Shown one piece after another: positions 1-64,000 of a DNA stretch of 64,000 nucleotides. A program made the translations under genes and the position numbers. Source of the stretch: Halorubrum sp. 2020YC2 (GTDB lineage Archaea > Halobacteriota > Halobacteria > Halobacteriales > Haloferacaceae); NCBI RefSeq assembly GCF_018623055.1, contig NZ_CP076019.1, positions 1,240,001-1,304,000 on the forward strand. Reading direction: 5' to 3'. How positions within the stretch are numbered: position 1 is the first letter of the stretch; every line of letters begins with the position of its first letter. Below the pieces are notes generated by a model. It ran no database searches. It saw nothing but the letters and a program-made list of their open reading frames with translations, and was not told where the DNA came from.

Positions 1-851
1 CCCCCGTCGACCGCGAGTCCGTCGTCGTCGCGACGAAGGGCGGGTTCCTCCCGTTCGACGGCGAGCGCCCGGCGGACCCGAGCGCGTACGTCCGCGAGCG
101 GTTCGTCGAGCCGGGGGTCGTCGACCCCGGCGACCTCGCGAACGGCGCGCACGCGATGACGCCCGACTACCTGGAGTGGTCGCTCGACCGCTCGCTCGAC
201 CGGCTCGGCCTCGACTCCGTCGACTGCTTCTACGTCCACAACCCCGAGACGCAGCTCGCCGCCCGCCCGCGGGCGGACGTGTACGACGCGCTCGAAGCCG
301 CCTTCGAGGCCCTCGAACGCCGGCGCGCCGCGGGCGACATCGGGGCCTACGGCGTCGCGACGTGGGACGCGTTCCGGGTCCCCGACGGCGACGACGAGTA
401 CCTCTCGCTCGCCGCGGTCCTCGCTCGGGCCGAGGCCGCCGGCGAGGCGGTCGGTCCCGACGACGACCACGGGTTCGAGGCGGTCCAGCTCCCCTTCAAC
501 GTCGCGATGGCGGACGCGTTCACGCGGCGGAACCAGCCCGCGCCGCCCGGCGCCGACGCCGGCGGTCCCGTCTCGACGCTCGAATTCGCCCACGAGGCCG
601 GGCTCTCGGTGGTGACGAGCGCGAGCATCGGGCAGGGCGAGCTGGCGGTCGAGGGCGCGATTCCGGCCGACGTCGACGCGACGCTCGCGGGGGAGACGCC
701 GGCCCAGCGGGCGCTCAACTTCGCGCGCAGCGCGCCGGGCGTCACCTCGTCGCTCGTCGGGACGACCGACCCGGACCACGTCCGCGAGAACGTCGCGGCC
801 GGCACCTTCGACCCGCTCGGCGCGTCGGCGTTCGACGCCGCCTTCGAGTGA
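1..851 (+). CDS. aldo/keto reductase, 5'-truncated by the window edge
   Basis: The reading frame is open from base 3 and ends at a TGA at 851, giving 282 residues of a protein whose start lies outside the window. The visible part begins at a TIM-barrel strand with VATKGGF, the usual second strand of the family. It continues with SLDRLGLDSVDCFYVHNPE at about residues 65-82, where the H and N sit at the active-site strand end, then GAYGVATWDAF. The end has the NFARSAPGV...VGTTDPDH stretch typical of the C-terminal cofactor region. Such enzymes reduce carbonyls with NAD(P)H. The substrate cannot be told from the sequence. Confidence 0.85.
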   Translation, partial: PVDRESVVVATKGGFLPFDGERPADPSAYVRERFVEPGVVDPGDLANGAHAMTPDYLEWSLDRSLDRLGLDSVDCFYVHNPETQLAARPRADVYDALEAAFEALERRRAAGDIGAYGVATWDAFRVPDGDDEYLSLAAVLARAEAAGEAVGPDDDHGFEAVQLPFNVAMADAFTRRNQPAPPGADAGGPVSTLEFAHEAGLSVVTSASIGQGELAVEGAIPADVDATLAGETPAQRALNFARSAPGVTSSLVGTTDPDHVRENVAAGTFDPLGASAFDAAFE

Positions 852-916
852 CCGGGGCGGTGACCGAACCGGGAGCGAACGCGACCGCGGCGACGGGAGA
901 AGAGAGGGCAGCGAGC

Positions 917-1012
917 GAGGCGGTTGGCGAGGCGACGGGGCGGCGGGCGAGGCGGTTGGCGAGGCGACGGGGCGGCGGGCGAGGCGGTTGGCGAGGCGAC
1001 GGGGCGGCGGGC
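917..1012. repeat. three perfect 32-bp tandem repeats
   Basis: Three identical consecutive 32-bp units occupy 917-948, 949-980 and 981-1012. Each starts GAGGCGGTTGGCGAGGCGAC and is GC-only apart from the central TTGGCGA. They lie between two converging genes, the aldo/keto reductase and the zinc-finger gene. There are no spacers, so this is a simple tandem array, probably of variable copy number between strains. Confidence 0.9.
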
Positions 1013-1027
1013 GAGAGCCGCGGGCGC

Positions 1028-1198
1028 TCAGCGAAGCTCCTTGAACCGCGCGCCGCACTCCGGACAGATGCGGACCGAGAACACCTCGTCGGGATCGTTC
1101 TCCTTTTTCAACACCTGCTCGCAGTCGGCGCAGTTGAGCCGCTCGTAGGTGTCCTTCATCAGGTCGCCGTCGCGGAGCCCCTTGCGCGTGGATTTCAT
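1028..1198 (-). CDS. small zinc-finger protein, HVO_0758 type
   Basis: A 56-residue protein with two CxxC knuckles, NCADC at about residue 22 and ICPECG at about residue 44, followed by the C-terminal RFKELR. The N-terminus MKSTRKGLRDGDLMKDTYERL matches the haloarchaeal HVO_0758 zinc-finger family in composition and length. The longer upstream frame to 1552 runs across the MFS promoter and start, so the ATG at 1198 is preferred. The role is unknown; single zinc ribbons of this size usually bind nucleic acid or a protein partner. It is divergent from the MFS gene. Confidence 0.85.
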   Translation of the reverse strand: MKSTRKGLRDGDLMKDTYERLNCADCEQVLKKENDPDEVFSVRICPECGARFKELR

Positions 1199-1349
1199 AC
1201 CCCGGGGTTCGGGGTCGGGGCGGATAAAAACCCCGTACGACGCCGGTCTGACGCAGCGGGCGAAACCGACGGTAGACGCGGCGACGCGTTCGGACTCCGC
1301 GGCGGCCCGCTTTCGCAACGCTTGTGTCCCGGCGCGCGGAACGGCCGCC

Positions 1350-2534
1350 GTGTCACGGACTCGGCTGTTCGGATCGCTTTGCGCCTTGGTCTTCCTCGTC
1401 AACTTCGCGCGCGTGGTGTTCGCCCCCCTCGTGGGCGAGTTCATCGACGCGTTCGGGATCCGCGAGGGGACCGCCGGGCTCATCGTCACGCTCGCGTGGC
1501 TCGGCTCCGCGGCCCCGCGGCTCCCCGCGGGCTGGGCGCTCACGCGGTTCACGCGCCGCGGCGTGATCCTCGTCTCCGGCGCGATGCTGACCGCGGGGGC
1601 GCTGGGCGTCGCGCTGGCGCCGAACGTGCTGGCGCTGATGGTCGCCGCCTTCGCGATAGGGCTGGCCTCGGGCGTCTACTTCGTGGCCGCGAACCCGTTC
1701 ATCGCGGAGCTGTTCCCGCAGCGCGTCGGGCGGGTGATGGGCGTCCACGGCATGGCCAGCCAGCTCTCCGCGGTCATCGCCGCGCCCGCGGTCACCGTCG
1801 CGCTGTGGTACGACTGGCGGTACGCCTTCTACGCGCTCGCGGTCGCCGCGGCCGCCAGCACACTCCTGTTCGTCGCGCTCGCGAGGCGGACCGACCTCCC
1901 GGACGCCGGCGCGGGCGACACCGACTTCCTCGCGGCCGCCCGCGGCGAATGGAAGCTGATCGCCGCCGGCGTGGTGCTGATGGGCCTCACGAGCTTCGTC
2001 TGGCAGGGCCTGTTCAACTTCTACGAGCTGTACATGATCGACAAGGGGCTGCCGCGTTCGACCGCCCGGAACCTGCTGACGGTGATCTTCGCCGCCGGGG
2101 TGCCCGCCTTCCTCGTGTCCGGCGACCTCGCGGACCGGCTGCCCCACGTCCCGTACCTGCTCGGCATCGTGACGGCGTTCATCGGGGGCGTCGTCCTCGT
2201 CGTGGTCTCGGAGGGGCTGGCGGCGGTGATCGCCGCGAGCGTCGTCGTCGGCTTCGCCATCCACATGCTGTTCCCGGCCGGCGACACGTACCTGCTGGCG
2301 TCGCTGCCGGACGAGTCGCGCGCGTCGGCGTACGCGATGTTCTCCGCGGGGATGATGTCCACGCAGGCGGCCGGCTCGTGGGTCGTGGGCGAGGCTATCG
2401 AGGCGGGAGCGACGTACGACGCCGTCTTCCTCGCGCTCGCGGGCGGGTTGGCGGTCCTCGTCGCCGCGTACGCGGCCCTGTACCGGCTCGGGCGCGTCCC
2501 CGGGGGCGCCGCGGGCGCCGCGGGCGCGGCGTGA
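1350..2534 (+). CDS. MFS transporter
   Basis: A 394-residue integral membrane protein with about twelve hydrophobic segments. It starts with SRTRLFGSLCALVFLVNFAR, and the motif-A-like loop between helices 2 and 3 reads GWALTRFTRRGV. GTG at 1350 is chosen because the upstream in-frame extension is a translation of the antisense zinc-finger gene. The protein has the length and two-bundle layout of drug/metabolite or anion exporters of the major facilitator superfamily. The C-terminus ends in a Gly/Ala-rich tail. Substrate and direction are not evident. Confidence 0.85.
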   Translation: MSRTRLFGSLCALVFLVNFARVVFAPLVGEFIDAFGIREGTAGLIVTLAWLGSAAPRLPAGWALTRFTRRGVILVSGAMLTAGALGVALAPNVLALMVAAFAIGLASGVYFVAANPFIAELFPQRVGRVMGVHGMASQLSAVIAAPAVTVALWYDWRYAFYALAVAAAASTLLFVALARRTDLPDAGAGDTDFLAAARGEWKLIAAGVVLMGLTSFVWQGLFNFYELYMIDKGLPRSTARNLLTVIFAAGVPAFLVSGDLADRLPHVPYLLGIVTAFIGGVVLVVVSEGLAAVIAASVVVGFAIHMLFPAGDTYLLASLPDESRASAYAMFSAGMMSTQAAGSWVVGEAIEAGATYDAVFLALAGGLAVLVAAYAALYRLGRVPGGAAGAAGAA

Positions 2535-2648
2535 GGTGTCATCGGCCCGGTGGTGTCGCGGCGACGGCCGGCGCGGCCCGCGGCCGGAGACCGGCACGGG
2601 TCGGCGGTACCGCACCTGTTTTGGGCGTCGCTCCCGTGTAATCGGTAA

Positions 2649-3830
2649 ATGGAGTACGTTCAGGAACGCGTGACAACCCTCCACGCGTTGACCGACGACC
2701 GGCCCGACGCCCCGACGGACCGCGCGGCGGTCGTCGTGCCGATGACCGAGCGCGAGTACGGGACGCTCGCGGCCGAGCGCGTGCTTTCGACGCTGGAGAC
2801 CGTCGACCCGGCCCGGGTGATCGTCCCGCTGCGGGCCTCGGCCGACCGCGCCGGGCCGTTCGCGGACTGGCTCGACGGGTTCGACCTCGACGTCGAGACG
2901 CTCTGGTGTGACGGCCCGCGGCTCGCGTCGCTGTTGGAGGCGCGCGGCCTCGACGGCGAGCGCGGCAAGGGGCGCGACGTGTGGCTCGCCTTGGGCCGCG
3001 CGCTCGACGAGGAGTTCGTCGTCGTCCACGACGCCGACACGAAGACCTACTCGCCGGCGTTCGTGAACCGGCTGCTGTTCCCGCTCGGGCGCGGGTACTC
3101 GTTCTCGAAGGGGTACTACGCCCGCGTCGAGGACGGCTCGCTGTACGGGCGGCTGTTCCGGCTGTTCTTCCGACCGCTCGTCCGGGCGCTCGGGGACGCG
3201 GCCCCCGGTCGCGAGCCCGACGTGCTCGCGTATCTCTCCGCGTTCCGCTACGCGCTCGCCGGCGAGTTCGCGGCGACGAGCGACCTCGTCTCCCGGCTCC
3301 GGGTCCAGCGCGGCTGGGGCCTGGAGGTCGGGACGCTGGGCGAGGCGTTCGGCCACGCCGGCTTCGCGGACAGCGCGCAGGTCGACCTCGGCCGGTACGA
3401 GCACGACCACCGCTCCGTCGAGGGACCGACCGGCCTCGCGGACATGAGCCGGGCGGTCGGTGAGGCGACGCTGCGCGCGGTCGAGGACGCCGGCGTCGAG
3501 GTCGACTACGACGGCCTCCCGGGACGCTATCGCGAGGCCGCGGAGACGCTAGTCGACGGCTACGCCGCGGACGCCGCGTTCAACGGCCTCTCGTACGACG
3601 CCGGCGACGAGCGCTCGCAGGTGGCGACGTACGCCGAGTCGCTCGCCCGGCCCGGCCCGGACACCCGCCTGCCGGCGTGGGGGAACGCCCCCGTCGAACC
3701 GGAAGAGGTCCGCGAGGCCGCGCGCGACGACCTCGCCGGGGTCCGCGACGGCGGCGCGGTCGGCGGGGGAGCGGTCGGCGGATCGGTGGCCGAGGAGGGA
3801 CAGACGGAGCCGGCGCCGGGGGAGGACTGA
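2649..3830 (+). CDS. family 2-like glycosyltransferase, resembling glucosyl-3-phosphoglycerate synthase
   Basis: A 393-residue soluble glycosyltransferase of the GT-A fold. Early strands (AAVVVPMTEREYG) are followed by the metal/nucleotide-sugar motif HDADTKTY, with the DxD at about residues 128-130. Then come GRGYSFSKGYYARVEDG and the acceptor-side region RGWGLEVGTLGEAFG, all as in GpgS/mannosyl-3-phosphoglycerate synthase relatives. Such enzymes make glucosylglycerate-type solutes, but the acceptor here is an inference. The C-terminal 25 residues are low-complexity Gly/Ala/Glu. The next gene starts one base after the stop, so they are co-transcribed. Confidence 0.75.
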   Translation: MEYVQERVTTLHALTDDRPDAPTDRAAVVVPMTEREYGTLAAERVLSTLETVDPARVIVPLRASADRAGPFADWLDGFDLDVETLWCDGPRLASLLEARGLDGERGKGRDVWLALGRALDEEFVVVHDADTKTYSPAFVNRLLFPLGRGYSFSKGYYARVEDGSLYGRLFRLFFRPLVRALGDAAPGREPDVLAYLSAFRYALAGEFAATSDLVSRLRVQRGWGLEVGTLGEAFGHAGFADSAQVDLGRYEHDHRSVEGPTGLADMSRAVGEATLRAVEDAGVEVDYDGLPGRYREAAETLVDGYAADAAFNGLSYDAGDERSQVATYAESLARPGPDTRLPAWGNAPVEPEEVREAARDDLAGVRDGGAVGGGAVGGSVAEEGQTEPAPGED

Positions 3831-3831
3831 G

Positions 3832-4389
3832 ATGGCGGACGAGGGGGGGCCGAGCGTCGCCGCGCGCGACGACCTCGCGGGCGTCGTCGACCTGTTCGGC
3901 TGGCTCACGCGCGCGGAGCTCTCGCGAGCGCTCTCGGAGTTGGCCTTCAAGCGTCGCGCCGAGGTCGACGGGGACGCCATCGACGCCGCCATCGACCTCG
4001 CGGTCGCGGAGTACGCGCTCGTGCCGGCCCCGGAAGCGGCGCTCTCGGGCGGTACGGGGGCGGACGACGACGAGGCGGACGACGCCGACGGCACCGCGTC
4101 GGCGGCGACCGCCCTCGCGGTCGGGCCGGCCGCGTTCCCGACGCTCCCGGAGGGGGCGGAGGACCTCCCGCACATCCTCGACGTGCCGGACCGCGGGGTC
4201 GACCGCGAGGCGCTCGCGGACGCGGTGCTCGACCGGCTCCGCGAGGAGGCGGTGGCGGCAATAGACGAGGGCGACGCCGAGCGGCTGGAGGCGCTCGCGG
4301 ACGTGACCTACGACGTGGAGGCGTGGGCGCCGGTCGACGTCGACCCGGTCCGGACGCGGATCCTCGCGGAAGCGGACGGAGACGCCTGA
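3832..4389 (+). CDS. conserved haloarchaeal protein of unknown function
   Basis: A 185-residue very acidic protein with no signal or membrane segment. A helical N-terminal part (DLAGVVDLFGWLTRAELSRA) resembles a winged-helix-like module. A linker of about 25 residues rich in D and A follows, then a conserved-looking block FPTLPEGAEDLPHILDVPDR and a helical C-terminus. It may correspond to the family catalogued as DUF7109, from memory and unchecked. It follows the glycosyltransferase by one base, so the two are translated from one message. No function is proposed. Confidence 0.6.
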   Translation: MADEGGPSVAARDDLAGVVDLFGWLTRAELSRALSELAFKRRAEVDGDAIDAAIDLAVAEYALVPAPEAALSGGTGADDDEADDADGTASAATALAVGPAAFPTLPEGAEDLPHILDVPDRGVDREALADAVLDRLREEAVAAIDEGDAERLEALADVTYDVEAWAPVDVDPVRTRILAEADGDA

Positions 4390-4412
4390 GCGGCGGAAAA
4401 TACCGGTTCGCG

Positions 4413-4464
4413 CGGTCGAAGGAAGGAAACGGTTTCGGCCTTCGACCGGATTCTCACGGTCGAA
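4413..4464. promoter_or_regulatory. three CGGTCGAA boxes upstream of the multicopper oxidase
   Basis: CGGTCGAA occurs at 4413-4420 and 4457-4464 in direct orientation and as its inverse TTCGACCG at 4441-4448. The last two form a perfect inverted repeat with an 8-bp spacer, ending 45 bp before the oxidase ATG. A weak TATA-like GATTACG lies near 4471. This is a good candidate for a regulator binding site, possibly metal-responsive. Confidence 0.5.
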
Positions 4465-4509
4465 ACATCCGATTACGTCTTTCCCTCGCTCCGGTTCCGA
4501 GCCGGGGAT

Positions 4510-5718
4510 GTGATGAACGACGGGAACATCTTCGGTCGACGCGCGACGTCCAGACGCGGATTCCTCGCTGGGGCGGCGGCGCTCGGAACCGTCGGCGTGG
4601 CGGGGTGCGGCGCTCCGCGGGCCGAGGGCGACGGCGGCGCGGACAACGCCGTCGGGGGCGGGTCAGACGACGGCGATTCGGCCGAACAGGTCGACGACTG
4701 GGCCGGGAGCGACTCGACGGCAGTCGAGACGGACCACCCGTTCACGTCGCCGCGGACGACGGTCGACCTCGACGAGCGGGACGGCCAGATCACGGTGTCC
4801 ACGACGCCGTGCCGCCACCGGCTCCTGGGCGAGGAGACGAGCGGCGGCCCCTGGGAGCTGCCGGAGGTCTGGGCGTGGCAGACGCCGGACACGGACCCCA
4901 GTATTCCGGGACCGCTGCTCCGGGTGACCGAGGGCACGGAGCTCGAGATCACCTACGACAACACGGAGCACAACCGACCGCACACGTTCCACGTCCACGG
5001 GCTCAGCAAGGACTGGATGGACGACGGCGTCCCGACGACGACAGGCCAGCAGGTCGCGCCGGGCGAGGAGTACACCTACGAGATCAGCGCGAACCAGCCG
5101 GGGACGCACCTGTACCACTGTCACTACCAGACGCAGAACCACCTCGACATGGGGATGTACGGCATTCTCCGCGTCGATCCGGAGGGGTACGAGGCCCCCG
5201 ACAAGGAGGCGTTCATGACGATCAAAGACTGGGACAGCCGGCTGTCGGCCTCGACGGCGGGGGGCGACGTCGAGTTCAGCCACCGCGACCGCAACCCCGA
5301 CGTGTTCACGGTCAACGGGCGGTGCGCGCCGTACACGTTCCACCCCGAGGAGGGGTCTCCCCTGATCGTCGAGGAGGGCGACACCGTGCGGATCCACTAC
5401 GTCAACGCTGGCTACGAGTCGCACGCGATGCACACGCACAACCACGGCTTCACCATCGTCGAGAAGGACGGTGGCGTCATCCCCGAGGCCGCTCGGCACC
5501 GCGAGGACGTGATCCCCATCGCGCCCGCCGAGCGCAAGACGATTGAGTTCACCGCCGGCGCCGACCCCGGCGTCTACGCGCTCCACTGCCACAAGGTGAA
5601 CCACGCGATGAACGGCGAGAGCTACCCGGGCGGCATGATCGGCGGGATGGTCTACGAGAGCGTGATGGACTCCGAGCAGTTCGCCTCCGTGATGCAGATG
5701 GCCGGCTACGAGGGGTGA
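4510..5718 (+). CDS. Tat-exported two-domain multicopper oxidase
   Basis: A 402-residue secreted copper protein. The N-terminus has a twin-arginine signal with lipobox (SRRGFLAGAAALGTVGVAGC), so it is probably lipid-anchored outside the membrane, followed by an acidic linker. Copper motifs are HTFHVHG at about 158, HLYHCHYQTQNHLDMGM at about 200-216, HAMHTHNHG at about 305 and HCHKVNH at about 359. At about 400 residues it is shorter than three-domain laccases and fits a two-domain laccase or nitrite-reductase relative. HCH in both domains argues for an oxidase with a trinuclear site rather than NirK. The start could also be the ATG at 4513. Confidence 0.85.
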   Translation: MMNDGNIFGRRATSRRGFLAGAAALGTVGVAGCGAPRAEGDGGADNAVGGGSDDGDSAEQVDDWAGSDSTAVETDHPFTSPRTTVDLDERDGQITVSTTPCRHRLLGEETSGGPWELPEVWAWQTPDTDPSIPGPLLRVTEGTELEITYDNTEHNRPHTFHVHGLSKDWMDDGVPTTTGQQVAPGEEYTYEISANQPGTHLYHCHYQTQNHLDMGMYGILRVDPEGYEAPDKEAFMTIKDWDSRLSASTAGGDVEFSHRDRNPDVFTVNGRCAPYTFHPEEGSPLIVEEGDTVRIHYVNAGYESHAMHTHNHGFTIVEKDGGVIPEAARHREDVIPIAPAERKTIEFTAGADPGVYALHCHKVNHAMNGESYPGGMIGGMVYESVMDSEQFASVMQMAGYEG

Positions 5719-5772
5719 GCGCTCGGCCCGAGTTCCGTCCCCCGCTCGGTCCGGGGGCTCTCCGCACCCGGA

Positions 5773-6225
5773 TCAGCCCGAGAACTCGGACTCGCTCACG
5801 CGGACGGTCACGGTCTCGTCTACGTCCCGGAGGTCGTACTCCGGCGTCTCGCCCTGTCGTCGCCTGACGAAGAGGGGTTCGACCGGCCGGCCGTCGACGA
5901 GCCCGAACACCTTCAGGCGCTGGTCGGTCTCCTCGGGCGGCACGTCGCCGTCGCGGACCTCGCGGGCGAGGTCCCGGGAGAGCCACTCGTCGGTCGCGAT
6001 TGAGGGCTCCAAGACGAGCGCCTCCTCGACGAAGCGGACGAGGTACCAGTTGAGGTCGTTACACAGCGAGACCGCGGCGCCGAGGCTCACGGTGTCGACG
6101 GCGACGCTGTTCTCGAAGGGCTCCTCTATCGCGTAGGTGGCGAGCGCGTCGCGAGCCGTCTCGCGGGAGAGCAGCTCGTAGGAGAGCTCCACGTCGGGGT
6201 CGCCGAGGAGACACACCCGCGTCAT
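5773..6225 (-). CDS. DUF5804-like haloarchaeal protein
   Basis: A 150-residue soluble acidic protein. It starts MTRVCLLGDPDVELSYELLS and contains the strongly family-like stretch VSLGAAVSLCNDLNWYLVRF at about residues 46-65, ending in VTVRVSESEFSG. I recognise it as the haloarchaea-restricted family DUF5804; the biochemical role is unknown. The ATG at 6225 is chosen over the upstream one at 6252 because the alignment-like core begins there. It reads in the same direction as metK, 82 bp downstream of it. Confidence 0.7.
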   Translation of the reverse strand: MTRVCLLGDPDVELSYELLSRETARDALATYAIEEPFENSVAVDTVSLGAAVSLCNDLNWYLVRFVEEALVLEPSIATDEWLSRDLAREVRDGDVPPEETDQRLKVFGLVDGRPVEPLFVRRRQGETPEYDLRDVDETVTVRVSESEFSG

Positions 6226-6307
6226 GGGCGCACTTCGGACCGGCCGGCGCAAATCCGTTGCGGTCGTCGGGCGGGCGGTTCCGGTCCCGAGCGATCGGTC
6301 GACCGGC

Positions 6308-7510
6308 TCAGAACGTCGAGACGTCGCCCTCGATGACGCTGCGGGTCACGTCCGTCACGTCCGCGAGTTCGCGGTCGACGATGTCTAAGACCTCCGCCTC
6401 GATGTCGTTCAGCGCCACGCCCTCCTCGGTGACGATCTGCGCGTCCGCGACGTGCGGCTCGTCGATCGGACGGCCGATCTGCGAGAGCAGGCGGACCTGA
6501 AGGTCGCGGATGCCGTCGACCTCGCTCGTGACGGACTCGGCCACGCGGGTCGAGAGGAGGTTGTAGATCTTCCCGATGTGGTTGACCGGGTTCTTCCCGG
6601 AGGTCGCCTCCATCGACATCGGGCGGTTCGGGGTGATGAGCCCGTTCGCGCGGTTGCCGCGACCGACCGAGCCGTCGTCGCCCTGCTCGGCGGAGGTGCC
6701 GGTGACGGTGAGGTAGACGGACCCCTCGTCGTAGTCGTCGGCGGTGTTGACGTCGACGTGGACCTCGCGGTCGGTGTACTCCCGCGCGAGGTCGTCGACG
6801 TACTCGCGGACGCTCTCGACCGCGTCGTCGTACTCGTCGAGGCCGTCGACGTAGGCGTCGACCATCGCGGCGGCGACGGTGATGTCGATCCGGTCGCCCT
6901 CGCGTTTGCCCATGATCTTCACGTCGGGACCGAGTTCGGGATGCTCGTCGTGGTAGGTCGTGTTGAGCGCGCGCTCGGCCTCGTGGACGATCGTCTCCGT
7001 CTCCGTGAGCGGAGCGTGGCCGACGCCGTAGGAGGTGTCGTTGGCCATCGGGACCTGCTGGGTCTCCTCCCCGAAGACGTCCTGGAGGTCGCCGGAGCCC
7101 TCGCCGAGCCTGGCGTCGACGACGACGTCGGTGCCGTACTCCAGCTCCGGGATCGCCTCGTCGAGGTAGTCGCGGGCGGCCGCGAGCGCGGTCGAGTCGA
7201 CCGGGAGCTGCTCGCCGTCGTACTCCTTCGTGGCGCGGCCGACGATGAGGATGTAGATGGGTTCGACGACCTCGCCGCCGCCGAACGCGGGGGCGGCGCG
7301 GCCGGCGACCAGCTGCGTCTCGTCGGTGTTGTAGTGGAGCACCTTGCCGACGCGGTCCAGGTAGAGCTGCGAGAGCGCCCGCGAGACCGACTCCGCGACG
7401 CCGTCGCAGATAGAGTCGGGGTGACCGATCCCCTTTCGCTCGACGATTTCGACCTCTTGGTCCTCGACCGCCTGCCGGTCGAGGCGGCTGACCTGTATGT
7501 TCCGGTCCAT
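6308..7510 (-). CDS. mat: methionine adenosyltransferase, archaeal type
   Basis: A 400-residue enzyme making S-adenosylmethionine from methionine and ATP in the cytoplasm. It is the archaeal type, not the bacterial MetK type. It shows [20 protein letters not shown] at about residues 20-39, [12 protein letters not shown] at about 60, [20 protein letters not shown] at about 280 and [13 protein letters not shown] just after. These blocks and the roughly 400-residue length match archaeal MATs throughout. It supplies the SAM used by the several methyltransferases and radical-SAM enzymes in this window. A TATA-like box lies just upstream (7536-7546). Confidence 0.95.
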
Positions 7511-7535
7511 TGTCGCCGGATACTCCGCGGGCGAC

Positions 7536-7546
7536 GGTATAACTTG
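7536..7546 (-). promoter_or_regulatory. TATA-like promoter box of the methionine adenosyltransferase gene
   Basis: On the minus strand the sequence CAAGTTATACC lies about 30 bp upstream of the ATG at 7510. This gives a predicted transcript start only a few bases before the start codon, as is usual for short-leader haloarchaeal messages. Confidence 0.45.
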
Positions 7547-7692
7547 CGGAAACTCTCCGACGATGCCGAATTACCTCTAGTAATATACGGAGCGACTCCG
7601 CGAGACGCCGGAGCGCCGGCGGCACTCCCCGTCGCACAAGCGCTCGTTTGTGTCTCGCCAACGGCTTTCCCTTCCCCGTGAGACGCGTCCCT

Positions 7693-8688
7693 ATGGACGG
7701 ACTCACACCCTCCCGCCGGCGGCTCCTCGCCGGCGCGCTCGCGGGGGGTATCGGCGCCGCGGCGGGCTGTCTCGGAACCGGCAGCGACGGCGACGCGGAC
7801 GACGGCGACGGGGCGGAACTCCGGCTCTCGCTCTCGCGGGTCGACGGGACGCTGCGCGACCGCTACGTTCGCGACCCCGACGACCCGCCCGAGGGCTGGG
7901 ACGGGTCGGCGCTCGACGCCGCGCTGGCTGGCGAGTCGTACACGACGCAGGGCCGCAAGCCGTTCTTCGCGGCCCCCGACGACCCGGCGTACGTCCTCGA
8001 CGAGGGGACCTACCGCGAACTCGGCTCCGTCGTCGTCGACGAGGTCCGCGAGACGTATCCGGTCCTCCGGCTCTTCGAGACCGACGGCGACGTCGAGTCC
8101 GCGGTCGACGGCAGCAAGGACGGGAGCCTCCCCGAGGCCGACCAGCGCGCGGTCCGGATCGCGTACTTCGCCGCGCGGGCTCGCGGGGACGAAGGGGGGT
8201 ATCCCGTCGGCCTGGTCCAGCGCGGCGGCTACGCCTACCGGACCGACCCGGCCCGCGACGACAGCGCGCTGCTCGACGACGACGGTCCCGACCGCGTCAG
8301 CTACCGGGACACCGCGTATCGGGTCGAAATCGAGCGCGAGCGGTTCCACGAGGCCGTCTACCGACCGGCCGCGACGGCGGTCGCAGAGCGCCCCGAGCGG
8401 ATGGAGGCGATCCTCCGGGCGAGGTTCGTCGGCCCGAGAATCGAGCGGGGCGACCTCTCCGCGGAGGCCAGACGGATCGTCGAGCAGGCGGACATGGAAG
8501 AGTACGCCGAGACGCACCCGTACTCCGACGCCTACGTCGAACTGCTCCGCGCGATGGACGCGCGCCCGTACATCGACGGGAACGTCCGAAAGGACGCCGG
8601 CGCCAGCGAGACCGAAGAGGAGATGATCCGGTACGGCGAGGAGTACTACGAGCGCTACCTCCGGGTCGTGGACGGAGCGGACGACTGA
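7693..8688 (+). CDS. Tat-exported lipoprotein of unknown function
   Basis: A 331-residue predicted lipoprotein. SRRRLLAGALAGGIGAAAGC is a twin-arginine signal ending in a lipobox cysteine at about residue 27, followed by an Asp/Gly linker. The rest is an acidic globular domain rich in Arg and Tyr with no motif I recognise (for example YDGSALDAAL-like and GKKPFF-like stretches, and EEMIRYGEEYYERYLRVVDG at the end). It is expected on the outer face of the membrane. ATG at 7693 is preferred because it places the RR motif seven residues from the start. The function is unknown. Confidence 0.7.
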   Translation: MDGLTPSRRRLLAGALAGGIGAAAGCLGTGSDGDADDGDGAELRLSLSRVDGTLRDRYVRDPDDPPEGWDGSALDAALAGESYTTQGRKPFFAAPDDPAYVLDEGTYRELGSVVVDEVRETYPVLRLFETDGDVESAVDGSKDGSLPEADQRAVRIAYFAARARGDEGGYPVGLVQRGGYAYRTDPARDDSALLDDDGPDRVSYRDTAYRVEIERERFHEAVYRPAATAVAERPERMEAILRARFVGPRIERGDLSAEARRIVEQADMEEYAETHPYSDAYVELLRAMDARPYIDGNVRKDAGASETEEEMIRYGEEYYERYLRVVDGADD

Positions 8689-8710
8689 GGGGCGGCGGTT
8701 CCGGGCCGGC

Positions 8711-9831
8711 TCAGCGGACCGCCTCGTACGCCTCGGCCATCACGTCGAGGGCCTCGCGCAGCTGTGCCTCGTCGGTCGCGTACGAGATCCGCGCGTGGCC
8801 GCCCCCGCCCTCGCCGAACGCCTCGCCGGGGACGACGACCACGCCGCGGTCGAGGCACTCGTCGACGAACCCCTCGGGCACCCGCGGCATCGCGTAGAAG
8901 GCGCCCTGCGGCGTCGGACAGTCGATACCGATCTCGTCGAAGCCGTCCAGGAGGATGTCGCGCCGTCGCTCGAAGGAGGCGGTCATCTCGTCGACGACGC
9001 CGCGGTCGCCTCGGAGGGCGGCCTCGGCGGCGTACTGGGCCGGCGCCGAGGCGCACGCCTGCGCGTACTGGTGGACGCGCAGCATGCGCTCGACGCGCTC
9101 CGCGGCGCCGTACACCCACCCGAGCCGCCAGCCGGTCATCGAGAACAGCTTCGAGGCGGAGTTGACGACGACGACGTTGTCCGTCTCGGCGAACTCCATC
9201 GGGGAGCGGTGCTCGCCGTCGAAGACGGTGTACTCGTACACCTCGTCGGAGACGCAGAGCACGTCGTGCTCGTCCGCGATGCGGGCGAACTCGCGCACGT
9301 CCGCCTCGGAGGAGACCGCGCCCGTCGGGTTGCCGGGAGAGTTGACGACGAACGCCGCGGTGTCGTCGGTGATCGCGTCCTCGATCGCCGCCGGGTCGAT
9401 CGTGAGGTCGTCGCGGAGCGGCACGGGGACCGGCTCGCCGCCGGTCAGCTTCGTCAGCGCGTCGTAGGAGACGAACCCCGGGTCGGGGATCAGCACCTCG
9501 CCGCCGGCGTCGACGTGCGCTTCGAGGGCGATGTGGAGCGCCTCGCTGCCGCCCGCGGTGGCGATCACGTTCCCGGGTCGAGGTCGATCCCCTGGTCCGC
9601 GCGGTGTTTCTCGGCTATCGCCTCGCGGAGATCCGGCGTGCCCTTGTTCTCGGTGTAGGCGTCCGCCTTCCCCGACTCGATGGCGTCGACCGCCGCCCGC
9701 CGGGCGTGCTCGGGCGTCGGGAAGTCGGGCTGGCCCAGCCCGAGGTTGATCGCGTCGTCGCCGGCCGCCTCGAACACCTCGCGGATCCCGCTTATCGAGA
9801 TCCGCTCGACCCGTTCGGAGAACGTCGTCAT
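8711..9831 (-). pseudogene. class I/II PLP aminotransferase, split by a one-base frameshift
   Basis: Two adjacent minus-strand frames make one fold-type I aminotransferase of about 373 residues. The N-terminal piece (MTTFSERVERISISGIREVF to DLDPG) stops at TGA 9565-9567. The C-terminal piece begins at once with NVIATAGGSEALHIAL and carries NSPGNPTG, SDEVYEYTVFDG and the PLP-lysine motif NSASKLFSMTGWRLGW. One extra base in the GGG of GACCCGGGAACGTG (9572-9574) would restore the frame as DPGNVIATAGG. Everything else is intact, so this is either a very recent mutation or a sequencing error. It resembles archaeal aspartate/aromatic aminotransferases. Confidence 0.85.
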
Positions 9832-9915
9832 GTTCGACGGAGGGCGCCGCCGAGAGTTAGTTCTTGTCACGTCGGGCCGACGGCCGCTCCGGATCTCCCG
9901 GTCGGAGCCGGGGAG

Positions 9916-10896
9916 CTACCACCGACGCCGCTCCCAGACCGGCCGACGGCCGTCGCGGCCGGCGTCGTGGCGGAGCCGGCCGTCGGCGTCGGTCGGCAGC
10001 GCGAACCGCCCTTCGAGGACGCTCGGCACCTCCTCGGGCCGCGCGCGCAACAGCGCGTCGTCGACCGCGCGGAGCCGGAGCATCGGTCGCCCCGGTCCCA
10101 TCGGGACCTTGATCGACTCGATCAGCTCCCGCTCGACGAGCGCTCGGCGGTCCCGCGTGAACTCCTGTGCCGGCGCGATGCCGACGCCGTCGGTCCCGAC
10201 CCACGTCCGGAGGTCACGGAAGAGATGGTCGTGTCGCGCCGCGAGCGAGACGAGGAGCGTCCGGTCCGAGAGCTCGGCGGTTCGCCCGAACTCGCCGGGG
10301 GCGAGCGACGCCAGCACGGCCGCCACGTCGTTTGCGAAGCGGTCGTCGAGGACCTCCCGCGCCGCGGCGAGCAGTCGGCGCCGCGAGGGCATCCCGACCG
10401 GCTCGGTCGTCGCCGCGGCGAACCGCGCCGCCGCGGCGGCGCGGGCGCCGTCGGCCGGCTTCGAATCAGGACTCGTCGTCGCGAGCGTCCGGTCCCCGCG
10501 CGGGCCGACGACCGCGTCGGCGCGGTCGGGGCTCGCGAACAGCGTGCCGCCCGTCCCGTGGCCGTGCGGTTCGCCGGTCCGGACCCGGACCGCGCCCGTC
10601 TCGACCGCCTCGGCGGCCGCGGTGCCGAGGACAAGCGCGCGGGAGAGCGCGTCGACGACGCCGGGGCGACACGCGACCCGCCACGCCGGTCCCGACGACC
10701 GCTCGCGAGCAGCGAGGACCGCCGGCAGCAGCCGGGTCGAGACGCCGACCGCGACGACCTCCGACCGACCCGACAGCGCCGTCTCGACCGCCTCGGCAAG
10801 CGGGTCGTCGGGTCTGGGCAGGACGTCGGAGACCTCGGACCCGTCACCGAAGTCGTCGCTCGCGGAGTCCGAGTCGGTCGTCGCGTCGTCGGTCAC
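9916..10896 (-). CDS. TbsP-family (DUF5821-like) transcriptional regulator
   Basis: A 326-residue protein. Its C-terminal third reads LLVSLAARHDHLFRDLRTWV then GIAPAQEFTRDRRALVERE and IESIKVPMGPGRPMLRLRA. This follows the pattern of the haloarchaeal regulator TbsP (LLVAxxDxL...GIA...F.R....LI...KVPxxxGRPxLRL), a winged-helix-like end. The N-terminal part resembles the TbsP sensor-like domain but is longer and Ala/Arg-rich. The first 30 residues are acidic and disordered. Assignment is by remembered family pattern. It may be a paralogue rather than the TrmB-partner protein itself. It reads away from trmI. Confidence 0.6.
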   Translation of the reverse strand: MTDDATTDSDSASDDFGDGSEVSDVLPRPDDPLAEAVETALSGRSEVVAVGVSTRLLPAVLAARERSSGPAWRVACRPGVVDALSRALVLGTAAAEAVETGAVRVRTGEPHGHGTGGTLFASPDRADAVVGPRGDRTLATTSPDSKPADGARAAAAARFAAATTEPVGMPSRRRLLAAAREVLDDRFANDVAAVLASLAPGEFGRTAELSDRTLLVSLAARHDHLFRDLRTWVGTDGVGIAPAQEFTRDRRALVERELIESIKVPMGPGRPMLRLRAVDDALLRARPEEVPSVLEGRFALPTDADGRLRHDAGRDGRRPVWERRRW

Positions 10897-10939
10897 ACAG
10901 TCGGTGACAGCCGCGAGCCGAAAGAGCGTTGCGCCGGCG

Positions 10940-11680
10940 TCAGGGCGCCCGCGCGAACACGAGGTAGCCCGTGTGGCCCACGCCGGCGGTGGAGGGGCGG
11001 GAGCCGCGGTCGGAGAAGTCCATCTCGCGCTGGATCGTTTCGAGCGTCTCGACCTCGGAGAAGCCCGCGTCGCGGGCCGCGAGGGCCGCCTCCCGAGTCC
11101 CCTCGACGAACGGGGAGTACACCGCGAGGCGGCCGCCGGGCGCGAGCAGTTCGTCGGCGCGCTCGACGACGGCCGGGGCGTCGCCCGTGTCGAGCGTGAG
11201 CGCGTCGAACGGCTCGCCGTCCGCGAGGGCGTCCAGCTCCTCGGTGAGGTCGCCGGTCCGGACCTCGACCCGGTCTGCGACGCCCGCGGTCTCCATGTTG
11301 TCGCGGGCGACCTCGGCGAACTCGGGGTCGACCTCGTAAGAGGTCACGTCGGCCCCGGCCCGACCGAGGTACGCGGTGAGGATCCCCGTCCCGGTGCCGG
11401 CGTCGAGGACGCGGTCGCCGCCGGACGCGCCGGTGTGGCCCATCACCAGCCCCACGTCGCGGGGCATCATCGGCGCGCCGGTGCGTTCGAGGTGGTTGAA
11501 CAGGTCGGGACCGCGGAGCGCGCGGACCTCGAAGACGGTGCCGAGGTGCGTCTCGACCTCGTCGCCGGCCGCGACGTCCCCGGGGACCTCGAGCACGCCG
11601 AGGTCGGTGCCGAACTCCTCGCCCGGCTCCAGTAAGTACTCGCGGTCGTCGTGGACGAGCAGGTACGCGGCGTCCGTCAC
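10940..11680 (-). CDS. trmI: tRNA (adenine-N1)-methyltransferase TrmI
   Basis: A 246-residue SAM-dependent methyltransferase that makes m1A at positions 57/58 of tRNA in archaea. A small N-terminal beta domain (YLLVHDDREYLLEPGEEFGT) precedes the Rossmann fold. The fold starts MPRDVGLVMGHTGASGGDRV and shows motif I VLDAGTGTGILTAYLG at about residues 91-106 and motif II SYEVDPEFA. DALTLDTGDAPAVV follows as motif IV. The GTG start (complement of 11678-11680) overlaps the stop of the nac gene as GTGA, so translation is probably coupled. Confidence 0.9.
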   Translation of the reverse strand: MTDAAYLLVHDDREYLLEPGEEFGTDLGVLEVPGDVAAGDEVETHLGTVFEVRALRGPDLFNHLERTGAPMMPRDVGLVMGHTGASGGDRVLDAGTGTGILTAYLGRAGADVTSYEVDPEFAEVARDNMETAGVADRVEVRTGDLTEELDALADGEPFDALTLDTGDAPAVVERADELLAPGGRLAVYSPFVEGTREAALAARDAGFSEVETLETIQREMDFSDRGSRPSTAGVGHTGYLVFARAP

Positions 11681-12093
11681 TGCAGGTCCGAGATCGCCCG
11701 GGCCGGCTCGCCGTTGGCCGCCTCCAAGGCCTCGCGGGCGGCCTCCTTCGAGACGCCGGCCTGCTGGGCGACGAGCTTGACGTCCTCCTCCGGGATGCCG
11801 CCGTCGTCCGCGTCTTCGGCGCCGTCGAGCGCCGGGTCGTCCGCGTCGCCGCCCTCAACCGCGGTCGCGCCGCTAGCGCCCGCGTCGGCCACCGAGTCGG
11901 GCGAGCCGACGATCTGGTAGGTCTCCTGCCCTTGAGCGTCCATCTTGGTGACTTGGGCGCCGTCGAAGACGAGGTCGTCGCCGTCGGCCGTCTCGATGAC
12001 GACCCGCTCGGCGTCGAGCTCCTCGACGTCGATCCCCATCTGCTTCATCATCTGCTTCATTTTCCGCGGATTCATGCCGCCTCCTCCGAACAT
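11677..12093 (-). CDS. nac: nascent polypeptide-associated complex protein
   Basis: A 138-residue archaeal NAC homologue that binds nascent chains at the ribosome. It begins MFGGGGMNPRKMKQMMKQMG, the hallmark archaeal start. The NAC beta-barrel core follows (RVVIETADGDDLVFDGAQV and QTYQIVG-like strands), then an acidic linker of about 35 residues, and a C-terminal UBA domain (EEDVKLVAQQAGVSKEAARE). The start is set at ATG 12093, because the upstream extension is Arg/Pro-rich shadow sequence. It overlaps trmI by 4 nt, forming a two-gene unit linking translation and tRNA modification. Confidence 0.93.
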   Translation of the reverse strand: MFGGGGMNPRKMKQMMKQMGIDVEELDAERVVIETADGDDLVFDGAQVTKMDAQGQETYQIVGSPDSVADAGASGATAVEGGDADDPALDGAEDADDGGIPEEDVKLVAQQAGVSKEAAREALEAANGEPARAISDLQ

Positions 12094-12202
12094 GGCCCTC
12101 GGTTCGGGCGGACGACACAAAAAGGGTGTCGACACGGCGCGAGGAGCCGGAGAACCCGACCGAGACGACTGGGTTGATACGTGTCGCGCGCGAGGCGGGG
12201 AT

Positions 12203-12994
12203 ATGTACCTCGCGGACCACACTTGGCCGGAGCTGGGCGACGCGCTGTCGGACGGTTCCGTCGCGCTCGTCCCGCTCGGCTCGACCGAACAGCACGGCCC
12301 GCACCTCCCGCTGGCGACCGACCATCTGATCGCGGAGGGGCTCGCGACCGCGGCCGCGGACCGCTCGGACGCGTTCCGGACGCCGACGATAAACGTCGGC
12401 GTCAGCCCGCACCACCGGCAGTTCCCGGGGACTATGTGGGTCGATCCGCCCGAGTTCCGCGACTACGTCGAGTCGTTCTCGCGGAACCTCGCGTACCACG
12501 GGATCGACCGCGTGGTGTTCGTCAACGCCCACGGCGGCAACGTCCAGCACCTCCGGGAGGTCGGCCGCCGGCTCCACGAGGACGAGGTCGCCTACGCCGT
12601 CGAGTGGATGTGGGACGAGTCGATCCCGGAGCTGGTCGACGACCTGTTCGAGCGCAACGGCCCGCACGCCGGCCCGAAGGAGACGGCGATGATCACCCAC
12701 CTCGCGCCCGACCTCGTCCGCGAGGACCGGCTCGAAGACGCTCGCGACGGCGGCCTCGTCGACCTCGACGACGCCGACACGATGGTCCACGGCGCCCGGA
12801 CGTTCTACGACGCGGTCGACAACTCTCCCAACGGGGCCTTCGGTGACCCGACCGACGTGACGCCGGCGAAGGCCGAGCGCCTGTTCGAGGCGGCCGCGGA
12901 CCAGCTCGTCCAGTTAGCGGAGTGGATCGGCGACAGAGACGAGGGCGAGCTGTTCCCGGAACCGCGGGTGGAGCGAGAGGCGGCGACCCGCTAA
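12203..12994 (+). CDS. creatininase-family hydrolase, possibly the archaeal ArfB formamide hydrolase
   Basis: A 263-residue metal-dependent amidohydrolase. Metal-ligand motifs are LGSTEQHGPHLPLATDHLIA at about residues 25-44, NAHGGN at about 112 and HAGPKETAMITHLAPDLV near 155. Archaeal members of this family include ArfB, which deformylates the GTP-derived pyrimidine on the way to riboflavin, F420 and pterins. That role suits the neighbouring pterin genes but is an inference; creatinine amidohydrolase and mycofactocin-type relatives are alternatives. Its TAA overlaps the tail of mptE by 4 nt, so the genes converge. Confidence 0.8.
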   Translation: MYLADHTWPELGDALSDGSVALVPLGSTEQHGPHLPLATDHLIAEGLATAAADRSDAFRTPTINVGVSPHHRQFPGTMWVDPPEFRDYVESFSRNLAYHGIDRVVFVNAHGGNVQHLREVGRRLHEDEVAYAVEWMWDESIPELVDDLFERNGPHAGPKETAMITHLAPDLVREDRLEDARDGGLVDLDDADTMVHGARTFYDAVDNSPNGAFGDPTDVTPAKAERLFEAAADQLVQLAEWIGDRDEGELFPEPRVEREAATR

Positions 12995-13716
12995 CCGTCG
13001 GCGGCGTCCGATTCGAGTCCCTCTCCGAGGGCCTCGCTCAGCGCCGCGTCGGCCTCCTCGCGTCGGTCGTCTAAGACCGCGAACCGCTCGTCGCGGCGGC
13101 GTTCGAGCCAGCGCAGCAGCCGGGCGGCCCAGTCGAGCTTGCGCGCCTTCATCGGGTCCACGTCGGGGTCGTCGAACTCCCAGCCCGGGAAGACGAGTTC
13201 GCCGGCCCCGACGTGGTCCGCGAGGAACGCTGCGCGGTCGCCGTCGGTGAACCCGCCGGCGTTCCGGACCGGCCCGACGGGGGCGGCCTGCGTCGTCGCC
13301 AGCGTCCACTCGTCCGCGAAGCGCGGGAGCCACTCGCGGACCGCGGGGAGGTTGTCGCCGTGGGCGTGGGCGGCGACGGGGACGCCCTCGCGGGTCAGTT
13401 CGACCGCCGTCTCCGGGTTCTTGTCGAGGTCGGTCACCATGCAGTCGACGGCGACGCCGCGGTCCGCGAGGACGTCGACCGCGGTTGAGGCCGCGACGAC
13501 GACGTCGGCGTCGCGGGCGAGCGCGACGTCGTCCGCGAGGCATGGGGCCGCGCCCGCGACGGCGACGGTCCGGGCCTCCCAGTCTCCGAGGCGGTCGAGC
13601 GGGAACGGCGTCGCGAGGTCGGCGGCGGCGTCGCGGGCGCGCTCGTCGGCCGCGCGTTCGAAGCCGAAGTCCGCGAGGATCGCCTCGTAGGCCGGTTCGA
13701 AGGTCGCGAAGTTCAC
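12991..13716 (-). CDS. mptE: 6-hydroxymethyl-7,8-dihydropterin pyrophosphokinase MptE (DUF115 type)
   Basis: A 241-residue archaeal enzyme that transfers pyrophosphate from ATP to 6-hydroxymethyl-dihydropterin, the step before dihydropteroate formation. Recognisable elements are VAVAGAAPCLADDVALARDA at about 56-75, the family signature DCMVTDLDKNPE at about 97, HAHGDN at about 122 and LVFPGWEFDD. GTG at 13716 is used because VNFATFEPAYEAIL is the usual N-terminus; the longer frame adds only an Arg-rich leader. It lies downstream of and codirectional with the dihydropteroate synthase gene. Confidence 0.85.
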   Translation of the reverse strand: MNFATFEPAYEAILADFGFERAADERARDAAADLATPFPLDRLGDWEARTVAVAGAAPCLADDVALARDADVVVAASTAVDVLADRGVAVDCMVTDLDKNPETAVELTREGVPVAAHAHGDNLPAVREWLPRFADEWTLATTQAAPVGPVRNAGGFTDGDRAAFLADHVGAGELVFPGWEFDDPDVDPMKARKLDWAARLLRWLERRRDERFAVLDDRREEADAALSEALGEGLESDAADG

Positions 13717-13878
13717 GGTGGAGTCACGCTCCGGGAGCCGGTCGCGCTCGCGGCGGGACGGCGCCGCCGCTCGTCGGTTTCGATATGGTATGGACCGGAG
13801 TGGCACAGAGTACCCCTACCCGCGTGCCCCTCCGGCGTCCGTTCGATCGGTTGTCTACACGAGGGCATAAACTTTCTC

Positions 13879-15114
13879 TTAATTCACGTTCCGGTCGATA
13901 CCGTCGAGAGCGGCGTCGAGCGGCTCCGAGGCCCCGGAAACCGCATCTCTGACCGCCGAAACGGCCGACGACGTCCCGATCAGGAGTCCGCGTCGGTCGC
14001 CGTCGGTCCCGCTGCCGTCGGTCGCGGAGGCGGACGCCTCGGTCGGCTCGCGGCCCGGGTCGCCCAGCGCGAACGCGGCGCCGGGAGCGTCGCCGCCGAC
14101 GGTCGCGGCGCGGAGCGCGCCGACGGCGGGGTCGTCGAGGCCGGAGAGCTCGTAGGTGCGGACCACCGCGCTGTCCGCGGCGTCGCGGTCGCCCCGCGTC
14201 GCCCCCGTCGCGCCGATCCGGTCGAGGTGGCGCGCGGCCTCGCGGACCGTCGTCACGTCGAGTTCCTCGACGGCGACGGCGCCGGAGTCGCCGGAGCGGT
14301 ACCGGTCGCGAGCGAACTGGGCGCCGACCAAGGCGGCGTCTCTGGTCTCGGCCACGTCGTGGGTGCGGATCACGTGGGCGCCGCGCTCGACCGCCATCGA
14401 CGTGGCGGCCAGCGAGACCGGGAGCGCCTCCTCGGTCGAGCGCCCGGCGATGGTCCTGAGGAAGCTCTTGCGGTTGATCGAGACGAGCAGGGGGCGGCCG
14501 TACCCCCGGAACTCCCGGAGGCGGTGGAACGTCTCGCGGTCGTCCTCGTGGGTCTTCGCCTCGGACCAGCCGCCGAACGCGGGGTCGAGGATGGTCTTGT
14601 CGGTGAAGCCGTTCATCGACAGCGCCTCGTAGATGTCGTCCACGGCTTCGATCGCACCCGGCCGCTCTAAATCGGGCGGCGAGGCCATCTTCGAGACGGC
14701 GACGTCGTGTTCTCGGCAGACCCGGGGCATCTCGGGGTCCGCGAACCCGCAGATGTCGTTGACCATGTCGAAGCCGCGCGAGAGCGCCTCGTCCGCGACC
14801 TCGTGGTAGCGGGTCTCGATCGACCAGACGGCGTCGCCCGAGGTCGATTCGAGCGTCTCGACCGCGGTGTCGAGCCGCGCTAACTCCTGCTCGGCGGAGA
14901 GCACGTCGAGGTCCTTGTTGGCCGATTCGAGACCAACGTCGACGATGTCGGCGCCCTCACCGATCAGTTCCTCGTCGACGTAGGCGGCGGCCTCGCCGGG
15001 GTCGTCGTACACGCTGGGGTCGTACGGCGACTCCTCGGAGACGTTGAGTACGCCCATGATCCGGGGCGGGTGGTCGTCGCCGATCCCCATCCCTGCGGCG
15101 TCCACGTTTCGCAT
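13879..15114 (-). CDS. folP: dihydropteroate synthase with C-terminal extension
   Basis: A 411-residue protein. Residues about 15-290 form the pterin-binding TIM barrel, with PRIMGVLNVSEESPYDPSVY (the conserved MGVxNVxxxS start), ADIVDVGLESANKD, MVNDICGFADPEMPRV and LLVSINRKSFLRTI. It condenses the MptE product with p-aminobenzoate to give dihydropteroate for folate-type cofactors. The C-terminal 120 residues (after HLDRIGATGATRGD) are an acidic extension, ending in a domain not needed by bacterial FolP. Start at ATG 15114 avoids a Pro/Arg-rich upstream translation. Confidence 0.85.
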   Translation of the reverse strand: MRNVDAAGMGIGDDHPPRIMGVLNVSEESPYDPSVYDDPGEAAAYVDEELIGEGADIVDVGLESANKDLDVLSAEQELARLDTAVETLESTSGDAVWSIETRYHEVADEALSRGFDMVNDICGFADPEMPRVCREHDVAVSKMASPPDLERPGAIEAVDDIYEALSMNGFTDKTILDPAFGGWSEAKTHEDDRETFHRLREFRGYGRPLLVSINRKSFLRTIAGRSTEEALPVSLAATSMAVERGAHVIRTHDVAETRDAALVGAQFARDRYRSGDSGAVAVEELDVTTVREAARHLDRIGATGATRGDRDAADSAVVRTYELSGLDDPAVGALRAATVGGDAPGAAFALGDPGREPTEASASATDGSGTDGDRRGLLIGTSSAVSAVRDAVSGASEPLDAALDGIDRNVN

Positions 15115-15191
15115 ACGATCAGCACGGGCGCGAGCGACATAAACGGGGCGAGTACCCGACGCGCTCGCCGGGGAACCGACCACGCGATCGC

Positions 15192-15505
15192 TTATAAATG
15201 GTCGGCGGTGCGGCGGCGCGTGCCGGTGAGCGCCGCACCGCGGCGCGAACCGCACGCGCGAGGGAGTCAGTCGCCGGAGCGAAGCGACGGCGACTGACGA
15301 GGCTGGGGAGGCGTGAGGTGCGGTTGCGGTGCTGTGTGGGGCGGGACTCAAAGGGGCAGCCGGGAGGCGGGCGCAGGCGACGTAAGCACCGCAGGGAGGG
15401 AGCGAGTGAAACGAGCGACCGACCGAGGAGCGCAACGAGCGTGCGCCCGCCTCCCGGCTGGGGCTTTGGAGGTGTCCGCCGTGCTCCGGAACAGCTATTT
15501 ATAAA
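15192..15505 (+). repeat. structured intergenic repeat, copy A
   Basis: A TTATAAAT box (15192-15199) is followed by three nested or consecutive hairpins. H1 has outer arms GCGCGTGC 15216-15223 / GCACGCGC 15252-15259 and inner stem GCGCCG/CGGCGC. H2 is an 11-bp stem, 15266-15276 with 15288-15298. H3 has CAAAG 15349-15353, GGG, then a perfect 19-bp arm 15357-15375 pairing with 15442-15460, GGG and CTTTG 15464-15468. A second box GCTATTTATAAA sits at 15494-15505 and recurs at 15527-15538, overlapping the stop of the next gene. There is no credible ORF. It fills the gap between 15115 and 15531. Confidence 0.85.
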
Positions 15506-15531
15506 CAAGCGCACGGCGCTCCGAGCGCTAT

Positions 15532-16104
15532 TTATAAATCGAAGCGCAACGAGTCACCGACCGCGACGCCGTGGCGGTCGGTCCACTCGTAGGGGAGTTC
15601 CAACACGTACTGACCGGAGCCGTCGTACCCCTGTTCCTCGCCGTCCTCGTTCGGTCCCGGCTCGGGCGCGTTGTGGATCCGGGTGATCTCCCGGTCGGCG
15701 TCGACGTAGACGATGTCGATGCCGAAGCTCATCCGGCGCATCACGTAGGTGAGCGAGTCCTGTGGCGCGTCATACACGAACAGCATTCCGCCGTCTTCCG
15801 GGAGCGCCTCGGCGTCGCTGAGGCCGAGAACGCGCTTGTCGTCGCCGTCCGCGATCGCCGCGGTCACCGAGCCGCGAGTCTCTCCCTCGGGACTCTCGAC
15901 GGTCACGGTCGCCGTCTCGTAGTCGGCGTACGTTCCGGTGGGCCACTCGGTGTCGGTCTCGTCGTTCCCCTCCCCGTCATCCGGACTCCGGTTGTCGACC
16001 GAACCGTTCCCGTCGCCTCCGTCGCCGTCGCTATCCCCGAGACAGCCCGCGGCGGCGCCGGCAGTCGCGGCCGCGGTCAGTCCGAGGAGTCGCCGCCGTC
16101 TCAT
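15532..16104 (-). CDS. DUF192-domain Tat lipoprotein
   Basis: A 190-residue predicted lipoprotein. MRRRRLLGLTAAATAGAAAGC is a short twin-arginine signal with a lipobox, followed by a Gly/Asp/Asn linker of about 40 residues. The DUF192 domain spans about residues 65-190 with RVLGLSDAEALPEDGGMLFV, MRRMSFGIDIVYVDADREIT and a C-terminal SLRFDL, all typical of the family. The function of DUF192 is unknown. The start is ATG 16104, placing the RR at residues 2-5. Its stop codon is embedded in the TTTATAAAT box of repeat copy A's surroundings. Confidence 0.85.
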   Translation of the reverse strand: MRRRRLLGLTAAATAGAAAGCLGDSDGDGGDGNGSVDNRSPDDGEGNDETDTEWPTGTYADYETATVTVESPEGETRGSVTAAIADGDDKRVLGLSDAEALPEDGGMLFVYDAPQDSLTYVMRRMSFGIDIVYVDADREITRIHNAPEPGPNEDGEEQGYDGSGQYVLELPYEWTDRHGVAVGDSLRFDL

Positions 16105-16250
16105 GACTGCGACCAAGGGGGCCGAGGGTATAAGCGGCCGCGTCGGCGCCGCGGTCCCGCGCCGCTCGCCGGCACCGGCGTTCGGCGCTCGCGTCCGCCC
16201 TCGCGCCGGGAAGGACGCGCTTTTATCGCCGCCGGAGCGTAGCGTGCGAC

Positions 16251-16841
16251 ATGGCGAAAGTGAGCATCGGCCTCCGCGGGTGGCGCTTCGAGGAGGACGA
16301 GATATTCACCGACGACGAGGAGCTGAAACCCCTCGACGAGATCCCCGAGGACCCGCGAGAGCGGCTCCTCCGGCTCGTCAGCCTCGTCGAGGAGCCCTGC
16401 GACGTCTGTTACCTCGAGTACGGCGACGAGGAGATCCACCGCTGCCGGGAGGCCGAGATCGTGTACGGGGAGCCGGACGGCGAGGTGCTGCTCTGCCCCG
16501 AACACGAGTCAGACCTGCTCTACTGGTTCCGCGAGGCGGGCGGCAGCGACCACACGGGCTCGGTCGAGTTCGCCGACCGCTTCCACGAGTGGGTCGCCGC
16601 CGGCAACGAGGCGCCCGAGGGGTACGGCTCCGTCGAGCACGTCGAGGAGGACCCCGACGGTCTGCCGGACCTGCCCGACCAGCAGGAGGTCCAAGAGCGG
16701 CTCGAAGAGGGGTTCGAGGGCGAGCGGATCGACATCTTGGAGCTCGCCGGCGAAGAGCGGACCGAGGAGGAGGAACTGACCGACGAGGAGGTCGTCGAGG
16801 CCGACCTCGACCTCTCGACGGAGTACCCGTCGGACCGATGA
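16251..16841 (+). CDS. conserved acidic haloarchaeal protein with a Cys-rich metal-site-like motif
   Basis: A 196-residue soluble, strongly acidic protein. Near residues 48-80 it holds [19 protein letters not shown] and [13 protein letters not shown], a CxxC...HxC...CxxH pattern that could bind zinc. The C-terminal third is a Glu-rich helix ([20 protein letters not shown]). I do not recognise a characterised family. The stop overlaps the ATG of trmJ (ATGA), so it heads an apparent four-gene operon with trmJ, azlC and azlD. Confidence 0.65.
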
Positions 16842-17704
16842 GCGGCGACGAGGCGGGCGAAGGGAACGCGATCGACGAGGGAGTCGACGACGCCGGGACC
16901 GACGACGACGAGACGGCCGACGACGCCGGAGCCCGGCGGAAGCCGGTCGTCGTCGTCGTCGAGCCGGAGACGCCGGGCAACGTCGGCACCATCGCCCGCG
17001 CGATGAAGAACTTCGGGCTCTCCGACCTCAAGCTCGTGAACCCGCCGCCGATCGAGGAGGACGGCGAGGCGTACGGCTTCGCCGGCCACGCCCGCGAGGA
17101 CGTGCTCCCGAACGCCGAGGAGGTGACCTTCGACGAGGTCGTCGCGAACTACCACACCGTCGGTACCACCGCGATCACCGGCGAGGACGACCGCAGCCAC
17201 GAGCGCTTCCCGTTCAAGACGCCCGCCGAACTCCGCGAGTCGCTGAAGGCGGTCGACGCGCCCACCGCGATCGTCTTCGGCCGCGAGGGGCGCGGCCTCA
17301 ACAACGAGGAGCTCTCCCGGCTCGACGAGGTGTGCTCGATCCCGGCCGACGACGACTACCCCGTCTTGAACCTCGGGCAGGCCGCGACGGTCCTCCTCTA
17401 CGAGCTCCGCGACCTCACCGTCGACGAGACCCAGCTCCCCGACACCGAGGTCACGCGCGCCCCCGAGCCCGACGTGGAGCGCTTCCACGAGTTCTTCGAC
17501 GAGTTCCTCGCGGCGACCGGCCAGCGCGACCACGTCCGCGGGAAGAACGCCCTGCTGATGCGCCGGCTGCTCGGGCGCGCGCACCCGACAGAACGCGAGA
17601 TTCACTCGCTGCTCGGCACGTTCCGCAAGGCGAACGCCAAGCTGGAGCACGCCGACCACCTCGCGGCGAAGTACGACGAGCCGCCGTATCCCGCGGAGCG
17701 GTAG
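16838..17704 (+). CDS. trmJ: SpoU/TrmH-family RNA 2'-O-methyltransferase, TrmJ-like
   Basis: A 288-residue SPOUT methyltransferase. After an acidic 35-residue leader come the trefoil-knot motifs: [20 protein letters not shown] (motif 1, about 40-59), [14 protein letters not shown] (motif 2, about 146) and [20 protein letters not shown] (motif 3, about 168). A C-terminal helical domain includes [19 protein letters not shown], as in TrmJ. Archaeal TrmJ methylates the 2'-OH of C32 in tRNA. The first 30 residues vary and the true start could be slightly downstream. It overlaps the upstream gene by 4 nt. Confidence 0.88.
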
Positions 17705-17706
17705 CC

Positions 17707-18396
17707 GTGCGGGACCCCCTCGTCGACGAGGACCTCCTGGCGGGCGTCCGCGACGTCTCGCCGCTAATGCTCGGTATCGCGCCGTTCGCGCTCGTCGCCG
17801 GCATCGCCGCCGTCGACGCCGGGCTCGGCCTCGCGGAGGCGGTCGGGATGTCCGTGATCGTGTTCGCGGGCGCCTCTCAGCTCGCGGCCCTGGAGCTGCT
17901 CGGCGAGAACGCCCCCCTCGCGGTCGTCGTCGGCACGGCCGCGGTGATCAACCTCCGAATGCTGATGTACTCGGCGTCCATCGCGCCGCACTTCGCGGAG
18001 TACGGCCGCCGGCTCCGCGCGGGGCTGGCGTACCTCCTCACCGACCAGGCGTACGCGCTCTCCGTCGCGGAGTTCGACGAGAACCCCGACCGCAGCCGGT
18101 GGCGCTACTACCTCGGTGCGGCCGCGTCGCTGTGGATCGTCTGGCAGATCGGCACGGTCGCCGGCGTCGTCCTCGGTGCCGGCGTCCCCGACGCGTGGGG
18201 GCTCACCTTCGCGGTGCCGCTCGTGTTCCTCGCGCTCCTCGTCCCCGCGATGAAGGACCGACCGACGACCGTCGCGGGCGCGGCGGGCGGCGCGGTCGCG
18301 GTCGCGGCGGGCGGGCTCCCGCTCAACCTCGGGCTGCTCGTCGGCGCGCTGTGCGGGGTCGCGGCCGGGCTGCTGACGGAGGTGACGGCGTCGTGA
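17707..18396 (+). CDS. azlC: AzlC-family branched-chain amino acid exporter subunit
   Basis: A 229-residue membrane protein with about six or seven helices. Family motifs are GIAPFALVAGIAAVDAGLGL near the start, VFAGASQLAALELLGENAPL at about 50-70 and AAVINLRMLMYSASIAPHF at about 80-98, then a conserved YLLTDQAYAL. AzlC pairs with the small AzlD to export branched-chain amino acids or their analogues. GTG at 17707 is two bases after the trmJ stop, so it is translated from the same message. The substrate is inferred from family only. Confidence 0.9.
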   Translation: MRDPLVDEDLLAGVRDVSPLMLGIAPFALVAGIAAVDAGLGLAEAVGMSVIVFAGASQLAALELLGENAPLAVVVGTAAVINLRMLMYSASIAPHFAEYGRRLRAGLAYLLTDQAYALSVAEFDENPDRSRWRYYLGAAASLWIVWQIGTVAGVVLGAGVPDAWGLTFAVPLVFLALLVPAMKDRPTTVAGAAGGAVAVAAGGLPLNLGLLVGALCGVAAGLLTEVTAS

Positions 18397-18442
18397 CGGT
18401 CGCAGTCGAGAGGGACGCGGTCGACGCGGAGGTGACGACGCC

Positions 18443-18799
18443 GTGACGGGCGCGCTCGGCGGCCTCGTCGCCTCCCCGCGCGCCTGGGTCGCGATCCTCG
18501 CCATCGGCGCGATCACCTACGGGATCCGGCTCTCCTTCATCCACCTGTTCGGGCGGATCGACGGGGTGCCGACGCGCGTCCAGCGACCGCTCCGGTACGT
18601 CCCGCCGGCGGTGCTCGCGGCGCTCGTCCTCCCCGATCTCGTGACGCTGCGCCCGTCGGTCCCGGCGACGCTGCTCGACGAGCGGCTGATCGCGGGCCTC
18701 GTCGCCGGCGCGGTCGCGTGGCGGACGGAGAACGTGTTCGCGACCATCGCGACCGGGATGGGGGCGCTGTGGCTGTTCCGGTTCGTCGTGTTCGCGTGA
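18443..18799 (+). CDS. azlD: AzlD-family membrane protein
   Basis: A 118-residue protein with four hydrophobic segments. It is the small partner of AzlC. AILAIGAITYGIRLSFIHL at about residues 16-34, VQRPLRYVPPAVLAALVLPD at about 46-65 and VAGAVAWRTENVFATIATGM at about 87-106 follow the family pattern. GTG 18443 is used. The 46-bp gap after azlC holds an imperfect repeat of the gene junction (GAGGTGACGGCGTCGTGACGG versus GAGGTGACGACGCCGTGACGG with one more start-like GTG), as if the boundary had been duplicated. Confidence 0.88.
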   Translation: MTGALGGLVASPRAWVAILAIGAITYGIRLSFIHLFGRIDGVPTRVQRPLRYVPPAVLAALVLPDLVTLRPSVPATLLDERLIAGLVAGAVAWRTENVFATIATGMGALWLFRFVVFA

Positions 18800-18821
18800 G
18801 CGGCGCGCTTTCGGCGTCGAG

Positions 18822-19187
18822 TCAGTCGAGTCGGTCCGGACGCCGCCTCGCGACCGCGAAGACGACGACGCCGACGAGGGCGACGGCAAGCGCGCGCTCG
18901 ACCGTTACTGGCCCGCGGACCGACGGGACCGCGTACGACGCGACCGCGACGGCGACGACCGCGTAGCCGACGGCGGCGACGCCGAGCAGCGCGGGTCGAG
19001 CGCGCGCCGAGTTCCAGAGGCGGAGCCACGTCGCGGCCGCAGCCGCGGCACCGACGAGGACTCCGACCGGCAGTCCGACGAGCGCGGAGAACTCGATCGT
19101 CGCCGCGAGGAGTTCGGTGACGGCGGCGGCCGCGAGGAGGAACGCGGTCACGCCGACGCCGAGCGTCGCGACGAGTCGCCAGTTCAT
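18822..19187 (-). CDS. small four-helix membrane protein, unknown
   Basis: A 121-residue hydrophobic protein with about four predicted helices (LVATLGVGVTAFLLAAAAVT, LVGLPVGVLVGAAAAAATWL, PALLGVAAVGYAVVAVAVAS and RALAVALVGVVVFAVARRRP) and a short Arg/Asp tail. The few charges lie between helices 2 and 3 and at the end. It converges with azlD. I recognise no family; the hydrophobic pattern and clean start support a real gene. Confidence 0.65.
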   Translation of the reverse strand: MNWRLVATLGVGVTAFLLAAAAVTELLAATIEFSALVGLPVGVLVGAAAAAATWLRLWNSARARPALLGVAAVGYAVVAVAVASYAVPSVRGPVTVERALAVALVGVVVFAVARRRPDRLD

Positions 19188-19273
19188 ACCCGTCCGGTCG
19201 CGGCGAGCGGGCTTAAATAGTCACGACGGACCCCGCGGGAACGGCCCAGCGACCGGGTCGGGGAAACGCTTAC

Positions 19274-19301
19274 TTATGAATAATAACAAATTATGAATAA
19301 T
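19274..19301 (+). promoter_or_regulatory. direct-repeat operator over the vapB start
   Basis: Two identical TTATGAATAAT copies lie at 19274-19284 and 19291-19301, 17 bp apart, within an A+T island in an otherwise GC-rich region. The second copy runs into the ATG at 19300. AbrB-type antitoxins usually bind such repeats to repress their own operon, so this is a likely autoregulatory site that also contains the promoter elements. Confidence 0.6.
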
Positions 19302-19626
19302 GAGCAAGTCAGAAAAATCGGACGAATCTGAAAGGGCCGTCGTGGCGGTGACCAAACACGGGCAGGCGACGATCCCGAAGCGGTTCCGCGAGAAACTCGG
19401 GGTCGAGGCGCCCGGGAAAGTACAGTTCCGAGAGACGGCCGACGGTGAGGTGATAGTCGAGCGCGTTCGGTCACCGAGCGAAATGCGTGGGTTCGCCGCT
19501 CGGAACGAGGCGTCTACCGACGACCCCGCGACCGAGGTCCTTCGAGAGAAGCGGGCCCGAGACCGGGCGGAACGCGAGCGGAAGCGAGAGGAGCGCGAGA
19601 CCGACCGCTCGGCGGAAGAGCGATGA
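19300..19626 (+). CDS. AbrB/SpoVT-family antitoxin
   Basis: A 108-residue protein. Residues about 12-55 form a swapped-hairpin AbrB domain, with VAVTKHGQATIPKRFREKLG, then KVQFRETADGEVIVERVR. The C-terminal half is a long, highly charged helix (REKRARDRAERERKREERET) likely to wrap the toxin. The stop overlaps the next ATG (ATGA), the normal arrangement for an antitoxin-toxin pair. It should bind the direct repeats at its own start. Confidence 0.88.
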   Translation: MSKSEKSDESERAVVAVTKHGQATIPKRFREKLGVEAPGKVQFRETADGEVIVERVRSPSEMRGFAARNEASTDDPATEVLREKRARDRAERERKREERETDRSAEER

Positions 19627-20042
19627 CGGTTCCGGACCGCGTCGTCTTCGACGCCGAGCCGCTGATCGCGCACGCCGACGACGAACCCGGGAGCGCCGCG
19701 GTCGAAGAGTACCTCGACGCCGTGGCGGCTGGAGGCGCGAGAGGGTACCTCAGCCGGGTGAACCGCACAGAAGTCAGATACGCGATCGCGCGGAAGTACG
19801 ATCGCGACACCGCCGACGAGTACCTCGGCTGGCTCACCGCGCTCGGCGTCGAATCCGTCGACGTCGAGGAGACGTGGTTCGAGGCGTCGGAACACGTGCT
19901 CGCGCATAATCCGGCGCTCGGTGACGCCTTCGCGCTGGCGACCGCGGACCGCGCCGGAGCGACCCTACTGGTCGGCGGCGACGACGATTACGACGCCGTG
20001 GAGAGCGTTCCGATCGAGCGGTTCCGCGACGGGAGCGCGTAG
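19623..20042 (+). CDS. PIN-domain toxin, VapC type
   Basis: A 139-residue PIN-domain ribonuclease. The acidic triad is visible: D in VVFDAEPLIAHAD (about residue 10), E in NRTEVRYAIARKY (about 44) and D in ALGDAFALATADRAGA (about 100), with a fourth acidic cluster GGDDDYD. VapC toxins cleave tRNA or rRNA when their antitoxin is degraded. Translation is coupled to the antitoxin by a 4-nt overlap. The target RNA is not predictable. Confidence 0.9.
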   Translation: MTVPDRVVFDAEPLIAHADDEPGSAAVEEYLDAVAAGGARGYLSRVNRTEVRYAIARKYDRDTADEYLGWLTALGVESVDVEETWFEASEHVLAHNPALGDAFALATADRAGATLLVGGDDDYDAVESVPIERFRDGSA

Positions 20043-20048
20043 TCTCGC

Positions 20049-20381
20049 CTACCGCTCGCGTTCGGTCACGCGCTCCGAGGAGCGCTCGCGCGTCTCGGAG
20101 GCCTCGCGGTCGACGGGGCGGTCGAACCGGGCGTCGCCTTCGACCTCGCGCTCGCGCGCGTCGGCCAGACGTTGCGCGCCGTCCGCGAGCGCGTCGAGCG
20201 CGGCGAACAGTCGGTACGAGAGGTACGGGCCGACCGAGAGCGTGAGGACGACGATCACGCCGAACAGGATCTGCCCGATAATCACGAGCGAGTACACGAA
20301 CACGAGGAGACTCAGGGCCGCGAGGACGGCGCCGATCGGCGTGCGGAGGGCCTCGGAGGGCGAGAGCGGGTCGTGCGCCAT
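20049..20381 (-). CDS. small membrane protein, unknown
   Basis: A 110-residue protein with two adjacent hydrophobic helices (IGAVLAALSLLVFVYSLVII and FGVIVVLTLSVGPYLSYRLF, about residues 16-58). A charged C-terminal half of Arg/Glu repeats (REVEGDARFDRPVDREASET) is probably helical and cytoplasmic. It converges with vapC, six bases from its stop. No family is recognised. Confidence 0.6.
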   Translation of the reverse strand: MAHDPLSPSEALRTPIGAVLAALSLLVFVYSLVIIGQILFGVIVVLTLSVGPYLSYRLFAALDALADGAQRLADAREREVEGDARFDRPVDREASETRERSSERVTERER

Positions 20382-20476
20382 GCGCGGCGCTACCGGCGGG
20401 AATCACTTAAAAATAAACGGACCGTGCGGACGGACCGCGAACGCGGGACGGACCGCGTTCGCGACGGCGACCGTCC

Positions 20477-22408
20477 TCAGTCGTCGGCCGGGGCCGCGGA
20501 GTCGCCGGCGGAGACGCCGGTGCCGGGACCGACGTCGATGCCGAGTTCGTCGAGCTTCTCGTCGGGAACGACGCCGTCGACCCAGTCGCGGGTCTCGTAG
20601 TACTCGGCCTTTAGCTGGTCGAGTTCGACGAGTTCGCCCTCGCTGGCGCCCGTGCCGGGGATGGCGTCCGGGTGCCCCTCGATGAACCGGTTCGGCAGCG
20701 TGTCGTCCGCGCCGTCGAAGCCGACGAGGTTGTTGTAGTAGCGTTCGAGGTTGTACACGCGCTCGCCGGCCTCGAAGAGGTCGTCCTCCGAGAGGTCGCG
20801 GCCGGTCATGCCGTTGTACTGGAGCACGTACTCCTCGATCCCCTCCGCGAACGCGCTGAACTTACAGATGTCGAACGAGTCCGACACCGCGTGAAGGTCC
20901 TGGAAGGTGGCGGTGAGTTCGCCTTTGCCCTCCCACTCGTACGGGTCGACCTTCTCCGGGATCCCGAGGATCTCGGCGGCCGGCGTGTAGCCGCGCAGGT
21001 GGCAGGCGCCGCGGTTGGAGGTCGCGTACGCGATCCCCATGCCCTTCATGCAGCGCGGGTCGTAGGCGGCCATCGTCTGGCCCTTGACCGAGAGCTTGTT
21101 GCCGTGCGCGCCCTTCGCGTCCGCGACGCGCTCGGGACCCTCCGCGAGGAGGTCGCCCAGATCCGACGAGCGGTGACCGATCTCGTCGATGAGGTCGATC
21201 ATCGTCTCCGAGTCGCCCCAGTCGAGGTGGCCCACGCCGTCGAGTTTGCCCTCCTCGCTCATCTCCATCGCCATTGCCATCATGTTGCCGGCCTCGATGG
21301 TGTCGATGCCGAGGTCGTTGCACCGCTGGAGCATTACGGCGATCTCGTCGCGGTCGGAGTGGCCCGAGTTCGGGCCGAGCGCCCACGCGGACTCGTACTC
21401 GTACGACTCCGTGCGGACGTTCATGTCCTCGCCCTTGTGGGTGACGTTGACCTCGACCTCCTTCTTACACGCGACCGGACAGGAGTGACAGGTCGGCTCG
21501 TCGACGAGGATGTTCTCGCGGACGTTCTCGCCGGAGACGCGCTCCGCCTGCATGTCGACGCCCTCGGTCTCGCCGTACTCCTCCGTCGACGTGTACTTCG
21601 CGTTCTTGGTCGGGAGCCCGTCCATCTCCTCGGTCGCGTTCATCAGGACGTTCGTCCCGTACATCGAGAGGCCGCCCTCGTTTGGCGCGGTCACGTCGGA
21701 CTCGCGGATGACCTCCATCGCCTGCTGGTAGCCCTCCTGGAACGTCTCCGGATCGGCGGGCGCGGGCATGTCGGTGCCCGACTTCACGACGACCGCCTTC
21801 ACGTTCTTCGCGCCCATCACGGCGCCGGTGCCGCCGCGGCCCGAGGCGCGGTCGTCCTCGTTGATCACGCAGCCGTAGCGGACCTGGTTCTCGCCGCCCT
21901 GACCGATCGCCATCACGGAGACGTTGCGGCCGACCTTCCCGTCGACCTCCTCGCCGATCTGGTCGATCGTGTCGTGGACGCCCTGCCCCCAGAGGTGGGA
22001 GGCGTCGCGTACCTCGACGTCGCCGTCCTCGACGAACAGGTAGACCGGCTCGTCGCTCTCGCCGTCGAGCAGGACCCCGTCCAGCCCGGCCCACTTGAGC
22101 CGCGCGCCGGACCAGCCGCCGTGGTGCGAGTCGGTGACGGTCCCCGTCAGCGGGGACTTTGTCACGAGGGCGATCCGACCGCTCATCACGGTCTGGGTGC
22201 CCGTGAGCGGGCCGGTCATGAACGCCAGTCGGTTCTCCGGACCGAGCGGGTCCACGTCGGGACCCTTATCGAAGACGTACTTGACCCCCAGTCCGCGCGC
22301 GCCGATGTACTTCTCCGCGTCCTCGTCGTCGATTCCGCGGTAGCTGACCTCGCCGTCACCGAGATCGACCTGTGCCACTCGGTCTCTGTAGCCGCCCATT
22401 TCAGTCAT
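20477..22408 (-). CDS. aor: aldehyde ferredoxin oxidoreductase (tungsten/molybdopterin)
   Basis: A 643-residue cytoplasmic oxidoreductase that oxidises aldehydes to acids with ferredoxin as acceptor. The N-terminal pterin-binding domain includes YIGARGLGVKYVFDKGPDVD and KSPLTGTVTDSHHGGWSGAR. The 4Fe-4S ligands are CHSCPVACKKEV (about residues 305-316) with the distal Cys in SFDICKFSAFAEG (about 514). Family sequence GACHLRGYTPAAEILGIP is intact. The length is normal. Start MTEMGGYRDRV (ATG 22408) is preferred over 22399. A TATA-like AATATTTG lies about 35 bp upstream on the minus strand. The natural aldehyde is unknown. Confidence 0.93.
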   Translation of the reverse strand: MTEMGGYRDRVAQVDLGDGEVSYRGIDDEDAEKYIGARGLGVKYVFDKGPDVDPLGPENRLAFMTGPLTGTQTVMSGRIALVTKSPLTGTVTDSHHGGWSGARLKWAGLDGVLLDGESDEPVYLFVEDGDVEVRDASHLWGQGVHDTIDQIGEEVDGKVGRNVSVMAIGQGGENQVRYGCVINEDDRASGRGGTGAVMGAKNVKAVVVKSGTDMPAPADPETFQEGYQQAMEVIRESDVTAPNEGGLSMYGTNVLMNATEEMDGLPTKNAKYTSTEEYGETEGVDMQAERVSGENVRENILVDEPTCHSCPVACKKEVEVNVTHKGEDMNVRTESYEYESAWALGPNSGHSDRDEIAVMLQRCNDLGIDTIEAGNMMAMAMEMSEEGKLDGVGHLDWGDSETMIDLIDEIGHRSSDLGDLLAEGPERVADAKGAHGNKLSVKGQTMAAYDPRCMKGMGIAYATSNRGACHLRGYTPAAEILGIPEKVDPYEWEGKGELTATFQDLHAVSDSFDICKFSAFAEGIEEYVLQYNGMTGRDLSEDDLFEAGERVYNLERYYNNLVGFDGADDTLPNRFIEGHPDAIPGTGASEGELVELDQLKAEYYETRDWVDGVVPDEKLDELGIDVGPGTGVSAGDSAAPADD

Positions 22409-22587
22409 GTAATGCTCGTTCGTTATGTTAGGACTCCGCACAAATATTCCTTCACACCCCGAAGTAACGTGAAACAGTTACCTGTGACCCCATCGCCGCC
22501 CGATAGAAAATCATATCCGCTGACACCTCGCGCGCCGCCTCGTCGTCGCCCCGTCGCCGCCGTCGGACCGAGAACCACATATTCGTG

Positions 22588-22595
22588 TATATATA
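22588..22595 (+). promoter_or_regulatory. TATA box for the nucleotidase gene
   Basis: TATATATA lies in the A+T-rich 252-bp divergent gap between aor and the nucleotidase gene, about 73 bp before the ATG at 22661. A second ATATATCC at 22611-22618 sits about 43 bp before it. Either box could serve. A short in-frame upstream ATG at 22628 would shorten the leader for the first box. Confidence 0.5.
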
Positions 22596-22660
22596 GGGCT
22601 TGGTACCTCCATATATCCGGCACGCAAATGCTTAATACCGTCTCTCCACCTTTCGATAGT

Positions 22661-24904
22661 ATGTTGGAAGACACGCGGTCCGGAGAGGTCGTAGACGAGA
22701 AGCGTCGTCGCCTGCTCGCGGCGGCCGCGGGCGGCTTAACCGTCGGCGCCCTCGGCACCGGGGCGACCGGCGGCGCGGCGGCGCAGGACGACGGGACGCT
22801 CACCCTCGTCCACGACACGCACTTCCACGGGCGGTTCGAGGACGCGGGCAACGAGGCGATAGACATCGCGCGGTACTACGCCGTCGTCGAGGAGTTCCGG
22901 TCCGAGTACCCCAACGCGGCGTTCCTCGGGAACGGCGACGACCTGGCGCCCTCGGTGCTCGGCTTGGAGTTCGAGGGCGAGCACATGGTCGAGGCGCTAA
23001 ACGAGATGGGGCCGGACGCGGTCGGCGCCGGGAACCACGAGTTCGACTTCGGCGTCGACACCGCGAGCGAGCGCTTCGAGGCCTCGGAGTTCCCGTGGGT
23101 GATCGCCAACCTGCTCACGCCCGAGGGGGAGCCGGTCCCCGGCGCGGAGCGGTGGACGACGATCGAGGTGGGGAGCTACACCGTCGGCGTCTTCGGCATG
23201 GGGACCACCGGCTTCTACGACATCACGGACTACCCCGAGGACTGGCAGGTGCTCGGCTACACGGAGGCCGCGGAGGCCGCCGTCGAGGCGCTCGAACCCG
23301 AAACCGACTTCATCGTCTGCGCCTCGCACGTCTCCAGCGGCGTCCACGAGACCATCGCGGCGGTCGACGGCGTCGACGCCATCGTCGGCTCGCACTCGGG
23401 CGTCGTCTACGAGGAGCCCGAGACCATCGAGGGGACGACCGTGGCCGAGTTCGGCGACGAGTTCGACCACATCGGTCGGCTGACGTTCGACGTCGAGACG
23501 GGGGATCTGGCGGAGTGGGAGCGCGTCGACCTGTACGACTCCGAGGCGCTCGAAGAGGACGAGTCGCCGCCGGAGGAGACTGAGAACTACACGCCGCGCG
23601 ACGTGCGGTCGATCGAGCGCGACCAGTCCGTCGCGGAGATCGCCGACGGCTACCTCTCCGACCTCGAGGAGCGCCTCGGGCAGCCCGTCGTCGAGACCGA
23701 GGTCGAACTCAACGCCAGCTTCGACAACTACGAGATCGAGACGGGGTGGGGGAACCTGATGGCGGACCTGATGCGACAGGTCGGCAACCTCGAGGAGGAC
23801 ATCGACGTTGCGGTCCAGAACGCCGGCGGCATCCGGTCGGGGTCCACGTACGGTCCCGGCGAGCTCACCGGCAGCGACGTGATGAACATCCTCCCGTTCC
23901 CGAACGAGATCGTCGTCTACGAGCTGACCGGCGAGCAGGTCCGGTCGTACCTCGAACGCTCGGTCCGGCCGATGCCCGGCGACTACGGGGCGCAGCCGGC
24001 GATCCAAGTGTCCGGCGTCTCCTACGAGTGGACGGGCCACGACGGGGAGGGGCAGGTCCGGAACGTCTGGGTGGGCGGGGAGCCGCTCGACCCCGAGGCG
24101 ACGTACCTCGTCTCGACGAACGACTTCGTCGCCGGCCGGAGCGAGGAGTTCGTCGAGGACTCCCGCGTGTTCAACTCCGGGCAGTTCCAGGGACCGTTCG
24201 TCAAGGACACGCTCGACGCGGAGTACGACACCATCGCGCCGGAGCGCGAGGAGCGCATGATCCGGGTCGACGAGGTGATCGAGGACGCGGGCGTCGACGC
24301 CTCCGAGGGGACCCTCTCGGTCTCGTTCGCGCCGACGGACGCGGTCGAGTCGCTCGTCGAGGGCACCTTCCGGCTCGTGGCGCCGGGCCACGGCGTCGTG
24401 GAGGCGTCGGCCGCGTCCGCCGACGGCGAGGTCATCGTCGAACTCGGCGCGGAGGCCGTCGTCGAGGCGTTCGACGCGACGGAGGCCGACGCGCTGTCGC
24501 TGGTCGGCGGCTTCGACCCGAACAGCGAGCACTACGGCTACGAGAACGAGGACGGCGAGACCGTCGAACTCCCCGTCAACGCGAGCTACGACTACTACGA
24601 GCTACGGACCTCGGTGGCGGCCGACGGCGTCCGAGAGACCGTCGGCGGGGACGGCTCCGACGGGTCTGACGGCGGCGACTCCGACGGGAGCGACGGCGAC
24701 TCCGACGGGTCGGACGGGAGCGACGGCGACATGAACAGCTCCGACGGGTCGGACGACGGGTCCGACATGAACGACACCGGCGGAGAGGGCGGCGAGACCG
24801 CCGACAGCACGCCCGGCTTCGGGCCGCTCGCCGGCGCCGCCGGCGTGTCGGGCGCGGCGTACCTCTACGAGAAGTACGGCGGGAGCGACGACTCGGACGA
24901 GTAG
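22661..24904 (+). CDS. secreted 5'-nucleotidase / metallophosphoesterase with C-terminal anchor-like tail
   Basis: A 747-residue exported enzyme. A Tat signal (KRRRLLAAAAGGLTVGALG) precedes the calcineurin-like domain (LVHDTHFHGRFED, FLGNGDDLAPS, VGAGNHEFDFGVD, CASHVSSGVHE and IVGSHSG; about residues 45-300). The 5'-nucleotidase C-terminal domain follows (GWGNLMADLMRQ, AVQNAGGIRSG and DVMNILPFPNEIVVYELTGE; about 340-520). It probably releases phosphate from extracellular nucleotides. After an unclassified domain come a long Ser/Asp/Gly linker and a hydrophobic end TPGFGPLAGAAGVSGAAYLY. That end looks like a degenerate PGF-CTERM, but finishes in acidic rather than basic residues. An alternative ATG is at 22628. 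Confidence 0.88.
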   Translation: MLEDTRSGEVVDEKRRRLLAAAAGGLTVGALGTGATGGAAAQDDGTLTLVHDTHFHGRFEDAGNEAIDIARYYAVVEEFRSEYPNAAFLGNGDDLAPSVLGLEFEGEHMVEALNEMGPDAVGAGNHEFDFGVDTASERFEASEFPWVIANLLTPEGEPVPGAERWTTIEVGSYTVGVFGMGTTGFYDITDYPEDWQVLGYTEAAEAAVEALEPETDFIVCASHVSSGVHETIAAVDGVDAIVGSHSGVVYEEPETIEGTTVAEFGDEFDHIGRLTFDVETGDLAEWERVDLYDSEALEEDESPPEETENYTPRDVRSIERDQSVAEIADGYLSDLEERLGQPVVETEVELNASFDNYEIETGWGNLMADLMRQVGNLEEDIDVAVQNAGGIRSGSTYGPGELTGSDVMNILPFPNEIVVYELTGEQVRSYLERSVRPMPGDYGAQPAIQVSGVSYEWTGHDGEGQVRNVWVGGEPLDPEATYLVSTNDFVAGRSEEFVEDSRVFNSGQFQGPFVKDTLDAEYDTIAPEREERMIRVDEVIEDAGVDASEGTLSVSFAPTDAVESLVEGTFRLVAPGHGVVEASAASADGEVIVELGAEAVVEAFDATEADALSLVGGFDPNSEHYGYENEDGETVELPVNASYDYYELRTSVAADGVRETVGGDGSDGSDGGDSDGSDGDSDGSDGSDGDMNSSDGSDDGSDMNDTGGEGGETADSTPGFGPLAGAAGVSGAAYLYEKYGGSDDSDE

Positions 24905-24994
24905 ACGAGACGGCTGGCGAGTAGACAGGGCGACGGAAGAGGTGTCGGACCGACGGACGAGGAGGCGGAGCGACAGGCGAGAGGGCGAGAACCC

Positions 24995-25019
24995 CGGCGG
25001 GCGGTCGGTCCGCCCGCCG
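24995..25019. terminator. GC hairpin after the nucleotidase gene
   Basis: A perfect 10-bp stem (CGGCGGGCGG / CCGCCCGCCG) with loop TCGGT lies 90 bp after the nucleotidase stop and before the next gene. There is no clear T run, so it may act as a 3'-end stabiliser rather than a terminator. Confidence 0.4.
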
Positions 25020-25062
25020 ACGCCGTCTTTAGCCCGGACGACGAACGGATCACACGACACGA

Positions 25063-26376
25063 ATGGACCTCCCGGACCCCGACTCGGTACCCCGCCGCGA
25101 GTTCTGTAAGGCCGCCGTCGCGCTCGGCGGCGTCGCCGGACTCAGCGCCTGCCTCGGCCGCGACGGCGACTCGGACGAGGACGCGGTCGAGGGCGGCCCG
25201 TTAGACGGCGTACCCGCGGGCGACCCCGGCGACGCCCCGGAGCGCCAGCACGCGTGGAACGACGCGCTCGACCGCGACGAGGCGGGCAACGCCGTCCCGC
25301 CGACCCACCACGTCCTCAGGTACGTCGACGTCGACCGCGGCGACGAGACGCTGGCGGCGGCGCGAGAACGGGTCGAGGCCGCGTTCACCGACCTCGAACG
25401 CGCCTTCGAGCGCTCGCCGGCGGGACTGCTGTTCACGGTGGGGTACTCGCCGTCGTACTTCGACCGGCTGTCGGGGTCGCTCCCGGAGTCGGTCGACCTC
25501 CCGGCGCCGCGGCCGCTGACCGGGCTGGAGGACCCGTCGTTCGACGAGGCGGACGCGCTCGTCCACCTGGCCGCCGACGATCCCGCGGCGGTGCTCGCGG
25601 CGGACGAGGCGCTGTTCGGCGGGGCGACCGCCGCCAACGGCGTCGCGGTGACGGACGCCGGCGACCTGTTCGAGCCGGTCGACCGCCGGACCGGGTTCCA
25701 CGGACCGGGCCTCCCCCGCGAGCGACGCGACGTCGACGGGATCCCGGACGACGCGCCGGTCCCGGAGGGGGCGCCGCTGTTCATGGGCTTCGCGAACGGC
25801 TTCGCGGCGTCGCAGGCCACGGAGGGCCGCGTGACGATCGGGGCGGGACCGTTCGCGGGCGGGACGACGCAACAGGTCTCGACGATACGGACGCAGCTCG
25901 ACGCCTGGTGGTCACAGGAGAGCCACGCGCAGCGCGTGGCGAAGCTGTTCAGCCCGACGCACGCCGACGAGGAGCGCGTCGGGGAGTACGGCGAGCGCCT
26001 CGGGGACGACCCGGGGGTGGCGGACCTCCCGGAGGACGCCGTCGCGTACGCCCGCGAGGAGGGCGTGGTCGGCCACGCGCAGAAGGCCGCCCGCGCCCGC
26101 GAGGACGGGGAGCCGCGGCTGCTGCGCCGCGACTTCCCGACGACGGACGGCGACCACACCGGGATCCACTTCCTCACGCTACAGGAGTCGATCGCCGACT
26201 TCGTCGCCGTCCGCGACGCGATGACCGGCGCGGACATCACCGACGAGACCGCCGTCGGAAGCCGGGTGAACAACGGGATCCTCCAGTACCTGTTCGTCCG
26301 GAGCCGCGGGAACTTCCTCGTGCCGCCCCGCGGACTGCGCGCGCTTCCCGACCCGAATCCGAGACACGACAGATGA
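25063..26376 (+). CDS. Tat-exported DyP-type peroxidase-like lipoprotein
   Basis: A 437-residue protein with a twin-arginine lipoprotein signal (VPRREFCKAAVALGGVAGLSAC). The body has the ferredoxin-like pattern of dye-decolourising peroxidases: GNAVPPTHHVLRYVDVDRGD, AGLLFTVGYSPSYFDRL and, near the end, RLLRRDFPTTDG followed by GIHFLTLQESIADFVAVRDA. That matches the heme-side RRxY/F...GLxF arrangement. A clear GxxDG motif is not seen, so catalytic activity is uncertain. It begins a chain of four overlapping genes; an EfeB-like role with the P19-like protein in iron or heme handling is an inference. Confidence 0.65.
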   Translation: MDLPDPDSVPRREFCKAAVALGGVAGLSACLGRDGDSDEDAVEGGPLDGVPAGDPGDAPERQHAWNDALDRDEAGNAVPPTHHVLRYVDVDRGDETLAAARERVEAAFTDLERAFERSPAGLLFTVGYSPSYFDRLSGSLPESVDLPAPRPLTGLEDPSFDEADALVHLAADDPAAVLAADEALFGGATAANGVAVTDAGDLFEPVDRRTGFHGPGLPRERRDVDGIPDDAPVPEGAPLFMGFANGFAASQATEGRVTIGAGPFAGGTTQQVSTIRTQLDAWWSQESHAQRVAKLFSPTHADEERVGEYGERLGDDPGVADLPEDAVAYAREEGVVGHAQKAARAREDGEPRLLRRDFPTTDGDHTGIHFLTLQESIADFVAVRDAMTGADITDETAVGSRVNNGILQYLFVRSRGNFLVPPRGLRALPDPNPRHDR

Positions 26377-27740
26377 CACGCGACACGACGCCGACCGACC
26401 GAGGGGAACCGACGCGAACGCACAGCCGCCGCCGCGCGCTGGCGCTCGCCGCGACCGGGGCGGGCGCGCTCTCGGGGTGTCTGACCGACTCCGGCTCCGA
26501 CATCGTGAGCGAGGGGGGCGCGGACGACGGCTCCGGGGGCGAGAACGGGAGCGGCGCTGACGGCGGATCCGAGGGGGAGGGCGGAGGCGGCGCCGCGCCG
26601 TCGCTCCCGCGGGTCGAGGACCCGCCCGCGGCGACGTACGTGCCGACGCACTTCGAGGCGATGCGGCGCCTCGACCCGGTGGAGGCGGGCGAGTACCTGC
26701 TCGAACCGATGGTCACGTACCCGCACCGGTTCTGGAACGTCACCGGCGACCGCGTCGAGGAGGCGGCGCCCACCGACGAGCACGACGTCCACCTGATGGT
26801 GACGGTCCGCGACGCCGAGACCGGGCGGATCCTCCCGGCCGAGACGGGGCTCCGGGTGACCGTCGGTCGCGAGGGCGAGTCCGGGACGCCGAACGCCCCG
26901 TGGCCGATGGTCTCACAGGAGATGGGGTTCCACTTCGGGGACAACCTCTCGCTCGACGGCGACGGCACCTACGAGGCGACGGTGCGCGTGGGCGCCATCG
27001 ACGCCCGGAAGACGGGGTCGTTCGCCGGTCGGTTCGAGGAGCCGGCCACCGGGTCGTTCACCTTCGAGTACGACCGATCGTTCCGCGAGTCGGTGATCGG
27101 CGACATCGCGTACGTCCGAGAGGAGTCCGACTGGGGCGCCCGCGGCGCGATGGCGAACGGCGCGGTCGGACGCGGCGGCGGCCGGAGCTACGGCGACGCC
27201 GACCGCGACGGCCCGGACCACGTCGACGCGCAGCGGCAGGACGCCGACCGCGACCACCGCGGCGAGCCGCGCTGGGAGGCCCGCGTCGGTGACCGGCGCT
27301 ACGGGACCTACTGGCGGCCGCCCGAGGAGGGGGAACTGCCGCCCGCGGCGCACCTCCCGGGGACGCTTCAGGGCGAGCCGGTCCTCGGTGACGCGCTGCT
27401 CGCCGCCAGCCTGCTCTCCCCCGGCTCGCGGTTCGTCGACGGCGACGAGCGGTACCTCGCCGTCTCGCCGCGGACCCCGTACAACCGGTCGATGCTCCCG
27501 ATGACCGCGATCGACTACGCGCTACGGCGGGAGGGCGAGACCGTCGCGTCGGGGTCGCTCGACCCCGCGCTCGACGACGAGGTCGGCCACCACTACGGGA
27601 CCGCGCTGGGCGACGCCGCGTCGGGCGACGAACTGACCCTCTCGGTGACGACTCCCTCGAACGCCTCGCGGCACGCGGGCTACGAGACGGCGCTGCTGGA
27701 GACCGGCGAGGTGTCGCTCGCCCTGGAGGTGGACGAGTGA
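26373..27740 (+). CDS. P19/Tp34-like iron-transport-associated lipoprotein
   Basis: A 455-residue protein. SRRRALALAATGAGALSGC is a twin-arginine lipobox signal, then a Gly/Ser/Glu linker. The P19-type domain (about residues 85-230) shows LEPMVTYPHRFWNVTG, DVHLMVTVRDAETGRILP, VSQEMGFHFGDNLSLDGDGT and TYEATVRVGAIDARKTGSF. P19 proteins bind copper and ferrous iron at the cell surface and feed iron permeases. A second domain of about 200 residues is not recognised. A His/Asp-rich segment (DADRDGPDHVDAQRQDADRD) may bind metal. It overlaps its neighbours by 4 nt on each side. Confidence 0.7.
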   Translation: MTRDTTPTDRGEPTRTHSRRRALALAATGAGALSGCLTDSGSDIVSEGGADDGSGGENGSGADGGSEGEGGGGAAPSLPRVEDPPAATYVPTHFEAMRRLDPVEAGEYLLEPMVTYPHRFWNVTGDRVEEAAPTDEHDVHLMVTVRDAETGRILPAETGLRVTVGREGESGTPNAPWPMVSQEMGFHFGDNLSLDGDGTYEATVRVGAIDARKTGSFAGRFEEPATGSFTFEYDRSFRESVIGDIAYVREESDWGARGAMANGAVGRGGGRSYGDADRDGPDHVDAQRQDADRDHRGEPRWEARVGDRRYGTYWRPPEEGELPPAAHLPGTLQGEPVLGDALLAASLLSPGSRFVDGDERYLAVSPRTPYNRSMLPMTAIDYALRREGETVASGSLDPALDDEVGHHYGTALGDAASGDELTLSVTTPSNASRHAGYETALLETGEVSLALEVDE

Positions 27741-28639
27741 GCCGCGCCTCGGGGCGTTCGGGAGACCGGGAGGAGCGAGGGGGCGGGCGGAACGCCCCGC
27801 GGCCGTCCCGAGTCGCGCTCGTCGCCCTCGCCGCGGTCGCGCTGGCGGTCGGCGCCGCGGGCGCGCTGGCGGGACCGGCGAGCGCCGGCGACACCGCTGG
27901 CGCGCTCTCGGTCTCGCCCGACGAGTTCGACGTCGAGCCGGGCGACACGGTCACGTTCGAGGTCGCGATGGTCAACGACGGCGAGCGCGGCGACGACGCC
28001 GTGTACGGGTTCACGCTCCGACTCGACTACCCGACGGAGTACCTGACCGTCACGGCGGTCGAGCCCGCGGACTGGTTCCGCGAGGCGCCGGGGGACGGCG
28101 CCGCGTCGGGAGACTCGATCGAGGTTCGCGAGTCGGTCGAGTACGACGACGAGCGCGGGGCCGCGCGGCTGCGTCAGTCGCTCGCGGACCCGACGAGCGG
28201 GGTCACCGGCGAGGCGCCCGTCGCGACGGTGACCGTCCGCGTCGAGCCGGACGCGGAGCCGGCGGTCGCGGAGGTCGGGACCCGCGAGACGAGCACCGAC
28301 CTCACGAGCCGGCGCGACTACCCGCAGCCGCTGTCGACGCCCGCCGCGACGTTCAACATCTCCGGCGGGGGGAACGGGTCGGTCGTCACGCCGGCGTACG
28401 ACGACGCGGCGTTCGCGGACGCAGGAGACGGCTCGACCGCGGAGGACGCGAGCGACGGCGCGGACGGCGAGGCGAGCGACGGCACCGGGGACGCCGGCGC
28501 GAACGAGAGCGGCGGGAGCGGCGCCGGCGCGAACGAGAGCGGCGACCCGGCGGACCCGACCGGCGGCGAGGCCCCGGCGCCGGTCGGGGCGGCGGTCCTC
28601 GGCGTGCTCGCGGCGGCGGCCCTCCTCGGCAGGCGATGA
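27737..28639 (+). CDS. surface-anchored protein with a cohesin/beta-sandwich domain
   Basis: A 300-residue exported protein. An N-terminal hydrophobic signal (VALVALAAVALAVGAAGALA) precedes a beta-sandwich of about 150 residues. That domain starts LSVSPDEFDVEPGDTVTFEV, with FTLRLDYPTEYLTVTAVEPA, resembling cohesin-type domains. An Asp/Gly/Asn-rich spacer with N-glycosylation sites (ANESGG and ANESGD) leads to a terminal hydrophobic helix ending LLGRR, a membrane anchor. The GTG start overlaps the preceding stop. It probably displays or assembles the metal-binding lipoproteins of this cluster, by inference from context. Confidence 0.65.
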   Translation: MSRASGRSGDREERGGGRNAPRPSRVALVALAAVALAVGAAGALAGPASAGDTAGALSVSPDEFDVEPGDTVTFEVAMVNDGERGDDAVYGFTLRLDYPTEYLTVTAVEPADWFREAPGDGAASGDSIEVRESVEYDDERGAARLRQSLADPTSGVTGEAPVATVTVRVEPDAEPAVAEVGTRETSTDLTSRRDYPQPLSTPAATFNISGGGNGSVVTPAYDDAAFADAGDGSTAEDASDGADGEASDGTGDAGANESGGSGAGANESGDPADPTGGEAPAPVGAAVLGVLAAAALLGRR

Positions 28640-29109
28640 GCGGCGCGGACGGGGGCCGGTCGCGGGGCGGTCGGAGCGGACCGCGGACGCCCGGCGGGGC
28701 GTGGACGCCGTTTCTCGCGGGCGTAGCGGTCGTCCTCGTCGCGTCGCTGCTCCCGGTGCCGGACGGTTTCGTCGGTTCCGGGGGCGCTTCGGGCGGCGCG
28801 GCGGTCGGTCCCCTCGCGGCCCTCGGTCCCACCGGCCCTTTCCACCTGATCGGCTACGCGGGGCTGGCCGCGCTCGCGACCCGGGCGACGAGTCGGGCCC
28901 TCGCCGCCGGGGCGTCGGTCGCGGTCGGATTCTGCGTCGAACTCCTCCAGTCGCAGGTGGCGTGGCGGTCGTTCGCGTGGACGGACGCCGCCGTCAACGC
29001 GGTCGGCGCGGCGGTCGGCGTCGCAGGGGTGTGGACGTTGGTCGCCCTGCGGCGGCGGGGCGATCGGGGGGACCGAGGCGGCCGCGACGCCGACGGCGAG
29101 CGGCGATGA
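28636..29109 (+). CDS. VanZ-like membrane protein
   Basis: A 157-residue membrane protein with about four helices. The VanZ signature is GPFHLIGYAGLAALATRATS (about residues 70-89), then SVAVGFCVELLQSQVAWRSF and WTDAAVNAVGAAVGVAGVW. The conserved H, E, Q and D-N residues are all present. The function of archaeal VanZ-like proteins is unknown. It overlaps the anchored-protein gene by 4 nt and ends 37 bp before RaSEA. The C-terminus is a charged Arg/Asp tail. Confidence 0.8.
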   Translation: MSGADGGRSRGGRSGPRTPGGAWTPFLAGVAVVLVASLLPVPDGFVGSGGASGGAAVGPLAALGPTGPFHLIGYAGLAALATRATSRALAAGASVAVGFCVELLQSQVAWRSFAWTDAAVNAVGAAVGVAGVWTLVALRRRGDRGDRGGRDADGERR

Positions 29110-29146
29110 CGACACGGCTTTACGCGCTCGGCCGCTTCCTCCGACA

Positions 29147-30241
29147 ATGAGTAAGCCGAGCCCCGACGCGTACGAGCAGGGGCGCGGGATGGACGCGCAC
29201 AACGCCGTGATGCGCGACATCCGCGCCGAGCGCTCGGAGACGTACGACCCGACGGAGCCGACCCGCGTGTGGATCGACGAGGACAACACGCCCGACGGCG
29301 TGGTGAACTCCCTCACTATCATCCTCAACACGGGCGGCTGTCGCTGGGCGCGCGCCGGCGGCTGTACGATGTGCGGCTACGTCGCGGAGTCGGTCGAGGG
29401 CGGCAGCGTCGCCCACGAGGACCTGATGACGCAGATCGACGCGTGCCTCGACCACGAGGCCGAAGAGGCCGACGAGCCGGCCGAGCTGATCAAGATCTAC
29501 ACCTCCGGCTCCTTCCTCGACGAGCGCGAGGTGCCCGCGGAGACGCGGCGGGCGATAGCCGAGACGTTCGCGGACCGAGACCGGATCGTCGTCGAGTCGC
29601 TGCCGGACTTCGTCGACCGCGAGAAGATCGCGGACTTCGCGGACCACGGGATCGCGACGGACGTGGCGGTCGGGTTGGAGACCGCGACCGACCGCGTCCG
29701 CCACGACTGCGTGAACAAGTACTTCGACTTCGCGGACTTCGAGGACGCCTGCGCGGAGGCGGCCGCGGCGGACGGCGAGTTCGCGGCCGACGTGGGGGTG
29801 AAGGCGTACCTCCTGATGAAGCCGCCCTTCCTCGCGGAGCCGGAGGCGGCCGCGGACATGGTCGACTCCATCCGCCGCTGCGCCGACGTCGACGGCTGTC
29901 ACACCGTCTCGATGAACCCGACGAACGTCCAGCGGTACACGATGGTCGACGAACTGTTCTTCGAGGGCGGCTACCGGCCGCCGTGGCTCTGGTCGGTCGC
30001 GCACGTCCTCGAGGAGACCGCCGACGTCGACGCCATCGTCGTCTCCGACCCGGTCGGCCACGGCTCCGACCGCGGCGCGCACAACTGCGGGGAGTGCGAC
30101 GACCGCGTCCAGACCGCGATCAAGGACTTCGACAAGCGGCAGGACCCGAGCGTCTTCGAGCAGGTGTCCTGCGAGTGCGAGGCCACCTGGGAGTACGTGA
30201 TGGACGAGGAAACGAGCTACAACATGCCGCTGGCGCGGTAG
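29147..30241 (+). CDS. raSEA: archaeosine biosynthesis radical SAM enzyme RaSEA
   Basis: A 364-residue radical SAM enzyme. With ArcS it converts lysine-charged preQ0 in tRNA position 15 to archaeosine. The iron-sulfur site is CRWARAGGCTMCGYV (Cx7CxxC, about residues 65-79), atypical for radical SAM and characteristic of RaSEA. GVVNSLTIILNTGGCRWA precedes it, and IKIYTSGSFLDEREVP follows. Two further Cys clusters near the end, HNCGECDDR and VSCECEATWEY, are typical of the C-terminal domain. It starts 37 bp after the VanZ gene. Confidence 0.92.
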   Translation: MSKPSPDAYEQGRGMDAHNAVMRDIRAERSETYDPTEPTRVWIDEDNTPDGVVNSLTIILNTGGCRWARAGGCTMCGYVAESVEGGSVAHEDLMTQIDACLDHEAEEADEPAELIKIYTSGSFLDEREVPAETRRAIAETFADRDRIVVESLPDFVDREKIADFADHGIATDVAVGLETATDRVRHDCVNKYFDFADFEDACAEAAAADGEFAADVGVKAYLLMKPPFLAEPEAAADMVDSIRRCADVDGCHTVSMNPTNVQRYTMVDELFFEGGYRPPWLWSVAHVLEETADVDAIVVSDPVGHGSDRGAHNCGECDDRVQTAIKDFDKRQDPSVFEQVSCECEATWEYVMDEETSYNMPLAR

Positions 30242-30265
30242 CTCGGAGGCCTGAGAACTCGGCGG

Positions 30266-30309
30266 CGGCCGGGTGTCCGGAGACGGCCGGGTGTCCGGAG
30301 ACGGCCGGG
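30266..30309. repeat. 18-bp tandem repeat, two and a half copies
   Basis: CGGCCGGGTGTCCGGAGA is repeated at 30266-30283 and 30284-30301, with a partial third copy to 30309, directly after RaSEA. The rest of the 252-bp gap to 30493 becomes A+T rich (about 30345-30400) and holds the promoter of the next small gene; no other feature is seen. Confidence 0.8.
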
Positions 30310-30493
30310 ACCCCGGGGCGGTGGTCAGCCGCCCTCGAACGATTATGACAGATGGCGATCAGTATTTCTCTATTTTTAGAAATAAACGATCTATTTCGAC
30401 TGAGAACGCGTGACAGACACGCGAACTACGCCCGTGTATGCTGAACGATCAGGTCGAAAAAGACCCTTATAGCTCCGGTTCTTGTATCCTATC

Positions 30494-30697
30494 ATGAACG
30501 CAGACGCCAGCGGTTCCCCGCCCTCCCGCCGGAAGTCGGTCCTCTTCTGCCCGGAGTGTCGTTTCGAGAGCGCCCTGTCGGACGGGTGGCTCGTCGTCAG
30601 CGACGGCGACGAGCGCACCGTCGTCTGCCCGGAGTGCGGCCACGTCGCGGACCACCGGTCGGAGCGCTCCGCGCCGACGCCGCAGCACGCGGACTAG
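30494..30697 (+). CDS. small zinc-ribbon protein
   Basis: A 67-residue protein with two knuckles, LFCPECRFES (about residue 18) and VVCPECGHVADH (about 47), spaced as a single zinc ribbon. The ends are Ser/Pro/Arg rich. It resembles the haloarchaeal small zinc-ribbon families (possibly DUF8106, from memory). The ATG at 30494 follows a TATA-like TTATAG by about 23 bp, consistent with a leaderless message. The stop abuts the convergent cyclo-ligase gene with no gap. The role is unknown. Confidence 0.7.
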   Translation: MNADASGSPPSRRKSVLFCPECRFESALSDGWLVVSDGDERTVVCPECGHVADHRSERSAPTPQHAD

Positions 30698-31552
30698 TCA
30701 CTTCTCTTCCGGGGTCCGGTTCGCGAGGACGGGTATCTCCGACAGCCTCTCCGCGTCGAGCGCGTCCCAGTCAATCCCCTCCGGTCGCGCGTGCGGCGTG
30801 TCGGTCCGGATCGTCCGCTCGGGAGTGACGACGAGGTCGAGCGGCACGTCGTGGGCGTCGGGCGCCGGGAGCTCGGCGTCGGGGTCGGTGAGAGCGGTGC
30901 GGACCGCGGACTCCGGGCCGTCGAGAACGGAGAGTTCGTGGACCGTCGTCGCGACCGTCGTGACTCCGTCGTCGGACTGCGTCCGGCTGTCACCGGGCGG
31001 AGCCCGGTTGTCAGAGGGACTCCGTCCCTCGCCGCCAGAGGCGCGTTGCGCCTCGCTGTCGACCGCGTCGAGCTCGCGGAGGACCGCCCACTCCAAGTCG
31101 CTGTACCCCTCCCCCTTGCCGATCCGGGCGCCGTCCGTCGTCACGCCGACGGAGCCGGCGACGATCAGGTCGACGTGCGCGACGTCCTCGGGAGCCGTTG
31201 GCGTCCCGTACTCGGAGATGCCGGAGACGGTCGTCGCGTCGTCTATCTCTTCGGGGGGGATCTCGGCCGGGTCGAGCCGGAGGAACGGGTTCGGGTCGCG
31301 GAGCCGCGGCTGCGCGACGTAGACGGCCTTCCCGGCGCGGAGCGCGGCCCGGCGGACCGGGAGCTGCGGCGCGTCGGGGTTGGCCTTCAGCGTCGCCGCC
31401 GACTCCCACGCCTCGGTTTCCGCGAGCCGCGCCGCCGCCTCGTCCGCGCCGGCGAAGTTGGGGATCCGGTCGTGCGGCGGGAACGGAAAGCGCGCCTGAT
31501 CGCCCTCGTCGAAGGCGTCCCACACCGCCTCCCGGACGGCCTGCTTGTCCAT
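30698..31552 (-). CDS. 5-formyltetrahydrofolate cyclo-ligase family protein with inserted segment
   Basis: A 284-residue protein of the 5-FTHF cyclo-ligase (MTHFS) family, which uses ATP to make methenyl-THF. Family marks are VREAVWDAFDEGDQARFPFP at the start, ATLKANPDAPQLPVRRAALR (about 55-74), VDLIVAGSVGVTTDGARIGK and the motif IGKGEGYSDLEWAVL (about 143). Between residues about 165 and 190 there is a low-complexity insertion (SEAQRASGGEGRSPSDNRAP and onward). It is coded entirely by three consecutive palindromes at 30992-31054. This class often occurs as an uncharacterised paralogue, so activity is likely but not certain. Confidence 0.8.
   Translation of the reverse strand: MDKQAVREAVWDAFDEGDQARFPFPPHDRIPNFAGADEAAARLAETEAWESAATLKANPDAPQLPVRRAALRAGKAVYVAQPRLRDPNPFLRLDPAEIPPEEIDDATTVSGISEYGTPTAPEDVAHVDLIVAGSVGVTTDGARIGKGEGYSDLEWAVLRELDAVDSEAQRASGGEGRSPSDNRAPPGDSRTQSDDGVTTVATTVHELSVLDGPESAVRTALTDPDAELPAPDAHDVPLDLVVTPERTIRTDTPHARPEGIDWDALDAERLSEIPVLANRTPEEK
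30992..31054. repeat. three tandem 17-bp palindromes with 3-nt loops inside a coding region
   Basis: ACCGGGC-GGA-GCCCGGT at 30992-31008, GAGGGAC-TCC-GTCCCTC at 31014-31030 and GAGGCGC-GTT-GCGCCTC at 31038-31054. Each is a perfect 7-bp stem with a three-base loop, and they are spaced 22 and 24 bp apart. They sit within the cyclo-ligase gene and are translated as a Gly/Arg/Ser/Pro insertion. Four longer hairpins of the same design occur in repeat copy D. Confidence 0.8.
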
Positions 31553-31649
31553 GCGCCGACCTGACCGCTCGCGGGCATCAACGTTCCGCCGGCGGAGTCG
31601 CGTCCGATCGGATGTTAAACATATCAGAAGTAACTATTATGTTCGGGTG

Positions 31650-31955
31650 ATGGTTCTCGCACCCATGGACACCGTTTCGGTGACCGAGGGAATCACGTAC
31701 GGCTTCCGAATCATGGTCTACTACATCGCGGTGGTGATCGTCGGGCAGGTCATCGCCGCCGTCGGCGGCGGGATGTTGGCCGCGGCGACGGAGACCGGAT
31801 TCAGACAGGGACCGAACTGGGGACTCGCCCTGTTCGGCCTCCTGGTGGCGCTTCTGGGCGCGGTGGTCGTCTTCGCCGGGATATTCGGTGCCATCTATAA
31901 GGTGATCGCCGACGGCGTCGCCAAGGGGCGGTCGATGAGTCCGTCGACCGACTGA
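31650..31955 (+). CDS. small two- or three-helix membrane protein, unknown
   Basis: A 101-residue membrane protein with helices around MVYYIAVVIVGQVIAAVGGG and LALFGLLVALLGAVVVFAGI and a basic C-terminus KGRSMSPSTD. A TATA-like TAAACATAT at about 31616-31624 predicts a transcript start at about 31648, which favours the ATG at 31650 as a leaderless start; MDTVSVTEG from 31665 is the alternative. It sits between the divergent cyclo-ligase gene and engB. No family is recognised with certainty. Confidence 0.6.
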   Translation: MVLAPMDTVSVTEGITYGFRIMVYYIAVVIVGQVIAAVGGGMLAAATETGFRQGPNWGLALFGLLVALLGAVVVFAGIFGAIYKVIADGVAKGRSMSPSTD

Positions 31956-32033
31956 GGAGACCGCAGGGGTCGTCGGCTCTACAGTCCGCTCCGCGACGCG
32001 CCTTTTAACCCGTTCAGGCGCGCACGGTCGGGT

Positions 32034-32654
32034 ATGTTCGAAGACCGGCCGGACCGCGACGCCGAGGTCGTCCTCGTGGGGCGCTCGAACGTCGGCAAGT
32101 CCACGCTGATGCGCGAGCTGACGGGCCACGACTTCTCGACCGGCGGCAAGCCGGGGGTCACCCGCCAGCCGAACCACTTCGACTGGGCCAGCGAGAGCTT
32201 CATGTTCACGGACCTCCCCGGGTTCGGCTTCATGTCCGGCGTCGAAGACGAGCACCGCGAGCAGATCAAGACGGACATCGTGCGCTACCTAGAGGACAAC
32301 GCCGACTCGATCCTTGCGGGCGTCGTCGTGATGGACGGCAAGGCCGCGGTCGACATCATCGACCGCCACGCCGAGCGCGGGAACATCCCCCACGACGTGG
32401 AGATGTTCGGGTTCTTAGAGGACGTGGGCGTCGAGCCCATCGTCGCCGTCAACAAGACCGACAAGATCGACGACGTCGACGAGCGGCTCGACGAGATCTG
32501 TGATCGTCTCGGGCTCTACCCGCCGTGGCAGCAGTGGTCCGACCGGGTGGCGCCCATCTGCGCGAAGCGGGGCGACATCGAGGCGTTAGAGGAGTGCCTC
32601 CGGACGCGCTTCCACGACCACAACCGCGACGACCTGCTGAAGTTCGTTTCTTAA
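32034..32654 (+). CDS. engB: GTP-binding protein EngB (YihA family)
   Basis: A 206-residue small GTPase. G1 is [18 protein letters not shown] (about residues 14-31), G2/switch T is in [13 protein letters not shown]3 is [12 protein letters not shown] (about 58), G4 is VAVNKTDK (about 140) and G5 lies near APICAKRGD. Bacterial EngB acts in large ribosomal subunit assembly; the archaeal homologue presumably has a similar role. The start has a TATA-like TTTTAA about 30 bp upstream. Its 3' end faces repeat copy B. Confidence 0.92.
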
Positions 32655-32704
32655 ATATCAATGTGCGGCGGTGGGATCGGTTGCTCCGTGACTTCGGTCG
32701 TCTG

Positions 32705-33088
32705 TTTATAAGTAATTACGATCGGAGCGGCGGGAAGCGCCTCCAAATCCCCAGTTGCTCGGCGATACGTGGTCGACCGTAGATCGATCGGAAACACCTC
32801 CAAAGCCCCAGCCGCGACGGCTCGCGCGCCTTGCTGCGCGCCTCACTCGGTCGCTACCGCTCCCTCGTTGCGGTGCTTACTGCGGCGTGCTTCGCCCTCG
32901 CGGCTGCCCCTTTGAGTCCCGCCCGACCGCGACCGCACAGCACCTCACACCTCCCCATCCTCGTCGGGCGCGTCCTTCGGGCTCCCACCGGTCGCCCTCG
33001 GCGCGCCCGACTCCCTCGCGCGTGCTGCCTCGCGGCCGCCGTGAGCGGCCGCTCGCAGGCACGCGCCACCGCAGAGTTATTTATAAAT
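32705..33088 (-). repeat. structured intergenic repeat, copy B
   Basis: Same architecture as copy A, on the minus strand, between the convergent 3' ends of engB and the enolase-like gene. The AT box lies at 33078-33088, and a second TTTATAA at 32705-32711. H1 inner stem is GCGGCCGC 33032-33039 / 33045-33052. H2 is a 10-bp stem, 32963-32972 with 33002-33011. H3 closes with CAAAG 32801-32805 / CTTTG 32910-32914, a 3x3 internal loop, and CAGCCGCGA 32809-32817 / TCGCGGCTG 32898-32906. A second partial right-end motif lies at about 32739-32756. It explains the 468-bp gap 32655-33122. Confidence 0.85.
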
Positions 33089-33122
33089 CGTTGACCCAGT
33101 CACCGGTTAGGGTCGCATCGTT

Positions 33123-34169
33123 TCAGAACTCGAAGCCGACCGCGTCGCGGCTCGGTCGGAGCGGGCCCTTCGGGTACGGCGGCTCGGCGTCGGGGTCGTT
33201 GTACGCCCGCGGCGCCACGTCGTTCGGTCCGTCGGGGTAACAGAGCGCGGCGAGCGTCTGGATCGCGGTGCGGCCGCTCGCGAGCTCGAACTGCCCGCCG
33301 CCGTACATCTCGATCCCGTTCCGGTCGCAGTAGGCGATCGTCTCGAACAGCGATTCGAGCGTGCCGAACCGCGAGGGCTTGACGTTACACCACCCCGGCT
33401 CGACCGGGAGGGATTCGAGGCTCTCGACGCCGTCGATCGGGTAGTCGAAGGAGAGCCGGTCGGCCTGCGGCTCGACGAGCGCGCTCGTCGCGGGCGTGAA
33501 CGCCGGGTCCTCCACGACCGCGGCCGGGAACGCGGCGAACACGTCGCGGTACAGCTCCGGGTCCGGCTCGACGTCGACGTCGGTCCCCTCGTACCAACCC
33601 TTTAGATCGAGGACGCGCACGGCGTCGGTCTCTCGGAGCGTCTCGAACGCCTCGTCTGGCCACTCCGGCGTGGGGTCGAGCTTGAACTCCAGATCGGGGT
33701 TGCGCGCGAGCAGCGCCTCGACGCGGTCGGTCGACGGCGGGTCACCGAGCCGCGTGGAGACGACGAAGCGGACCGGCTCGGGGTCGACGCCCAGCCGCTC
33801 GCCCAGCGACTCCTCCTGCTGCCGGAGCGCCAAGTCGAGCGCCGCGCTCTCGACCGCCCACCGCCGATAGTTGCGCGAGGCCTCGCTCTCCGGCTCGTGT
33901 CCGTGAAAGAGGTCGACCTCGTCGAGCCGGTCCGACAGCGCGTCGATGGTCCACTCGCCCTCGACGTCGATCGGGTCGGTCCCGGCGAGCGCGTCGTGGT
34001 CGGCGGTCTCGTAGGTCACGTCCTCGCCGCGCCCGACGAGACCGTCGCCGGAGAGGCGGTACTCCGTCGTCGTGCGCTCGAACCCGCTCGTCGTGTCGGC
34101 GGTCCGCCGGCGGCGACCGACCGACTCGATCGTCACCGACAGCTCCGCGATCCGCTCGTAATGGCTCAT
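33123..34169 (-). CDS. enolase-superfamily protein (mandelate racemase/muconate lactonizing-like)
   Basis: A 348-residue protein with the N-terminal capping domain (LSVTIESVGRRRR, TTTEYRLSGDGLVGRGEDV) and a TIM barrel. Barrel landmarks are LEFKLDPTPEWPDEAF (Lys at strand 2), VRVLDLKGWYEG, AAVVEDPAFTPAT (metal-type D/E strand), WCNVKPSRFGTLESLFETIA and GIEMYGGGQFELASGRTAIQ. The superfamily abstracts a proton next to a carboxylate; this haloarchaeal branch is uncharacterised, so substrate and activity are unknown. It reads toward repeat copy B. Confidence 0.8.
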   Translation of the reverse strand: MSHYERIAELSVTIESVGRRRRTADTTSGFERTTTEYRLSGDGLVGRGEDVTYETADHDALAGTDPIDVEGEWTIDALSDRLDEVDLFHGHEPESEASRNYRRWAVESAALDLALRQQEESLGERLGVDPEPVRFVVSTRLGDPPSTDRVEALLARNPDLEFKLDPTPEWPDEAFETLRETDAVRVLDLKGWYEGTDVDVEPDPELYRDVFAAFPAAVVEDPAFTPATSALVEPQADRLSFDYPIDGVESLESLPVEPGWCNVKPSRFGTLESLFETIAYCDRNGIEMYGGGQFELASGRTAIQTLAALCYPDGPNDVAPRAYNDPDAEPPYPKGPLRPSRDAVGFEF

Positions 34170-34244
34170 GACCGACCCGACGGCGGCCGGTCACTTAAAT
34201 CGGTGAGCGCGGAGGGGTCGGGTTCGGCCTCGCGCGAGACCCGA

Positions 34245-34952
34245 CTAGGCTCCGGAGTCGCTCGCGCGGTTCCGGAGCGTCGCGATCCGGGTCCCGAGCG
34301 CCCAGAACAGCGGGGTCACGGTGAGCGCGACCGCGCCCGCGGCAGCGACCTGAAGGACGGTCGTGGTGAACCACGGCGCGCCGTCGGCGTACGGCAGCGA
34401 GGTGTGGGTCACGTCGCCGATCACGGGCACGAAGTAGTCCATCAGCAGGTCGACGGTGTACCACGCGGTCGCGACCGCGACCGCGCGGAGCGGGAAGTCG
34501 GTGATGCGGTGAAGGACGAACGCCTGGACCACCATCGCGAGGTGGCTGAAGAGGAGGAACGCGTACAGCGCCGGGCCGTTGACCGCGAGGAACTCCGGGT
34601 AGAAGGCGACGAGGACGTACGGGGTCCACAGCCCGAGCTTGATATTTCCGAAGAAGGCGAGCGCGGCGAGGGTGTCGCTCGACCGCCCGAGCGCCCACGC
34701 GCCGAGCGCGAGCGCGATGAGCAGCGTCGCCCCGGGGCTGTCGGGGATGAAGATCCACATCTCGGTCGGGAGCGCCCGAAACTGGAACCGGTAGTACCAG
34801 AAGCCGAACGCGGTGCCGACGAGGTTGATCGCGACGATGACCCACGCGAACCGGAAGGCGACGTCCTCCAGCCGTTTCGGGAGCGGCGCGACCCACCGCG
34901 GGAGCGACTCGCGGTCCGGCGGGTCACGGCCGAGCGCGCCGACGAGGTCCAT
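34245..34952 (-). CDS. DUF1405 membrane protein
   Basis: A 235-residue membrane protein with about six helices. Distinctive segments are VIVAINLVGTAFGFWYYRFQ (about residues 38-57), MWIFIPDSPGATLLIALAL (about 69-87), FFGNIKLGLWTPYVLVAFYP (about 100-119) and a late AWYTVDLLMDYFVPVIG. These match the DUF1405 (YpjA-like) family, whose role is unknown. The Pro-rich N-terminus is cytoplasmic. It lies codirectional with the enolase-like gene. Confidence 0.8.
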   Translation of the reverse strand: MDLVGALGRDPPDRESLPRWVAPLPKRLEDVAFRFAWVIVAINLVGTAFGFWYYRFQFRALPTEMWIFIPDSPGATLLIALALGAWALGRSSDTLAALAFFGNIKLGLWTPYVLVAFYPEFLAVNGPALYAFLLFSHLAMVVQAFVLHRITDFPLRAVAVATAWYTVDLLMDYFVPVIGDVTHTSLPYADGAPWFTTTVLQVAAAGAVALTVTPLFWALGTRIATLRNRASDSGA

Positions 34953-35098
34953 ACCGCCGGCTCGGACCGGGCGGGCAAAGCCGTGGCGGTCGCGGCGGAC
35001 GCGACCGGCTAGCGCGGGCGGGCCGCGAGCGGAGTCGTCCCGCCCGACCCACGGCCGCGACGAAAAGGGCTATGGGCGCCCGGCGGAAAGGCGGGGGT

Positions 35099-35743
35099 AT
35101 GCGCCCGCGAACGCTGCTCGCGCTGCTGCTCGTCGTCCCCCTCGTGGACGCGCTGTTCTTGATCGTGGTCGCGACGCGGCTCGGGTGGGCCGTGACGGTC
35201 GCGCTCGTCGTGTTGACGGCCGTCCTCGGGATGCTCCTGTTGCGCGCCGAGGGCCGGGCGACGCTCGCGCGTATCCAGCGCAAAGTGTCGCGCGGGGCGC
35301 CGCCGACCGACGAACTGCTCGACGGCGGCCTGCTCATCGCGGCGGGCGCGTTCCTGCTCACGCCGGGGCTCGTCACCGACGCGGTCGGCTTCCTGTTCGC
35401 GCTCCCGCTCTCGCGGGTCCCGATCCGGATGGCCTTGAAGAAGTACGTCGTCGTCCCGTACATCGAACGCGAGACGGACGGGTTCCTCTCGGGCAACGTC
35501 TACATCGGCGGCTTCCCCGGCGACGGCGAAGGCGGCTTCTCGATGGGCGGCGGGAGCGGCTTCCCCGGCGGCGGTCCCGGCGGCGCCTCGGGCGGTGGTC
35601 CCGACGGGTTCTCCGGCGGCGAGGGAGACGACGGCGACGGCGGCGTCGGGGGGAGCGCGGACCCCGGCGACGCGTCGGCGGACGACGACGTGGTCGACGT
35701 GGAGTACACGGTCGAAGACGAGGAGCAGCGGCGGACCGACTGA
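35099..35743 (+). CDS. FxsA-family membrane protein with Gly/Asp-rich tail
   Basis: A 214-residue protein. Residues 1-120 are the FxsA domain: LLALLLVVPLVDALFLIVVA, RLGWAVTVALVVLTAVLGML, LARIQRKVSRGAPPTDELLD, and GLLIAAGAFLLTPGLVTDAV. The C-terminal 90 residues are almost only Gly, Asp, Ser and Pro, a low-complexity acidic extension longer than in bacterial FxsA. FxsA was named for suppressing phage F exclusion; its archaeal role is unknown. ATG 35099 directly precedes the first helix; the longer start adds a basic leader. Confidence 0.85.
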   Translation: MRPRTLLALLLVVPLVDALFLIVVATRLGWAVTVALVVLTAVLGMLLLRAEGRATLARIQRKVSRGAPPTDELLDGGLLIAAGAFLLTPGLVTDAVGFLFALPLSRVPIRMALKKYVVVPYIERETDGFLSGNVYIGGFPGDGEGGFSMGGGSGFPGGGPGGASGGGPDGFSGGEGDDGDGGVGGSADPGDASADDDVVDVEYTVEDEEQRRTD

Positions 35744-35846
35744 CGGCGCGGGCGTCGCGAACGTCCGTGAAACCGCCACACGGCGGCCGGCTCCCGAAAG
35801 GAAACCCTTAAAATCCTACCCGCGCAACGACTGAATGCGCTCACCT

Positions 35847-35920
35847 GGGCCAATAGCTCAGTCAGGTTGAGCGCTCGGCTGATAACCGGGAGGTCCACGG
35901 TTCAAATCCGTGTTGGCCCA
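35847..35920 (+). tRNA. tRNA-Ile (anticodon GAT)
   Basis: A 74-base cloverleaf. The acceptor stem is GGGCCAA / TTGGCCC with discriminator A, the D-arm contains AGCTCAGTCAGGTTGAGC, the anticodon loop is CTGATAA, and the T-arm contains GGTTCAAATCC. The bases CC follow at 35921-35922. A TATA-like CTTAAAAT at 35807-35814 lies about 33 bp upstream. It is a solitary tRNA gene, not part of an rRNA operon. Confidence 0.95.
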
Positions 35921-35930
35921 CCTACAACGC

Positions 35931-35984
35931 GCACGGTCTTCGGCCGTGCGGGATTGGTGGGCTGGGACTCCCCAGCCACCCAAT
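35931..35984. other. two hairpins following tRNA-Ile
   Basis: GCACGGTC-TTC-GGCCGTGC (35931-35949) and an imperfect stem ATTGGTGGGCTGGG / CCCAGCCACCCAAT around ACTC (35953-35984) directly follow the tRNA. They could serve transcript termination or processing. The following 200 bp are noticeably less GC rich and contain only the promoter of the next toxin-antitoxin pair. Confidence 0.45.
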
Positions 35985-36180
35985 TTCCGTCTCGTCGCTA
36001 CTTCCTCAGCGAGTCGTGTCTCGATATTAGTGTGGAGTTTCGAGTAGTCCGGTAGCTATCGGTCGATTTTGGACTATTACGTAGTGCGACCGTCGGAGAC
36101 CAGCGGATAGCAAGTTCGCGAGGATTCCCTTAGACCGTACAGCGATAGTATCGATATCCGAGCAAAATTTATACGCCGTC

Positions 36181-36195
36181 TATACGAGCTGTATA
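36181..36195 (+). promoter_or_regulatory. palindromic operator of the RHH antitoxin gene
   Basis: TATAC-GAGCT-GTATA is a 15-bp inverted repeat just before the ATG at 36198. A TATA box TTTATAC at 36168-36174 predicts transcription starting at about the start codon, so a bound ribbon-helix-helix dimer would cover the start site. This is the expected layout for autorepression. Confidence 0.6.
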
Positions 36196-36197
36196 CT

Positions 36198-36422
36198 ATG
36201 AGCGCAGACAGGAAACCCGTACCGGTGTCGCTTCCGCCGAAGCTCGTCGAAGAGTTAGACGCCCTCGTGGAGGAGGGACAGTTCGGATCGCGTTCGGAGG
36301 CGCTCCGATACGGTGCTCGGCTGGTGGTTCGCGAGGAGTTCCAGAAACGGCTCCACGACCGCACGGCAGCGGAGGCGGCGGACGACATCGAGGAGCGACT
36401 GGACCGCAAGCGTGTACCTTGA
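36198..36422 (+). CDS. ribbon-helix-helix antitoxin
   Basis: A 74-residue CopG/RHH-type protein. The beta ribbon KPVPVSLPPKLVEELDALVE (about residues 6-25) is followed by the two helices containing GQFGSRSEALRYGARLVVRE. A charged C-terminal helix ends DDIEERLDRKRVP, the likely toxin contact. The stop lies 11 nt inside the toxin gene. The operator palindrome just upstream supports autoregulation. Confidence 0.88.
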   Translation: MSADRKPVPVSLPPKLVEELDALVEEGQFGSRSEALRYGARLVVREEFQKRLHDRTAAEAADDIEERLDRKRVP

Positions 36423-36795
36423 TACGGACGTCGTCCTCGCGGTGTTGAAAGCCGACGACTGGCTCAGTTCGGCCGTCGACCTCACCGCGATCGACGACCC
36501 GAAGACCTCGGTCTCGACCTGTATCGAGGTCCAATACGCGATGGAAGGAGAGTGGGGTCGCGAGCGGCTCACCACGGTAAACGAATCGCTGGCCGACGAG
36601 GGGGTCTTACTCGTCCCGCTTCGGGAACCCCACATAGCCGCCGGCGGAGCGCTTCAACGGACGTACGATCGGCTCAACCTCTTCGACGCGGTCCACCTCG
36701 GAACGGCGGACGTCCTCGATGAGATCCTCGTTTCGACGGACACGCTGTACCCGTCGATCGACGAGATCACCACCGTCGACCCGCGCGAACTCTGA
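36412..36795 (+). CDS. PIN-domain toxin paired with the RHH antitoxin
   Basis: A 127-residue PIN nuclease. The acidic residues are D in VYLDTDVVLAVLKADDW (about residues 4-6), E in STCIEVQYAMEGEWGRE (about 39) and D in RLNLFDAVHLGTADVLDEIL (about 91), followed by STDTLYPSIDEI. GTG at 36412 overlaps the antitoxin by 11 nt; the longer frame to 36313 is antitoxin shadow. This is a second, RHH-linked VapBC-like module, distinct from the AbrB-linked one at 19.3 kb. Confidence 0.85.
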   Translation: MYLDTDVVLAVLKADDWLSSAVDLTAIDDPKTSVSTCIEVQYAMEGEWGRERLTTVNESLADEGVLLVPLREPHIAAGGALQRTYDRLNLFDAVHLGTADVLDEILVSTDTLYPSIDEITTVDPREL

Positions 36796-36977
36796 GCGGG
36801 GCCCGGCCCCCCTTCGTACTGACTTGCCGGGAGTCGGTCAGAGACGAACGCAGGCGTCGTCGGACTGGCTGGATTCCGATTCCGCGGCGAGGCGGACCTG
36901 TCTCCGGACAACCGATAAGCGACGCCGGAACCCGATCTGGTCCCCCGTTTCAAGTCGCTCGATTGCCAACCATCACT

Positions 36978-37655
36978 ATGCGACTCACGCCGGGCGTGTA
37001 CGAACTGCGCTTACACGTATCGATGGACGACCGCGAGGCCACCTTCCGTCCGGCCGCCGTCGAGACGCCGCGCGGACTACTCTTGGTCGACGTCGGACTG
37101 CCCGAGAAGCTCCCCGTCCTCGAAGCCGCGCTGGAAGAGGAGGGACTCGACCTGAGCGACGTGTGGGGAATCCTCGTCACCCACCAGGACCCGGACCACG
37201 CCGGCTGTCTGGCGACCGTCGCGGGCCGGACCGACGCCGTCGTGTTCGCCCACGAGACGGAGGCGCCGTACCTCGAAGGCGAGAAAGAGTTGGTCAAGTC
37301 CACGGAGGAGCGCCCGCTGGCGATAGACCCGACGACGGTCGACGTCCGCCTGAGTGGGGGCGAGACGTTCGCGACCGCGGCGGGACCGATGGAGGTCGTC
37401 GCCACGCCCGGGCACAGCCCGGGTCACGTGTCGGCGTACTTCCCCGACGCGGCGCTGCTCCTCGCCGCCGACGCCCTCAACGTCGTCGACGGCGACCTCG
37501 TCGGCCCCCGCCCCGAGGTGACGCGGGACCTCGACACCGCGTGGGAGAGCGTCGAGACCCTCGCCGGACTCGACGTGGCGGAGACCCTCTGTTTCCACGG
37601 CGGCCACGTCGAGTCCGGCACCGACCGCATCGGGGAGTTGGCTGCCGAGCGGTGA
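36978..37655 (+). CDS. metallo-beta-lactamase-fold hydrolase
   Basis: A 225-residue MBL-fold protein. Metal motifs are THQDPDHAG (HxDxDH, about residues 72-80), ATPGHSPGHVS (about 142), the bridging D in AADALNVVDGD (about 162) and the late His in CFHGGHVESG. Its size and motif spacing fit glyoxalase II-like or general MBL hydrolases. The substrate is unknown. ATG 36978 is used rather than the upstream TTG. It stands alone between the toxin gene and an acetyltransferase gene. Confidence 0.85.
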   Translation: MRLTPGVYELRLHVSMDDREATFRPAAVETPRGLLLVDVGLPEKLPVLEAALEEEGLDLSDVWGILVTHQDPDHAGCLATVAGRTDAVVFAHETEAPYLEGEKELVKSTEERPLAIDPTTVDVRLSGGETFATAAGPMEVVATPGHSPGHVSAYFPDAALLLAADALNVVDGDLVGPRPEVTRDLDTAWESVETLAGLDVAETLCFHGGHVESGTDRIGELAAER

Positions 37656-37757
37656 GGCGGCGAGGGGGTAGCGACCGACCGGTAAGCCGGCGGAGAGACG
37701 GCGGCGGGCGCGACCGCGACCCGCACGTTCAAGCCGGCGGCGCGGTCACCTCTCGCC

Positions 37758-38393
37758 GTGGAACCGAACCCGCTTTCGCTCCGGTCGTACGACCCGCGCG
37801 ACGACGACGCCGTCTGGGCGCTCCACGAGTGGGCGATAGGGGAGACCGGGGTCGACCCGTCGGACGTCCCCGGGACGGACAACCTGCGGAGCGTCGAGGC
37901 GTCGTACCTCGACCCGGGGGGCGAGTTCCTCGTCGGCGTCGTCGACGCGGACGACGCGCCCGACGCGTCGGTGACAGGAAACGCGGTGCCGGATTCGACG
38001 GCGCCAGAATCGACGGCGGCGGACTCGGCGGCGCCGGACTCGACACCGCCGACGCGGGAGACGGCCGAACTGACGACGTACGACGGGACGCTCGCCGCGA
38101 TGGGCGGCTACGTGCCGAGCGAGGCGGGCCGCAACGACGAGCGCGACCGCCCCGGCGCCGCGGAGCTCCACCGGATGCGCGTCGCGCCGCCGTACCAGCG
38201 GCGCGGCTACGGGCGGCGGCTGCTCGACGAGCTCGAACGCCGGGCCGGCGCGGCCGGGTTCGAGGCGCTCCTCGCGACGACCTCGACGCGTCAGGCCGCC
38301 GCGCTCGACTTCTACGCGGACCGGGGGTACGAACGGACGGGGACCTCTACCGCCGGCGCGTACGAACTGGTGCACTTCGAGAAGGAGCTGTGA
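37758..38393 (+). CDS. GNAT-family N-acetyltransferase with a low-complexity insertion
   Basis: A 211-residue GNAT protein. The N-terminal strand-helix (LRSYDPRDDDAVWALHEWAI) and first central strand (FLVGVVDADD) are split from the rest. The splitting Ser/Thr/Ala/Asp/Pro segment has about 35 residues (SVTGNAVPDSTAPESTAADS and onward). The acetyl-CoA site follows: ELHRMRVAPPYQRRGYGRRL (about residues 135-154), with RRGYGR as the pyrophosphate loop, then TSTRQAAALDFYADRGYERT. The start is GTG 37758. The acceptor is unknown. Confidence 0.83.
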   Translation: MEPNPLSLRSYDPRDDDAVWALHEWAIGETGVDPSDVPGTDNLRSVEASYLDPGGEFLVGVVDADDAPDASVTGNAVPDSTAPESTAADSAAPDSTPPTRETAELTTYDGTLAAMGGYVPSEAGRNDERDRPGAAELHRMRVAPPYQRRGYGRRLLDELERRAGAAGFEALLATTSTRQAAALDFYADRGYERTGTSTAGAYELVHFEKEL

Positions 38394-38524
38394 CCGGCGG
38401 TCCGCGGGACGCGATCGAACGTGGGACCTGAGCGAGCGCGGGACGCGGTCGGCCGGCGTCGGCCGGTCGACAGCTATCGGTCGCCCGTAGCCAACGCTTT
38501 GTGAGCCGACCGAGAGGGTGGCGT

Positions 38525-39718
38525 ATGGACCGATTGGTCTGTTACGACTGCGGCGAGACGTACGCCGCCGGCGACGCGGCCCGCTGCGCGTGCGGCGAGC
38601 CGCTCTGGTTCGAGACCGACGCCGCCGCGTTCTCGTGGCCCGACGCGAGCGAGGGCGGGGGCGTCCGACTGGGACGTGACTCCCTCTGGCGCTACGAGTC
38701 CGCGCTTCCGGCGGCGGAACCGGGCGGCCTCGCGGCCGCCGCCGGAGGCACGCCGCTGTTTCGAGCGCCGTCGATCGAACCGCCGGACGGGCCCCGGATC
38801 CACCTCAAGGTCGAGGGGACCAACCCGACGGGGAGCTTCAAGGACCGGGGGACGGCCGTCGGGATGAGTCGCCTCGACGGCCCGGTCGGAACCGTCTCGC
38901 ACGGGAACATGGCGCTGAGCGTGGCCGCGCACGCGGCGGCGGCCGGCCGGGAGGCCGCCATCCTCGTGGCCGAGGACACTCCGGACTCCCGCCTCGCGAT
39001 GATCGCCCAGCACGACCCCCACCTGTTCCGGGTTCGCGGCGAGTACGGACGGCTCTACCGCGACACGCTCGGCGCCGACCTCGGCGTCGCGTTCCTCAAC
39101 TCCGACGCCCCGCTCCGGGTGGCCGGACAGAAGACGGTCGCGTACGAGATCTGCGAGGCGTTCGCTCCCGACGCCCCCGACGCGATCGTCTTGCCGGTCA
39201 GCAGCGGCGGACAGGCGAGCGGGGTCTGGAAGGCCCTCCGAAAGCTGAAGGCGGCGGGACTGCTCTCGACGCTCCCGCGGATCTACCTCGCGCAGGCCGC
39301 GCGGTGCGACCCGATCGCGCGGGCGTTCCGACGGGGGAAATCGCGGGTCGAGTCCGTCGACGGCGAGCCGACGGCGGCGGTCTCGATCAACAACGGCGAC
39401 CCGCCGAGCGGGAACCGGGCCCTCGCCGCCGCGCGAGCGACGGACGGCGCGGTCGCGTCCGTCTCGGAGGACGCGATGCTGGCCGAGCGGGAGCGCCTCG
39501 CCGCCGACGCCGGCGTCTCGGTCGAGCCGTCGTGCGCCGTGGCCACGGCTGCCGTGCGGGACCTCGCCGCAGCCGGGGAGTTCGACGCCGCGGACGACGT
39601 CGCCGTGATACTGACCGGGTCGGGGTACAAGTACGGACCGTCCGGGGTCGACTCGCGGTCGGTTCGCGAGATCGATCGGGCGGACGTCCCCGGCGCGGTC
39701 CGCGAGATAGCGCCGTGA
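38525..39718 (+). CDS. thrC: threonine synthase-like PLP enzyme
   Basis: A 397-residue fold-type II PLP enzyme converting O-phosphohomoserine to threonine. An N-terminal zinc-ribbon-like start (VCYDCGETY...RCACGE) is typical of archaeal ThrC. The PLP lysine is K106 in EGTNPTGSFKDRGTAVG. The SHGNMALSVAAHAAAAGR region binds the phosphopyridoxal ring and LPVSSGGQASGVWKAL the phosphate. SGSGYKYGP-type residues close the site. The window's haloarchaeon may carry further ThrC paralogues, so the exact substrate is family-based. ATG 38525 begins at the zinc ribbon. Confidence 0.85.
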   Translation: MDRLVCYDCGETYAAGDAARCACGEPLWFETDAAAFSWPDASEGGGVRLGRDSLWRYESALPAAEPGGLAAAAGGTPLFRAPSIEPPDGPRIHLKVEGTNPTGSFKDRGTAVGMSRLDGPVGTVSHGNMALSVAAHAAAAGREAAILVAEDTPDSRLAMIAQHDPHLFRVRGEYGRLYRDTLGADLGVAFLNSDAPLRVAGQKTVAYEICEAFAPDAPDAIVLPVSSGGQASGVWKALRKLKAAGLLSTLPRIYLAQAARCDPIARAFRRGKSRVESVDGEPTAAVSINNGDPPSGNRALAAARATDGAVASVSEDAMLAERERLAADAGVSVEPSCAVATAAVRDLAAAGEFDAADDVAVILTGSGYKYGPSGVDSRSVREIDRADVPGAVREIAP

Positions 39719-39808
39719 CCGGTCGCGCTGGCACGGAATCGCACGTTTCGGAATCCCGGAACGACCCCGACCACAGCGGTTTACACGCGGTTCTCCGTGA
39801 GGCGGGGT

Positions 39809-39931
39809 GTGGATCCCTTCGACGACGGCGGGGTCTGCGAGAGCGGCCACGAGTTCCGCGTCCCGGACCGGACCGACGCGGGAGTGTACCGCTGTCGGGA
39901 GTGCGGCACTCCCGACCTCGAACCGAACTGA
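39809..39931 (+). CDS. tiny zinc-ribbon protein (40 residues)
   Basis: GTG at 39809 opens a 41-codon frame encoding MDPFDDGGVCESGHEF, then VYRCRECGTPDLEPN and a TGA stop. The CxxxH...CxxC spacing is that of a single small zinc ribbon, and the acidic composition is typical of haloarchaeal micro-proteins. It overlaps a 71-codon Ser/Thr/Arg-rich frame starting two bases earlier that lacks any motif. The gene lies between thrC and dhaK. It is hypothetical but better supported than the longer frame. Confidence 0.55.
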   Translation: MDPFDDGGVCESGHEFRVPDRTDAGVYRCRECGTPDLEPN

Positions 39932-39955
39932 GCCCCCGCGAACGGTGACGGGGGT

Positions 39956-39988
39956 GCCCGTGGGCGGAGAGGGGGACCGCCCGCGGGC
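39956..39988. terminator. hairpin between the tiny zinc-ribbon gene and dhaK
   Basis: GCCCGTGGGCGG and CCGCCCGCGGGC pair over 12 positions with one G-T wobble around a 9-nt purine loop. It lies 25 bp after the zinc-ribbon stop and about 64 bp before the dhaK ATG. It may end the upstream transcript or form part of the dhaK leader. Confidence 0.4.
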
Positions 39989-40051
39989 GGAAGTGTCGAC
40001 CCCCGTTCCCCACTACGCTTAACCGGTCCGGGCGAGTCACTTCGGTCGATC

Positions 40052-41050
40052 ATGAAGAAGCTGATCAACGACCCGGACGACGTCGTCGACGAGATGCTCG
40101 ACGGGATGACAGCGGCGCATCCCGACCGGCTGCGGCGCCTGTCGGACACGCAGGTGCTCGTCCGCGACGACGGGCCGGTCGAGGGGAAGGTGGGGATCGT
40201 CACGGGCGGCGGCAGCGGCCACGAGCCGACCCACGCGGGGTACATCGGTGACGGGATGCTCGACGGGGCGGCCGCGGGCGACGTGTTCTCCTCCCCGACG
40301 GCCGACGAGTTCGAGGAGCTGATCGGCGCCTGCGACGCGGGCGACGGCGTCCTCGCGGTCATCAAGAACTACGAGGGCGACGTGATGAACTTCGAGACCG
40401 CCATCGAACTCGCGGAGATGGAGGGCGTCGAGGTCGAGAGCGTCGTCGTGGACGACGACGTTGCCGTCGAGGACTCGCTGTACACCTCCGGCCGTCGCGG
40501 CGTCTGCGGGACGATCCTCGTCCACAAGGCCGCGGGCGCGAAGGCCGCGCGGGGCGCCGACCTCTCTGAGGTCAAGCGCGTCGCGGAGAAGGTGGTCGAC
40601 AACGTGGGGACGATGGGCACCGCGCTCACCTCCTGTGTCACCCCCGAGAAGGGCGAGCCGACCTTCGAGCTGGGCGACGACGAGATCGAACTCGGCATCG
40701 GGATCCACGGCGAGCCGGGCACCGAGCGCACCGAGACGATGAGCGCAGACGAGATCACCGAGAAGCTGACCGACGCGGTCCTCGACGACCTCGACCTCGA
40801 CGAGGGCCAGGAGGTGCTCACGATCGTCAACGGGATGGGCGCCACCCCGCAGATGGAGCTGTTCGTGCTCAACCGTCGGCTTCAGGAACTGCTGGGCGAG
40901 CGCGGCCTCGAGACCCACGACGCGTGGGTCGGGGACTACATGACCTCGCTGGACATGGCGGGCGCGTCGATCACGGTGTGCGCGGTTGACGACGAACTGA
41001 AGGAGCTGTTCGACGCGCCGGCCGACACCCCGGCGCTGACGACGACATGA
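40052..41050 (+). CDS. dhaK: dihydroxyacetone kinase subunit DhaK
   Basis: A 332-residue substrate-binding subunit of the PTS-dependent dihydroxyacetone kinase. It holds DHA as a hemiaminal on His219 in LGIGIHGEPGTERTE, the equivalent of the known bacterial His. VTGGGSGHEPTHAGYIGDGM (about residues 50-69) and FSSPTADEF lie at the active site, and TNGMGATPQMEL-like sequence follows. Dihydroxyacetone phosphate enters glycolysis. The stop overlaps dhaL by 4 nt, forming the dhaKLM operon. Confidence 0.95.
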   Translation: MKKLINDPDDVVDEMLDGMTAAHPDRLRRLSDTQVLVRDDGPVEGKVGIVTGGGSGHEPTHAGYIGDGMLDGAAAGDVFSSPTADEFEELIGACDAGDGVLAVIKNYEGDVMNFETAIELAEMEGVEVESVVVDDDVAVEDSLYTSGRRGVCGTILVHKAAGAKAARGADLSEVKRVAEKVVDNVGTMGTALTSCVTPEKGEPTFELGDDEIELGIGIHGEPGTERTETMSADEITEKLTDAVLDDLDLDEGQEVLTIVNGMGATPQMELFVLNRRLQELLGERGLETHDAWVGDYMTSLDMAGASITVCAVDDELKELFDAPADTPALTTT

Positions 41051-41949
41051 CCGACGACGGCGCGGCGGTCGTCGCGGCGGTCGAGGCGGTCGCCGAGCGC
41101 ATCGAGGCGGAGCGCGACCGCCTGACCCAGCTCGACTCCGCCATCGGTGACGCCGACCACGGCGGGAACATGGCGCGCGGCTGGGCCAAGGCGGCCGACG
41201 CCGCGCGCGACCTCGACGACCCGGACGCGGAGACCGTCGCGAAGACGGTCGGCAAGACGCTGATGGCCGAGGTCGGCGGCGCCTCCGGCCCGCTGTTCGG
41301 CGGGTCGCTCGTGTTCGCGGCGGGCGAGCTCGACGACGGGATCACCCCGGCGACCGCGGTCGCGTTCGCGGAGACGTACTTGGAGAAGGTCGAGGACCGC
41401 GGCGACGCGCGCGTCGGCGACCAGACGATGGTCGACGCGCTGACGCCCGCGGTCCACACGTTCAAGAAGTCGATCGAGGTGGACGACTTGGAGCCGATCG
41501 AGGCGCTCGCGAAGGCCGTCGACGCCGCGGAGCGCGGCGTCGCGTTCACCGTTCCGATCAGAGCCAGAAAGGGACGCGCCTCCTACCTCGGCTGGCGCTC
41601 GGTCGGCCACCAAGACCCCGGCGCGACGAGCGCGCTGTTCATCGTAGAAGAGCTGCTCGCCGTCGCCGCGGAGCGGCTCGACGTCGACGTCCCCGAGACG
41701 GACGCCGCCTCACCGACGATCCCGGACGAGGATCCGGACGCGACGGCGCCGCCGCCGACCCGGGGGACGACTGATGGTCGGGATCGTCGTCGTCTCGCAC
41801 AGCGAGCGCGCCGCCGAGGGGATCGCGGAGGTCGCCGCCGAGATGGCCGGCGGCACCCGCATCGAACCGGTCGGCGGCGACGGGAAGGGCGGGATCGGCA
41901 CCGTTCCCGACGCTATCGAAGACGCGATCGACGCCGCGGCCGGAGGTGA
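41047..41949 (+). CDS. dhaL: dihydroxyacetone kinase subunit DhaL, C-terminus probably frameshifted
   Basis: The ADP-binding subunit that phosphorylates DHA. LDSAIGDADHGGNMARGWAK (about residues 28-47) carries the Mg-ADP aspartates; GGASGPLFGGSLVFAAGEL and GDQTMVDALTPAV follow. As read, the frame runs 176 nt into dhaM and ends in an Arg-rich string with no family meaning. One extra G in the run 41762-41766 would instead give RGDD and a TGA at 41772-41774 overlapping the dhaM ATG as TGATG. The intended protein is therefore probably about 242 residues; the tail after about residue 240 should be distrusted. Confidence 0.85.
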   Translation: MTDDGAAVVAAVEAVAERIEAERDRLTQLDSAIGDADHGGNMARGWAKAADAARDLDDPDAETVAKTVGKTLMAEVGGASGPLFGGSLVFAAGELDDGITPATAVAFAETYLEKVEDRGDARVGDQTMVDALTPAVHTFKKSIEVDDLEPIEALAKAVDAAERGVAFTVPIRARKGRASYLGWRSVGHQDPGATSALFIVEELLAVAAERLDVDVPETDAASPTIPDEDPDATAPPPTRGTTDGRDRRRLAQRARRRGDRGGRRRDGRRHPHRTGRRRREGRDRHRSRRYRRRDRRRGRR

Positions 41950-42184
41950 GGGTAACGGTACCGAGGGAAGCGAGGGCGACGGCGTCGTCGTCCTCGTCGA
42001 CCTCGGCAGCGCGGTGATGAACGCGGACGTCGCCGTCGAGTTGAGCGACGCGGAGGCCGTGATCGCGGACGCGCCCGTCCTCGAAGGCGCGGTCAACGCG
42101 GCGGTCGCGGCCACCGACCCCTCGGCCACGGTCGAGTCCGTGCGCGAGCAGGCGGAGGCGGCCCGCGACATCGAGAAGCTGTAA
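41774..42184 (+). CDS. dhaM: phosphocarrier DhaM (EIIA-Man type)
   Basis: A 136-residue EIIA domain that takes phosphate from HPr and rephosphorylates the ADP bound to DhaL. The phospho-His is His9 in VVVSHSERAAEGIAEVA. GGTRIEPVGGDGKGGIGT and VVVLVDLGSAVMNADVAVEL complete the family pattern. Unlike E. coli DhaM it has no fused HPr or EI domain, so it relies on the separate ptsH and ptsI encoded opposite. A Gly/Glu/Ser insertion (GGEGNGTEGSEGD) lies before the third strand. Confidence 0.93.
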   Translation: MVGIVVVSHSERAAEGIAEVAAEMAGGTRIEPVGGDGKGGIGTVPDAIEDAIDAAAGGEGNGTEGSEGDGVVVLVDLGSAVMNADVAVELSDAEAVIADAPVLEGAVNAAVAATDPSATVESVREQAEAARDIEKL

Positions 42185-42225
42185 GTCGGACCGAATCGCC
42201 GCCGACCCCCTCCTTCCGGTTCGGT

Positions 42226-44010
42226 CTACGCCGCCCGGTCGTCGAGTCCCAGCACGTCCAGCACCTCGCCGCGCGTCTCGCAGGCGAGCGCGGCGGCCGC
42301 GAGCGACGCCGCTTCCTCGGCGTCGACCTCGCGCACCCGCCGTTTCACGTCCGGCACCGTCACCGCGCTCATGCTGAGTTCGTCGAAGCCCAGCCCGACG
42401 AGCAGCGCCGTCAGTGCCGGGTCGCCGGCCATCTCGCCGCACATCCCCACCCACGCGTCGGTCCCCTCGGCGGCCGCGGTCGCGCGGTCGAGCGCGCGCA
42501 GCACCGCCGGGTGGAGCGGGTCGTGGTACTCGGCCACGGCGTCGTTGCCGCGGTCGGCCGCCATCACGTACTGGGCGAGGTCGTTCGTCCCGACGCTCAG
42601 GAAGTCGAGGCGCTTGGCCAGCGCGTCCGCGACGAACGCCGCCGCCGGCGTCTCGACCATCGCTCCCAGGTCGGGCACCGCGTGGTCGACCCCTTCGTCC
42701 GCGAGGTCGGCCGCGACCGATTCGACGGCGTCGACCGCGCGCTCGACCTCCTCGACCCGCGTGACCAGCGGGAACATCACGGCCAGTCCGTCGCCGTCTT
42801 CGGTCGCGGCCGCGCGCAGCAGCGCCCGGAGCTGCGTCTCGAAGAGGTCCGCGTGCTCGTCGAGCGACAGCCGGATCCCGCGCCGCCCGAGGAACGGGTT
42901 CGGCTCGTCGGGGAGGTCGAGGTACGGGACCGGCTTGTCCCCGCCGACGTCGAGCGTGCGCACGACGACGCGGTCGTCCGGGAACGCCGACAGCGCCGCC
43001 GTGATCGCCTCGTACTGCTCCTCTTCGGTCGGCGCCGCCTCGCGGTCGACGAAGAGGAACTCGGTTCGGAACAGCCCGACCCCGTCGGCGCCGCGCTCGG
43101 CGGCCGGAGCCAGTTCCGGCTCCCCGCCGACGTTGGCCGCGACCTCGACGGGCCGGGCGTCGGCGGTCGCGACGCGCTCGCGGATCGCCTCCGGGCCCGC
43201 CTCCCGGACCGCGGCGCGGCGCTCCTCGTCGGGGTCGACGACGACCTCGCCGGCCTCGCCGTCGACGAGGACAGTCTCCCCGTCCGCGATCGAATCGAGT
43301 TCCGCGCCGACGCCGACGACGGCGGGGATCGCGAGCGACCGCGCGATGATCGCGGCGTGGGAGGTCCGGCCGCCCTCGGCCGTCGCGATCCCGGCGATCG
43401 CGTCGGGGTCGAGCGCGGCGGTGTCGCTCGGCGTGAGCCGCTCCGCGAGCAGCACCGTCCCGTCGGGGAGCGTGGCGAGGTCGGCCGGCGACCGGGCGGC
43501 GACCGGTCCGGACGGCTCGCCGGCGTCGGATTCGGCGTCCGACGGCTCGTCGCCGTCCGACGCCTCGCCCGGTTCCGCGAGGAGCGCGCGCAGCAGGCGG
43601 TCGCGGACGTCGCGCAGGTCGTCGGCCCGCTCGGCCATCCGCCCCTCCATCCCCTCGAACTGCGAGACCGCGGCGTCGAACCGGTCCGCGACGGCGTGTT
43701 CCGTGGGCGTCCCGTCGCGGACTGCGGCCTCGACGTCCTCGACTATCGTCGGGTCGTCGAGGAACCCCTCGTGGGCCTCGAACACCGCCGCCTCGTCCTC
43801 GCCCACGCGTTCCGCCGTCCGGTCGCGGGCGTCGCGCAGGGCGGACCTGACGGCGTCGCGAGCCGCCTCGTACCGGGCCAGTTCGGCGTCGGCGTTGACG
43901 GACTCCGGGTCGGGGCGGTCGGGGAGCGTCAGGTCGGCGTCCGGGCGGTACCAGCGCACCGTTCCGACTCCCGAGCGCGGCGTGCTCCCGACGCCGTCGA
44001 GCGTCCTCAC
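42226..44010 (-). CDS. ptsI: PTS enzyme I (phosphoenolpyruvate-protein phosphotransferase)
   Basis: A 594-residue enzyme that transfers phosphate from PEP to HPr. The phospho-His is His218 in EGGRTSHAAIIARSLAIPAV. The PEP-binding barrel shows GADGVGLFRTEFLFVDREA, VVRTLDVGGDKPVPYL, FLGRRGIRLSLDEHADLF, DFLSVGTNDLAQYVMAADRG and the Cys motif WVGMCGEMAGDP. An acidic Asp/Glu/Ser insertion (about residues 150-175) extends the HPr-binding half. GTG 44010 overlaps the ptsH stop as GTGA. It converges on dhaM, and the proteins act in one phosphorelay. Confidence 0.95.
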   Translation of the reverse strand: MRTLDGVGSTPRSGVGTVRWYRPDADLTLPDRPDPESVNADAELARYEAARDAVRSALRDARDRTAERVGEDEAAVFEAHEGFLDDPTIVEDVEAAVRDGTPTEHAVADRFDAAVSQFEGMEGRMAERADDLRDVRDRLLRALLAEPGEASDGDEPSDAESDAGEPSGPVAARSPADLATLPDGTVLLAERLTPSDTAALDPDAIAGIATAEGGRTSHAAIIARSLAIPAVVGVGAELDSIADGETVLVDGEAGEVVVDPDEERRAAVREAGPEAIRERVATADARPVEVAANVGGEPELAPAAERGADGVGLFRTEFLFVDREAAPTEEEQYEAITAALSAFPDDRVVVRTLDVGGDKPVPYLDLPDEPNPFLGRRGIRLSLDEHADLFETQLRALLRAAATEDGDGLAVMFPLVTRVEEVERAVDAVESVAADLADEGVDHAVPDLGAMVETPAAAFVADALAKRLDFLSVGTNDLAQYVMAADRGNDAVAEYHDPLHPAVLRALDRATAAAEGTDAWVGMCGEMAGDPALTALLVGLGFDELSMSAVTVPDVKRRVREVDAEEAASLAAAALACETRGEVLDVLGLDDRAA

Positions 44011-44309
44011 GGGGCGTCCTCCGCGTCGGCGTCCGCGGACTCTCCGACGGAACTCGTGAGCAGGTCACAGACCGCGTCCAGCGCCGCCTCGGCGTCCGGG
44101 CCCTCAGCGACCACGCGGACCGACTCGCCGTGCTCGACGTTCAGCCCGCTCACGGAGAGCATGCTGTCGGCGCGGACGGGCCCGTCGTCGCCGTCGGCGG
44201 CGCGCCCGATGGACACGTCGGCGTCGAATCGGTTCGCCGTCTGTACCAGCCTCGAGGCGGGTCGGGCGTGGAGTCCGGCCTCGGGCTCGACCGTCACGGT
44301 TCGTTCCAT
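44007..44309 (-). CDS. ptsH: phosphocarrier protein HPr
   Basis: A 100-residue HPr. The phospho-His is His14 in VEPEAGLHARPASRLVQTAN; the region around SMLSVSGLNVEHGESVRVVA follows the family, with a Ser at the regulatory position. The C-terminal 12 residues are acidic (SADADAEDAP). It passes phosphate from enzyme I to DhaM. It is the first gene of a ptsH-ptsI pair. HPr is rare in archaea outside haloarchaea, so a bacterial origin is likely. Confidence 0.93.
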   Translation of the reverse strand: MERTVTVEPEAGLHARPASRLVQTANRFDADVSIGRAADGDDGPVRADSMLSVSGLNVEHGESVRVVAEGPDAEAALDAVCDLLTSSVGESADADAEDAP

Positions 44310-44388
44310 GGGCCCGGGTTGGCTCCCGGCGGGTAATAGCTGATCGGAGTTCCCCGAAGTCGCCGGCCCGACGACGCCGCCGTCCCGG

Positions 44389-45591
44389 CTACGGCGCCGC
44401 CTGGTTCGTCGAGACCAGTTCGATCACGTCGCGGTGGGAGAGCTCGCGGTCGGCGCCGACCTGCCGGCCGCTCCGGCAGTCGGTGCCGTGGAGCAGTCCC
44501 TCGCCGATGTCCGAGTGGATGTGGTACGCGAAGTCCTCGGTGGTCGACCCCTCGGGGAGGATGAAGCAGTCGCGGAAGACGCCCTTCTCGTCTTTGCTCC
44601 CGTTCGCGGAGCCGGGGAAGACGGCGATACAGCCTAACACGTCGAAGACGGCGGCTTCGAGCGCGCCCTGAACGCCGGTGCCGTCGTACTCGTCGACGAA
44701 CTCGCCGATCCGGTCGAGACCGGCCTTCTGCTCGCCGGAGACGTCGCCGACGACCTCGAAGCCGCTCTCGCCGGGCGCGTAGTCGACGACGCCGGCGTCG
44801 TCCGCGTTTTTGAGGGCCTTCTCCGCGTGGGCGCTGGCGGGGACGAAGGACAGGTGGTCGTACTCGGGGTCGCTCGTTATCTCCTCCCAGTTGGCCTGCG
44901 CCTCGGGCGTGTCCATCTTGTTGGCGGCGATCACCATCGGCTTCGTCCGCTTCCGGATCTCGCGGGCGAGTTCGACCCTGTCCGTCTCGTTCCACGTCTC
45001 GGGGTCGAGTTCGAGTCCCTGCGCGAGGATGGTCCGCTTCATCCGGTCTTTGTCCGTGCCGAACGCGGACATCTGCTCGGCCAGCTCCTTCTCGATGGCG
45101 GCGTCGGCGCCGTGGTACCGCGTCTCGAACTTTTCGAGACCCTTCTCTAACACGTCGAGGTACCACGCGTCCAGCTCCTCCTCTAAGAAGTCGATATCCT
45201 CGCGCGGGTCGTGGCCCTCGGTCGCCTCGCCCTCGATGTCCGTCTTGCCCGAGAAGTCGACGACGTGGATCAGCACGTCGGTCTCGTTGAGGTCGGTGAG
45301 GAACTGGTTGCCGAGGCCGCGCCCCTCGTGGGCGCCGGGGACCAGCCCGGCCACGTCGACCAGCTTCACGGGGACGAACCGCGTCCCCTCGCGGCAGACG
45401 CCGACGCTCGGCGTACAGGTCTCGTCGAACTCGGGGGCGGCGCAGTCGACGCGGACGTACGCCTCGCCGACGGTCGGGTCGATGGTGGTGAACGGGTACG
45501 CGCCCTCGGGCACGTCGTTCATCGTCGCGGCGTTGAAGAACGTCGACTTCCCCACCGAGGGCTTGCCGACGAGTCCGATCCGGTAGCTCAT
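44389..45591 (-). CDS. ychF: YchF/OBG-family GTPase
   Basis: A 400-residue P-loop GTPase of the archaeal YchF (OBG) branch. G1 is IGLVGKPSVGKSTFFNAATM (about residues 4-23), switch and G3 are VDVAGLVPGAHEGRGLGNQF and G4 is VIAANKMDTP. A helical insert lies between them. A C-terminal TGS-type domain ends GTDCRSGRQVGADRELSHRD. These proteins bind ribosomes and often hydrolyse ATP. MSYRIGLVG from ATG 45591 is the natural start. Confidence 0.92.
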   Translation of the reverse strand: MSYRIGLVGKPSVGKSTFFNAATMNDVPEGAYPFTTIDPTVGEAYVRVDCAAPEFDETCTPSVGVCREGTRFVPVKLVDVAGLVPGAHEGRGLGNQFLTDLNETDVLIHVVDFSGKTDIEGEATEGHDPREDIDFLEEELDAWYLDVLEKGLEKFETRYHGADAAIEKELAEQMSAFGTDKDRMKRTILAQGLELDPETWNETDRVELAREIRKRTKPMVIAANKMDTPEAQANWEEITSDPEYDHLSFVPASAHAEKALKNADDAGVVDYAPGESGFEVVGDVSGEQKAGLDRIGEFVDEYDGTGVQGALEAAVFDVLGCIAVFPGSANGSKDEKGVFRDCFILPEGSTTEDFAYHIHSDIGEGLLHGTDCRSGRQVGADRELSHRDVIELVSTNQAAP

Positions 45592-45696
45592 TACCACCGG
45601 TGGGCGACCCGGCGTAAAAAGCGATGCGAGACGCGCCGTGGCGTGGGGAGCGGTGACGAACGGCGGAGAGCCGGGGACGCGTCCGCGGCCGCCCGG

Positions 45697-45954
45697 TCAG
45701 GCGTCGCCGTCGGACTGCCCCGGCTCGCCCACCGCTTCGATCGGGAGGACGTTCTGGAGCGCGGCGACCGCGTCCGCGGCGCTCTCGAACGTCGCTTGTT
45801 CGACGTCGTCGAGGAGGTCCCCGAGGTCGGCGTCGCCGTCGGCAAACAGCACCGTCGTCCCCGCGAACGACTCCGCGAGCGCCTCGCGGTCGGCGGGGTA
45901 CGCGTGGGCTTCGAGGGTCGGTTCGAGCCGGGAGAGGTTGATCTCGTCGGGCAT
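45697..45954 (-). CDS. DUF5789 small protein
   Basis: An 85-residue acidic protein starting MPDEINLSRLEPTLEAHAYP with TTVLFADGDADLGDLLDDV in the middle and LPIEAVGEPGQSDGDA at the end. This is the haloarchaeal DUF5789 pattern as I remember it. The function is unknown. It lies just upstream of ychF on the same strand, 105 bp away. Confidence 0.75.
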   Translation of the reverse strand: MPDEINLSRLEPTLEAHAYPADREALAESFAGTTVLFADGDADLGDLLDDVEQATFESAADAVAALQNVLPIEAVGEPGQSDGDA

Positions 45955-46139
45955 ACCGTCCCGTCGACGGGACGCGACATAAGCGCGCGCCTCGCTTCGA
46001 CGGGGTCGATCCGCGTTTCTCCCGCACGCACGCGACCGCCGCGACCGCCGCGACGCGGCCGGACGCCGCCGAACGCCGGCGAGAAACCGGCAAGAACCGC
46101 AAAGGGTTATGAGTCCCCGGTGTCATGGTACACGTGAAC

Positions 46140-46670
46140 ATGCCCCTATACGACCGGATTCTGGTTCCGACCGACGGCTCCGCGGAGGGGGAGCTGGCGG
46201 TGTGTCACGCGCTCGACCTCGCCGCGGTCCACGGGGCCTCGGTCCGCGCCATCTACGTCGTCGACACCGCACGGTACGCCGGGATGCCGATGGAGACGAC
46301 CTGGGAGGGCGTGGGCGACCTGCTGTACGACGACGGGGAGGCGGCGCTCGAAACGGTGTGCGAGCTGGCCGCCGACCGCGACATCGACGTCGAGACGGCC
46401 GTCGTCGAGGGGTCGCCCAGCCGCGAGATCATCACCCACGCCGAGGAGGCGGGCTGTGACCTCGTCGTGATGGGGACCCACGGGCGCGGCGGGATAGACC
46501 GGCTCCTCCTCGGGAGCGTCGCGGAGAAGGTCGTCCGCGGCTCGTCGGTCCCGGTGTTGACCGTCCGGATCGGCGACGAGGACGACGAGGCCGCGACGGC
46601 GGCCGAGTCCGCGACCGCCGGCGGGACCGGGGCGGACGGACCGGCCTCCGACGTGACCGAAACCGGGTGA
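46140..46670 (+). CDS. universal stress protein, UspA family
   Basis: A 176-residue UspA-fold protein. YDRILVPTDGSAEGELAVCH (about residues 4-23) is the first strand-helix with the conserved D. The ATP-binding motif GTHGRGGIDRLLLGSVAEKV (about 117-136), followed by SSVPVLTVR, indicates the nucleotide-binding subtype. The last 30 residues are an acidic Ala/Thr tail. ATG 46140 is preferred over the earlier MVHVNM start. It is a single gene, convergent with birA. Confidence 0.9.
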   Translation: MPLYDRILVPTDGSAEGELAVCHALDLAAVHGASVRAIYVVDTARYAGMPMETTWEGVGDLLYDDGEAALETVCELAADRDIDVETAVVEGSPSREIITHAEEAGCDLVVMGTHGRGGIDRLLLGSVAEKVVRGSSVPVLTVRIGDEDDEAATAAESATAGGTGADGPASDVTETG

Positions 46671-46685
46671 CCCGCGTAACGCGGT

Positions 46686-47675
46686 TCAGGCCGCGTCGCG
46701 GAGGTGTTCGCAGTCGCCGGCGTGGACGCGCCGCCGCCCCGCGTCCGTGTCGACCACCAGCGCGCCCGGCTCCACGACGTCGACCGCGGTGCCCTCGATC
46801 ACCCCGTCCGCGGCCTCGACGCGGACGCGCCGTCCGAGCGTGCTCGCCCGCTCGCGCCACGCCGGGAGGACTCGGTCGAGCGCCTCGGGCGACTCGGTCA
46901 GTTCCGCGAAGCGTTCGAGCAGCGTCGCGGCGAACCGGCGGCGGTCGACCGGTTCGCCGCGCTCGGCCGACAGCGACGTCGCGCCCGCGGGCAGCGTCTC
47001 CGGGTCGAGGTTGGCGTTGACGCCGACGCCGACGACGAGCCAGCCGACGCGGTCGGCCTCCCCCTCCATCTCGGTGAGGATCCCCGCCAGCTTCCGCCCG
47101 CCGCGGCCGGTCGCGTCCGCGTCGTCGTCCCCCTCCTCGCTCGCGCCACCGCCGACGAGCACGTCGTTCGGCCACTTGATCTGCGCGTCGACGCCGGCCT
47201 CGCGGGCGGCGTCGGTCGTCGCCACCGCGGCCGCGAGGGTGAAAAGCGGCGCCCGCGCGGTCGGCACGTCGGGGCGCGTCAGCGTCGACAGCCAGACCCC
47301 CCCGCTCGGCGCCACCCACTCGCGGTCGAGGCGGCCTCGGCTCCCGGTCTGCTGGTCCGCGACCACGGCGACGTCGGTCGCCCCCGCTCCGGCGAGTTCG
47401 CGGGCCCGCTCGTTCGTCGACGCGATCCGGTCGCGGTACTCCACCGAGTAGGGGGCGTCGAGTCCGAACGCGATCCCCGCCCCGGAGTAGCCCGGGTCGT
47501 CGGGGGCGACGTACCCCGCCGGCGTCGATTCGACCGCGAACCCCTCCTCGCGGAGCCCCTCAACGGCGTTCCAGACCGCCGCCCGCGAGACGCCGAGCGA
47601 CTCCGCGAGGGCGGGACCGGAGACGGGGCCGTCGTCGGCAGCGAGGGCGTCTAACAGCGCGCGCCGCGTGTTCAT
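46686..47675 (-). CDS. birA: biotin-[acetyl-CoA-carboxylase] ligase, BirA type with HTH
   Basis: A 329-residue biotin protein ligase. An N-terminal winged helix (LLDALAADDGPVSGPALAES, then LGVSRAAVWNAVEGLREEGF; residues 5-46) suggests regulation of biotin genes. The catalytic domain has STNERARELAGAG, the biotin loop TGSRGRLDREWVAPSGGVW (about 110), IKWPNDVLVGG (about 168), RKLAGILTEMEGE and VGVGVNANLD. The C-terminal SH3-like domain includes GVIEGTAVDVVEPGALVVD. An acidic insert (EEGDDDADATGRGG) follows the KWPND motif. ATG 47675 is used. Confidence 0.92.
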   Translation of the reverse strand: MNTRRALLDALAADDGPVSGPALAESLGVSRAAVWNAVEGLREEGFAVESTPAGYVAPDDPGYSGAGIAFGLDAPYSVEYRDRIASTNERARELAGAGATDVAVVADQQTGSRGRLDREWVAPSGGVWLSTLTRPDVPTARAPLFTLAAAVATTDAAREAGVDAQIKWPNDVLVGGGASEEGDDDADATGRGGRKLAGILTEMEGEADRVGWLVVGVGVNANLDPETLPAGATSLSAERGEPVDRRRFAATLLERFAELTESPEALDRVLPAWRERASTLGRRVRVEAADGVIEGTAVDVVEPGALVVDTDAGRRRVHAGDCEHLRDAA

Positions 47676-47751
47676 ACCGGCCGATCGCCGCCCGCGCCGA
47701 AAGCCGTTCCGGGTCCCGAACGCTTTGTGTCCGGCGCGCGAAGGGACGACG

Positions 47752-48171
47752 ATGACAGAGGGCGAGGCCGGTAAGAGAGCCGGCGAGGGCGACGGGGACG
47801 ATATGGGGGGCGGCGAGACGGTCCCGCTCGTCGTCGTCGACGGTGACGAGCGGATCGAACTCGACGCAGAGCGCGGTCGCAACCTCCGGGAGGTCCTCCT
47901 CGACGCCGGGCTGTCGCCGTACGCGCCCGCGACGCGCCGACTCAACTGCGGCGGGCGGGGGCTGTGCGCCACCTGCGGCGTCCGCGTCCGAGAGGGGCCG
48001 CCGGCCGACCACTGGCACGACCGCCTCGCGGACCGGTTCGGCTACCCGCGGCTCTCCTGTCAGATCGCGGTCGACCGCCCGATGACGGTCGCGCTCGTCG
48101 ACAAGCGCGTGTGGGGCGGACGACGGACCGACGCGCCCCCCGCGGGGAACGACTCGGACGAGGGCCGCTGA
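47752..48171 (+). CDS. 2Fe-2S ferredoxin
   Basis: A 139-residue ferredoxin-like protein. After a Gly/Glu leader of about 25 residues the beta-grasp fold holds the cluster: LNCGGRGLCATCGVRVREGP (Cx5CxxC, about residues 64-83) with the fourth ligand in PRLSCQIAVDRPMTV (about 102). The Cx5CxxC spacing is closer to adrenodoxin/putidaredoxin-type or MOSC-like ferredoxins than to the haloarchaeal plant-type ferredoxin. The redox partner is unknown. It is divergent from birA. Confidence 0.88.
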   Translation: MTEGEAGKRAGEGDGDDMGGGETVPLVVVDGDERIELDAERGRNLREVLLDAGLSPYAPATRRLNCGGRGLCATCGVRVREGPPADHWHDRLADRFGYPRLSCQIAVDRPMTVALVDKRVWGGRRTDAPPAGNDSDEGR

Positions 48172-48312
48172 GCACCGGAAAGCGGCGGCCCCCACACCTC
48201 GTTTCCGGTGAAACGGCGAACGGTACCGAGTCACACGAGACGACGCGGCGACGGGCGACGCGGGCGCCGGTCGCGGCGCAAAAGCCAAGTCCGCGGGGCC
48301 GAACTCTCCGGT

Positions 48313-48912
48313 ATGCAACCCTCCAAGGAGCGCGAGTCGTCAGAGGGCGACCCGATGGACGACCTCGACGACCTCCTCGACGACGACCTCGCGGACGGCG
48401 AGGGGAATGCCGACGCCGATGCCGGTGCCGGCGCCGAGGAGAACGGTGCGGCCGAGGCGGGCGCCGCGACGGCCGGACCGAGCGCGGGGAGCGCTCGGGG
48501 CGCCGGTGACGCCGGCCGGGTCGGCGTCTCCGGTCGATGGTTCTCCGGGAAGGCGTTCGCGCTCGCGCTCGTCACAGTCGCGGTCGGCGTGTTCGCCGGG
48601 AGCCTGATCCCGCTCATCGGCGGGACGGTGGGGACCGCGGGCGGCGTGTTCCTCGCCGCGTTCCTGCTCGGTCTCGTCTTATCGACGCGCCGGTACGTCG
48701 AGACGGGGATCGCCGGCGGCGCGGCGGGGGCGGTGAGCGCGGTCACGAGCGTCCTCGGCGTCGGCTTCCTCCCGATCGGGATCGATTACCTCTCGCAGTG
48801 GGGCCTCCCGCTCGTCGCGGTCGGCGGCGGGGTCGGACTCGTCCTCGCGCTGCTCGGCCACTACTTCGGGCGCGACCTCCGCGCGGGGCTGAGTCAGGAC
48901 GTCGAGGGGTGA
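48313..48912 (+). CDS. DUF456-like membrane protein with acidic N-terminus
   Basis: A 199-residue protein. The first 75 residues are disordered and acidic (MDDLDDLLDDDLADGEGNAD and Ala/Gly repeats). They are followed by about four helices: FALALVTVAVGVFAGSLIPL, GTAGGVFLAAFLLGLVLSTR, GGAAGAVSAVTSVLGVGFLP and LPLVAVGGGVGLVLALLGHY. The Gly-rich helix pairs resemble DUF456 proteins, but the match is weak. ATG 48313 is used; the region upstream is Arg-rich shadow. The role is unknown. Confidence 0.65.
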   Translation: MQPSKERESSEGDPMDDLDDLLDDDLADGEGNADADAGAGAEENGAAEAGAATAGPSAGSARGAGDAGRVGVSGRWFSGKAFALALVTVAVGVFAGSLIPLIGGTVGTAGGVFLAAFLLGLVLSTRRYVETGIAGGAAGAVSAVTSVLGVGFLPIGIDYLSQWGLPLVAVGGGVGLVLALLGHYFGRDLRAGLSQDVEG

Positions 48913-48949
48913 GTCCGCCGGAACGCCGGCGAATTCCTTCCAACCGTCG

Positions 48950-49885
48950 TTACCGCGTCAGCCGATCGATACCGACGTAGTCTGCGATCTCTCGGCGCTC
49001 CAAGGCCAGGAAGCCGGCGAGGATCGCGACGAACCCGACCAACGCCTCGGCGTCGACGAGGTGACCGAGGAGGGCCCAGCTACCGACCGCGGCGACGACC
49101 GGCTCCGCGTAGCCGACGAGGTGGATCTGCGACGGGCCGACGGCGTCCAGCAGCGCGAAGTACAGGAGGAACGCGATCACGCCGGAGAGCAGCGTCAGGT
49201 AGGCGAGCGACGCGACCGACGTCTGGTTCCAGACGATCGCGGCGGGCGACTCCCCGATCGCGACGGCGGCGACCAGCAGTTGGCCGGCGCCGATCACCAT
49301 CGCCCAGCCCTGGAGCGCGGCGATCGGGAGGTCGGTGCGGAGCGGACGCAACAGGACGGCGCCCAGCGAGAAGGCGACCGTGCCCGCGAACGCGAGCGCG
49401 ACGCCGACGACCGCCGCGCTGCCGAGGCCGGCCGCGGCCGGGTCGGCGATCACCACCACCCCGACGATCCCGAGCGCGAAGCCGCCGATCTCGACGGGGC
49501 CGAGCCGCTCGCTCGGGAGGAGGACGGCCGCGAAGACGGCCGTCAACACCGGCGTGAGGCTCACGACGACCGCGGCGACCGCGCCGGAGATCCGGATCTC
49601 CCCGAGGTAGAGGAACCCGTGGTACGCCGCGATCACGAAGGTGCCGGCGACGGCGACGCCGAGCCACTCGTCGCGGCCCCGCGGGACCCACCGGTCCGCG
49701 GCGACCGCGGCGTAGCCGAGCACGACCGCCCCCGCGACGACGTACCTGACGCCGGCGAAGAGCAGCGGCGGGAAGTAGTGGAGGCCGGCCTCGATGGCGA
49801 CGAAGGAGGTCCCCCACAGCGTCGCGAGGAGGAGGAACGCGGCGACGATGGCTTCCGGAGTAGAGAGGAGGTTTCTGAGATTCAC
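48950..49885 (-). CDS. EamA-family (drug/metabolite) transporter
   Basis: A 311-residue membrane protein with ten helices in two repeated EamA halves. FLLLATLWGTSFVAIEAGLH opens the first, and the conserved second-half block AFAGTVAFSLGAVLLRPLRT opens the next, with YLTLLSGVIAFLLYFALLDA and HLVGYAEPVVAAVGSWALLG later. Such exporters move amino acids or other metabolites. It is divergent from an Lrp/AsnC-type gene with a palindrome between them, so amino-acid export under Lrp control is a plausible inference. Confidence 0.9.
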   Translation of the reverse strand: MNLRNLLSTPEAIVAAFLLLATLWGTSFVAIEAGLHYFPPLLFAGVRYVVAGAVVLGYAAVAADRWVPRGRDEWLGVAVAGTFVIAAYHGFLYLGEIRISGAVAAVVVSLTPVLTAVFAAVLLPSERLGPVEIGGFALGIVGVVVIADPAAAGLGSAAVVGVALAFAGTVAFSLGAVLLRPLRTDLPIAALQGWAMVIGAGQLLVAAVAIGESPAAIVWNQTSVASLAYLTLLSGVIAFLLYFALLDAVGPSQIHLVGYAEPVVAAVGSWALLGHLVDAEALVGFVAILAGFLALERREIADYVGIDRLTR

Positions 49886-49935
49886 TGGTTATCAGTTCGA
49901 AATTCACGAGTGTAGTTAAATAATACTCTCGGAAC

Positions 49936-49950
49936 TTCCGATATTCGGAA
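49936..49950. promoter_or_regulatory. palindrome in the eamA-lrp divergent gap
   Basis: TTCCGA-TAT-TCGGAA is a perfect 15-bp palindrome in the A+T-rich 183-bp gap between the EamA transporter and the Lrp-type regulator, 51 bp before the transporter ATG. Its size and symmetry suit a Lrp/AsnC dimer site controlling one or both genes. Confidence 0.55.
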
Positions 49951-50068
49951 TGAAGAATCAGACATACGAATCAGGTCCGATTCGACGGCCGAACTGCGAC
50001 CGTATCTTAGAGCGGACTCCAACCCTGTCGGTCGACATATACAACCGATCGGGGGTCGATCCCGGGGT

Positions 50069-50551
50069 ATGGACGAGCGCGACGTGCGGCTGTTGAAGGC
50101 CATCTCCGATCTGGGCACCGGGAGCCCGGAGCGGCTCCACGAGGAGACCGGGATTCCGGTGTCGACGATCCACTACCGGCTGAACAACCTGCGCGAGGAC
50201 GGCGTCATCGAGAACGACCTGTACGACTTCGACCACGAGGCGCTCGGACTCGGCGTCACCGTCATCGTCGAGGTGCTCGCGAGCTACGAGGGCCCCTACG
50301 AGGAGTTCGCGGACGAACTGCTGGCGGTGGAGGGCGTCACGGAGGCGTTCTTCACGATGGGCGAGACGGACTTCGTCGTCCTCGCGCGGCTCTCCTCGTC
50401 GGACACCGTCGAACGGCTCATCAGCGACTTCGAGGCGATCCCGGAGGTGGAGCGCACGAACTCGACGTTCACCATCGCGACCCTGCGCGACGAGTCGCGC
50501 GCGCCGGCGACGTACGACCTCGACACGCTAATCGAGGAGCTGACGGACTGA
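50069..50551 (+). CDS. Lrp/AsnC-family transcriptional regulator
   Basis: A 160-residue regulator. The N-terminal helix-turn-helix is DVRLLKAISDLGTGSPERLH then GIPVSTIHYRLNNLREDGVI (residues 5-47), and the RAM effector domain covers about 65-150 (GVTVIVEVLASYEGPYEEFA, VTEAFFTMGETDFVVLARLS). Lrp proteins sense amino acids. It is divergent from the EamA exporter, so it may control that gene and itself through the palindrome at 49936. The ATG at 50069 starts the HTH without a leader. Confidence 0.92.
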   Translation: MDERDVRLLKAISDLGTGSPERLHEETGIPVSTIHYRLNNLREDGVIENDLYDFDHEALGLGVTVIVEVLASYEGPYEEFADELLAVEGVTEAFFTMGETDFVVLARLSSSDTVERLISDFEAIPEVERTNSTFTIATLRDESRAPATYDLDTLIEELTD

Positions 50552-50575
50552 GCGGGCGGGTCGGCGGTCGCCCGG

Positions 50576-51049
50576 TCAGCGCGTCTCCTCGTCGAGACCG
50601 GTCACCCGCCGGGCGTCGCCCCGGTCCCGGTAGCCGACCGGCGGTTCGAAGCGGCGCCGGGCGCGGTCGGTGGCGGTGGCGCCGAGGTAGGCGAACACCG
50701 CCATCATGGGTATGTAGCCGAGCATGTCGGCCATCGAGTAGACAGCGGTCGCGAACAGCAGGTCGGGGTCGGTCCCCGGCGTCGGCACGCCCCCGATCCG
50801 GTAGACGAACGCGAGGAGGTACAGCGGGGCCGCCGCGACCCCCACGCCGAGGAGCGCGTTGTTCGCGCTCGCGTCGTAGAACCCGCCGAGCATCGTCGCG
50901 ACCCCGCCGACGGTGATGGCGACGGGGAGCATCCACGCCGGGCGGTCAAACACGAACATCACGGTCGCACACAGGAGGATCGTCGTCGCGGTGACCGCCG
51001 CGACCGTCCCGCGGTCGAAGTCGAACCCCGGGTCGAACGGCTCTCTCAT
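50576..51049 (-). CDS. four-helix membrane protein, unknown
   Basis: A 157-residue membrane protein with helices at VAAVTATTILLCATVMFVFD, WMLPVAITVGGVATMLGGFY, ALLGVGVAAAPLYLLAFVYR and MLGYIPMMAVFAYLGATATD. A basic cytoplasmic tail (RARRRFEPPVGYRDRGDARR) follows. No family is recognised; the hydrophobic layout is consistent with a small haloarchaeal DUF. It converges with the Lrp gene. Confidence 0.65.
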   Translation of the reverse strand: MREPFDPGFDFDRGTVAAVTATTILLCATVMFVFDRPAWMLPVAITVGGVATMLGGFYDASANNALLGVGVAAAPLYLLAFVYRIGGVPTPGTDPDLLFATAVYSMADMLGYIPMMAVFAYLGATATDRARRRFEPPVGYRDRGDARRVTGLDEETR

Positions 51050-51115
51050 GGCGCCGACTTCCGCGCCGAGGATAAAAAGTGTCGGTGGGGCGACCCCTCG
51101 CGAACCGACCGCGTC

Positions 51116-51640
51116 TCACTCGGCCATCAGCGAGGACCCGACCGAGCGCTCGACGAACAGCAGCGCGACTAGGCCGCCGATGATGATGGTGTACGACACC
51201 GCGGCGAACAGGGCGTCCTGGGTCGACGGATACTCCGTGGTGCGGAAGATGATTACCTTCCGGACCATGGCGATGACACCGGTGTAGATCACCAGCCGAA
51301 CGATCCGCCGGGTGTCGCTCTGCTCGATGTAGGCGACGACCGTCTCGTACACCTCGACGATGATGAGCAGCAGCAGTCCGGTCTCGATGAAGCCGATGAC
51401 GACGTTCGGGTCCGTGATGGCGCCGGTCGGGACGGACTCGACGATCTGGATCGCGAGGTCGACCACGCCGATGCCGAACAACAGGGCGAAAAGCGCCGCG
51501 GCCGCCAGCTCGACGCCGTGGATGAATCGGTTCGTCGCGTCGGAGACGCGGTCGCCGCGCGTCTTCGCTGCGGCCGAGTCGGACGCGTGTTCCGGCCCTG
51601 ACGGGTCGTCGGACGGGTCGACCGCGGACGAGTCTGCCAT
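51116..51640 (-). CDS. PsiE-like membrane protein
   Basis: A 174-residue protein. A disordered acidic N-terminus of about 35 residues is followed by four helices: HGVELAAAALFALLFGIGVV, NVVIGFIETGLLLLIIVEVY, IVRLVIYTGVIAMVRKVIIF and ALFAAVSYTIIIGGLVALLF. The ETGLLLLIIVEVYETVVAYI and RKVIIF pieces match the phosphate-starvation-inducible PsiE family. Whether phosphate controls it here is unknown. It is separated from gatE by 84 bp. Confidence 0.8.
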   Translation of the reverse strand: MADSSAVDPSDDPSGPEHASDSAAAKTRGDRVSDATNRFIHGVELAAAALFALLFGIGVVDLAIQIVESVPTGAITDPNVVIGFIETGLLLLIIVEVYETVVAYIEQSDTRRIVRLVIYTGVIAMVRKVIIFRTTEYPSTQDALFAAVSYTIIIGGLVALLFVERSVGSSLMAE

Positions 51641-51724
51641 CTGGTGTCCCTCAGATCGAATCAGGAACTCCCGCCACCTAAAGAACGGGCCTAACCGACG
51701 CGGCGCGCCGGGACCGCGTTCCGG

Positions 51725-53608
51725 TTACGAGCGCTCGCCGATCTCCTCGCGTAACACGTCTGAGACGACCTCGCCGTCCGCCTTGCCGCGGAGCGCACCC
51801 ATGGCCTCGCCCATCAGGCCGGAGAACGCGCCCATCCCCTCGGCCTCGATCTGGTCGGCGTTGCGCTCGACGACCTCCACGACCGCCTCGCGGACCTCGT
51901 CCTCGCTCACGCCCGAGAGCCCGGCCGCCTCGACGGCCTCGGCCGCGGACAGCGAGGGTTCCTCCGCGAGCGTGGTTAACACCTCGGGGACGCCCTCCTT
52001 CGCGAGGTCGCCGTCCTCGACGAGGTCGAAGAGGTCGAGGAAGTGGTCGTCGGTGAGGTTCTCGACGGGCGCGCCGTCGCGGCGGATCTCCGTCGTCGTC
52101 GACTCTAGCGTCGAGGCCGCGAAGGTGGGGTCGACGCCCCGCTCGACCGCCGCCTCGAACAGCGGGAACCGCTGGCCGAACGCGACCTGCTCGGCCAGCC
52201 CGGCGTCGAGCCCGAACTCCTCGGCGTACCGCGACGCCTTCTCGTCGAGCAGTTCGGGGGTCTCCACGTCGGAGGGGTCAGGCTCGACCGGCGGCACGTC
52301 AGTCTCGGGGTACATCCGCGCCGCGCCCGGCAGCGGCCGGAGGTACCGCGTCGTCCCGTCGTCGTTCGCGCCGCGGGTCTCCTCGGGGACGCCCTCGATC
52401 GCGGTCTCGGCGCGCTCGGCGGCCGCCTCGATCGCGAGGTCGGCGGTCTCCGGGTCGGCGGCGACGATGGCGACGGCGTCGTCCTCGCCCGCCCCGACCG
52501 CGTCGCGGAGGGCGCCGACCTCCTCGGCCGTGACGCCGTACGCGGGCAGTTCGTCGGTGTGGAAGATGCCGCCCGCGCCGTGGCGCTTCGCGTGGTCCGA
52601 CAGCTCCGTGCCGAGCCGGCGGTCCGGCTGGATTTCCCGCCCAACGAGGCCGTCGAAGCCGAACAGCGGGACCGCGGTCACCTTCCCCCCGGAGTCGAGC
52701 GCGCCGCGGATGACTCCCGACTCGGTGTCCGCGAACACGTCGGTCGCGTCGGAGACGTCGCCCACGCTCGCGTCGCGCTCGCGGAGTTCGTCCCGAATCG
52801 CGAGCAGCTCGGCCTGTCGCCCGGCCTCGCCACGGACGATGTCCTCGATCCCCTGAAGATCCTGAACGCCTTTCACCTCGACGCGGGCGCCGTCCGCGAT
52901 GGAGACGTTCACGTCCTGCCGGATGGTGCCGAGGCCGCGCTTGACCGCGCCCGTCGAGCGCAGCAGCATCCCGATCCGCTCGGCGGCCCGCCGCGCGCCC
53001 TCGGGGCTGCGGATGTCGGGGCCCGTCCCGATCTCGACGAGGGGCACCCCGAGCCGGTCGAGCGAGTAGACGACGCCCTCCTCCGTCTCCTCGACGCGCT
53101 TCGCGGACTCCTCTTCGAGCATGAGGTCGACGACCGACACCGAGCCGGACTCGGTCTCGATCTCGCCGTCCTGTCCGAGGAGGATCGAGCGCTGGAAGCC
53201 GGAGGTGTTCGAGCCGTCGATGACGAGCTTCCGCATGACGTGGGCCTGATCGACCACCGAGAGGTCGAGCAGGTCGGCTATCTGGAGCGCCACCGAGAGC
53301 GCCTCGCCGTCGACGCGCCGGGGCGGCTCGTCGTCCTCCTCGACGAGGCAGGTGGTGTCGTACGCGAGGTAGGTGAACTCGCGGTCGACGCGGCTCTCCT
53401 CCATCGCCGCGTCGTCGAGTTCGCCCAGTTCGCTCTTCGTCGGGTGGAGCTGCCGGGTGATCGACCGCTCGGCCTCGTCCGGGTCGCGCTCGACGGTCGG
53501 GGAGTCACAGAACAGCTTCGTCTCGGTGTCGAGCTGCTGGTGGATCTCCAGCCCGGCGACGAGCCCCAACTCCTCGTAGTCGTACTCGGGGGTCGCGTCC
53601 GTACTCAT
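51725..53608 (-). CDS. gatE: Glu-tRNA(Gln) amidotransferase subunit E
   Basis: A 627-residue archaeal GatE. Together with GatD it converts Glu-tRNA(Gln) to Gln-tRNA(Gln). The GatB-like core starts LVAGLEIHQQLDTETKLFCD (about residues 17-36) and holds ERSITRQLHPTKSELG, VDQAHVMRKLVIDGSNTSGF and RLGVPLVEIGTGPDIRSPEG. GLGTIRQDVNVSIADGARVE follows. The AspRS-like insertion (about 280-410) distinguishes GatE from GatB. The C-terminal YqeY-like domain ends AFSGLMGEAMGALRGKADGE. Nothing is missing. Confidence 0.95.
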   Translation of the reverse strand: MSTDATPEYDYEELGLVAGLEIHQQLDTETKLFCDSPTVERDPDEAERSITRQLHPTKSELGELDDAAMEESRVDREFTYLAYDTTCLVEEDDEPPRRVDGEALSVALQIADLLDLSVVDQAHVMRKLVIDGSNTSGFQRSILLGQDGEIETESGSVSVVDLMLEEESAKRVEETEEGVVYSLDRLGVPLVEIGTGPDIRSPEGARRAAERIGMLLRSTGAVKRGLGTIRQDVNVSIADGARVEVKGVQDLQGIEDIVRGEAGRQAELLAIRDELRERDASVGDVSDATDVFADTESGVIRGALDSGGKVTAVPLFGFDGLVGREIQPDRRLGTELSDHAKRHGAGGIFHTDELPAYGVTAEEVGALRDAVGAGEDDAVAIVAADPETADLAIEAAAERAETAIEGVPEETRGANDDGTTRYLRPLPGAARMYPETDVPPVEPDPSDVETPELLDEKASRYAEEFGLDAGLAEQVAFGQRFPLFEAAVERGVDPTFAASTLESTTTEIRRDGAPVENLTDDHFLDLFDLVEDGDLAKEGVPEVLTTLAEEPSLSAAEAVEAAGLSGVSEDEVREAVVEVVERNADQIEAEGMGAFSGLMGEAMGALRGKADGEVVSDVLREEIGERS

Positions 53609-53686
53609 TACGCCTCACTCCGACGGCGCGCGACTAAAAGGGTGGCAGTTCGCGCGAGCGAGAAGAGTCGAGACTACCGATGGTAC

Positions 53687-54009
53687 TTATAAATGAATTG
53701 GCAGTGGCGCGTGCCTGCGAGCGCCCCTTGGGCGCGAGGTGCACGCGCGAGGGAGTCGGCCGACCGAAGGGAGGCCGACGAGGCTGGGGAGGTGTGAGGC
53801 GCTGTGCGGAGCGGTGCGGGGTGGGACTCAAAGGGGCAGCCGGGAGGGCGGCGCAGGCGACGTAAGGACCGCAAGGAGGGAGCGTAAGCGACCGACTGAG
53901 GACCGCAGCGAGCGTGCGCCGCCCTCCCGGCTGGGGCTTTGGAGGTGTTCACCGTCGATCTGCGTTCAATCATTTATAAGCGAGCGGCTGGGGCTTTGGA
54001 GGTGTTCAC
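53687..54009 (+). repeat. structured intergenic repeat, copy C
   Basis: It lies between the 5' end of gatE and tRNA-Leu. TTATAAAT is at 53687-53694. H1 outer arms are GCGCGTGC 53707-53714 and GCACGCGC 53741-53748, with inner stem GCGCCC/GGGCGC. H2 stem is GTCGGCC 53755-53761 / GGCCGAC 53773-53779. H3 has CAAAG 53829-53833, GGG, a 19-bp arm 53837-53855 pairing with 53915-53933, GGG and CTTTG 53937-53941. A TTTATAA box is at 53973-53979. A 24-bp copy of the right end (53929-53952) recurs at 53986-54009. The remaining gap to 54123 holds nothing else recognised. Confidence 0.87.
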
Positions 54010-54123
54010 GACCACAGCGTTCCGATCGTACTCGTCACTCGTCACGTAACGTTCGAAAGGAATTGTGCGTGGGTGCTGTCGTAGAGACAACACCGTGCAT
54101 CGTTCGGGGGTGTACCCCTGCGA

Positions 54124-54208
54124 TGCGTGGGACCGGATTTGAACCGGCGGACCTCTACAGGACAGCGCCCTCAACGCTGCGCCGTTGGCCTGGCTTGGCT
54201 ACCCACGC
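54124..54208 (-). tRNA. tRNA-Leu (anticodon GAG)
   Basis: An 85-base class II tRNA. The acceptor stem is GCGTGGG / CCCACGC with discriminator A, the D-arm contains GTAGCCAAGCCAGGC, the anticodon stem-loop is CAGCG-TTGAGGG-CGCTG, a long variable arm follows, and the T-arm is CCGGTTCAAATCCGG. The long variable arm and the GAG anticodon identify leucine. No intron is seen. The CCA end is not encoded. Confidence 0.95.
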
Positions 54209-54245
54209 TCGCGGTGTTCTGTCGCGTCTCCACGTACCCTTCCCC

Positions 54246-54253
54246 TAATTAAA
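54246..54253 (-). promoter_or_regulatory. TATA box of tRNA-Leu
   Basis: On the minus strand TTTAATTA (plus-strand TAATTAAA) lies about 38 bp upstream of the tRNA 5' end, the expected archaeal promoter position with a short leader. The 174-bp gap to the DUF420 gene holds nothing else evident. Confidence 0.5.
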
Positions 54254-54382
54254 AGCCCTTCCATTTGGCGGGACCGTGGCGGAGTTTCGCAGACCGCCGG
54301 ACGCCCGCGACTCAGCGATCCCGGTCGAAACGCGTCGACCGCAACCGGCACGCGTTTGGGGGTCGCATCCGAATGCCGGATC

Positions 54383-54943
54383 ATGTCCGACTGGGCCCGC
54401 GAGAACGTCTCCGTCCTGACCGCCGTCGCCTCCGTCGTCGCGCTCGCGCTCGTCTTCGGCGCGGTGGGCGGCGTGATTCCGAGTTCCCTGCTGCCACAGG
54501 CGAGCGACGCCGTCCTCGCCGCGATCCCGCACTTCAACGCCGCCGTCTCCGCGACCGCCATCGCCACGATCGTCCTCGGCTGGCGCGCGATCTCTCGCGG
54601 GAACGTGGAGCGCCACCGGAACTTCATGGTCACCTCGTTCGCGCTGTTCGCCGCGTTCCTCGGCGCGTACCTCTACCGGTTGATCCTCGTCGGCACGACC
54701 GAGTTCCCCGGCCCGGAGGCCGTCTACTCGTACGTCTACCTCCCCTTCCTCGCGGTCCACATCCTGCTCGCCATCGTCTGCGTCCCGTTCGTCTTCCACG
54801 CGCTCTTCCTCGCCGCGACCCGGCCGTACGAGGATCTGTACCACACTCGGCACTCGCAGGTCGGAATGGTCGGCGCCGTCCTCTGGCTGGTCTCCTTTTC
54901 AATGGGTATCGGCGTCTACCTGCTGCTGTACCACGTTTACTGA
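54383..54943 (+). CDS. DUF420 membrane protein
   Basis: A 186-residue membrane protein with about five helices: VASVVALALVFGAVGGVIPS, SATAIATIVLGWRAISRGNV, NFMVTSFALFAAFLGAYLYR, LPFLAVHILLAIVCVPFVFH and WLVSFSMGIGVYLLLYHVY. Conserved His residues (AIPHFNA, VERHRNF, LAVHILL, YHTRHSQVG) match DUF420, often beside cytochrome oxidase or copper genes. The adjacent halocyanin gene fits a respiratory or copper context, by inference. ATG 54383 starts MSDWARENVSVL. Confidence 0.85.
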   Translation: MSDWARENVSVLTAVASVVALALVFGAVGGVIPSSLLPQASDAVLAAIPHFNAAVSATAIATIVLGWRAISRGNVERHRNFMVTSFALFAAFLGAYLYRLILVGTTEFPGPEAVYSYVYLPFLAVHILLAIVCVPFVFHALFLAATRPYEDLYHTRHSQVGMVGAVLWLVSFSMGIGVYLLLYHVY

Positions 54944-54970
54944 CCGGACACGACAGAACAGGCGGGTCGA

Positions 54971-56047
54971 CTACGCGTTCCGCTCGGCCTTCTGGTGTGC
55001 CGCGTAGAACAGCGGGACGAGCAGCGCACCCGCGAAGCCGAACCCGAGCGCCAGCGTCCCGATGTCGCTCGCGGAGAGGCCGCTCCCGCTGCCGGAGCCG
55101 CCCTCACCGCCCTCGCCGCCGAGGAGTTCGTCGTCGACGGCGCCGACCGCGACCGCGCCCTTCATTCCGACGCCCTGATGCGGCGCGCAGGCGTAGCGGA
55201 ACACGTCGCCCTCGCTCGCGTCCTCGAAGGTGTACTCGAAGGTCTCCCCTTCCTCCGCCACCGGCTCGCCGCTGGAGAACGCGTCGTTCTCCTCGACGAC
55301 GTTGTGGCCGCCGCCCTGCCCGGTCCACTCCCACACCACGGTCGTCCCCTGATCGACCAGAATCGCGGGCGGGTCGAACAGCAGGCCGTTCTCGCCCGCG
55401 CCGACCGAGACGGAGACCTCGTCTTGACCGCGGAGGTCCTGTGTCCCCTCGTAGTTGCCGACGTCCTCGAACCAGTCGCCGTAACCGGACGCGCCGCCCC
55501 CGCCGGAGCCGCCGTCCCCTCCGTCGCCGCCCTCCGCCTGCGGGTCGACGAGGTCGTCGTCGACGGAGCCGACCGCGACGACGCCCTTCATGCCGACCGA
55601 CTGGTGCGGGCCGCAGTAGTAGTTGAACGTGTCCCCGTCGCTCGCGTCCTCGAAGGTATGCTCGAAGGTCGTCCCCTCCTCCCCGACCGCAGACCCGCTG
55701 TCGAAGGTGCCGTCGTCCGCGACGACGTTGTGGCCGCCGCCCTGCCCGGTCCACTCCCACACCACGGTCGTCCCCTGATCGACGAGGATAGCGGCGGGAC
55801 CGAACAGGAGCCCGTTCTCGCCCGCCCCGACCTCGACGGTGACCTCGCCTTGCCCGCGGTAGTCGTGGGTGCCGTCGTAGTTGCTGACGCCCTCCAGCCA
55901 GCCGTCGTACTGGGCGGCCGCGGTCCCGCTTCCGGCGGCGACTCCCGCGGCGACCGCCGCCCCGGCGGCCCCGGCGCGGAAGAACCCGCGACGGCTCATC
56001 GACCCGGCGTCGTCGCCCTCGGCGGCAGCGTCGGCGTTCCGTGTCAT
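54971..56047 (-). CDS. two-domain halocyanin (blue copper protein)
   Basis: A 358-residue membrane-attached copper protein. A Tat signal (SMSRRGFFRAGAAGAAVAAG) is followed by two halocyanin domains of about 125 residues joined by a Gly/Glu/Asp linker. Type 1 copper ligands are His in GGGHNVVADD and Cys, His, Met in NYYCGPHQSVGMKG, then His in GGGHNVVEEN and RYACAPHQGVGMKG. A C-terminal helix (LALGFGFAGALLVPLFYAAH) anchors it outside. Halocyanins carry single electrons to respiratory oxidases. The two domains share a 64-bp identical DNA block. Confidence 0.93.
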   Translation of the reverse strand: MTRNADAAAEGDDAGSMSRRGFFRAGAAGAAVAAGVAAGSGTAAAQYDGWLEGVSNYDGTHDYRGQGEVTVEVGAGENGLLFGPAAILVDQGTTVVWEWTGQGGGHNVVADDGTFDSGSAVGEEGTTFEHTFEDASDGDTFNYYCGPHQSVGMKGVVAVGSVDDDLVDPQAEGGDGGDGGSGGGGASGYGDWFEDVGNYEGTQDLRGQDEVSVSVGAGENGLLFDPPAILVDQGTTVVWEWTGQGGGHNVVEENDAFSSGEPVAEEGETFEYTFEDASEGDVFRYACAPHQGVGMKGAVAVGAVDDELLGGEGGEGGSGSGSGLSASDIGTLALGFGFAGALLVPLFYAAHQKAERNA

Positions 56048-56145
56048 ACCCCCACGTCGAACGGTGAGCGTATTTAAGCCCCCGATACGTTCCGAGCGGC
56101 CGGACCGGCGACGAACGCGTGCGGGATCGACGCCGAGAGGGGACC

Positions 56146-57645
56146 CTAATCGTCAGCCGGCGCCGGGTCCGAGACCGGTGCGTCGACGTCGCGGTCGGTC
56201 GCCTCGCCGTCGACGTCGAAGGGGTACTCGCCGGTGACGCAGCCGAGACACAGGTCCGCGCGGCTCTCCCCGACCGCGTCCGCGACGGCGTCGATGGAGA
56301 GGTACGAGAGCGAGTCGGCGCCCACCTCCTGCCGTATCTCCTCGGTCGAGGCGTCCGCGGCGATCAGCTCCTCGCGCGTCGCCATGTCGATGCCGAAGTA
56401 ACAGGGCGCGAGGATAGGCGGCGCGCCGATCCGGAGGTGGACCTCCTCGGCGCCGGCCTCGCGGACCAGTTCGACCAGCTGAGTCGAGGTCGTCCCGCGG
56501 ACGATGGAGTCGTCGATGATGGTGACCGACTTCCCCTCCACCGTCGACTTGATCGGGTTGAGCTTCAGCCGGACCGCGCGCTCGCGCTCGTCCTGCGTGG
56601 GCATGATGAACGTCCGGCCCACGTACCGGTTCTTCATCAGTCCCTCCGCGAACTCCACGCCGCCGTCGTCCGCCTCGCGGGGCTCGCCGTCGGCGGTCGT
56701 CTCGCCCGCGGCGTCCGCGTACCCGGAGGCGAACGCGCGCCCGGAGTCGGGGACTGGCATCACCACGTCGGACTCGACGCCGGACTCTTCCCAGAGCTTC
56801 CGGCCGAGCTTCCGTCGAACCTCGTACACGAGGCTCTCGTCGATGACGGAGTCGGGGCGGGCGAAGTAGACGTGTTCGAAGAAACAGTGGGCGGTCGAGT
56901 CACGCTCGACGAGCTGATACGTGTCGTAGCCGGTGCCGTCGGGGTCTAAGACGACGAGTTCGCCGGGCCGCACGTCGCGGATCAGCTCCCCGTCGAGGGT
57001 GTCGATGGCGGCCGACTCGCTGGCGAGGACGTAGCCGCCGTCTATCTTCCCGAGACAGAGCGGGCGGTTCCCGAGCGGGTCCCGCACGCCTAACACGGTG
57101 TCGTCGTGGGTGATAGCCAGCGAGTAGGAGCCGTGGATGCGGTTCATCGTGTGTTTGACGGCGCGCACGAGGTCCTCTTCGAGGAGGTTTCGCGCGAGGT
57201 CGTGAGCGATCACCTCGGTGTCGCCGTCGGAGGTGAATGCGTGGCCCGCCGCGGCCAGCTCCTCGCGCACCTCGTCGGCGTTGACGAGGTTGCCGTTGTG
57301 CGAGAGCCCGAGCGAGCCGGACTTGAAGGAGACCGAAAAGGGCTGCGCGCAGCTCTTGTCGAGGCTCCCGGCGGTCGGGTAGCGAACGTGACCGATACCG
57401 GTGCCGCCCGACAGCGACGCGAGGTCCCCCTCCTCGAAGGCGTCGCCGACGAGGCCGCGCTCGACGTGGCTGTGCTGTTGGAACCCGTCGTGCGTGACGA
57501 TCCCGGCCGACTCCTGGCCGCGGTGTTGGAGCGCGTACAGCGCGTAGTACAGCGGTCGCGCGGCCTCCCGGTCCTCGAGCGAGACGCCGACGACGCCGCA
57601 CTTCTCCCGCGGTTCGTCGCCGCCGTAGTCCCCACCGGCGTTCAT
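56146..57645 (-). CDS. purF: amidophosphoribosyltransferase PurF
   Basis: A 499-residue enzyme for the first step of purine synthesis, PRPP plus glutamine to phosphoribosylamine. The catalytic Cys is Cys16 in EPREKCGVVGVSL after a 15-residue propeptide that must be removed. The glutaminase half has LYALQHRGQESAGIVTHDGF and GIGHVRYPTAGS; the PRTase half has SVTIIDDSIVRGTTSTQLVE (about 370-389). Cys in APCYFGIDM and LCLGCVTGEYP suggest the 4Fe-4S type. An acidic insert (AAGETTADGEPREADDGG) lies at about 313. Length and motifs are complete. Confidence 0.95.
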   Translation of the reverse strand: MNAGGDYGGDEPREKCGVVGVSLEDREAARPLYYALYALQHRGQESAGIVTHDGFQQHSHVERGLVGDAFEEGDLASLSGGTGIGHVRYPTAGSLDKSCAQPFSVSFKSGSLGLSHNGNLVNADEVREELAAAGHAFTSDGDTEVIAHDLARNLLEEDLVRAVKHTMNRIHGSYSLAITHDDTVLGVRDPLGNRPLCLGKIDGGYVLASESAAIDTLDGELIRDVRPGELVVLDPDGTGYDTYQLVERDSTAHCFFEHVYFARPDSVIDESLVYEVRRKLGRKLWEESGVESDVVMPVPDSGRAFASGYADAAGETTADGEPREADDGGVEFAEGLMKNRYVGRTFIMPTQDERERAVRLKLNPIKSTVEGKSVTIIDDSIVRGTTSTQLVELVREAGAEEVHLRIGAPPILAPCYFGIDMATREELIAADASTEEIRQEVGADSLSYLSIDAVADAVGESRADLCLGCVTGEYPFDVDGEATDRDVDAPVSDPAPADD

Positions 57646-57783
57646 GTACCCGAGGGTGAGGCGGGCGGCGATAAAAATCCTCGTGTTCGTGGCGTATCGC
57701 TCTGCTTCTTGGCTCTATTTATACACAATCGTGGACAAAACGACGGGCGTCCGCCCGCCGTCACGCGGTCCGACTGAAAGCGG

Positions 57784-58176
57784 TCACGCGGTTCCCTCGC
57801 CGCCGACGAACTCGTCGAGGCGCGCGAAGTAGTCCTCTCGCGGCACCTGATACGCCGCCCGGTAGTCGACCTCCCCCGCGACGAACCGCTCCGCGGCGTC
57901 GACCACGCCGGCCGCGCCCGCCTCGCGGCTCTCGTACGTCTCCGCGACCGCCTCTATCTCGGGCTCTAAGAAGAGCACGACGTGCCACTCCTCGGTCGCG
58001 TACTGACCCGAGCCGGGCCGCGCGTTTCGGGCGCCGTTCGTCAGGTAGATCGTCGGGAGACACTCGTCGGGGAGGTCGCCGGTCCCGAAGACGTCGGGGC
58101 GGTAGACGAGGATGGCCCGCCCGCTCGGCTCCTCGTTCCACACCCGCCACCCCTCCGGCAGCGATTCGAAGGCCAT
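57784..58176 (-). CDS. DUF5820 haloarchaeal protein
   Basis: A 130-residue soluble protein starting MAFESLPEGWRVWNEEPSGR and containing IYLTNGARNARPGSGQYATE and WHVVLFLEPEIEAVAETYES. I recognise the haloarchaea-restricted DUF5820 pattern; the function is unknown. It sits between rqcH and purF on the same strand. The 138-bp gap upstream of the purF start holds a TTATACAC-type A+T patch near 57715 that may be the purF promoter. Confidence 0.75.
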   Translation of the reverse strand: MAFESLPEGWRVWNEEPSGRAILVYRPDVFGTGDLPDECLPTIYLTNGARNARPGSGQYATEEWHVVLFLEPEIEAVAETYESREAGAAGVVDAAERFVAGEVDYRAAYQVPREDYFARLDEFVGGEGTA

Positions 58177-58244
58177 GGCGCCCCCTCGGTCGCGGAGGCT
58201 TGAAAACGTCGCGCTCGGGGGCGGGAAATCGGTCCTCGACAGGG

Positions 58245-60443
58245 TCAGTCCACGATGTCCGACCCGCCCGGCGGGAGGAACTCCTGCAGCAGGTCCGCGC
58301 TCGCGACCTTCCGCACGAACGACTGGTCGTTGAACCGCTCTTTCAGGTTCCGGTAGGCCATCATCGCGGCGTCGTTTTGCGCGTACATCCCCGGCTCGAA
58401 GGTGACGTGCGCGGCCGCGCGGTCGACGATGGCCGACGGCGGGCCGCCGATGGCGCGGGTGATCGGTTCACACTGGACGCCGACCGCGATCCGGCAGGGG
58501 ACGTCCTCGAAGTACGTGCGGTCGCCGCGGATCACGAAGCTCCCCTTTTCGATGTACTCGCCGCTCTCGGGCGTCTTCGACACCTGATCCGGCTCGACCA
58601 TGTACGCGTCGCCCGCGCCGCGGCCGTCCTTCCAGTCCGACGAGTAGGAGACCGCGAACTGCGCGGCCTCCCGCAGCGTCTCTTCCGAGAAGTCGACCGG
58701 GTCGGCCGACTCCGACGGGCCGGACGCCTTCAGGATCGTCACCGGCCCCCCGTGCGCCTGCGTGTGGAAGAACCGGTCGTGTTTGCTCATGTACTTCTTC
58801 ACCAGCTCCTCGTTCTGGTCGGCGTTGCGCCCGCCGATGACGAGGTAGCCCGTCGAGGTGTGGAACCACCGGAACCGGTCGTACCAGTCGTCGGGGCTCC
58901 GGATCGGGATCGAGGAGCGGGCGAGCCAGTCGGTCTCGTACTCCTCGTCTTCGTCGTCGCCCTCGCCGTCGCCGCCGTCGTCGGCCGCCTGCTTCTCCTC
59001 CCACTCTGCCTTCCGCTCCTTGACGGCCTCAAGCTCCTCGCGGGTCGACTCGATCGCTTCCATCGCGCCTTCCTTCTTGTCCTCGACGCGCTTCGCCTCC
59101 CGGTACAGGCGGTCGGCGTTGACCTCCACGCCCTCGCTCGCGTCGAGTTCGACCCGGGTCGTGCCGCCGTCGTCGCCCTCCTCGTCGAGTTCGACCGTTA
59201 CCGTCCCCTCGCCGCCGTCGACGTCGACGACGGCCTCAGCGGCCGGAATTCCTCGCTCCGCTCCCGCGTCGAGGGTCTCACCGATCTCGTCCCACGGGAC
59301 CTCGTTCTCGCGGGCCTCCCGCACCGTCGAGATCACCTCGTCGACGAGGTCGTAGTTTGCGTACAGCAGTTCGGCGCGCTCCCGCTCCGCCTGCGCCTGC
59401 TCCTCGAACCCCTCGATCGCCCCTCGCTGCTGTTCGATGATCCGCTCCTGTTTGGCGATCTCCTCCTCGAACTCCGGGCGGGAGGCGCCGGCGTCCGCGG
59501 GCGCCTCGCCCTCGGCGGTGTCCTCGCTCCCGAGCCGGTGGAAGTACTCGTCAACCGCGGCGTTAAAGGAGTCGAACCCGACGCTCGGCAGCCCCTCGTG
59601 TTCCGCGAGCGGGAAGGGCGTCACGTCGACGACGCGGGGGTCGACATCGTCGTCTCCATCGCTCCCGTCGTCGTCGCTCCCGCTGCCGTCGACCGACTCC
59701 TCGTACACGCGGGGGTCGACGTCGCCCGACCGGAGCCGCTCGTCGATCCGAGCGAGCGCGTCGTGGAGCGCACCGAGCTGGTCGTCGGTCGCCTCCTCGA
59801 TGGGGGTCTCCTTCGGGACGCCCGCCCGGGTACACACCTCCTCGGCGTACAGGCCGCCGAGGTTCAGCTGTGTCGCGAGCGTGCGCACCACGTCGCTGTC
59901 CGACTCGCGCATGTGGCGGTCGAACCCGCCGCGGCTCACGTCGAGCGGGTTGAGCCGGGAGGCCGGGTACTCGTACTGCGAGCCGGGCGCGACGGTGCGG
60001 GACTTGAGCCGGACCGTCGACAGCGCCCCGATCACCTCGCCCGTCTCGTCGAGCGCGGCGACGTTCCCCTGGCCGAACAGCTCGGCGACGAGCGTCGTGT
60101 TCTGGTCCTCGCGCTCGAACTCGAAGGTGAGGATGCGGTCGAACTCGTACTGCTCGACGCCCGCGAAGTCGGCGCCCGACATCCGGTTGCGGAGCATCTT
60201 CGCGAAGTTCGGCGGGCGGCCCGGCGCGTCCGCGACGTGGTCGGGATCGGCGGCGTGCGCGCGCTTGATCTCCCCGACCTCGATCATGAGCTCGACGCGG
60301 CCGCGGTCGAAGTCGCGCAGCTTCAGCCGGAGCAGGTCGTCGTCGTAGAGGTACGCCTTGTCGACCTTCGCGCCCTCGTACCGATTCAGCTCGGTGACGA
60401 GCGCGGCGAGGTCGATGCTCGACAGCTCCCGCTTCTGGTCCAT
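58245..60443 (-). CDS. rqcH: ribosome quality-control protein RqcH (NEMF/Tae2 family)
   Basis: A 732-residue protein. The NFACT-N domain (about residues 1-200) starts SSIDLAALVTELNRYEGAKV and includes PGRPPNFAKMLRNRMSGADF. It is followed by the HhH-like middle (NLGGLYAEEVCTRAGVPKE), a long coiled coil (ERIIEQQRGAIEGFEEQAQA and VEDKKEGAMEAIESTREELE) and NFACT-R. NFACT-R reads GYLVIGGRNADQNEELVKKY then HDRFFHTQAHGGPVTILKAS. RqcH binds split 60S/50S subunits with stuck peptidyl-tRNA. Acidic inserts are present in the coiled coil. The protein is complete. Confidence 0.94.
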   Translation of the reverse strand: MDQKRELSSIDLAALVTELNRYEGAKVDKAYLYDDDLLRLKLRDFDRGRVELMIEVGEIKRAHAADPDHVADAPGRPPNFAKMLRNRMSGADFAGVEQYEFDRILTFEFEREDQNTTLVAELFGQGNVAALDETGEVIGALSTVRLKSRTVAPGSQYEYPASRLNPLDVSRGGFDRHMRESDSDVVRTLATQLNLGGLYAEEVCTRAGVPKETPIEEATDDQLGALHDALARIDERLRSGDVDPRVYEESVDGSGSDDDGSDGDDDVDPRVVDVTPFPLAEHEGLPSVGFDSFNAAVDEYFHRLGSEDTAEGEAPADAGASRPEFEEEIAKQERIIEQQRGAIEGFEEQAQAERERAELLYANYDLVDEVISTVREARENEVPWDEIGETLDAGAERGIPAAEAVVDVDGGEGTVTVELDEEGDDGGTTRVELDASEGVEVNADRLYREAKRVEDKKEGAMEAIESTREELEAVKERKAEWEEKQAADDGGDGEGDDEDEEYETDWLARSSIPIRSPDDWYDRFRWFHTSTGYLVIGGRNADQNEELVKKYMSKHDRFFHTQAHGGPVTILKASGPSESADPVDFSEETLREAAQFAVSYSSDWKDGRGAGDAYMVEPDQVSKTPESGEYIEKGSFVIRGDRTYFEDVPCRIAVGVQCEPITRAIGGPPSAIVDRAAAHVTFEPGMYAQNDAAMMAYRNLKERFNDQSFVRKVASADLLQEFLPPGGSDIVD

Positions 60444-60523
60444 ACTCGATAGAGACCGGCGGGCCGGAAAAGGCGTGTCGTTGTGGGTGCGGCGGGGGCG
60501 GCGCCCGGAGCGGTTCGGACCGA

Positions 60524-62248
60524 TCAGATCCGCTTCGACACGTACGGCCCGTCCTGTCGGTAGCCGAGCTTGTTCCGGTAGTACTCGCGGGCGCCGATAC
60601 CCGAGATGACCGCGATCTTCCGGTAGCCGGCCTCGCGGGCCAGTTCCTCTGCGCGTTCTAAGAGCTCAGTCCCGTACCCCTGATGCTGCCAGTCGCCGTC
60701 GCCGCCGATGCCGACCTCGTTGCCGTACACGTGTAGCTCGCGGACCAGCGCGGCGTCTTCGAGTTCCGGACGGATCGGGTCGCTCTCGGTGCCCGGCGCG
60801 CCGGGCTGGTCGGGCGCGAAGGAGGGGAACCGCAGGCGACAGAACCCGACGAGGAGGTCGCGGACGGGGTCCTCGAAGGCGAGGAAATGTTCCGTGCCGC
60901 CGCCGGCCTCGTAGGTGGTGACCGAGAGTTCGACGTCGTCCGGGTCCGGGTCGGCGTCGTTGTGGCCGACCTCGCGGGCGCGGATGTCGCGCTGGACGAT
61001 CCCCTTCTCCTCGGCGCGCTGCGCCGCGAGCTGGCGGAGGTTCGACTTCTGGACGCCGGCGTCGATGAAGTCCGCGGGGATGTCGCGCTGGACCCGCTGG
61101 AGCCGCGTGTACTTCGGGATGAGGTCCATGACCTCCGCGACGACGTCGGCCGCCTCCTCGCTCGTCAGCGGATCGAAGTCCTCGCGGCGCCAGCGGTCGT
61201 ACACCCGGGTCCCCTCGACGACGAGGGTGGGGTAGATCTTCAGGTAGTCGGGGCGCCAGTCGGGGTTGTCGAACAGCTGCCGGAAATCCTCTAGACACAT
61301 CTCCCGGGTCATCCCCGGCTGGCCGGGCATCATGTGGAAGCCAACCTTGAACGCGGCGTCGCGGAGGCGGCGGTTGGCGTTCCGGCTCGCTTCGTTGCCG
61401 TGCCCGCGGTGCATCTCGCGGTTGATGCGCTCGTAGGTGGTCTGGACGCCGACCTCGACCTTCGTCCCGCCCAAGTCGAGCATGCGGTCGATCTGCTCTG
61501 GGTCACACCAGTCCGGCTTCGTCTCGAAGGTGGTGCCGATGTTGCGGATCGCGTTCGTCTCGTTTTCCGCGATCACGTCCTCGAGGTACTCGAACGAAGT
61601 CTCCTCGGGGGCGGGCGCGAACGACTCGCCCTCCGCCGGCTCCGGCTCCTTGTTGAGGTCGTAGTCGTTCATGGCCTGGAGGGCGCGCTTGACGAACCAT
61701 TCCTGGTAGTCGTGCGAGCGCGCGGTCATCGTCCCGCCCATCAGGATGAGCTCCACCTTGTCGACCGGGTGGCCGATCTTCCGGAGCTGTTCGAGCCGGA
61801 GGGTGACCTGTCCGTACGGGTCGTAGTCGTTCTGCTCGCCGCGGGCGGCGGCCGGCTCGTGGCCCGTGTACGACTGCGCCGAGGAGAACTCCGAGGCCGG
61901 GCCGCCGGGGCAGTAGAGGCACTTTCCGTGCGGGCACAGCTCCGGCGAGGTCATGATCGCGACCGGCGAGACGCCCGAGGCGGTCCGGACCGGCTTGCGC
62001 TGGACCACCTCGATCACGTCGTCGCGGGCCTCGGCGGGCGCGTGGTCGAGTATCTCGGTGTTCTTCGGCACCTTCGGGGAGCCGAACTCCGAGCAGGCGT
62101 CGAGCTTGGCGCGTTCGAGGTCGTCGCGCTCGATTTCGCCCGCGAGGATGCGGTCGACGAGGTGCTCGCAGGTGCGGACGAACGCCTCGGAGTCGGCGTC
62201 GTCGGACTCCGCTTCGGCGGCCGCGTCACCTGCCGCGTCGGTACTCAT
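60524..62248 (-). CDS. elp3: tRNA uridine-34 carboxymethylaminomethyl-type enzyme Elp3
   Basis: A 574-residue radical SAM/acetyltransferase fusion acting on wobble uridine. The radical SAM cluster is SPELCPHGKCLYCPGGPASE (Cx4CxxC, about residues 101-120), with MGGTMTARSHDYQEWFV and VGVQTTYERINREMHRGH downstream. The C-terminal GNAT domain (about 440-574) shows LHVYGNEVGIGGDGDWQHQG and YGTELLERAEELAREAGYRK, the acetyl-CoA loop. Archaea use Elp3 alone. It starts 5' of repeat copy D. Confidence 0.95.
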   Translation of the reverse strand: MSTDAAGDAAAEAESDDADSEAFVRTCEHLVDRILAGEIERDDLERAKLDACSEFGSPKVPKNTEILDHAPAEARDDVIEVVQRKPVRTASGVSPVAIMTSPELCPHGKCLYCPGGPASEFSSAQSYTGHEPAAARGEQNDYDPYGQVTLRLEQLRKIGHPVDKVELILMGGTMTARSHDYQEWFVKRALQAMNDYDLNKEPEPAEGESFAPAPEETSFEYLEDVIAENETNAIRNIGTTFETKPDWCDPEQIDRMLDLGGTKVEVGVQTTYERINREMHRGHGNEASRNANRRLRDAAFKVGFHMMPGQPGMTREMCLEDFRQLFDNPDWRPDYLKIYPTLVVEGTRVYDRWRREDFDPLTSEEAADVVAEVMDLIPKYTRLQRVQRDIPADFIDAGVQKSNLRQLAAQRAEEKGIVQRDIRAREVGHNDADPDPDDVELSVTTYEAGGGTEHFLAFEDPVRDLLVGFCRLRFPSFAPDQPGAPGTESDPIRPELEDAALVRELHVYGNEVGIGGDGDWQHQGYGTELLERAEELAREAGYRKIAVISGIGAREYYRNKLGYRQDGPYVSKRI

Positions 62249-62439
62249 TACCCTCCGATCGACGGGTTTCGGGGTTAAGCGTGTCGCACCGATACGTGAG
62301 AGGAGTGAGTGTCCGCAGAAGGGTGAGAGTCGGCGCCACGGGTTCGATCGCTCAACGCCGCGTTTTCCGCCTCGACGACACGAGCTCAGAGTCCTCGGCC
62401 GCTCGGCTGTATAGTGGTGTTATATCTTCTGAATTGCCG

Positions 62440-62890
62440 ACGACACCACCGAAGCCCCAGCCTGGAGGCGGGCGCACGCTCGCCGCGGTCCTCACTCGGT
62501 CGCTCACTCCGTTCGCTTCCTCGTTGCGGTCCTTGCGTCGTCATCAGAACGCGAAGCGTTCTGATTGGCTCACGAGAGCTCCGCTCTCGTGAACGCCTGC
62601 GCCCGCCTCCCGACTGCCCCTTCGAGTCCCACCCGCCCGTAGGAAGACGGTCCTGCTCGCTCACTCCGTTCGCTGCGCGGGCTGCGACTTCCGTGCTCCC
62701 GCTCGCTTCGTCGCCGGCGCGCAGCGCCGGCTGCTGGAGGGACCGAAGGTCCCTCCCTGCTCGCGGGAACGCGACCGCACCGCACCTCACGCCTCCCCAG
62801 CCTCGTCGGCGGCTCCCGACGGTCGCCGCCGACTCCCTCGCGCGCGCCACTCGGCCGCGGTGCGGCCTCGCGGGCACGCGCCGCCGCAAC
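62440..62890 (-). repeat. structured intergenic repeat, copy D (expanded)
   Basis: Copy D lies between elp3 and bax1. H3 is conserved with changes: CGAAG 62450-62454 / CTTCG 62620-62624, a 3x3 loop, and a 19-nt arm 62458-62476 pairing with 62598-62616 except one mismatch and one wobble. H2 is GTCGGCGGC 62805-62813 / GCCGCCGAC 62825-62833, and H1 inner stem is 62853-62858 / 62862-62867. Extra hairpins are inserted at 62543-62565, 62570-62592, 62713-62731 and 62736-62756. The AT boxes are degenerate. With flanks it explains the 705-bp gap 62249-62953, in which no gene is seen. Confidence 0.82.
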
Positions 62891-62953
62891 CGCTCGGCAG
62901 GGCTTTACGACCAAACCCGCTCGCTTTAGTTCGGCCGCAGCGTTCTCCATTCC

Positions 62954-64000
62954 GTGTTACGGAAGGACCTCCTGCGCGTCTCTCGGGCTGGCGACGGCTA
63001 CCGCCCGCAGTTCACGGGGCGCGAACACCGCCCGCTCGCGGCGCGGGTCCTCGGGACGTTCGAGTCGCACGTCGGCGAGCGCCGCGGCGACCTCGACGAC
63101 GCGCTGGCGGAGCTGGAGGCCGACGCCGCCGCGCGGAACGGCGACTTCAAGCTCGTCCGCGGGCTCGCGGCGCTCGTCGAGCGCGAGTGCGAGTTCGAGA
63201 CGCGGGCGGCGGTCCCGCCGCGTCGCGTCCGGCGGGCCGCGTTCGAGGCCGCGGAGGCGGTCGGCGTCGCGAGCGAGGCGGAGCGGGAGGACGCGGTCGA
63301 CCGCGCGGCCGACGCGTTCGGGATCGACCCGGCGGACGTGGAGGCGTCGCTGTACGCCGACCGCGACGTCGAGCAGGTCCTCGCTGGCGCCGACGTGCGC
63401 TGGGACCCCGACACCCTGCTGGAGCAGTACGACCTCTCTCTGGCCCAGACCGCGCTGTTCGACGCCACCGAGGTCAGGGCGCGGTCGAACGACCCCAAGC
63501 GGCTCGTCTCCGCCGTCAAGCGCCTCCGGCTGATGTACGAGGTGGAGAAGACCCCCGAGGGACGCGAACTCGTCGTGACGGGCCCGGACCGGCTGTTCTC
63601 GCGCACGAGACGCTACGGGACCGCGTTCGCCAGACTGCTCCGGACGGTCGCGGAGTCGGCGGAGTGGGAGCTGACGGCGACGATCGACGACCGCGGCCGC
63701 GAGCGCACGATGCGCCTCTCCGAGAGCGACGTGACCGTGCCCGACGTGGAGCCGGTCGCGGAGCCCGACTTCGACAGCGGGGTCGAAGCCGACTTTGCCG
63801 GTCGGGTCCGCGGACTCGACCTCGACTGGACCTTGGTGCGCGAGCCGGAGCCGCTCGAAACAGGGGCGAGCGTGATGATCCCGGACTTCGCGTTCGACTA
63901 CGACCACGCCGACTTCCGGCTCTTCTTCGAGGTGATGGGCTTCTGGACGCCCGAGTACGTCGCAAAGAAGCTCGGCCAGCTCGCGGACGTGGAGGACGTG
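62954..64000 (+). CDS. bax1: Bax1-like nuclease (DUF790), 3'-truncated by the window edge
   Basis: GTG at 62954 opens a frame that stays open to the window end, 349 codons. It begins MLRKDLLRVSRAGDGYRPQF and contains LAARVLGTFESHVGERRGDL, EQYDLSLAQTALFDATEVRA, RLVSAVKRLRLMYEVEKTPE, and near the end VMIPDFAFDYDHADFRLFFE and VMGFWTPEYVAKKLGQL. These are DUF790 landmarks. Bax1 is the nuclease partner of archaeal XPB helicase in DNA repair. The XPB gene is not upstream, where repeat D lies, so it may be beyond the right edge or elsewhere. Confidence 0.85.
   Translation, partial: MLRKDLLRVSRAGDGYRPQFTGREHRPLAARVLGTFESHVGERRGDLDDALAELEADAAARNGDFKLVRGLAALVERECEFETRAAVPPRRVRRAAFEAAEAVGVASEAEREDAVDRAADAFGIDPADVEASLYADRDVEQVLAGADVRWDPDTLLEQYDLSLAQTALFDATEVRARSNDPKRLVSAVKRLRLMYEVEKTPEGRELVVTGPDRLFSRTRRYGTAFARLLRTVAESAEWELTATIDDRGRERTMRLSESDVTVPDVEPVAEPDFDSGVEADFAGRVRGLDLDWTLVREPEPLETGASVMIPDFAFDYDHADFRLFFEVMGFWTPEYVAKKLGQLADVEDV

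Follow-up and report, generated by a model that had tools for sequence, protein, structure and literature searches.

The segment at 53829-53941 of the window (the whole stretch of 64,000 nt that we analysed, part of the 3.06-Mb chromosome, G000, of a Halorubrum-type genome) corresponds to P4, as we name the terminal hairpin of a dispersed element of about 0.3 kb. The original prediction had taken this hairpin for the whole element; in fact it is one domain of a repeat that also has two further hairpins, P1 and P2, and 57-nt tail units. The repeats form a dispersed family of non-coding, intergenic elements whose P4 core is conserved across the class Halobacteria. We tentatively propose, at somewhat less than an even chance, that they represent a class-wide haloarchaeal non-coding RNA family, with up to about 130 or more copies per genome, in which two covarying helices clamp a natural three-tetrad quadruplex and which transposition spread before it was retained for a cellular role in the high-K+ cytoplasm.

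The letters and the coordinates of the hairpin were as predicted: CAAAG, GGG, a 19-bp arm (53837-53855), its complement (ending at 53933), GGG and CTTTG. Read in the sense direction (Table 1), the element starts with CTTATAAATG and, after a few bases, P1 (GCGGTGGCGCGTGCC...GCACGCGC), GAGGGA, P2 with its variable stem and GAGGCTGGGGAGG; then come a short G-rich linker, GGGYGGGAC, T-CRAAG-GGG-(P4 stem, distal rod, P4 stem)-GGG-CTTYG and GAGGTGTTC. The right end extends for about 30 nt after GAGGTGTTC, finishing in CATTTATAAG, and is followed by 1-4 tandem 57-nt units, whose identity to the first unit falls outward (means of 0.64, 0.36 and 0.30). In most Halorubrum copies a TATAA lies 12-15 nt ahead of P1, as seen in the histogram of distances. 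We rejected a promoter reading of the flanking TTATAAAT and considered it as part of the element ends, because a TATA box there would put the start site inside P1 and because a mirror-image copy is found at the right end.

Table 1. Features of the element at 53686-54010 and positions of the other copies in the window.
Feature	Position	Strand	Remarks
Left end CTTATAAATG	53686..53695	+	Imperfect terminal inverted repeat with the right-end CATTTATAAG
P1 hairpin GGCGCGTGC...GCACGCGC, inner hairpin variable	53706..53748	+	Covarying pairs in the 55-copy alignment
P2 hairpin GTCGGCC...GGCCGAC	53755..53779	+	Conserved GAGGGA and GAGGCTGGGGAGG on its flanks
G tracts 1 and 2, GGGG-T-GGG (consensus GGGYGGG)	53818..53825	+	As invariant as the loop
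CAAAG, closing helix, 5' strand	53829..53833	+	
GGG, internal loop, 5' side (G tract 3)	53834..53836	+	
P4 hairpin: freely covarying stem of about 10-19 bp; distal rod with tandem G.A-type 2x2 loops	53837..53933	+	
GGG, internal loop, 3' side (G tract 4)	53934..53936	+	
CTTTG, closing helix, 3' strand	53937..53941	+	
First 57-nt right-end unit GGCTGGGGCTTTGGAGGTGTTC...CATTTATAAGCGAGC	53929..53985	+	
Second tandem right-end unit, partial	53986..54010	+	
Copy A	15211..15512	+	P4 15348-15477
Copy B	32694..33025	-	P4 32792-32915
Copy D, long form: extra P3 domain and nested double hairpins; closing helix CGAAG/CTTCG	62432..62853	-	P4 62441-62625

A covariance model of P4 recovered exactly the four predicted copies in the window as strong sense matches, including 53828-53950 (+), along with weak antisense echoes. 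The motif GGCTGGGGCTTTGGAGG was present 5 times in the window against 0.01 expected. With the same model, and with the weakest fragments removed, we counted 131 copies in the 3.06-Mb chromosome. The element was found in 50 of 52 congeners, with a copy number within the genus ranging from none to at least 69. Matches occurred in 21 of the 28 genera of the family sample (148 genomes), and P4 was present in 135/194 genomes and 51/65 genera of the class sample; plasmid records of Halorussus, Haloarcula, Natrinema and Halobacterium also carry the element, and a search for phage carriage gave no match. The repeat is present in most of the sampled genomes of Halobacteria, unannotated and repeatedly amplified. 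Rfam (release 15) gave no match at the gathering score, with only chance-level matches (E >= 3) on the element, and in the literature that we searched this repeat was not described.

To score the conservation of the GGG triplets we used both the copies found by the covariance model and orthologous loci picked by their flanking gene and not by the motif. Among the copies of the same genome, the triplet was kept in 120/128 cases on the 5' side and in 124/128 on the 3' side, as read with a model that includes the GGGs and hence gives lower scores to copies without them; wholly different, genus-specific stems did not block detection. All 34 matches sampled from seven other genera in the same family had GGG/GGG, and among 54 further matches from other families and more genera it was kept in 52 (5') and 51 (3'). 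At the gene-anchored loci the triplets were kept in nearly all copies still having P4. The exceptions were L227, in which the 3' GGG is AGG, and the decayed L368, in which both are lost, so the earlier statement that GGG/GGG never varies is slightly too strong and near-invariance is what stands.

The compensated A-T to G-C change claimed for the closing helix recurs in the copies of the same genome, where that position was A-T in 104, G-C in 14, G-T in 4 and A-C in 5 (Fisher p = 1.9e-11, a descriptive value only, because the copies are related and not independent). Here the helix was CAAAG/CTTTG in 95 copies and CGAAG/CTTCG in 14, with single-step intermediates in a few. Beyond Halorubrum it is GAAAG/CTTTC or GGAAG/CTTCC, and therefore a second pair of the helix covaries too, which gives four compensated forms: CAAAG/CTTTG, CGAAG/CTTCG, GAAAG/CTTTC and GGAAG/CTTCC. 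The pair immediately inside the loop is C-G in Halorubrum and A-T in three copies of other genera. Since both the outer pairs (C-G/G-C and A-T/G-C) and the inner one change, the loop is bounded on both sides by changing pairs and is itself still GGG/GGG, in agreement with the predicted invariant purine loop between covarying helices, which proved near-invariant class-wide. In a 55-copy alignment, 33 of 54 consensus pairs were changed on both sides. Whole-hairpin exchange or palindrome correction could be behind some of this covariation, given the flipped loops and shared P2 cassettes described below; they cannot account for the invariant mismatched GGGs.

The 9 nt ahead of the closing helix are GGGYGGGAC, and their GGGYGGG, 3-9 nt upstream of the helix and missed by the original prediction, is as invariant as the loop. 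Each of its six G positions is near-fixed (112-116/117 copies of the same genome and 30-34/34 copies of other genera), whereas Y varies, with C in 62 copies and T in 47; GGGYGGGR occurs in 101/117 copies of the same genome and 28/34 of other genera. Both upstream G3 tracts were present in 108/117 copies of the same genome, 31/34 of other genera and 42/54 of the further set. GGGYGGG is kept also in elements that lack P1 and P2 and consist of P4 alone or of an inverted P4 pair, and all four tracts are kept in 9 copies with a shortened P4. Y(-6) showed no convincing covariation with any downstream base, so that tracts 1 and 2 are not simply a helix strand. A single strand hence carries four conserved tracts of at least three G, GGG-Y-GGG-ACTSRAA(G)-GGG-hairpin-GGG, that is, a quadruplex-forming motif. 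The loop had been predicted to be either a protein- or ligand-binding site or a G-rich non-canonical structure. That the loop is conserved and functional is well supported, and of the two proposals the latter is the better fit because the equally invariant upstream GGGYGGG completes four G3 tracts; a co-occurring protein gene finds no support so far, and neither a protein nor a ligand is implied. The arrangement, in which a freely varying Y separates tracts 1 and 2 and a hairpin separates tracts 3 and 4, fits a three-tetrad quadruplex-duplex junction, a reading that the tract facts do not prove, as the plain fold gives a 3x3 loop.

RNA folding placed this 3x3 loop within a long rod, and the 255-nt element had z = -5.4, none of 200 shuffles reaching its stability. 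The folding program returned a quadruplex only for L425, which lacks the hairpin, and none for the intact element; the linkers that it allows in quadruplexes are limited to short lengths. Over all sets, the first 10 pairs of P4 comprised 2485 Watson-Crick, 60 G-U and 12 A-C cells (G-U against A-C, p = 8e-9, for copies that are not independent). This excess argues that the sense strand folds, since a double-stranded palindrome kept by correction would give G-U and A-C in equal numbers. The folding molecule is thus probably the sense strand as RNA, and mutational strand asymmetry or tolerance of G.T in single-stranded DNA could explain part of the excess.

In the mechanism that we propose, the sense strand, most likely as RNA, would fold P4 and so bring the two GGG tracts of the loop next to each other; GGGYGGG from upstream would then dock on these paired tracts to give three G-tetrads. 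The core would be GGGYGGGAC-P4-GGGGCTTTG, with P4 as the loop between tracts 3 and 4, and the resulting quadruplex-duplex junction is expected to be very stable in a molar-K+ cytoplasm. Since RNA quadruplexes tend to have parallel strands, the presence of a helix on each side of tracts 3 and 4 is awkward; Spinach-type fluorogenic aptamers show that a quadruplex flanked by helices is possible. In Haloferax volcanii, G4s have been imaged in both DNA and RNA (PMC12873603).

As regards mobility, one genome (G135, genus g24) contains two inverted P4 pairs with IS6-type ends and 8-bp target duplications. The ends of the pairs are GGTAGTGTTCAGATAAGC / GGCACTGTTCAGATTAGC, against GGTAGTGTTCAGATAAGG / GGTGCTGTTCAGATTAGC for the IS, and that genome also contains complete 698-bp IS copies whose ends are of this type and whose duplications, CGTTCACG and GCGATTTC, are perfect. 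For the pairs, the duplication is 8/8 at L402 (GTGACCGT) and ambiguous at L391 through a G-run. IS6-type ends were seen in g24 only, with an approximate match in g23, whose other pairs are unclear for duplications; Halorubrum copies have the ends CTTATAAATG/CATTTATAAG, and no IS6-type ends, 8-bp duplication or matching IS were seen for them. The element would have spread in the manner of a MITE, non-autonomously and with mobilisation in trans, by an IS6-type transposase in at least one genus, and its copies would then have been kept at fixed loci.

In most of 30 Halorubrum species the element occupies the same place beside the 51725-53608 gene and the tRNA-Leu, and in many it is found beside the 33123-34169 gene; some species lack it, and decayed remnants occur at that locus in the low-copy genomes G026 and G018. 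Identity of P4 was 78% and 75% between orthologs, 79.5% between paralogs of the same genome and 78.7% with copies of other species. We rejected concerted homogenisation, as paralogs of the same genome were no more alike than copies of other species or orthologs. The P2 stem alleles recur exactly at unrelated loci and in other species (23 of 69 copies from other Halorubrum match a P2 of the same genome). Taken together, the shared loci, the orthologous P4s no closer than paralogs and the recurring P2s indicate old sites whose contents turn over under structural constraint. With such turnover at orthologous loci, retention of a site would not in itself demonstrate a function of the individual copy. 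P4 can be deleted, and in eight copies (L050, L064, L087, L092, L099, L205, L212 and L221) its distal part is reverse-complemented between intact outer arms, which we read as a sign of DNA-level inversion at the palindrome.

The best overall explanation, to which we assign a chance close to even without reaching it, combines the RNA-type quadruplex-duplex fold, MITE-like spread and copies retained in the manner of REP/BIME. Its main rival, which we consider unlikely, keeps the same folded RNA and regards GGG/GGG as an ordinary internal loop of three G.G pairs that binds a protein or a ligand, the upstream GGGYGGG being either a strand of an outer helix (GGYGGGAC with GTTCACC) or a second binding site. 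Typical protein sites are indeed invariant purine loops between covarying helices, in the minimum-energy fold GGTGGGAC is paired with GTGTTCACC, leaving a 3x3 loop, and GAGGTGTTC is fairly well kept in other genera. Against this reading, Y(-6) does not covary convincingly with its proposed partner; it pairs with it in 66% of cases against 58% expected, and the downstream GTTC is poorly kept in several genera where GGGYGGG is kept. Nor does a protein gene recur beside the element.

The hairpin could also be a DNA-level feature, that is, a selfish palindromic MITE whose covariation derives from template switching, hairpin correction and cassette exchange, with the GGGGC...GGGGC direct repeats that flank the inner hairpin as either the relic of a target duplication or a site of slippage. 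We consider this improbable, although it accords with the flipped P4 loops, with the identical P2 cassettes at unrelated loci and species, with the exact or near-exact loss of the hairpin between the GGGGC repeats (L425, L393), with the terminal inverted repeats and target duplications of G135, and with the tail units, which copy their own local arm in 55/58 cases. Palindrome correction would have turned GGG/GGG into GGG/CCC, and the strand bias of G-U over A-C would be unexpected. Moreover, the unpaired blocks (GAGGGA, GGCTGGGGAGG, GGGYGGGAC) are invariant and the supposed ends, the stems, vary, opposite to what a target duplication would give. That the tail is translated, or is another coding feature, in the frame AGALEVF..DP.S.IYKRA repeated every 19 codons, is very improbable: the tail units are mostly spaced by multiples of 3 (51, 54, 57) and often have one open frame, but other frames are open as often, variation has no codon-position periodicity (0.87, 0.84 and 0.88 bits for the three phases) and synonymous sites are invariant in the conserved block.

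Considering genes as predicted by a home-made gene model, all the 43 copies analysed for context were intergenic (16 between convergent, 8 between divergent and 19 between tandem genes) and 51/86 flanking gene ends were 3' ends, a weak bias. We rejected a cis-regulatory leader of the riboswitch type, as a same-strand downstream gene was present for only 16/43 copies, with no recurrent gene family. In the search for a co-occurring protein gene, which the original prediction had suggested, no family was found beside more than 3 of 130 element loci. Two plasmid copies (L486 and L487, in Natrinema zhouii and Halobacterium sp. DL1) adjoin homologous, 45% identical genes for a 'DNA-binding protein' with no Pfam match, which we read as a shared plasmid backbone. 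Replication-linked sites were also rejected, the spacing being Poisson (CV 1.04) and the strands balanced. For the preferred fold, the weakest step of the mechanism is the cellular one: retained copies may act like bacterial REP/BIME, as very stable structures between transcription units that would mark or protect transcript ends or offer a protein-binding platform. The function that we infer is that of an intergenic RNA structure resembling REP/BIME.

Among published repeats, the MITE, PATE and SMR classes of Haloquadratum walsbyi (PMC3119063) come closest. Like those MITEs and PATEs, the element is short, transposase-free and multicopy, with hairpins near its ends; other small repeats are inserted into it and loss occurs via repeat-mediated deletion (PMC3119063). 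PATEs have near-terminal palindromes, neither terminal inverted repeats nor target duplications, and are IS605-related (PMC3119063), whereas here inverted ends are present, and the G135 form has IS6-type inverted ends with 8-bp duplications. Unlike PATEs, moreover, the structured core is class-wide with covarying stems.

The element resembles bacterial REP/BIME in being intergenic, dispersed in more than 100 copies, hairpin-forming and often placed between convergent genes; bacterial REPs have RAYT transposases. According to PMC3733652, REPs are palindromes of 20-40 bp with a GTAG/CGTC foot. Neither the length nor the sequence of the element agrees with this: it is about 300 nt long, multi-domain and archaeal, with invariant GGG/GGG and GGGYGGG. 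Quadruplex-duplex junctions are found in fluorogenic RNA aptamers and stem-loop-containing DNA G4s, which are selected or designed sequences. Like these, the predicted structure takes its tetrads from G tracts on both strands of an internal loop between helices; unlike these, it would be natural and conserved throughout a class. The usual argument for a natural quadruplex is a loose count of G-runs. If the reading is true, the evolutionary record itself would fix the topology, through twelve guanines that do not vary, a one-base loop that does and helices that covary on either side, and the element would offer a rare natural quadruplex-duplex junction with more than 100 natural replicates per genome in molar-K+ organisms.

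Some variants of the layout were also observed. At 53929-54010, and in most tails, the outward decay is as if new 57-nt units always arise beside the hairpin; tandem tail units occur in other genera too, with other periods. Long forms (62441-62853 (-), L169, L173, L187 and L202) have an extra domain of about 90 nt (CCCGCGAGCG...GTCTTCCGGCGGT) between P2 and P4. Small double-hairpin inserts (e.g. GTCGCCGGCGCTACGCGCCGGCTGCCAGAGAATCTTCGATTCTCGCTGG) are found within stems in either orientation (62594-62853 (-), L171, L172, L175, L189, L194, L195 and L224) and are possibly a small mobile repeat targeting palindromes, by analogy with the Haloquadratum SMRs. Finally, L417, a decayed copy (G018, locus C), carries GAGGCTGGGGAGGTGT, the conserved block flanking P2, five times in tandem.
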